Shown: one piece after another, positions 1 through 20,737 of the stretch | Numbering within the stretch: position 1 is the stretch's first letter | How the letters are laid out: the number at the start of each line of letters is the position of its first letter | Virus record (IMG/VR): IMGVR_UViG_3300033388_003727 | Span: 1 to 20,737 of that record | Direction: 5' to 3' (one strand) | DNA length: 20,737 nucleotides | From: a virus | Program-made: the position numbers and the translations under genes | Notes under the pieces: model-generated | What the model was told of the DNA's origin: nothing | Databases searched by the model: none | Seen by the model: only the letters and a program-made list of their open reading frames with translations

Positions 1-36
1 GTGGCAAACCTCGGCCTTATTTGGTCGATGCAATAA
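1..36 (+). CDS. C-terminal end of an upstream gene (partial)
   Basis: A frame open at the left edge reads VANLGLIWSMQ and stops at TAA, 34-36. The next ATG follows 17 bases later, which matches the stop, short leader, ATG arrangement seen between the other small plus-strand genes here. Only 11 residues are visible, so no function can be given. The competing reading is that the other open frame, the one used by the next gene, runs through the window edge and that this frame is not coding. Confidence 0.3.
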   Translation: MANLGLIWSMQ

Positions 37-53
37 CCAGCGAGATAGGGACA

Positions 54-215
54 ATGAGAAAAATTAGAAAAGACGGTAAATGGGTGAAGCGCCGAGGGGA
101 TTACGGCGGCTATCGGTGGTATGACTATACAGAGTGTTCTGCTGTAGCGGCCATTTTTGATTATTTTATGAACTACGTTATCCGGGTCTTACTGGGCCAA
201 CGGCCCGTGCCATGA
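54..215 (+). CDS. Small basic hypothetical protein (53 aa)
   Basis: The ORF starts at ATG 54 after a weak purine-rich site (GATAGGGACA). The N-terminal half is basic and aromatic (MRKIRKDGKWVKRRGDYGGY), followed by a hydrophobic stretch around residues 30-47 (AAIFDYFMNYVIRVLLG). The same frame is open back to the window edge, reading GKPRPYLVDAITSEIG before the ATG, so this may instead be the C-terminus of a longer protein. An in-frame TTG at 21 is a less likely start. The stop TGA overlaps the ATG of the next gene, which points to translational coupling. I do not recognise the family. Confidence 0.5.
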   Translation: MRKIRKDGKWVKRRGDYGGYRWYDYTECSAVAAIFDYFMNYVIRVLLGQRPVP

Positions 216-373
216 AAAACATCGGATTTAATATCCCTATTTGCCTTGGGTGCGGTCATGTTGGTTCACCGCCGGAACCGCCAGCCGTATCGTGCTGCCC
301 TGAACGCGACACGGTTACACTTACTGAAGTCGAGGCAATGAGAAAAGAATACAGAAAACTGATGAACGATTAA
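212..373 (+). CDS. Small zinc-ribbon-like protein (53 aa)
   Basis: This short gene starts at ATG 212 in an ATGA overlap with the stop of the previous gene and ends at TAA 371-373. The protein has Cys11 and Cys14 (CLGCGH), His16, and an adjacent pair Cys28-Cys29, which resembles a small metal-binding knuckle. A proline-rich linker (SPPEPPA) separates the Cys motifs, and the C-terminus is charged and probably helical (EAMRKEYRKLMND). It lies in a run of similar small Cys-rich genes. Metal binding is inferred from the Cys pattern only, and the family is not recognised. Coding is supported by the coupling and by the standard leader that follows its stop. Confidence 0.6.
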   Translation: MKNIGFNIPICLGCGHVGSPPEPPAVSCCPERDTVTLTEVEAMRKEYRKLMND

Positions 374-388
374 GAGGGATTTTGACTG

Positions 389-910
389 ATGGAAAACGCA
401 GAGTTTTATAAGGTTCGCAATAAATATGATTGGGCTTTTGTAACAATCAATGAAGCCACCGGAACCTTTATGACCGAAGGTTCATTCGGAACCTACGCCT
501 ACACATGGACAGCCATAGGCGACCAAACGCTCAAGCAGTTTTTGGCGGGACTGGACTTCGATTATTTTATGTCCAAGACGAAGGGGCTGGCTTACCGAGT
601 TTTCGACCATGACGGCACCATTGCTGAATTACGCCGCATCATCAAAGAGGCCCGCCGCGAAGGAAACCGTGACAAAGAACAGACGAGAGAAGCGTGGGAC
701 GCCACCGAGGCGCTTGAGGATGAATATTATGACGACCAAGGCTTGTTTCTCAACGCCATGCAGGGGCATAGCGAAATTATGGACGTAATTGGCTGGGATG
801 ATTGGTGGCACGTTACCCGCACAAGAGACGACGCCCAGTGCCGGGGATTTTGGGAAATGATGTGGCCTGAAATTGTAAAGGCCATAACGCCAGCCAAGGC
901 TGTCGCATAA
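389..910 (+). CDS. Hypothetical phage protein (173 aa)
   Basis: This is the largest plus-strand gene. It starts at ATG 389 behind a clear ribosome binding site (AGAGGGAT), 15 bases after the preceding stop. The N-terminal ~60 residues look like a mixed beta region (YDWAFVTINEATGTFMTEG and an aromatic YAYTWTAIG). Residues 60-115 are charged and helical (IAELRRIIKEARREG), and the C-terminal part is rich in Trp and acidic residues (GWDDWWHV). There is no signal peptide, membrane segment or Cys cluster. It has the look of a conserved phage or prophage accessory protein of unknown role, but I cannot assign a named domain. Confidence 0.8.
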   Translation: MENAEFYKVRNKYDWAFVTINEATGTFMTEGSFGTYAYTWTAIGDQTLKQFLAGLDFDYFMSKTKGLAYRVFDHDGTIAELRRIIKEARREGNRDKEQTREAWDATEALEDEYYDDQGLFLNAMQGHSEIMDVIGWDDWWHVTRTRDDAQCRGFWEMMWPEIVKAITPAKAVA

Positions 911-911
911 C

Positions 912-931
912 AGAGGAAGGAACGGCCATGA
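912..931 (+). repeat. Repeated ribosome-binding/start module, copy 1
   Basis: The 20 bases agaggaaggaacggccatga occur here and again, identically, at 2108-2127. In both places the copy spans the Shine-Dalgarno site (GAGGAAGG) and the ATG start of the following small gene. The coding sequences behind the two copies are unrelated. Confidence 0.85.
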
Positions 932-1242
932 GAGATATTACCGAAAGCCTACAGGCAGTCTGCGACAAGGTGACGGGTAAGCCATCGGACGCAAATCTTG
1001 GGATGCACGTTCCGGCAAACCCAGAGCAAGATTTAGACCTAATCGCGATGGCAGCCAAGACAGAAATTGAACGACTGCGGGCAATCGAATACGCCGCCAA
1101 AAGATTTGTGGATGATGGGTCTTTCAGTGGCACGGAGAAACGCGGATATGAACTCAATGGTGAGCGCGCCTACCTTTGCGATGCGTGTGGATTTGATGAA
1201 CTGGAAGCCTTGGTGTCACCTGCCCCAACGGCGTCCGATTGA
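928..1242 (+). CDS. Hypothetical protein (104 aa)
   Basis: The gene starts at ATG 928 behind a strong Shine-Dalgarno (GAGGAAGG) that is part of a 20-base repeat shared with a later gene. The protein is probably helical in the middle (DLIAMAAKTEIERLRAIEYAAKRF) and has one short Cys pair near the C-terminus (LCDACGF). It ends at TGA 1240-1242, followed directly by a GAGAGGGATT ribosome binding site for the HTH gene. A 131-residue frame over 1067-1462 crosses both genes but has no ribosome binding site and is treated as a shadow. The function is unknown; membership of the small early or accessory phage cluster is inferred from position. Confidence 0.7.
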   Translation: MRDITESLQAVCDKVTGKPSDANLGMHVPANPEQDLDLIAMAAKTEIERLRAIEYAAKRFVDDGSFSGTEKRGYELNGERAYLCDACGFDELEALVSPAPTASD

Positions 1243-1257
1243 GAGGGATTTAGACCG

Positions 1258-1485
1258 ATGGATAGAAGGCAGGGCTTACAGGAAAAAGTCAGGGAAATAT
1301 ATATTGCCAACCGCGACTGGTCAAACGGTCAGATCGCGGAGCACCTCGATGTTGACCGGGAATATGTCAGCGCCGCCGTGCGCCGCCTCGGGTTGGCGAC
1401 ACGGCCCGGACGAAAAATACCAAACGGGTGGAAATGCCCGTGCGGTCATACAGGCCATTTGATGCCTATTGAGCGGAACGATTAA
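1258..1485 (+). CDS. Small helix-turn-helix protein with Cys/His tail (75 aa)
   Basis: Residues 7-46 have the pattern of a helix-turn-helix: LQEKVREIYIANRDW, then SNGQIAEHLDVDREYVSAAV as the turn and recognition helices, then RRLGLATRPGR as a basic arm. A short C-terminal segment (CPCGHTGH, Cys60, Cys62, His64, His67) could bind a metal. This suggests a small DNA-binding protein, possibly a regulator. A perfect 8-base inverted repeat starts five bases after its stop and is a candidate target. The start is ATG 1258 with GAGAGGGA upstream. The HTH assignment is by pattern, and the biological role is inferred. Confidence 0.7.
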   Translation: MDRRQGLQEKVREIYIANRDWSNGQIAEHLDVDREYVSAAVRRLGLATRPGRKIPNGWKCPCGHTGHLMPIERND

Positions 1486-1490
1486 GAGCC

Positions 1491-1520
1491 GTGTACGGTC
1501 AAAGCCGAAACGCCGTACAC
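1491..1520. promoter_or_regulatory. Inverted repeat, candidate operator or RNA hairpin
   Basis: GTGTACGG (1491-1498) and CCGTACAC (1513-1520) are perfect 8-base inverted arms separated by 14 bases, so the arm centres are 22 bases apart, about two DNA turns. It sits in the 78-base gap after the HTH gene and before the 42-residue gene. No T-run follows on either side, so it is not a typical intrinsic terminator. It may be a binding site for a dimeric regulator or a transcript hairpin. Confidence 0.5.
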
Positions 1521-1563
1521 AACGTAATGAGCAGACGATAGGCAGGACACAAACGAGGCTGAC

Positions 1564-1692
1564 ATGGACGCAAACACAGGAATATATTTAGGGATTTTTC
1601 CCTTTAGCTGGACGCTGAAATATGAACGCACAGGCAATCATCTTGAGCTGTGGCTTGGGCCACTGACTTTTGAACTTTGGTATGACCGCTAG
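1564..1692 (+). CDS. Small hypothetical protein (42 aa)
   Basis: A short frame opens at ATG 1564 and ends at TAG 1690-1692, immediately before the AGGGAGG ribosome binding site of the next gene. The protein is hydrophobic and aromatic with alternating patterns typical of beta strands (IYLGIFPFSWTLKYERTG, then LELWLGPLTFELWYDR). It contains no cysteine. The upstream site is weak (GAGGCTGAC before ATG). It fills what would otherwise be a 217-base gap in a dense cluster, and its composition looks protein-like, but no family is recognised. Confidence 0.55.
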   Translation: MDANTGIYLGIFPFSWTLKYERTGNHLELWLGPLTFELWYDR

Positions 1693-1702
1693 GGAGGCCG
1701 AT

Positions 1703-1903
1703 ATGAACAAAAACCAGATATGCCCCCACTGTGACGATGCCAAGATGGTTGTGCTTGGTCATTTTGAAAACGGCGCAATGACACTGAAAAAGACCACGCT
1801 GGCAACAGCGCCAGAAATAGCTTTTCCATTGCCGGAAAATGAGCACGTCATTGAAGTATTTTGCTCTGGGTGCGGCACAATGTTTCACCCCAATTCACTT
1901 TGA
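1703..1903 (+). CDS. Small zinc-ribbon protein (66 aa)
   Basis: The start chosen is ATG 1703 because a strong AGGGAGG site sits 6 bases upstream; an in-frame TTG at 1670 has no such site and would overlap the preceding gene. Two CxxC pairs, Cys7-Cys10 (CPHC) and Cys54-Cys57 (CSGC), are the usual four ligands of a zinc ribbon, with a loop of about 43 residues between them that includes the stretch LKKTTLATAPEI. Small proteins of this kind are common in phage accessory regions and often have no known partner. Metal binding is inferred from the motif. Confidence 0.7.
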   Translation: MNKNQICPHCDDAKMVVLGHFENGAMTLKKTTLATAPEIAFPLPENEHVIEVFCSGCGTMFHPNSL

Positions 1904-1925
1904 ACGACTACGAGCGAGGTTTGAT

Positions 1926-2108
1926 ATGGCTGAGAAATTAAGAGATTGCCCATTTTGCGGTAGCGACACCGTGAATGATACATCGGAACCAAAGTGGAAT
2001 GACGGCCACACCTATTGTTGGGTTTGCCCTGATTGTGTAGCCGTTGGCCCTGTCGGGGTATCCGTAGAAGAAGCAACTGAATTGTGGAACGCAAGAGCGA
2101 ACTGTTAA
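1926..2108 (+). CDS. Lar-like restriction alleviation / zinc-finger protein (60 aa)
   Basis: The pattern is that of the Lar family: N-terminal CPFCGS (Cys8, Cys11), a second cluster CWVCPDC (Cys31, Cys34, Cys37), then GP, EEA and the closing WNAR motif. In the Rac prophage, Lar modulates type I restriction-modification so that unmodified phage DNA is spared. Many phage proteins share only the fold, so this role is possible rather than shown. The start is ATG 1926 with GAGGT upstream; an in-frame upstream start at 1839 would lie inside the previous gene and adds non-homologous residues. The stop is followed directly by copy 2 of the start module. Confidence 0.75.
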   Translation: MAEKLRDCPFCGSDTVNDTSEPKWNDGHTYCWVCPDCVAVGPVGVSVEEATELWNARANC

Positions 2109-2127
2109 GAGGAAGGAACGGCCATGA
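2108..2127 (+). repeat. Repeated ribosome-binding/start module, copy 2
   Basis: This is the second identical copy of the 20-base sequence seen at 912-931, again covering the Shine-Dalgarno and ATG of a small gene. Its first base is the last base of the upstream TAA stop. Confidence 0.85.
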
Positions 2128-2327
2128 CGGAACATGAAAAATTACTAGCGCAGCTTGATGGTCAACTCTGCAAAAAATGCGGAGAGCGAAAGCACCGTGG
2201 GAAATGCTTTTCAAAGGACATTGTTCATGTCCAGAGAAGAGATATGGAAATGGTTGCCAAGGCTCTTTCTGATACTGAGTGGCCATTTCTCAAGGCATTA
2301 ACGACAGAAGTATCTAACGCACGATAA
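2124..2327 (+). CDS. Small Cys-rich protein (67 aa)
   Basis: The start at ATG 2124 is set by the strong GAGGAAGG site of the repeated leader. Residues 16-28 (CKKCGERKHRGKC) hold Cys16, Cys19, His24 and Cys28, a spacing like a CCHC zinc knuckle. The rest is helical and charged (VQRRDMEMVAKALSD). A nucleic-acid-binding role is possible but only by analogy to knuckle proteins. It is the last plus-strand gene; its TAA lies 6 bases from the stop of the converging late operon. Confidence 0.7.
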   Translation: MTEHEKLLAQLDGQLCKKCGERKHRGKCFSKDIVHVQRRDMEMVAKALSDTEWPFLKALTTEVSNAR

Positions 2328-2339
2328 CGAGCCTTATCG
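2322..2339. terminator. Short hairpin at the convergent gene junction
   Basis: CGATAA (2322-2327) and TTATCG (2334-2339) pair perfectly around the 6-base loop CGAGCC. The two arms contain the stop codons of the converging genes, TAA on plus and TAA on minus. The stem is AT-rich and no T-run follows on either strand, so its strength as a bidirectional terminator is doubtful. Confidence 0.3.
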
Positions 2340-2429
2340 AGCCGTAGTTTGGGCAACACAGGATACGATGCCGATTCCGATAATGCAGCCGGTTGAAATC
2401 CAGAGCATGAATCTGTCGAGGCGAGTCAT
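2334..2429 (-). CDS. Tiny membrane or lipoprotein-like ORF (31 aa)
   Basis: The frame starts in an ATGA overlap with the stop of the preceding 19-residue ORF and ends at the convergent junction. It has a basic start (MTRLDR), a hydrophobic core (FMLWISTGCIIGIGIVSC), and IVSC, which fits a lipobox (cleavage before Cys24). Only VAQTTAR would follow the cysteine. It sits at the end of the lysis genes, where Rz1-type spanin lipoproteins are found, but those are usually longer and proline-rich. A single-pass membrane peptide is equally possible. There is no Shine-Dalgarno of its own, so coding depends on coupling. Confidence 0.4.
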   Translation of the reverse strand: MTRLDRFMLWISTGCIIGIGIVSCVAQTTAR

Positions 2430-2485
2430 TTGAAGGACGAACCATAAACGATCAATGCCTTTGGCGCGGCGCCAACCTTGGTCAT
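2426..2485 (-). CDS. Tiny ORF, possible leader peptide (19 aa)
   Basis: ATG at 2485 has a very good ribosome binding site on the minus strand (GAGGGG, then ATAAT, ATG). It codes for only MTKVGAAPKALIVYGSSFK before a TGA that overlaps the next ATG. The main reason to record it is the strong start signal and the coupling to the 31-residue membrane ORF. It may be a leader peptide, or one half of a gene broken by a small indel. No homology is claimed. Confidence 0.3.
   Translation of the reverse strand: MTKVGAAPKALIVYGSSFK
2461..2475. other. GC-rich 15-base near-perfect palindrome
   Basis: TTGGCGC-G-GCGCCAA has 7-base arms around one base. As RNA it could form a 6-base stem with a 3-base loop inside the coding part of the 19-residue ORF. 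There is no T-run on either side, so it is not a standard terminator. Confidence 0.4.
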
Positions 2486-2505
2486 ATTATCCCCTCAAAA
2501 TTACG

Positions 2506-2907
2506 TTACGGTGCTGTTAATGCCTTCTTGGCGCTTTCTGGCTTGGCAAGCGGGCCACCAAACATCCTGACGGCTTTTAGAACCCACCACCGACGGATAG
2601 CCCACATCCCGTCTTCCTTGCAAGCCTTGACTAGTTCATTGTCTGCGGCCTCCCTATGCTCTATTGGGAGTTTGCCCTCACGCATAAGCTGGTAAAGAGC
2701 GTCATGAATCAGAGAGCCGCGCATAAAGTTTTTTGTGTCAATGGCTGGATTGGTTGGCCCGTCCCAAGCATACCCACGCCTGATAAGCATGGAGCCGTCA
2801 GGGGCCAGTGTCGTATACTCGTCCATGGCGCCAAACTGGGTTTTAATGTTGGTCTGGGTCTTCTCGCCTTCGGCCAACTGGTATTTATAACCATCTTTGT
2901 ATTTCAT
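2506..2907 (-). CDS. DUF1353 family phage protein (133 aa)
   Basis: The central motifs GYAWDGPTNP (residues 45-54) and SLIHDALYQL (65-74), followed by a helix with Asp and Glu (HREAADNELVKAC) and the Trp-rich IRRWWVLKAVRMFGG, are those of DUF1353 (PF07087), a family found in phages and prophages near lysis or tail genes. The conserved His-Asp and Asp residues suggest a small enzyme or metal site, but the biochemical role is not established. The start is an ATGA overlap with the stop of the M15 peptidase gene, so the two are probably co-translated; this supports a lysis-linked role by position only. Confidence 0.85.
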   Translation of the reverse strand: MKYKDGYKYQLAEGEKTQTNIKTQFGAMDEYTTLAPDGSMLIRRGYAWDGPTNPAIDTKNFMRGSLIHDALYQLMREGKLPIEHREAADNELVKACKEDGMWAIRRWWVLKAVRMFGGPLAKPESAKKALTAP

Positions 2908-3212
2908 GACGTTTTCCTGCGGGGTTGAAACTCCATATGGATATGATCTTTTTCAAGAATTACATCAAAATCTTCGGGCAAGTTTTCTCTGATTTTGTCC
3001 AGGATTTTATGTTCTTGTTCCAGCATGTTATGAGTGCGAATATCGCCAGCGGCCCCAGAATAATGTAATGACGTTTGAGAGTGTACGGAGTCACACAAGC
3101 TGGTGACAACCATGTCAATCCCGTGTTCTTTGCACACAGTATCCGCAACCATTAAACCAATAATAAGCTCAGGGCGAAGACCCGTGAGATTCACCCCTTG
3201 TTTAAGCTTCAT
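2904..3212 (-). CDS. M15-type peptidase, probable endolysin (102 aa)
   Basis: The sequence has the zinc-peptidase M15 signature. Numbering from the ATG used here, the SLHYSGAAGD motif supplies His50 and Asp57, and DHIHMEF supplies His90 and His92, with Glu87 and Asp89 as acidic candidates for catalysis. M15 enzymes (D-Ala-D-Ala or L-Ala-D-Glu peptidases) cut peptidoglycan cross-link peptides, and compact ones serve as phage endolysins. There is no signal peptide, so release through a holin is expected, which fits the holin-like gene just upstream. The start ATG 3212 has AAGG 10 bases upstream; an in-frame GTG at 3221 would add three residues but lies too close to that site. It could also act on wall precursors rather than in lysis. 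Confidence 0.8.
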   Translation of the reverse strand: MKLKQGVNLTGLRPELIIGLMVADTVCKEHGIDMVVTSLCDSVHSQTSLHYSGAAGDIRTHNMLEQEHKILDKIRENLPEDFDVILEKDHIHMEFQPRRKTS

Positions 3213-3255
3213 CGTTTTCACGCCTTACGTAGTGTTTAATGACTTCGTTCTTTTT

Positions 3256-3582
3256 CTAATTCCCGTGAAAGGGGCCGCCGCCAATGGGTGCATTAGCCGC
3301 CAACCAAGCCACCACAGCCGCGAAGACGCCGGTAATTGTCCATCTTATGATAGCATCCTTTGCAGCCTTCTTGGTGTCGTGTAGGTCAATTCTTTCCTTG
3401 CGTAAATGAGCAAAATCCTTCTGCATTTCAAGAGGTCTTGCCACGCTCATCCCTAGAGCTTCTAATGTGGTGTGAACGATTTGTACCGTTTGCTTTTGGG
3501 AAACTTCCCCGGCAACTTCGTGAGCAGCTTCAAAAACCACTTCCCGTATGGCTTTAATATCGTCTTCTTTTAATGCCATCAT
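3256..3582 (-). CDS. Coiled-coil protein with C-terminal membrane segment, holin-like (108 aa)
   Basis: The start chosen is ATG 3582, which forms an ATGA overlap with the stop of the upstream membrane-protein gene and follows AAGGGGG; a second ATG comes directly after it. Residues 5-78 are amphipathic and charged (EDDIKAIREVVFEAAHEVAG and similar), and residues 79-97 form one membrane helix (IRWTITGVFAAVVAWLAAN). This plan, a soluble helix then one C-terminal membrane anchor, resembles XhlA-type holin-associated proteins. Its place directly before the M15 peptidase supports a lysis role. It might instead be an inner-membrane spanin or an unrelated anchor, and no sequence motif decides. Confidence 0.65.
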   Translation of the reverse strand: MMALKEDDIKAIREVVFEAAHEVAGEVSQKQTVQIVHTTLEALGMSVARPLEMQKDFAHLRKERIDLHDTKKAAKDAIIRWTITGVFAAVVAWLAANAPIGGGPFHGN

Positions 3583-4298
3583 ACCCCCTTGGCCGCCTGG
3601 TAATAAAAAATCGAAGGCATGTAATGAAACCATGATTTTGGTTTCAGGCCCAGCATTTCAAGAACAGGCTGGCAGGTACGCACACATTTTGCACTGAATA
3701 TGCCCAGCAAGCGTGTAGGCTTCCCTGAACACTTGGCAATCTCGGCACATATCCCGGGCGTTGCTTTCACGCCAGTGTTGATAAAAACATAATCATCCGG
3801 GTTTAAAATATCGGGGTGGTTTATGGTCATTTCCCCAAAAGCCGAGGGGCGCAGCGCTGTGACCCCGCCGACGATAACGATGGAAGAAAACGGCAATCCG
3901 ATAAGCGCGCTCAATGACGAAAGCAACGGCGCCTTAGTGCCACGATAAAAGCCGATCAGGATATTCTCGCCACGGGATTCCAGGGGGAAGGATGAGTAAA
4001 AATAAGGGCGTGCCATTGCCCACAAGACAAAGAAGGAAAATATTGAAGTTTCCAATCCGGCAACTGGCGCGCTGATATATTCAGGCCATAAGTCTGTTAT
4101 AGCAATCCAGCCGAACCATATTGACAGCACCAGCAAAACTGATTTATCGCGCTGGGTGCTTTCTGCAAAGACGGCCAAGAGCATTAACAGCATTGCCTCG
4201 ATTTGCCAAAACGACACAACGAATTTACCCACCATAGGGTCTACGTGTGTCGCAAGCACCTCAAGTACATAAATAGAAATAACAAGAACTAAGAACAT
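3579..4298 (-). CDS. Membrane protein with possible permuted papain-like (NlpC/P60-type) domain (239 aa)
   Basis: The N-terminal ~100 residues hold three or four membrane helices (roughly 2-16, 26-45, 53-70, 84-98). The C-terminal ~130 residues look like a soluble domain: ENILIGFYRG (111-120), PFSSIVIVGG (136-145) and AKCVRTCQPVLEMLGL (203-218) with PSIFYY near the end. This order resembles circularly permuted NlpC/P60 or YiiX/LRAT enzymes, where a strand with a conserved His (YSHVAIV) precedes a helix with the catalytic Cys (CSELV). Here Ser139 replaces that His, so the domain may be inactive or use another residue such as His161. The gene overlaps both neighbours. The fold assignment is my inference; membrane topology is well supported. 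Confidence 0.65.
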   Translation of the reverse strand: MFLVLVISIYVLEVLATHVDPMVGKFVVSFWQIEAMLLMLLAVFAESTQRDKSVLLVLSIWFGWIAITDLWPEYISAPVAGLETSIFSFFVLWAMARPYFYSSFPLESRGENILIGFYRGTKAPLLSSLSALIGLPFSSIVIVGGVTALRPSAFGEMTINHPDILNPDDYVFINTGVKATPGICAEIAKCSGKPTRLLGIFSAKCVRTCQPVLEMLGLKPKSWFHYMPSIFYYQAAKGV

Positions 4299-4402
4299 TA
4301 TTTTGCCTTAGATTTCTTTTTTGGCTTTTTCTTCGGCCTTGATTTAATGGGCATGAGCTTTTTCCCACCTTTGCCGCGCAGTGAATTTGATCGTCTGGGC
4401 AT
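4298..4402 (-). CDS. Tiny lysine-rich basic protein (34 aa)
   Basis: ATG 4402 follows a good ribosome binding site (AAGGGAGAAAC), and the TAA overlaps the start of the membrane gene as TAATG. Of 34 residues, 12 are Lys and 4 Arg, none is acidic, and the tail is SRPKKKPKKKSKAK. Such a peptide could bind nucleic acid or acidic membrane lipid, or be a cargo of the virion, but nothing in the sequence tells which. The tight fit between neighbours, the strong start signal and the coupled stop argue that it is a real gene. Confidence 0.7.
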   Translation of the reverse strand: MPRRSNSLRGKGGKKLMPIKSRPKKKPKKKSKAK

Positions 4403-4414
4403 AATGTTTCTCCC

Positions 4415-5137
4415 TTAAATTCCAGTGTCCGGCCAACCAGCATCGAGGTCAACGGCATCAACTCCAGCAATGGTGGTGGCTTCCAAAACCTCGTTCTTCA
4501 ATTCCCGCGCGTTGATCTGGCATTCATCAACGTATTCTTCGACATCAAGATAAATTTCCCTGAACACATCAGCGCCAACAAAAAGCACTTCATTGGTTGC
4601 CGGGATGAAGCGCATGGTATCAGGCGCAAACGTGATGGTTCCAGTTGCCGGGTCTGGGTTTCCAGCAATCGGATAGGTAAAAGTTTTCTTCCCTGTTGCT
4701 GTCGCGGTTGCGGTGGTGTTGTATTCGGATTGGTCTGCCCCGGCGATAGTCACGGTGCCATCGGTTTTGATGTGGTGGTTCTTGGAGGTTGTAGCCGTAG
4801 CTGTGCCACCATCATTTGTGATTGAAACGATGGTTTTGCTATTCAATGAAGCGGCATGGATTTTCGTTGCCATCACGCCAGCATCAACGTCACCAGTATC
4901 AATCTGGTGGCCCTGCGAAGAAATTGGCAGTGATTTTTTTGCATCGCGAAGATCATCAATCGCATCCGTCTTTGTCTTTTTTGCAAAATAAATTGCATAG
5001 TCGGCAAGGATTTGAGGAAACTCATCAGGGTCTGGTTCAGGCAATGTTTCATGCCGCCAGCTTGTAATTTCTCCTTTATCCATGTTGCAACTCACAACGG
5101 GGCCATACTTCCATATCAGGGCTGCGCCTAAACTCAT
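4415..5137 (-). CDS. Tail-associated protein with Ig-like beta domain (240 aa)
   Basis: Residues ~1-95 form a mixed region (WRHETLPEPDPDEFPQILAD, then a Lys/Asp-rich helix). Residues ~98-172 form a beta-rich segment with Thr/Ala repeats (TVTIAGADQSEYN, then KTFTYPIAGNPDPATGTITF), very like the short Ig-like modules that recur in phage tail and fibre proteins. The C-terminal ~70 residues are probably helical (VEEYVDECQINARELKNEVL). It starts in an ATGA overlap with the stop of the fibre gene, suggesting coordinated synthesis. A role in the fibre or as a fibre accessory is inferred from position and the beta module. Confidence 0.6.
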   Translation of the reverse strand: MSLGAALIWKYGPVVSCNMDKGEITSWRHETLPEPDPDEFPQILADYAIYFAKKTKTDAIDDLRDAKKSLPISSQGHQIDTGDVDAGVMATKIHAASLNSKTIVSITNDGGTATATTSKNHHIKTDGTVTIAGADQSEYNTTATATATGKKTFTYPIAGNPDPATGTITFAPDTMRFIPATNEVLFVGADVFREIYLDVEEYVDECQINARELKNEVLEATTIAGVDAVDLDAGWPDTGI

Positions 5138-6462
5138 GGTTCTATCTCCTCAACAATCATGGTTACGGCAGCTATGCCGCCCAAAATACGGGAGGCGTTG
5201 TCGCCGTTTACATAAAGCGTCCCACCGCCACCAACCCTGAGTTTAAATGTGGTGGCAGTGGTTGCCCCGGCCACGACCTCATACTCAAACGAAATCGGGC
5301 CATAGCGGGCTGCTGCGTTGAATGTGAAAGCCCCGGCTTGCACCGCATCCGCAGTGCTGTCACGAAACAAGGCCGCCATCGCATGAATGACACCACTGCC
5401 TGATATGAGGGGGATAATCACACGAACCCGCAGCCGGTTGGTTGCGCTTGCCAGCGTTCCCGTTGCTACCGTCAGGATTTCTTCGCCTTCGGTGTTTTGC
5501 GGGATGGTATTGTCATTAGGAATTTCTGTGGTGTGCGATGAATAGGTGGCGTAAGAATTATACCAGCGGTTAATAAGTTTCCCGCCAATAGCCGACAGGC
5601 CGTTCGCTTTAATTATTGTAACATCATGTTGAGTGGTGGTGTCAGCGTAAACACGTAATACATCGCCCGCCGCAGCAGTAAAATCAATGCCGCCGGGAAG
5701 ATTTAAATTAGCAGAATGGGTGAATGTTGGGTCACTATCACAAATCACACGGCGAACGGCGCCAACGTTCGGGGCGGTTCCCAAGCTGGTAACAGGGCCG
5801 GTATTTCCGGTGAGGTGCTTGGTGTTGCCGCTCCCAGACCAGATATCAGTTGTGGCGGCAGAAACAACGTCCAAACCTTCATAAAAGGCTATTGTTTTGT
5901 TGTTCTGGTTTACCCACTCAAACACATCGTCTGTTAAATTATAGGTAACGATAACATTCTGGTCAGCCTCGAACTCACCGGGAAGGATTTGCTGATCGTG
6001 ATCCTTTAGAACTGATTTGGCGCCCACGGTGTCGATATTCAGTGTTACAGAGCCCGTGTTAGCCAGCGCGGTACGGAAGGTATATTGCTCAAGGTCTTCA
6101 TAGGAAGTAATCGTGGAACCCGCTTCCGCGAGAATTGTATTGCTCCCCGAGACGTTCTCCAGAACTGTGATGCCCTTGTCTGCCAATTCCCCATTATCTA
6201 GATTCTGGTAAATCTGGCTGTCATTCACATCATCAACACGCATGGAGTAACGGCCAGGAATCCACACTTTATTTGTGGTTCGGCCAAGGCTATCCAAAAC
6301 CTGTGGGTTTGTAATCGTTACCGTTAAGTCCCGATCTGAATAGATGGTGATTGGACTGACGGTGGGGTCTGCCCCCTGTACGCCAAAATATACCTTACCG
6401 GCCACAAGCGGTTTTCCGGCGCTATCGGTGAATTGTGTGTGTTCTGAGAGTGATGCTGGCAT
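5134..6462 (-). CDS. Tail fibre/tailspike-like protein with P22-type head-binding N-terminus (442 aa)
   Basis: Residues ~1-80 (FTDSAGKPLVAGKVYFGVQG, then SPITIYSDRDL, VLDSLGRT and GRYSMRVDD) match the pattern of the N-terminal head-binding domain of the P22 tailspike, which attaches the spike to the virion. The rest is beta-rich, with Thr/Asn-rich stretches, and ends in a compact beta region (FEYEVVAGATTATTFKLRVG). I see no Asp/Glu cluster or repeat that would show an endorhamnosidase beta-helix, and at 442 residues it is shorter than the 667-residue P22 spike, so a receptor-binding fibre without depolymerase is likely. It lies after the ejection proteins, as gene 9 does in P22. Confidence 0.8.
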   Translation of the reverse strand: MPASLSEHTQFTDSAGKPLVAGKVYFGVQGADPTVSPITIYSDRDLTVTITNPQVLDSLGRTTNKVWIPGRYSMRVDDVNDSQIYQNLDNGELADKGITVLENVSGSNTILAEAGSTITSYEDLEQYTFRTALANTGSVTLNIDTVGAKSVLKDHDQQILPGEFEADQNVIVTYNLTDDVFEWVNQNNKTIAFYEGLDVVSAATTDIWSGSGNTKHLTGNTGPVTSLGTAPNVGAVRRVICDSDPTFTHSANLNLPGGIDFTAAAGDVLRVYADTTTQHDVTIIKANGLSAIGGKLINRWYNSYATYSSHTTEIPNDNTIPQNTEGEEILTVATGTLASATNRLRVRVIIPLISGSGVIHAMAALFRDSTADAVQAGAFTFNAAARYGPISFEYEVVAGATTATTFKLRVGGGGTLYVNGDNASRILGGIAAVTMIVEEIEP

Positions 6463-6465
6463 TTT

Positions 6466-6636
6466 TCAAACTCTTCCGTTGTTTTTAAGGCTTCCGGTCA
6501 TAGCAAGCCATACAAAAGCTACCACAAAAGCAGGAAACCAACCCACTGCCAGACCGAGCCACCCCAAATTAAAGGTTATTTCTATCCAAGTTCCGATAAA
6601 AAAGAAGATGGACAATATCCATATGAAGGTATTCAT
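6466..6636 (-). CDS. Small two-helix membrane protein (56 aa)
   Basis: The ATG at 6636 overlaps the stop of the ejection-protein gene (ATGA), and the TGA at 6466-6468 ends three bases before the fibre ATG. The protein reads MNTFIWILSIFFFIGTWIEI at its start, then a short NLGW turn, then a second hydrophobic run (LAVGWFPAFVVAFVWLAMTG) and a basic tail (KNNGRV). That makes two membrane helices joined by a very short turn. It could be a small holin-like, exclusion or membrane-remodelling protein, but there is no motif to say. Coupling on both sides supports coding. Confidence 0.7.
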   Translation of the reverse strand: MNTFIWILSIFFFIGTWIEITFNLGWLGLAVGWFPAFVVAFVWLAMTGSLKNNGRV

Positions 6637-8291
6637 TCGGTTATCTTTTTTTCTGTTGGTTTTTCGACGCTATTTTTCAAAATCTCTACGACTGCTGCCC
6701 TGTCCACACGCAATTTTGAAATTAAAGCCTCATCCTTGGTGGTTCGGATTGCCTTATCTATACCCTTAAGTAAGTTAGCGACTCCCTTTTTAGCAGTTGC
6801 TGACATTACAGCCTTTCCGCCAGCAAAGACGAGACCGCCAGCTATTAGCCCCTCCCTAAACATGGGAGCAAACATCGCCGCAGCGCCTAAACCACCTACG
6901 CCAGCAAAAACTGCCATTACTTGATTAAAATCACCGCGTAAGCTAACTACATCAATTACATTCTGATAAGCCCTCTTTAGTGAGTTTGTCGCGGTATCAG
7001 CAACTTTAGGCTCTAGGTTATCCATCGTCCTAAGAAGGGTTGATTGTTTTTTGAGAGACGCTTTCACTGGCACCTTAACAACTTTGGCGGCAATTAAATC
7101 ATTCATGGCTTGGCGAACTTCCCGCGTTGCAATAGACATTGCATTATCACGAGCCGGGTCTAACGCTTTGTCTCCCCTTTCCTTACGCACCAATCGGTCA
7201 AACTCTTTGCGCGCCTTAAGCAAGCCCGAAGCTGTGCCTGGATGCTTGGCCACAATCTTTTTAGCCATATCCATAACTCTAGTGGCTGTTTCAGCAGCAG
7301 ACCCAGTAAGCAGAGGGATGTCGTCCAGCCGGGCACTTACCCTTTCCAGTGCGGATGCAACTTCCCTTCTGGGGATTAACACATCATTCTTTTTAAGCCG
7401 AGCAATGAGTCTTTTCACAGAATCATTTACTTCTTTTTGAATTATGTTGAAGTTTCCTTGAAGAGTTTCAGACGCTCCGACCCCCTCAATCAAACTAACC
7501 TCATCGGCCATTACTCTCTCAGCAACGGAGGGTTCAACCTTCTTTGTTCTCAGGGGCCCCTCTTCTGTGGTTCGTGCCACTTGCTCTCTTCGGACTTTTG
7601 CTGTGGGTTTAGGCATCACCAATTCGTCAATAAAATCTGCCTTTTGCCGCGCGGTCTGGGCCACCGCCTTTGCTTCCATGACTTCGCCAGCCCTACCTGC
7701 AATGGTGGGCTTGGCCCCAGTCTTTGGCTTCCCCTTCACAGGGGCCGCGAAAAGCCCGATATTGACCCCAGCCTCGATGTTGCGGGCTGCGCGGGGGTTT
7801 TCGGCCTTGAACGCGCCCCACGCTTCCACGCCCGCCTCAAAGGCCTCTAGGCCCGCTTGGCCCAAATCTGTTTCCATGAACGACTGGGCCGTTTCTGTAA
7901 CCAGATCAATGAGAGGGTCTTCAATTATGTCCGGCGTAATGGCGCTCAAGCCCTCCACACCACTAACAAAAGCCTCACCCATTGTGTCAAGGACTCCCCC
8001 AACACCAACCTTTCCCGTTAGTTGCAAAAGGGTTTCCGGGTAACTCTGTTCGCCTCTTTCGTAAAACCCACGGATTTCGTCACCAAGTTTCTGCCGGGCT
8101 TCAATATCCGTGGACACGCGCTCAATGAAGCCGGGCCTTTCCGTTTCTTCTACCACCGGGGTGTCTACAACAAACCCTTCCGGGGTTCCACCATCAACGG
8201 GAGCGTCCAAAATGAACCCTTCGGGCAACCCGGTCGGGGGCGCCACATCAAGGACAAAACCTTCGGGGAGCTGGGCTACTGCGTCTGCCAT
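6633..8291 (-). CDS. DNA ejection protein, P22 gp16-like position (552 aa)
   Basis: This is the third large gene after the gp10-like gene, the place of ejection protein gp16 in P22 (609 residues). These proteins are packed in the head and enter the host envelope with the DNA. Residues 8-43 hold three copies of a PEGF(V/I)(L/V)D motif at an exact 14-residue period. Residues ~170-440 are mostly charged helices, and residues 453-497 contain two hydrophobic, Gly/Ala-rich stretches (VMAVFAGVGGLGAAAMF, LIAGGLVFAGG) suited to membrane insertion. The start ATG 8291 overlaps the previous stop by 16 bases and has AGAGGCGG upstream. Homology to gp16 rests on position and architecture. Confidence 0.75.
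   Translation of the reverse strand: MADAVAQLPEGFVLDVAPPTGLPEGFILDAPVDGGTPEGFVVDTPVVEETERPGFIERVSTDIEARQKLGDEIRGFYERGEQSYPETLLQLTGKVGVGGVLDTMGEAFVSGVEGLSAITPDIIEDPLIDLVTETAQSFMETDLGQAGLEAFEAGVEAWGAFKAENPRAARNIEAGVNIGLFAAPVKGKPKTGAKPTIAGRAGEVMEAKAVAQTARQKADFIDELVMPKPTAKVRREQVARTTEEGPLRTKKVEPSVAERVMADEVSLIEGVGASETLQGNFNIIQKEVNDSVKRLIARLKKNDVLIPRREVASALERVSARLDDIPLLTGSAAETATRVMDMAKKIVAKHPGTASGLLKARKEFDRLVRKERGDKALDPARDNAMSIATREVRQAMNDLIAAKVVKVPVKASLKKQSTLLRTMDNLEPKVADTATNSLKRAYQNVIDVVSLRGDFNQVMAVFAGVGGLGAAAMFAPMFREGLIAGGLVFAGGKAVMSATAKKGVANLLKGIDKAIRTTKDEALISKLRVDRAAVVEILKNSVEKPTEKKITE
8157..8270 (-). repeat. Three 14-residue PEGF repeats (coding)
   Basis: Within the third ejection protein, LPEGFVLD, LPEGFILD and TPEGFVVD begin at residues 8, 22 and 36, exactly 14 residues (42 bases) apart, each followed by a short Pro/Gly linker. 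The codons differ between copies, so the repeat is conserved more at protein level than at DNA level. Confidence 0.85.
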
Positions 8292-9655
8292 TGGCCGCCT
8301 CTAAAGATTACTTTCTCACCAGTGTTGGGGTGGGTTGCCGTTGCGCCTTCTTGCGGGGTAATGGTTTCAACCGCTTCCTCCACGGGCGCGCCGCTAATAT
8401 CACGTTGGGCCTCTAACCACCCAGCCACTGTGTTTCCTTCGGTGCCGAGGTAAATGGCAACGTCCTCAAGATAGGCAGCAAGTTTCTCTTGTGAATCCTT
8501 TTTGCTCACCATCCAATCTCTTAAATCAGGTGCTGCTAGATTGGTTGGGAGCGCCTTGCTCAAAGCAAGATCAAGCTCACCCTTTGAAAGTGCGCCAAAG
8601 GTCGTTGTCCCGATAACATCAAGGCCCATAGCCTTCTGTACGTTATCCAATTGAATGGAGGCAGATCGGATGCTTGGCAATCTTGACAGGACGGGGCCAG
8701 TTCCCGCGCCTTCGTCAATAAGCTCAATTCCACGATCAATGTTTGCAATTGAGGTTTTGATCTTTCCAATCTGTTCAAATGCCTTCGTTGATTGTGCAAT
8801 CGCTTGCGCACCAGCACTCTTGGCTCCGGCCTTTGTTCTCTCAAATTCAATCTCTTTACTTCTAGCCGCCTTCAGGGTCTCCAGCCTGGCATCTCCTGTA
8901 ACCTCATTACCTTCTGGGTCAATAACCGCTGTTCTCCCATTGGGGAGAGCCTGAACAACCGTTCCATTACCAAATATCTTTGTAACAGCAGAAGCCATGC
9001 CAGGTTTGCTGGCTGCATCCGGCGCGCGGGGGTCGGTAACAGCACGCCCTGTTTTTGAACTTTTCTGGGCGATTATGTTACCAGTTGCATCCAATATTGG
9101 TGTGAATGTTTCCTGTGGTGTCAGCACGGTTTTGATATCCTGTGCCGCAATCTCCATCCTCTGCAATTCAAGGCCCAACTCATCTTCGCTCAAATTCTGG
9201 AGTTCAATGTAGCGATCAAGCGGTTCCCCGCGCGCGACTGCATCATTGGCTAATTTCCGGATGGCCCTTTGCTGGGAGGCAAAATCCGGTTGCTTGCCAA
9301 TAAAGGCAGCATTGCGCGCCCCACCTTCGGCTTGGGTTCTCAATACTTCCTTGGCTTCCTCGTCACCGGCTTGCAAGGTATCGCGGGTCACCTTGGCAAT
9401 TTGGGGATTGAGGGCGCCCAGCCGAATTAAAGCCGCTTCCTCAGTTGCCCTCTGGGCCTCAGGGTCGGCCCCTGGTTGGGGGATGGTGCGTTCAACCTGT
9501 TCTGCGATTTTGGCCTGTTTGGCGGCCTCCGCGTCACGCACCCGCTGTCTTTCAATCTCTGCTTGTTTTGCCGCGATGGTCTTCTCCACAGTCCCTAATG
9601 CTCTATCTAAACTGCTGACCAAGGATCCACCTTGTAAATTAGCAAGGGTAGGCAT
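8276..9655 (-). CDS. DNA ejection protein, P22 gp20-like position (459 aa)
   Basis: The start ATG 9655 is preferred because GGAG lies 7 bases upstream within the end of the previous gene; an in-frame ATG at 9694 would add 13 residues with no such site. Residues ~15-60 are a charged Ala/Glu/Lys/Arg-rich helix, likely a coiled coil, and further helical segments follow around 235-330 (LKAARSKEIEFERTKAG). The C-terminal third (FGALSKGELDLALSKALP, then VSKKDSQEKLAAYLEDVAIY) is typical of phage internal injection proteins. The gene lies between the gp7-like and gp16-like genes, where P22 has gp20. Assignment to ejection is by position and architecture. Confidence 0.75.
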   Translation of the reverse strand: MPTLANLQGGSLVSSLDRALGTVEKTIAAKQAEIERQRVRDAEAAKQAKIAEQVERTIPQPGADPEAQRATEEAALIRLGALNPQIAKVTRDTLQAGDEEAKEVLRTQAEGGARNAAFIGKQPDFASQQRAIRKLANDAVARGEPLDRYIELQNLSEDELGLELQRMEIAAQDIKTVLTPQETFTPILDATGNIIAQKSSKTGRAVTDPRAPDAASKPGMASAVTKIFGNGTVVQALPNGRTAVIDPEGNEVTGDARLETLKAARSKEIEFERTKAGAKSAGAQAIAQSTKAFEQIGKIKTSIANIDRGIELIDEGAGTGPVLSRLPSIRSASIQLDNVQKAMGLDVIGTTTFGALSKGELDLALSKALPTNLAAPDLRDWMVSKKDSQEKLAAYLEDVAIYLGTEGNTVAGWLEAQRDISGAPVEEAVETITPQEGATATHPNTGEKVIFRGGQWQTQ

Positions 9656-10484
9656 TAGCAGCCTCCAGTTCAGCAAGCAATGAAGGAAAGTCAATCACCA
9701 TGAAACCGCAGAAATCCTTGACGTGTTGCGGATATTTTGCCGCCACTTCGTCCGCCATGAAGCCGGTGGTGCCACATTTTTCAATCATGGTTCCGGCTGC
9801 TTCTGGGATCCAATCCCATGTGTAAAGGTTCAAATCCCCAATATGGGATATGGGCTTGATATCCGTTTTCAAGGCCGGGTCAGAGAAGAAAATACTAGCC
9901 GCTGTAGTGGCAAGATTAACAAGGTTTTCGGTTCCTGCTGCCCGCGCCTGTTGGGCGCCAAGAATACCGGAGGCTACATTTTGTCCCTGTTGCTCGAACA
10001 GCCCAGCGGCCCCAGCCGCAGCTTGTCCGCCCAGTTGCCCAACATTCAAGGCCGTCTGTTGACCCATACCGGCAAGCCCAGTAGCACGGCCGGAAAGCAA
10101 TTGTTCAATCATCATACCAATATCCGTTGGAATCGCTGCTGCTTCTTCAAGTGCTGTTCCAGATCGGGTGAGTCCCCCGGCAGCCAACTGGCCCTCAACG
10201 GCGCGGGTTCTTTCCCCCCTAAGGGTCTCAAATATGTCGGTTCCAAAGATTTCGGCAAGGCGCTCGTCAAGACCGCCCGCCGTGGTTCCTTGGACAACGC
10301 CCGGCAATGCACCCGTCCCAGCCTGAATGAAGGGTGCAAGCTGTTCTTGGGTAGCCCCGAATTGCTGGCGCAGCTCATCAACGCCCATCTGAGAAAAGAT
10401 ATTGGCTTGGCCAGCAGCCTGCGTTGCCGCCTTGGCGCCCTGCGAACCGGTGAAAATGTTGCCCAGTTGACTCACTAAACCCAT
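9639..10484 (-). CDS. DNA ejection protein, P22 gp7-like position, with S74-like C-terminus (281 aa)
   Basis: Residues 1-198 are Ala/Gly/Gln-rich and helical (AAGQANIFSQMG, RATGLAGMGQQTALNVGQLG), typical of phage internal or ejection proteins. The C-terminal part (residues ~199-262) carries FFSDPALKTDIKPI and GFMADEVAAKYP, which resemble the start and core of the peptidase S74 intramolecular chaperone module of phage fibres. P22 gp7 itself is 229 residues and lacks this as far as I recall. The module here lacks an obvious catalytic Ser-Lys arrangement beyond the SDxxLKxDI motif, so self-cleavage is not certain. The gene is first of the ejection trio and its stop overlaps the next start by 17 bases. 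Confidence 0.75.
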   Translation of the reverse strand: MGLVSQLGNIFTGSQGAKAATQAAGQANIFSQMGVDELRQQFGATQEQLAPFIQAGTGALPGVVQGTTAGGLDERLAEIFGTDIFETLRGERTRAVEGQLAAGGLTRSGTALEEAAAIPTDIGMMIEQLLSGRATGLAGMGQQTALNVGQLGGQAAAGAAGLFEQQGQNVASGILGAQQARAAGTENLVNLATTAASIFFSDPALKTDIKPISHIGDLNLYTWDWIPEAAGTMIEKCGTTGFMADEVAAKYPQHVKDFCGFMVIDFPSLLAELEAANAYPC

Positions 10485-10513
10485 GATATTGTCTTTCTTT
10501 CAGTGTGTTTCAA

Positions 10514-10792
10514 TTATGACACTATATTTCGATCCGTACAACGGCGCCAATTTGTGCAATCGCTAAATGCGGGAACGGCTCCTCCGGTTTCATCACTTAC
10601 AAATATCATGCCCGGAACATCAGGAACGGTTGGTAACGTAGTTACGGTATAACTGGGCAGCCTCACCTGGGCGCCCAAAAGGAAATCATTCAGGCGCTGG
10701 GTAATATCGTCCAGATAAATTTGGAACCTGCCAGAGGACATATCGCCTTTCGTCAATGCCGTGTTGCGGTCTGGTTTTGATGTGATTTTCAT
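10514..10792 (-). CDS. Small phage structural protein in the tail-needle position (92 aa)
   Basis: ATG 10792 is chosen since AGGAG, inside the last codons of the gp10-like gene, lies 6 bases upstream; an in-frame start at 10813 is weaker. The N-terminal ~45 residues include SSGRFQIYLDDITQRLNDFL, probably a helix. The C-terminus (GMIFVSDETGGAVPAFSD, then NWRRCTDRNIVS) matches a short motif often seen in phage fibre-linked proteins, where it reads like VSDE-GG-LAFSDGTNWRR. It occupies the place where P22 has the 233-residue tail needle gp26 but is far too short. The role is probably structural, at the tail tip or fibre; it is not assigned. Confidence 0.7.
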   Translation of the reverse strand: MKITSKPDRNTALTKGDMSSGRFQIYLDDITQRLNDFLLGAQVRLPSYTVTTLPTVPDVPGMIFVSDETGGAVPAFSDCTNWRRCTDRNIVS

Positions 10793-10793
10793 T

Positions 10794-12164
10794 CTAGCTC
10801 CTGAAATTCGCAATCAGATGACCTGCGGAAAAATCAACGTCCTCCGTGGTGTATATCTTTATCCCCATAAAGCCGTCATATGCCCCCATTCCTCCGGCTT
10901 CATTCCATGTCAGGTGACCGTTATATTCGCCCTCAACGCCCAAATCCCGATACAGGGGCTGCCCATAGGTTATATTGTCGCGGCTAAGGAAAAGAGCCAC
11001 AGAGCCATCAGTTCCGCTATATCCTTGGCTAATGCCCAGATCAATGCTTTGACAGGCAAAAAATTCGTTGTCCTCCTGCTCAAACCCCGTGTCGATAATG
11101 CGGGTTATGCTTTCTCCGTAATCAGTATTGATGTGGGCGAATACGCCGATTTTATCTTGGTAAGCCGTATAATATTTACCATCGAATTGGCTAATATAGC
11201 CTCCACCCCATGGTTCCGATACGCCATCAAAGACGGTATCGAGAACAAACCAATTGCCAGCAAAGAACCCAAAGGAATCCCGCGCCAGCGTAAAGGTGGC
11301 TATGTCATATCCACGCCATTTAATGCGCCCACCAACCGTAGAGGCGAGTTCGCTCTGGCTATATGTGCTTAAAATCAGATCAATGGCTTCGTTTGAAATC
11401 TTAGGGGCAATTCCCGAGCCAATGGCGTAAATACCAAAGTCCTGATCCTTCTCGCGGCCCAGAAACAGGAAGGTTTCGTTATATTCAATCAATCCACCAA
11501 TAAACCCATTGGTAATCCGGGCGCCGGAAATCCGCTGAAATGGATTGGGTGAAGCTCCGGTATCGCGGAACAGCTCAACACTATCCGTTCCGCCGATATA
11601 GAGCGTATTCTTAAAATTAAAAACGGTGTTGTTCTTATCGGGCAATTCTTCGGCGTCGAAAAAGCTAAGGGCCTGAACCGTGCCAGCAGCCCCAACATCA
11701 GAGAAAAAGGCCGGATCACCGTCAAAGGGGATATAGACAAAGCGGCCATTAATATGGTCGACTGCCTGACAGGCTACAAAATTTGCATTTCCGGAAATAT
11801 CGGTCAGGGTATCGCTAGAATCGAGGGTATAGATAGAGCCAGCAGCATCCTTGACCACGATCACGGCGTCATTGAACCCAACGGCGGTGGCAATGGGCTC
11901 AGTCCCCGCAACGGTGCCGATAACGGAGAAAGCGCCCGTCAGGGTGTTGGTGATCTTGATAAGGTCTTCACCCGTTACCTGATATAAGGCGTCATTCCAC
12001 ACAAATTGTCCGCGCGCCACAGAACCCGTGGTGTTTAATTCGGTAATACCGGGTCGTGAGATGATTTTGCCATCGAGGTTATTAAAACAGTTGCGCAAAG
12101 AGCGCCTCGTCCGCGGAACATTTTCCACACCCTCAATACCAGCAGGGAAATTGACCTTAACCAT
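10794..12164 (-). CDS. Packaged DNA stabilisation protein, P22 gp10-like (456 aa)
   Basis: Length (P22 gp10 is 472 residues) and sequence style match the Phage_stabilise family: an N-terminal RSLRNCFNNLDGKIISRPGI segment, then many blade-like beta repeats (LYQVTGEDLIKITN, IYTLDSSDTLTDI, RFVYIPFDGDPAFFSDVG, LFLGREKDQDFGIYAIG) and a beta-rich C-terminus. In P22 six copies bind below gp4, plug the portal channel and carry the tailspikes, preventing DNA leakage after packaging. The start overlaps the end of the gp4-like gene by 8 bases. Homology is clear from order, length and repeat character. Confidence 0.9.
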   Translation of the reverse strand: MVKVNFPAGIEGVENVPRTRRSLRNCFNNLDGKIISRPGITELNTTGSVARGQFVWNDALYQVTGEDLIKITNTLTGAFSVIGTVAGTEPIATAVGFNDAVIVVKDAAGSIYTLDSSDTLTDISGNANFVACQAVDHINGRFVYIPFDGDPAFFSDVGAAGTVQALSFFDAEELPDKNNTVFNFKNTLYIGGTDSVELFRDTGASPNPFQRISGARITNGFIGGLIEYNETFLFLGREKDQDFGIYAIGSGIAPKISNEAIDLILSTYSQSELASTVGGRIKWRGYDIATFTLARDSFGFFAGNWFVLDTVFDGVSEPWGGGYISQFDGKYYTAYQDKIGVFAHINTDYGESITRIIDTGFEQEDNEFFACQSIDLGISQGYSGTDGSVALFLSRDNITYGQPLYRDLGVEGEYNGHLTWNEAGGMGAYDGFMGIKIYTTEDVDFSAGHLIANFRS

Positions 12165-12603
12165 CTATGGTGCCGCCTTTTGGGAAGTATACGCGCGAGT
12201 TTCCCCATCTGCGATTACCAGCGCCCACGGGCAGGGTCGAGGAAACCACCTTTTGCGGAACGGTGATCTTCTGGTAGAGGTTCTTGATGTTTGCATAGCC
12301 CTTCTTGGCGTTACGTGCCAAGGCAGGAGACACAACCACCTTTCCATTGTCAAAATCTGGGGCCAGTTCAAGGGACAGATTGTCGATTATGCCGTTTTTG
12401 GTGTCGTTGGGTTCGTTCAGGTCGTCGCCAGGCACATCCAAGGGTGTAAACCCAATATCTATTCCCTGCGAGAGCCACATTTCCAGCATGGAATTAAGCT
12501 TATCCATGCCCAGCACAATACTGGATGGGGAAGGGGGGGATACAATTGAGTGCGCCCCTATCCCCTGAAGCGCGCGCTGGATAATGTCTGTGCCGGTGGA
12601 CAT
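12157..12603 (-). CDS. Tail accessory factor, P22 gp4-like (148 aa)
   Basis: The protein begins with a short helical region (TDIIQRALQGIGAHSI), then LDKLNSML-type helix (MDKLNSMLEMWLSQGIDIGF), LSLELAPDF and a C-terminal YFPKGG tail. The same order occurs in P22 gp4 (166 residues), with RAALRKLG, DDLEAMMAEWYQDGI, CRIAPDY, the GNSF segment and YFPGE. In P22, twelve gp4 copies bind the portal first and start tail assembly. gp4 of P22 has also been reported as a peptidoglycan hydrolase; I see no clear catalytic motif to support this here. The next gene, gp10-like, overlaps its end. Confidence 0.9.
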   Translation of the reverse strand: MSTGTDIIQRALQGIGAHSIVSPPSPSSIVLGMDKLNSMLEMWLSQGIDIGFTPLDVPGDDLNEPNDTKNGIIDNLSLELAPDFDNGKVVVSPALARNAKKGYANIKNLYQKITVPQKVVSSTLPVGAGNRRWGNSRVYFPKGGTIDG

Positions 12604-12606
12604 TAG

Positions 12607-12945
12607 TTAGCCCTCGGATTCGGCTGCTGGGCCTTCTTCAACGGCCGGATTTTCATCAGGCTTGCTCTCGTTTTCAGGTGCTTCTTCAGCTTCGAGGGCT
12701 TCTTCGCCGTCGGGGCCTTCGCTTCCTTCAGGCGTTTCCGGTTCACTATCCGCGTCGGTTTTGCCATTTGCGTCCATTTCAGGTGCGACCGGTTCGGTGT
12801 CTATAATTTCCGCCGGGGGATTGCTATCAGCCTCAAGAGCATCAGCCGGATTATCAAACCAACCTTCGGCCGCTTTCATTCTGTCGGCAATATCTTTGTT
12901 GTGTAATTCTGCTTTATCGCCTTTGTAAACGAATGCCTGTTCCAT
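12607..12945 (-). CDS. Highly acidic small protein between coat and tail genes (112 aa)
   Basis: Residues 1-40 look folded (QAFVYKGDKAELHNKDIADR, then a WFDNPADAL helix). Residues ~40-112 are low complexity, made almost wholly of Glu, Asp, Pro, Ala, Gly and Ser (PEGSEGPDGEEALEAEEAPE), with a strongly negative charge. The ATG at 12945 is preceded by GAAGGAAAAAT. Phage genes just after the coat gene often encode small head or joining proteins; an acidic tail could bind basic partners such as scaffold or portal, but this is inference. The family is not recognised, and repeats make false similarity likely. Confidence 0.65.
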   Translation of the reverse strand: MEQAFVYKGDKAELHNKDIADRMKAAEGWFDNPADALEADSNPPAEIIDTEPVAPEMDANGKTDADSEPETPEGSEGPDGEEALEAEEAPENESKPDENPAVEEGPAAESEG

Positions 12946-12965
12946 GTAATTTTTCCTTCAAAGAT

Positions 12966-12989
12966 GGGCGGGACAATTAAGCCCCGCCC
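12966..12989 (-). terminator. Hairpin downstream of the coat gene, possible partial terminator
   Basis: On the minus strand GGGCGGG and CCCGCCC form a perfect 7-base stem around a 10-base loop, starting 15 bases beyond the coat stop and followed by ATCTTT. The T-run is short, so read-through into the next gene is expected. Such a structure after an abundant coat gene can lower downstream expression or protect the upstream transcript. Confidence 0.6.
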
Positions 12990-13004
12990 TGTTTGATCGA
13001 CCTA

Positions 13005-14288
13005 TCAAGTGCCGATAAGGTTGCCGCACATTTGCGGGTTGAGCAGGTTAGCATTGAACCATACAATCAAACGATACTGAGTGCCAAGATCCTTGATATC
13101 GGAACCCTTGGCGAACAGGATTTCAATACCGGAATCAGTTGATTCACGCATCGTTGAGACACCGGCACCATCCAGATCCATCGTTGCCAAAGAGCCGTGA
13201 ACGATTTCAACGGCTGAATTGTCAAAGAAGATATTGGAAGGCTTGCTTGCTGTGAGATTCAGAAAGGTAATCGCAGCATCGTTCGGCGCTGCAATCGAGC
13301 AGTTGGCATACTCAAGCTCTGCCTGAGAACTGCCACCAGACGCGGCGTTAGTGACGATGGCCGGGCTGATTTCCCACTCGGTCGCACTGTTACGCGCGAT
13401 GACCCGGAAGGTCTGAAGCTGAGTTGTGTCTTCCTTGTGGATCATGCTGAGCGAATTTACGCCAGCGATGGTGAACGCATCACCAAGCTTCACGGTGCCT
13501 GACCCGGTATCAACCGTCAGGGTCATGGTGCGGTTATCCACGTTGTTGCCGTTGGCGTCTGTGGCAAGCGGCACATGGAACTGAGCGCCATCAACCAACC
13601 AACCCGCAGCCGCAGTGAATACATTCGTCGGCATGAAGTTAGTCTTGAATGAATCAAACGTGGCAATGCGCGGGATCTGCGAACGCTCATAGGCTGTCAA
13701 TGAAACGCCCTCAGGCACGGCTTGACGTTGTGCCAGGTTCCCTGAAACACCGATATAATCAGTCGGGTTCAAGATTATAGTGCGCGGATTCATAATAGGA
13801 ATATCACGAATCAGCATCTGTTCTTCAGCAGCCGCAACCTGGTTATAGGTTGTGATAGCCGCCGCATCCTTGATGAAGATCGTTCCTTTGTTGGCCACCT
13901 CTGTAGCAACGGCCTTGTCGACCAGGGCCGATAAAGCCTGGACAGCACTTTCGGCCTTACGATCACGCTGGAGTGAATCGTTCAGTTCGACCGCGTTCAT
14001 GGTGAACGGGACGTTCTTGATGTCCGATGGTGCCGAAGCATTGGCGTTCAACGTGGAGGGCACTGTGAGCTGCGTCATATCAGCAAAATCAGCGTCCGCC
14101 AACGTCAGCCCATCTTTGTTGACAGAAATGTATGGTACGGGCCTGTGAACCGTCAGAGCGGAACGCTCAAAAGCGGTCGAAGGCGGTTGAAATTTGCTCA
14201 CTTGTCGAGCGGTGATGTTGTTTGGATTGAATCCTTCGAGAACTTTCTCGAAGAGAACAACCTCTTCTTTTGAAAAGGCGTTAGCCAT
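13005..14288 (-). CDS. Major capsid protein, P22 coat-like (427 aa)
   Basis: Length is close to the 430-residue P22 gp5. Matches to the P22 coat pattern include an N-terminal helix region, the KFQPPSTAFERSALTVHRPV segment (P22: YTPPAASMQRSSNTIWMPV), helix AEEQMLIRDI (P22: AEEIMFSREL), NPTDYI, QIPRIATFDSF, and the inserted I-domain that starts VDNRTMTLTVDTGSG and runs through LGDAFTIAGV (P22: VDNRFATVTL, KRGDKISFAGV). The end is GTQYRLIVWFNANLLNPQMCG (P22: RIALWYGVNATRPEAIG). The protein forms the T=7-type shell with the HK97 fold. It follows scaffold, with an 11-base gap and a GAGGTAAC ribosome site. Confidence 0.93.
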   Translation of the reverse strand: MANAFSKEEVVLFEKVLEGFNPNNITARQVSKFQPPSTAFERSALTVHRPVPYISVNKDGLTLADADFADMTQLTVPSTLNANASAPSDIKNVPFTMNAVELNDSLQRDRKAESAVQALSALVDKAVATEVANKGTIFIKDAAAITTYNQVAAAEEQMLIRDIPIMNPRTIILNPTDYIGVSGNLAQRQAVPEGVSLTAYERSQIPRIATFDSFKTNFMPTNVFTAAAGWLVDGAQFHVPLATDANGNNVDNRTMTLTVDTGSGTVKLGDAFTIAGVNSLSMIHKEDTTQLQTFRVIARNSATEWEISPAIVTNAASGGSSQAELEYANCSIAAPNDAAITFLNLTASKPSNIFFDNSAVEIVHGSLATMDLDGAGVSTMRESTDSGIEILFAKGSDIKDLGTQYRLIVWFNANLLNPQMCGNLIGT

Positions 14289-14299
14289 GGGTAGTTACC

Positions 14300-15250
14300 T
14301 CAAATGATTTCTACCCCGGCCTCCTGAGCTTTCTTCTTGGCGGCGATAAGAGGTTTCATGTCTCTAGTCTCTCTCGCCTTTTCTCTAGCAGCATCAACAC
14401 TTCGCTGATGTTTATTGGACTTGCTAGCAGAGGGTGAGCCGCCTTGAAGTTCCTCATCGGGATCCGGAGTTGGTTCAGTTATAGATTTTGGTTTGGCACT
14501 AAGCCTTGCCTCCATCCGCCCAAGTTCCGCAACACCCATAATCGGATTCGTTTTAATAAGCTGTGCAATTTCCTCTGCTTTGCCTGGGTTTTTGCCCAGG
14601 TAGTACAAAAGAAGTTCGGATTTTTTGAAATTGTTAATAACTTGATTGACGGTATCGTTACCGAGTATTTCAATCGCCTTATCTTCAGTTTCTTCAAAAT
14701 CCTTTGCCCCTAAATCGCTTGCCCGCTCGTAGTGGTGAGTTTGCTTGCGCTCTAGTCCCGGGTCAACTGTATCAACCTGGGCTGGCGTTAAACCGGCTGT
14801 CTGCTTCTGGACTTCCGCCGCGATCATCGGTTGATTGTAATCAGTCAGCGCCCTGATGTATTTGGGGTCACGGACACCTTCATCAAAATCTTCCGGGTCA
14901 GGCGGGGTAGCTGCCTCTACTGGAGCTTTCTGGTCAAGGGCAAGCCTTAAAAGCTTGTTCTTTTCCCTTTCCGTAGCCAACTCTTGTTCAGCATCGGCGG
15001 TTGTGCCCTCAGCTTGAGCCACCTTTTTATTCAGCTTGTTAATACGTTTCCTTATGCCGTGTTGCTTGTCTGGTTGCGAACCATCATCCCCGTCTAACAC
15101 GACCTCAACTTCAGTAGGTTCCTGTTGTTCCCCGTCTGTTTCGGAATCATCGCCAGCCTCTTCAGGCCGCTCTTCCTCTCCAGTCGGTTCAATTACTTCA
15201 GTTACTTCTTCGGTTGAGACCTCTGAGGTCTCCGCTTTCTCGTTACCCAT
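14300..15250 (-). CDS. Scaffolding protein, P22 gp8-like (316 aa)
   Basis: The first ~60 residues are very acidic (EEVTEVIEPTGEEERPEEAG). A basic coiled-coil-like helix follows (IRKRINKLNKKVAQAEG) and then long charged helices. The C-terminus is Lys/Arg-rich (RSVDAAREKARETRDMKPLI, then AAKKKAQEAG), as in P22 gp8 (303 residues), where a basic C-terminal helix-loop-helix binds the coat protein. Scaffold guides coat assembly into a procapsid and leaves during packaging. The gene lies between portal-side genes and the coat gene, the P22 order. Overall composition and position give the call more than sequence identity does. Confidence 0.85.
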   Translation of the reverse strand: MGNEKAETSEVSTEEVTEVIEPTGEEERPEEAGDDSETDGEQQEPTEVEVVLDGDDGSQPDKQHGIRKRINKLNKKVAQAEGTTADAEQELATEREKNKLLRLALDQKAPVEAATPPDPEDFDEGVRDPKYIRALTDYNQPMIAAEVQKQTAGLTPAQVDTVDPGLERKQTHHYERASDLGAKDFEETEDKAIEILGNDTVNQVINNFKKSELLLYYLGKNPGKAEEIAQLIKTNPIMGVAELGRMEARLSAKPKSITEPTPDPDEELQGGSPSASKSNKHQRSVDAAREKARETRDMKPLIAAKKKAQEAGVEII

Positions 15251-15414
15251 GTTTTACCTCTTTTGGTGTCAGAGTGTGGCCGTGAAGCCCCTGGTTTTGA
15301 GTTCCAGTAAACTTAGAAGGGATTTCTGTACCTTAAGCCTGTGCTGGCGTTCGGCCTTGTATAGGCTCCCTTGGGCCTTTTAGCTTATTCCGGTGATCAA
15401 ACCGGATGCACAAA
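15251..15414. other. Intergenic gap before the scaffold gene
   Basis: This 164-base stretch is the longest untranslated gap in the late operon. On the minus strand it holds a 6-base stem (TCCGGT/ACCGGA around TTGATC) near its upstream end and the scaffold ribosome region near its downstream end. There is no ORF on the minus strand with a good start. It may carry an internal promoter, but I see no clear -35/-10 pair. Confidence 0.5.
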
Positions 15415-15963
15415 TTACGCGACAACCGGGCCGGTGGAAACGCCACCTTGGCCAATCACTGCCCAACCGCCTGATTTGAACTCAAGCTGTACGCTGTCAC
15501 CAGCATCAGCAAATGTGATTGTCGCATAGCCCAATCTAGTCGCAGGCGTGAGCGTCATATCATCCGCATCAACGACCAATGTAATATTCAGAAGTTGACC
15601 AATTGCGCCATCAGCAAGCGTCATAGCGTCCGCGCCTGTCGTGGTAACATCAACTGAACGGGCTGTAATAGGGATTGCGCCGGGGCCCGATAGGGTTTCG
15701 GCCACGCCGGTTGAGGCGAAGGTCGAAAGAACCACGACACCAGCCGTAATGGATTCGACCATCATTGTGGCGCCGCCGTCCGTGCCAGCGAGAATGACGG
15801 TATCCCGAACATTCAGCTTTTCAGCAATATCATCCAGATAGCCGGAAGCCTGCATTGCGGCAAGGGCGTCTGCGTCAGAGAAAATGGAATAGGTCTGGCC
15901 ACCATCGGCTTGATTGCCTGGGCCGCCTACTTCGCGAAAGTCGGTTGCAATAGTAAATGCCAT
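15415..15963 (-). CDS. Possible capsid decoration or fibre protein (182 aa)
   Basis: ATG 15963 follows GGAGG at 7 bases. The protein starts with a Gly-rich stretch (REVGGPGNQADGGQTYSIF), then a helix (DADALAAMQASGYLDDIAEK), and continues as beta-rich Thr/Ala/Gly sequence (LILAGTDG-type, SVDVTTTGADAMTLADGA). The C-terminus (ITFADAGDSVQLEFKSGGWA) is of a kind seen in trimeric phage head-fibre or decoration proteins. P22 has no gene at this place between portal and scaffold. The decoration role is inferred from position and composition. Confidence 0.6.
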   Translation of the reverse strand: MAFTIATDFREVGGPGNQADGGQTYSIFSDADALAAMQASGYLDDIAEKLNVRDTVILAGTDGGATMMVESITAGVVVLSTFASTGVAETLSGPGAIPITARSVDVTTTGADAMTLADGAIGQLLNITLVVDADDMTLTPATRLGYATITFADAGDSVQLEFKSGGWAVIGQGGVSTGPVVA

Positions 15964-15981
15964 ATCATGGCCTCCATTTAG

Positions 15982-15995
15982 CGTTTAATTAAACG
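15982..15995. promoter_or_regulatory. 14-base perfect AT-rich palindrome
   Basis: CGTTTAATTAAACG is a perfect palindrome lying in the 35-base gap between the 86-residue and 182-residue genes, just upstream of the latter's ribosome site. It could be a protein-binding site or an RNA hairpin that lowers read-through. No regulator is known here. Confidence 0.4.
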
Positions 15996-15998
15996 TGC

Positions 15999-16259
15999 TC
16001 ATTTTTGTATACCACATATGGTAAACACAAAAGCAGAGCATCTGCAAGTCAAAACGGGAACATCATATTCACGGGCGCGCGCCTCACGAACCAGCCCCAG
16101 CGTATGCTCATTATCGTAGCGTCGCGCTGTCATGCGAAACGGCTTCCCGAACGAATCCGTGACCCATTGATACCCTCGCGTAACATATGCCGCTCGTCTG
16201 GCCGAGCGTTGCAGTTCATATAGCGAGTGGTTCCAGATCGGCAGCTTCCAAATGTTCAT
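15999..16259 (-). CDS. Hypothetical protein (86 aa) after the portal gene
   Basis: The ATG at 16259 directly abuts the portal TAA (16260-16262), and GAGAGGGG lies upstream within the portal end, so coupling is likely. The sequence is basic and aromatic: ELQRSARRAAYVTRGYQWVT, then SFGKPFRMTARRYDNEHTLG and a short Cys pair (LTCRC). There is no membrane segment or signal peptide. P22 has no counterpart. The family is not recognised; location suggests a late head-related or cargo gene. Confidence 0.6.
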   Translation of the reverse strand: MNIWKLPIWNHSLYELQRSARRAAYVTRGYQWVTDSFGKPFRMTARRYDNEHTLGLVREARAREYDVPVLTCRCSAFVFTICGIQK

Positions 16260-18377
16260 TTATCCAAGCCCCTCTCTGGCAGCCTCAATGCCTGTTCTCT
16301 GTTCTTCCTCAACCAACTTTTGGGTATTCAAGAATAGCTGGGTTTTCTTCATTCCCAACTCATCTTGGTCATTGGAAATATCAGAGATAATCTTAACAGT
16401 CTCAGCCTCTTTCTTGCCCGCATCCGCCACCTTTTGCATGGAACTGGCATCCAGCGACCGCGCCTCTGCGTTCTGCTGATTGGCAGCCGCTTCCATAAGG
16501 GCCTCCTGTGGATCTTCCTGAGGCTGCTGAAGCTGTTGAACCAAGGCTTCCTCTTCCTCGTTCTCTGGCTTAACAAGGCCCTGAGCCAACATAATCCTGC
16601 GGTTCAATTCCTTGATCGGGTCAAGGCCAACGCCAGTGATATTGTCCAGTAGAACGGCAATAATGGCCGGGGTGTATTGCTGTCCGCTTGGGTTATTGGT
16701 GAGAACATCCAGCATCCCCTTCAGGTCTTCAACGGTTTGCTCACGCATGGTTTCGTACTGCGGCCCAACGTCGGCATAGGCGCGGAACTTCTTGCCCTTG
16801 AGAGTGTTGCTCTCCACCAATTTGCCGGTTTCGTTGTCCAGAATGGTTTTAAATAGCTGCTTCTGGCCGTCGCTGCCGTCCTTGCCGATAGTGCGCATAA
16901 CCCGCTGTGTGGTGTAAACCTCGGCTGCCATGGCCTGATAAATCGTACCCGACCATGCAATAGATTCCGCGATATTGCTGGATATCCGGCTTGTGGTCAG
17001 GTTTACCAGCTTGCGCATTTCGCGGATTGCCTTACCCGATACGTCAGGATCAACCACCTCTTGAGGAGCCCCGCCAGTCACATCCTGAATAAAGCCTGGG
17101 ACAATGCCCAGTAGGGCCGTGGTGCTGCCATCAAGTTGAGGGGGTTTGGAGTAGGCAACGGGGCCAACAGAAACAATGTTGCCTTCGCTATCAAGAACGG
17201 GGTCGGCAAGTAGGTAAGGCTTGTTGTTTTTGTCAGCCCATAGTGCGGTAATCTCAGGGTTGCTCATCTGCTCGGGTGTGAATATAGGCACCTCTTGCCC
17301 AGATGATGCCGCATTCTCGGCTAACTGGGAGACCTGCATATTGAACAGCCTGCCAGCGTCTTTCAATTTCCTAACCAAACCACGATACCATTCAACACCA
17401 TCCACATAGGCGCGATAGCCATAAAACGGCACAATTGGAATCCATTTCCCGGCAATCCGGCGTGTGTCGTCAAGGATTTCTTCGCCGCTGAAGATGGTTT
17501 TTTCCACGCTACCACGCAAAATACTGCGTTTGCGCACGAAGGTGCGGAACTCGTCAACCTTCAGTTCGTCCTCGATGAGCTTGTGGTCTTCCTGTGTATA
17601 GACCTCAATCTCGCGGGTTTCGATATTGTTATAAACAAACACCTTTTCACGCCTGCGCACAACCTCGTAGCGGGTCGCTATGTATATCAGCTCAGGTGTT
17701 GACGAGTTGCCATTTTCATGGGCTTTCGTGTCCGGCGTATAAGCCGATACCGCGTCTTTACCCGGATACGCAGCCTCAAAGCTGTCCTTGGTGAAGGGCT
17801 TAAGAACGGTACACCACCGGGCGTCACGCTTATCAGTGCGTTGCGCGGCCTCATCCCAGAATACCGTGTTGTAGGCATTGTGGATGGGACGCCATTCTAT
17901 GCGCTGGTTATCGTTCCCGGGGTCGAAATCATCCTCAAAAATGGTGGCCAGTTTCATGGCGCCATAGCCGCAGGTGGCGGCCTCTTCAACAGCCAAATCA
18001 GTGGCCAGCTTGCCTGAGAAATTGCGGAAGTCGGCCCGATATATGCCATTAATCAGGTCGGAATCGTCTTCCGTGGTCTTGTCATCATCGGGCTTAAACT
18101 CCACGCCCATGCGGTTGTTGTCCCATTCGCCAAGAAACCGCTGAAGATAGTTGCTGATGATATCGAACTCCAGCTTCACGCGGTCGGTATCGAAATCCTT
18201 CTCAAGGAACCCCTCCCACATTCCGCCGGTCACGTTGACGAACCGCATATCCTCGTTTGCTTGTTCGCGCTGTTCATCCACCAGATCCGCGTCCCGGGTA
18301 ATGTCCAGCTTGAACTTATCCAGCTTTTCATCATCCGTTACGTCTGGGGTTTCGGTTTCTTCTAGCCTGTCGGTCAT
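16260..18377 (-). CDS. Portal protein, P22 gp1-like (705 aa)
   Basis: Length is close to the 725-residue P22 portal. Residues 1-120 have an acidic N-terminus and ANEDMRFVNVTGGMWEG, then YLQRFLGEWDNNRMGVEFKP, a pattern of P22-type portals. The wing and stem regions follow (WRPIHNAYNTVFWDEAAQRT; PFYGYRAYVDGVEWYRGLVR). The C-terminal ~100 residues (QQNAEARSLDASSMQKVADA and QEALMEAAAN) form a long helical barrel or coiled coil, as in P22. Twelve copies form the vertex for DNA entry and exit. The start is an ATGA overlap with the previous stop. Confidence 0.92.
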   Translation of the reverse strand: MTDRLEETETPDVTDDEKLDKFKLDITRDADLVDEQREQANEDMRFVNVTGGMWEGFLEKDFDTDRVKLEFDIISNYLQRFLGEWDNNRMGVEFKPDDDKTTEDDSDLINGIYRADFRNFSGKLATDLAVEEAATCGYGAMKLATIFEDDFDPGNDNQRIEWRPIHNAYNTVFWDEAAQRTDKRDARWCTVLKPFTKDSFEAAYPGKDAVSAYTPDTKAHENGNSSTPELIYIATRYEVVRRREKVFVYNNIETREIEVYTQEDHKLIEDELKVDEFRTFVRKRSILRGSVEKTIFSGEEILDDTRRIAGKWIPIVPFYGYRAYVDGVEWYRGLVRKLKDAGRLFNMQVSQLAENAASSGQEVPIFTPEQMSNPEITALWADKNNKPYLLADPVLDSEGNIVSVGPVAYSKPPQLDGSTTALLGIVPGFIQDVTGGAPQEVVDPDVSGKAIREMRKLVNLTTSRISSNIAESIAWSGTIYQAMAAEVYTTQRVMRTIGKDGSDGQKQLFKTILDNETGKLVESNTLKGKKFRAYADVGPQYETMREQTVEDLKGMLDVLTNNPSGQQYTPAIIAVLLDNITGVGLDPIKELNRRIMLAQGLVKPENEEEEALVQQLQQPQEDPQEALMEAAANQQNAEARSLDASSMQKVADAGKKEAETVKIISDISNDQDELGMKKTQLFLNTQKLVEEEQRTGIEAAREGLG

Positions 18378-18580
18378 GATGCGTTGTCCACTTGTTTCAT
18401 CCCGGAGCCGAAGCGCCGCTCCGCCTCTTCACGATACGGATGAAAGCACCGCTTTGAGTGGGGGTTGTAGAACTTTAATGTCACATCACCGTAGTAAACA
18501 TCGACGCCGCGATACTGGAACAGTTTACCAGATTGGTCGGCATACCATTTGTCTTTTTCAAAGTCGGTGTCGTTGCTCAC
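18374..18580 (-). CDS. Small hypothetical protein (68 aa) between TerL and portal
   Basis: The start is GTG at 18580, in a GTGA overlap with the TerL stop, and the stop overlaps the portal ATG. The protein is charged with aromatic beta-like stretches (KLFQYRGVDVYYGDVTLKFY) and a basic C-terminal part (CFHPYREEAERRFGSGMKQV). There is no known domain that I recognise. Its tight coupling to TerL and portal suggests a packaging- or head-related role, or simply a passenger gene. Confidence 0.7.
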   Translation of the reverse strand: MSNDTDFEKDKWYADQSGKLFQYRGVDVYYGDVTLKFYNPHSKRCFHPYREEAERRFGSGMKQVDNAS

Positions 18581-19938
18581 GATGCTCTCCGCATATTGGG
18601 GACGTTGATGGGTGCTGGTTTAACCTTAACAGGCTTGGTCATGGCTGGAAACAGTTCCGTTATGCCCCACACAAACCAATCAGCCCGGTTGGGGGATTTT
18701 GCCCCTGTGTACCCAGTAGTGGTGAAGGCCAGTAATTCGTCTTCCAATTCGGGGAAATCGCCCACCAGCTTGATCTTGCCTGTTTCGTGCAATGCGCTTG
18801 CTGGTTCTGCCCTGACCACCTTGCCTCTTGATGCCGTGACGGCCTTGTATGCGGCGTTGGGACTAATCCTATTTCCATCCTCATCCACCGCGGTCTTGAT
18901 AACGTGCCCCACCATAGCGCCCCCGAAGTTCGATTCCCCGATTATCCTGTCGGCATCGTGGCGTTCATACGCACCAGCGGCAACGGCCCCCCAAGTGGCC
19001 GGGCCTGCCTTAAGCGTGAGGTCTTCGAGAACATAGGCTATTCCGTCGGTGCCTAGACCGATCACTCCGATTCCAATCTCGTCGTTATTCTTGTTCTCGT
19101 CGTCATCGGCCCCGGATGGGTCGACTGCCACAACAACACGCACAAAGTCCGGCTGATCATCGCCGGATACTTTTGAACCTTCAATGACCTTGGTATTCCA
19201 CAGCGCATTCTCCGTCTCATCCCCGAACAAGCCCAGCCAAAAGCGATCACGCTGGCGCTTAGGCAGTTCCTGCAAGGCTTTCAGATATGCGGCGGGGAGG
19301 TTATCGGCGTTATCCTTGGGGTTCATAAGCATATGAACATAGTTCTCAGGCGCGGTAAGCGCCTTCTTTGAATCAGGATCGCGACCTTCCATAAACAGCT
19401 TATGCGTCCAATGGCCCTTCATGGGGGGGTTCTCGTCAAGGAACATACGCAAGCGCATCTCGCGCTCAACTCCATCCCTCGTGTAATGCACCTTCTGAGC
19501 CAGGCGCGTAATCATGATGAGAAATGACCCATAGGATATCTGGGAACACTCGTTCAGAAAAATACTGACGTACTCATTGCCCAAAATCTTTTCTGTGCGC
19601 TCCTTATCATCCAGCCCACCAAACCATATTTCCGACCCGTTGGGGAACTTTGCGAACCAATCTTCCTTGTTGAGTTTGTAGGGGCAGCCAGGAAAACACA
19701 GCCCCATGACCTTGGGGAAAGTGTCATAAACCACTGAGGCCTTCACATGGTTGAACCTGAACCGGACAATGGCATGTCGGGAGCCTGGCGCGGCAAGCGC
19801 CCTGAGAACAATGGTTCTGATGATCGTGAAGGTCTTGGTGGAACGCGCGCCCCCGTAAAGCAAAACATACATAGCCACGGATGCAAACAGGCTTATCGCT
19901 TCATCTTGCTTTTTGGTCAGGCTAAAGGGTATCTGCAT
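18577..19938 (-). CDS. terL: Terminase large subunit (453 aa)
   Basis: TerL is the ATPase motor and nuclease that packs DNA through the portal. The N-terminal ATPase has a Walker A variant GGARSTKT (residues 29-36), Walker B IFLNE (126-130, Glu130 catalytic) and a later DENPP motif (169-172 region). The C-terminal RNase H-like nuclease has AVDPSG (Asp273), IIGESNFGG (Glu335) and SPNRADW (Asp420), the three acidic residues of that fold. Length is near the ~470-500 of related enzymes. The start overlaps the TerS stop by 17 bases with a poor ribosome site, so coupling to TerS is likely. Confidence 0.95.
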   Translation of the reverse strand: MQIPFSLTKKQDEAISLFASVAMYVLLYGGARSTKTFTIIRTIVLRALAAPGSRHAIVRFRFNHVKASVVYDTFPKVMGLCFPGCPYKLNKEDWFAKFPNGSEIWFGGLDDKERTEKILGNEYVSIFLNECSQISYGSFLIMITRLAQKVHYTRDGVEREMRLRMFLDENPPMKGHWTHKLFMEGRDPDSKKALTAPENYVHMLMNPKDNADNLPAAYLKALQELPKRQRDRFWLGLFGDETENALWNTKVIEGSKVSGDDQPDFVRVVVAVDPSGADDDENKNNDEIGIGVIGLGTDGIAYVLEDLTLKAGPATWGAVAAGAYERHDADRIIGESNFGGAMVGHVIKTAVDEDGNRISPNAAYKAVTASRGKVVRAEPASALHETGKIKLVGDFPELEDELLAFTTTGYTGAKSPNRADWFVWGITELFPAMTKPVKVKPAPINVPNMRRAS

Positions 19939-20314
19939 CTTTTGAGCCGATGTTTACGTTGAATTCTTTTACGTAATTGTCCTGTTTGTCATGGTAGCCG
20001 TGCTTGGTAAGGATGAGCTTGGTGATTGTCGGGTTGAACCCTCCGTTTACCCCTTTATTTAGCAATTCTTGCTGCTGTATATCCATCACAGTTCTTAAAA
20101 TGTCCTTAAATTCAGGATGATAGCAGTCGCTATCCGGGTCTGCCCACTTGTAAAGCAATGATCTTGCACGGTTTAATGCGCGGCAGAGCCCCACCACAGA
20201 TGGGAACTCATCTTTGTGCTTGGTATTATACGTTTCCAGATAATCGAGTGCCTGGTCGTATAGCTCTTGGTCGTACACCGTAGGGCGACCAACTGGTTTT
20301 ACTTCAGCCATCAC
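19922..20314 (-). CDS. terS: Terminase small subunit (130 aa)
   Basis: TerS recognises the packaging site and presents DNA to TerL. The protein opens with GRPTVYDQELYDQALDYLET, then a helix-turn-helix-like segment (FPSVVGLCRALNRARSLLYK), a Trp-Asp region (WADPDSDC) and a long helix (DILRTVMDIQQQELLNKG) suitable for ring formation, and ends in NPTITKLILTKHGYHDKQD, a common TerS tail motif. Its place just before TerL strengthens the call. Start: ATG 20314 in an ATGA overlap with the upstream fibre gene; a second ATG follows at once. Confidence 0.88.
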   Translation of the reverse strand: MMAEVKPVGRPTVYDQELYDQALDYLETYNTKHKDEFPSVVGLCRALNRARSLLYKWADPDSDCYHPEFKDILRTVMDIQQQELLNKGVNGGFNPTITKLILTKHGYHDKQDNYVKEFNVNIGSKDADTL

Positions 20315-20736
20315 GTTGTTCCATCAACAATAAGGCCAAGAGTAGCGAGTTCTGTTAAAAGGCTGGCAAGCGCCGCATTTCCTCCACGGCTGCCCGTGAT
20401 CGTGGGGGCTGTTCCGTTGCCTGTAATCGTACCCTCGAAAACAGCGCTTTTGTCGCTATCAATGGTTAACGCGGTGGAGGGGATCGTAGCCGCATCAGCC
20501 GTAACCTGTAGCAGAATTTTCCCGGGCGACGATGAGTCGGAAACAGTGCCTGTGCCAACCTGATGTTTGATGGCCGTGCACAAGCTGTAATACGAGCCCG
20601 TCCAACCCGAGGAATATAGTGACCAAAGAGGCATCCCAGTGGTGACGGCTGAATGAGTATCATCGTCAGAATTGCTACGGGCTGCGACATCGACACATTC
20701 AATCGTGGTTGAATGGCGATGCAAAATACGTTCAGC
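20311..20736 (-). CDS. C-terminal part of a tail fibre or virion surface protein (partial)
   Basis: The frame is open to the right window edge (AERI precedes an internal TTG), so this is a C-terminal fragment of at least 142 residues. It contains beta-rich sequence with Thr/Ser runs (LLQVTADAATIPSTALTIDS, FEGTITGNG) and ends in SRGGNAALASLLTELATLGL, a form often seen at the C-terminus of phage fibre or decoration proteins. Its place directly before the terminase genes is not that of the P22 tailspike. Its stop overlaps the TerS start. The function is inferred from sequence character only. Confidence 0.6.
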   Translation of the reverse strand, partial: AERILHRHSTTIECVDVAARSNSDDDTHSAVTTGMPLWSLYSSGWTGSYYSLCTAIKHQVGTGTVSDSSSPGKILLQVTADAATIPSTALTIDSDKSAVFEGTITGNGTAPTITGSRGGNAALASLLTELATLGLIVDGTT

Positions 20737-20737
20737 G

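Follow-up and report, generated by a model that had tools for sequence, protein, structure and literature searches.

The gene at positions 3579-4298 of the window, as the whole 20,737-base IMG/VR record is called here, encodes a 239-aa protein that consists of four predicted transmembrane (TM) helices and a C-terminal, degenerate NC/LRAT-like domain. The protein is probably a member, and then the most degenerate one, of a family of phage proteins encoded in lysis cassettes (here the 4TM-NC family), a link proposed because of the position of its gene and its weak similarity to two members, L138 and L124. Its function can be proposed with slightly less than even confidence: an inner-membrane factor of the lysis cassette, whose cytoplasmic His-less NC-like domain would work by binding rather than by the usual thiol chemistry.

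The gene and its cassette

The ORF runs from 4298 to 3579 on the minus strand with an ATG start, and its translation contains FYRG, PFSSIVIVGG, Ser139, His161, Cys205 and Cys209, all at the places given by the first-pass annotation. Hydropathy revealed four membrane segments within residues ~1-104, followed by a soluble part; the membrane part is also backed by the helices in an AF2 model of the homologue L133 and by similarity to L124. The features of the protein and of its neighbourhood are as follows.

3579..4298, minus strand: four-TM protein with a C-terminal degenerate NC/LRAT-like domain, 239 aa, the main finding (translation, architecture, position, weak similarity)
3987..4298, minus strand: residues 1-104, four predicted TM helices, N-in/C-in by charge (hydropathy, loop charges)
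3582..3968, minus strand: residues 111-239, soluble Cys domain, predicted cytoplasmic (pairwise match to L138, alignments)
3882..3884, minus strand: Ser139, at the His position of active permuted papain-like enzymes (translation; no conserved family His there)
3684..3686, minus strand: Cys205, aligned with the invariant Cys of the family NC motif (alignments)
4298..4402, minus strand: 34-aa Lys/Arg-rich ORF, coupled to the start of the four-TM protein by TAATG (ORF overlap)
3256..3582, minus strand: small protein with one C-terminal TM segment, ATGA overlap with the four-TM gene (phrog_6420, E 2e-10)
2904..3221, minus strand: M15/hedgehog-like Zn peptidase, putative endolysin (weak Pfam and PHROG matches; HxxxxxxD and HxH in the sequence)
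2506..2907, minus strand: DUF1353-like protein at the cassette end (Pfam and PHROG matches)
4415..5137, minus strand: DUF4376 tail/fibre-associated gene directly upstream of the cassette (Pfam)

The stop of the 34-aa ORF overlaps the start of the four-TM gene (TAATG) and the stop of the latter overlaps the next start (ATGA), so the genes look translationally coupled. The gene had been described as lying directly before holin-like and M15 genes. Downstream are indeed the small one-TM protein, which occupies the place of the coiled-coil TM proteins of related cassettes, and then the M15/hedgehog-like peptidase. The latter was assigned on weak matches, namely E 0.0016 for Pfam HH_signal, E 0.1 for M15_3 and E 0.034 for a PHROG endolysin, and no signal or SAR segment was seen in it. 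The terminase, portal, coat and tail genes of the window are, by size and order, reminiscent of P22-like phages.

Some further genes of the window are recorded here. Just after the DUF1353 gene, a 31-aa ORF (2334-2429, minus strand) with one hydrophobic stretch (MTRLDRFMLWISTGCIIGIGIVSCVAQTTAR) could encode a tiny membrane peptide. The DUF1353-like protein itself (2506-2907, minus strand) matches phrog_1158, which is named tail assembly chaperone; such a gene closes lysis-type cassettes here, and in phage GR7B one is found beside the lysis-type genes, and that name may be wrong. In the virion region, the C-terminal part of a protein encoded at 8276-9694 (minus strand) matches phrog_26675, called endolysin (E 1.9e-15).

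The 4TM-NC family and the place of the window protein in it

Searches of the window protein against Pfam, PHROGs, NCBIfam, PDB, phages, IMG/VR and genome contigs gave no match. Relatives of the window's terminase led to contig G003 (terminase 78% identical), which carries at the same place a gene (L115:3554-4279, minus strand) encoding four hydrophobic segments and then a soluble domain ending in W-S-I-F-N-N-C. The product of this positional counterpart has the same architecture as the window protein and no BLAST similarity to it. Starting from L115, the search reached L060/L124, Vibrio phage 13VV501A, the jumbo phages GR7B and GR11A, and a total of 66 Vibrio phage records; one Vibrio homologue is gene 49 of phage 1.027.O (AUR82747.1). 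The family is also present in several IMG/VR phages, and L138, L142, L143 and L144 were picked up through a DNA pattern based on the NC motif. In the two jumbo Vibrio phages the soluble domain stands alone without TM segments (L135:3908-4297, GR7B_00157; L146:3046-3384, GR11A_00132), in lysis-type clusters beside DUF1353 and spanin-like genes. This stand-alone domain may resemble Streptococcus phage ORFs, which it matched at E 0.2-0.6.

Twelve representatives were aligned, and they have in common a Tyr and a Pro in the first strand, a Gly, and the motif W-x-x-[HN]-N-C. Among the 12 the only invariant residues are Tyr, Pro, Asn and Cys; the Asn-Cys motif is thus present in all of them, and no conserved His column was found in this alignment. 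Each member or group other than the window protein was recovered by the profile of the remaining ones (E 1e-12 to 1e-28), and none of the Pfam, PHROG and NCBIfam models covers the family members tested. Scans of 46 other related records and of genome contigs with the family profile yielded no further member, and none turned up in plasmids when a Vibrio member served as the tblastn query. In the Vibrio homologues both the domain and the TM part are under purifying selection of similar strength; dN/dS of the domain is 0.09-0.35, which indicates that these homologues have been kept functional.

The genomic context is also recurrent. The common cassette order is tail genes, usually a basic ORF, the family gene, a small or coiled-coil TM protein, and an endolysin, the type of which varies: M15 in L115, L131, L142 and L143, an amidase in VpaJT_1, and in L124 a predicted wall enzyme of yet another kind. 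The TM and endolysin genes of these cassettes are similar in kind and not all homologous by BLAST; the L138 cassette is a variant with a lipoprotein instead, and several family cassettes hold another holin candidate (phrog_1544). The earlier assignment of the window gene to a lysis cassette is strengthened by the recurrence of this architecture and place in other phages. In most cassettes (the window, L115, L124, L142, L143, L131-L133 and L136), a Lys/Arg-rich ORF of 23-54 aa directly adjoins the family gene or overlaps its start, and the product of this ORF could possibly be a conserved partner peptide.

Does the window protein belong to this family? The family HMMs did not detect it (E 4.8; 15-65 in leave-one-out tests), and against the domain profile about 11% of shuffled versions of its domain reach the score of the real one. 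In pairwise comparison, the best match of the window domain among 3,176 ORFs was L138, a score reached by 0 of 1,000 shuffles, uncorrected across the several members compared; the patterns shared with L138 are VFI.., GK..RL, CV....P.L and KS[WF].[YF][ML]PSI. The full-length protein matched L124 with a score of 58 (p 0.0025, likewise uncorrected for the several members for which p-values were obtained). When 8,169 ORFs were screened with a neutral filter that asked for two or more early TM segments and a Cys-bearing soluble tail, mainly the window protein and the family came through. The window protein also has the family architecture (four TM helices, N-in/C-in, then the Cys domain) and the family place, between the tail genes and the small TM protein and endolysin genes and behind a small basic ORF. 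In the alignment it carries Lys204-Cys205 where its relatives have Asn-Cys; of the W..[HN]NC motif both the W and the N are missing, and Cys205 is preceded by an insertion of 4 residues. As to the missing His, on which the first-pass annotation had laid weight, Ser139 does occupy the canonical position, but the absence of a conserved His is a trait of the whole family and not a peculiarity of this protein.

The topology of the family was predicted from charge. Over 11 members, the N-terminus, loop 2 and the region that follows TM4 contain 62 Lys/Arg residues, vs 3 in loops 1 and 3, and the soluble domain is therefore predicted to be cytoplasmic. A cytoplasmic domain would have access to the wall only once the membrane has failed, which makes wall cleavage unlikely; the suggested action on the cell wall is thus not supported, and a wall-hydrolase function was set aside on this predicted topology.

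Fold and likeness to known systems

The single-sequence AlphaFold model of the window protein reached a pLDDT of 43, so the fold search made from that model carries no information. The model of the homologue L133, built on an alignment of nine rows (eight distinct), reached 67 and contains four helices followed by strand-helix-strands-helix, with the loop of Cys203 below 50. No structure in the PDB matched this model. In BFVD its matches beyond the family were hypovirus polyproteins (E 1e-3) and a parechovirus polyprotein (prob 0.96), with weaker ones to kobuvirus and megrivirus polyproteins, a pithovirus LRAT protein and a medusavirus C92 protein, the polyprotein matches being read at the level of the whole entry. 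The 2A proteins of parechoviruses and kobuviruses carry the H-box/NC motif (PMC11998499), and LRAT and HREV107 belong to the same NC family (PMC2656461). An NC/LRAT-like, permuted papain fold thus has moderate support from modelling for the family, and the window protein itself may share it. The motif order that had been read as papain- or LRAT-like stood in part: the permuted order is present and the L133 model matches viral H-box/NC and LRAT proteins, but the motif resemblance of the window protein to papain-like enzymes, taken alone, is not statistically significant.

The curated models of the families concerned were also tested. At E<=10 the LRAT model (PF04970) matched neither the window nor any of 12 homologue records, and the Peptidase C92 HMM (PF05708) gave no match either, with controls detected in both cases; NlpC/P60 (PF00877) did not match, and hmmscan of Pfam-A with the window protein returned 0 families at E<=1. 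Membership in LRAT, C92 or NlpC/P60 found no support in these models, and because all three tests were negative the window protein is filed as NC/LRAT-like and as a non-member. Permuted papain-type proteins with FYR...PYSH are common in phages; a regular expression for this type found no such protein among the loci.

The NC proteins (LRAT, HREV107/PLAAT and picornavirus 2A H-box/NC; PF04970 and viral relatives) resemble the phage family in the predicted order of strands followed by a terminal Cys helix, in the Asn-Cys of the family members other than the window protein, in membrane association, and through the BFVD matches to viruses with H-box/NC proteins. In contrast to them, the phage family lacks the H-box His and a PF04970 match, has four N-terminal TM helices and is encoded in a lysis cassette, and the window protein lacks even the Asn of NC. 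With C92 YaeF/YiiX (PF05708) the family shares the circularly permuted papain-type motif order and, weakly, the BFVD match to the medusavirus protein, but it is membrane anchored and has neither an HMM match nor a conserved His. NlpC/P60 (PF00877) offers a distant fold class and a link to the cell envelope, whereas its members are non-permuted Cys-His wall enzymes and the window domain is predicted to be cytoplasmic and has no Pfam match. As for the mode of working, the Mu releasin gp25 has a cytoplasmic domain tethered to the membrane and is encoded in a lysis cassette (PMC9239132). It is a candidate example of how a membrane-tethered cytoplasmic lysis factor may work, an analogy and not a relative by the tests made here: gp25 (DUF2730) has one TM segment and no Cys domain, the window protein has no DUF2730 match, and gp25 serves SAR endolysins, whereas no SAR segment is seen in the putative endolysin of the window.

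Possible roles of the protein

It is proposed, tentatively, that the protein and the endolysin are produced together from one late, translationally coupled cassette, and that the protein would act as a lysis factor at the cytoplasmic face of the inner membrane. The helix bundle may take part in holin/anti-holin function or in endolysin release, and the NC domain would bind a partner or an inner-leaflet lipid, presumably without the usual thiol catalysis.

Several other explanations have to be weighed against this. The protein could simply be the holin or anti-holin of the phage, with the soluble domain as an ornament without a separate role. It is the sole multi-TM product among the genes seen in the window's cassette, and the lack of a signal or SAR segment in the putative endolysin would agree with this; the domain, however, is constrained like the TM part in the Vibrio homologues, stands alone without TM segments in GR7B and GR11A, and is accompanied by separate holin candidates in other cassettes. 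We regard this explanation as unlikely. An equally unlikely one is that the papain-like resemblance is spurious, the soluble half being folded differently, as the pLDDT of 43, the lack of a PDB match for the homologue model and the non-significant score of the window domain against the family profile would allow; the BFVD matches to H-box/NC-bearing polyproteins and LRAT, the motif order and the L138 similarity speak against it.

Rather improbable, in our judgement, is an active thiol enzyme, for instance an LRAT-type lipid acyl hydrolase/acyltransferase, which would use another base, alter inner-leaflet lipids and so weaken the membrane at lysis. The invariance of the Cys and the preceding Asn in the 12 aligned representatives and the strong purifying selection in the Vibrio homologues are in its favor, as are the facts that the NC/LRAT class acts on lipids at membrane interfaces (PMC10318531) and that parechovirus 2A combines the H-box/NC motif with a putative TM domain (PMC11998499); it is opposed by the absence of a conserved His column, by the loss of the Asn as well in the window protein, and by the failure of the LRAT and C92 models to match. 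We give still less credence to a host-takeover or superinfection-exclusion membrane protein that merely adjoins the lysis genes. Genes of this type are often located between late operons, and a fast-diverging membrane protein with a cytoplasmic domain would suit such a role, but the gene is located inside the coupled cassette and not at its edge, and the same order is found in distinct phages.

A lysis factor with a binding NC-like domain is thus the reading preferred here. A bolder version of it, which we consider a long shot, is that His-less membrane-anchored NC/LRAT-type domains form a new class of lysis effectors that sense or modify inner-leaflet lipid, and would be to bacterial viruses what the H-box/NC 2A proteins are to animal picornaviruses. 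If a His-less NC domain is indeed kept by selection, it would show the reuse of a thiol-enzyme fold at membranes.

Conserved membrane proteins without a known role are found in the lysis cassettes of aquatic phages, and the 4TM-NC family is among them. It recurs beside several endolysin types and evolves under purifying selection; neither Pfam nor PHROGs contains it, and in at least one GenBank phage it is uncalled. Its presence in cultured Vibrio phages makes a role in lysis and a need for the Cys directly testable. In Vibrio phage 13VV501A (OQ622096.1) the family gene (L122:4686-5345) is uncalled in the GenBank record, which instead annotates a CDS that is read in a different frame and overlaps the end of this gene.
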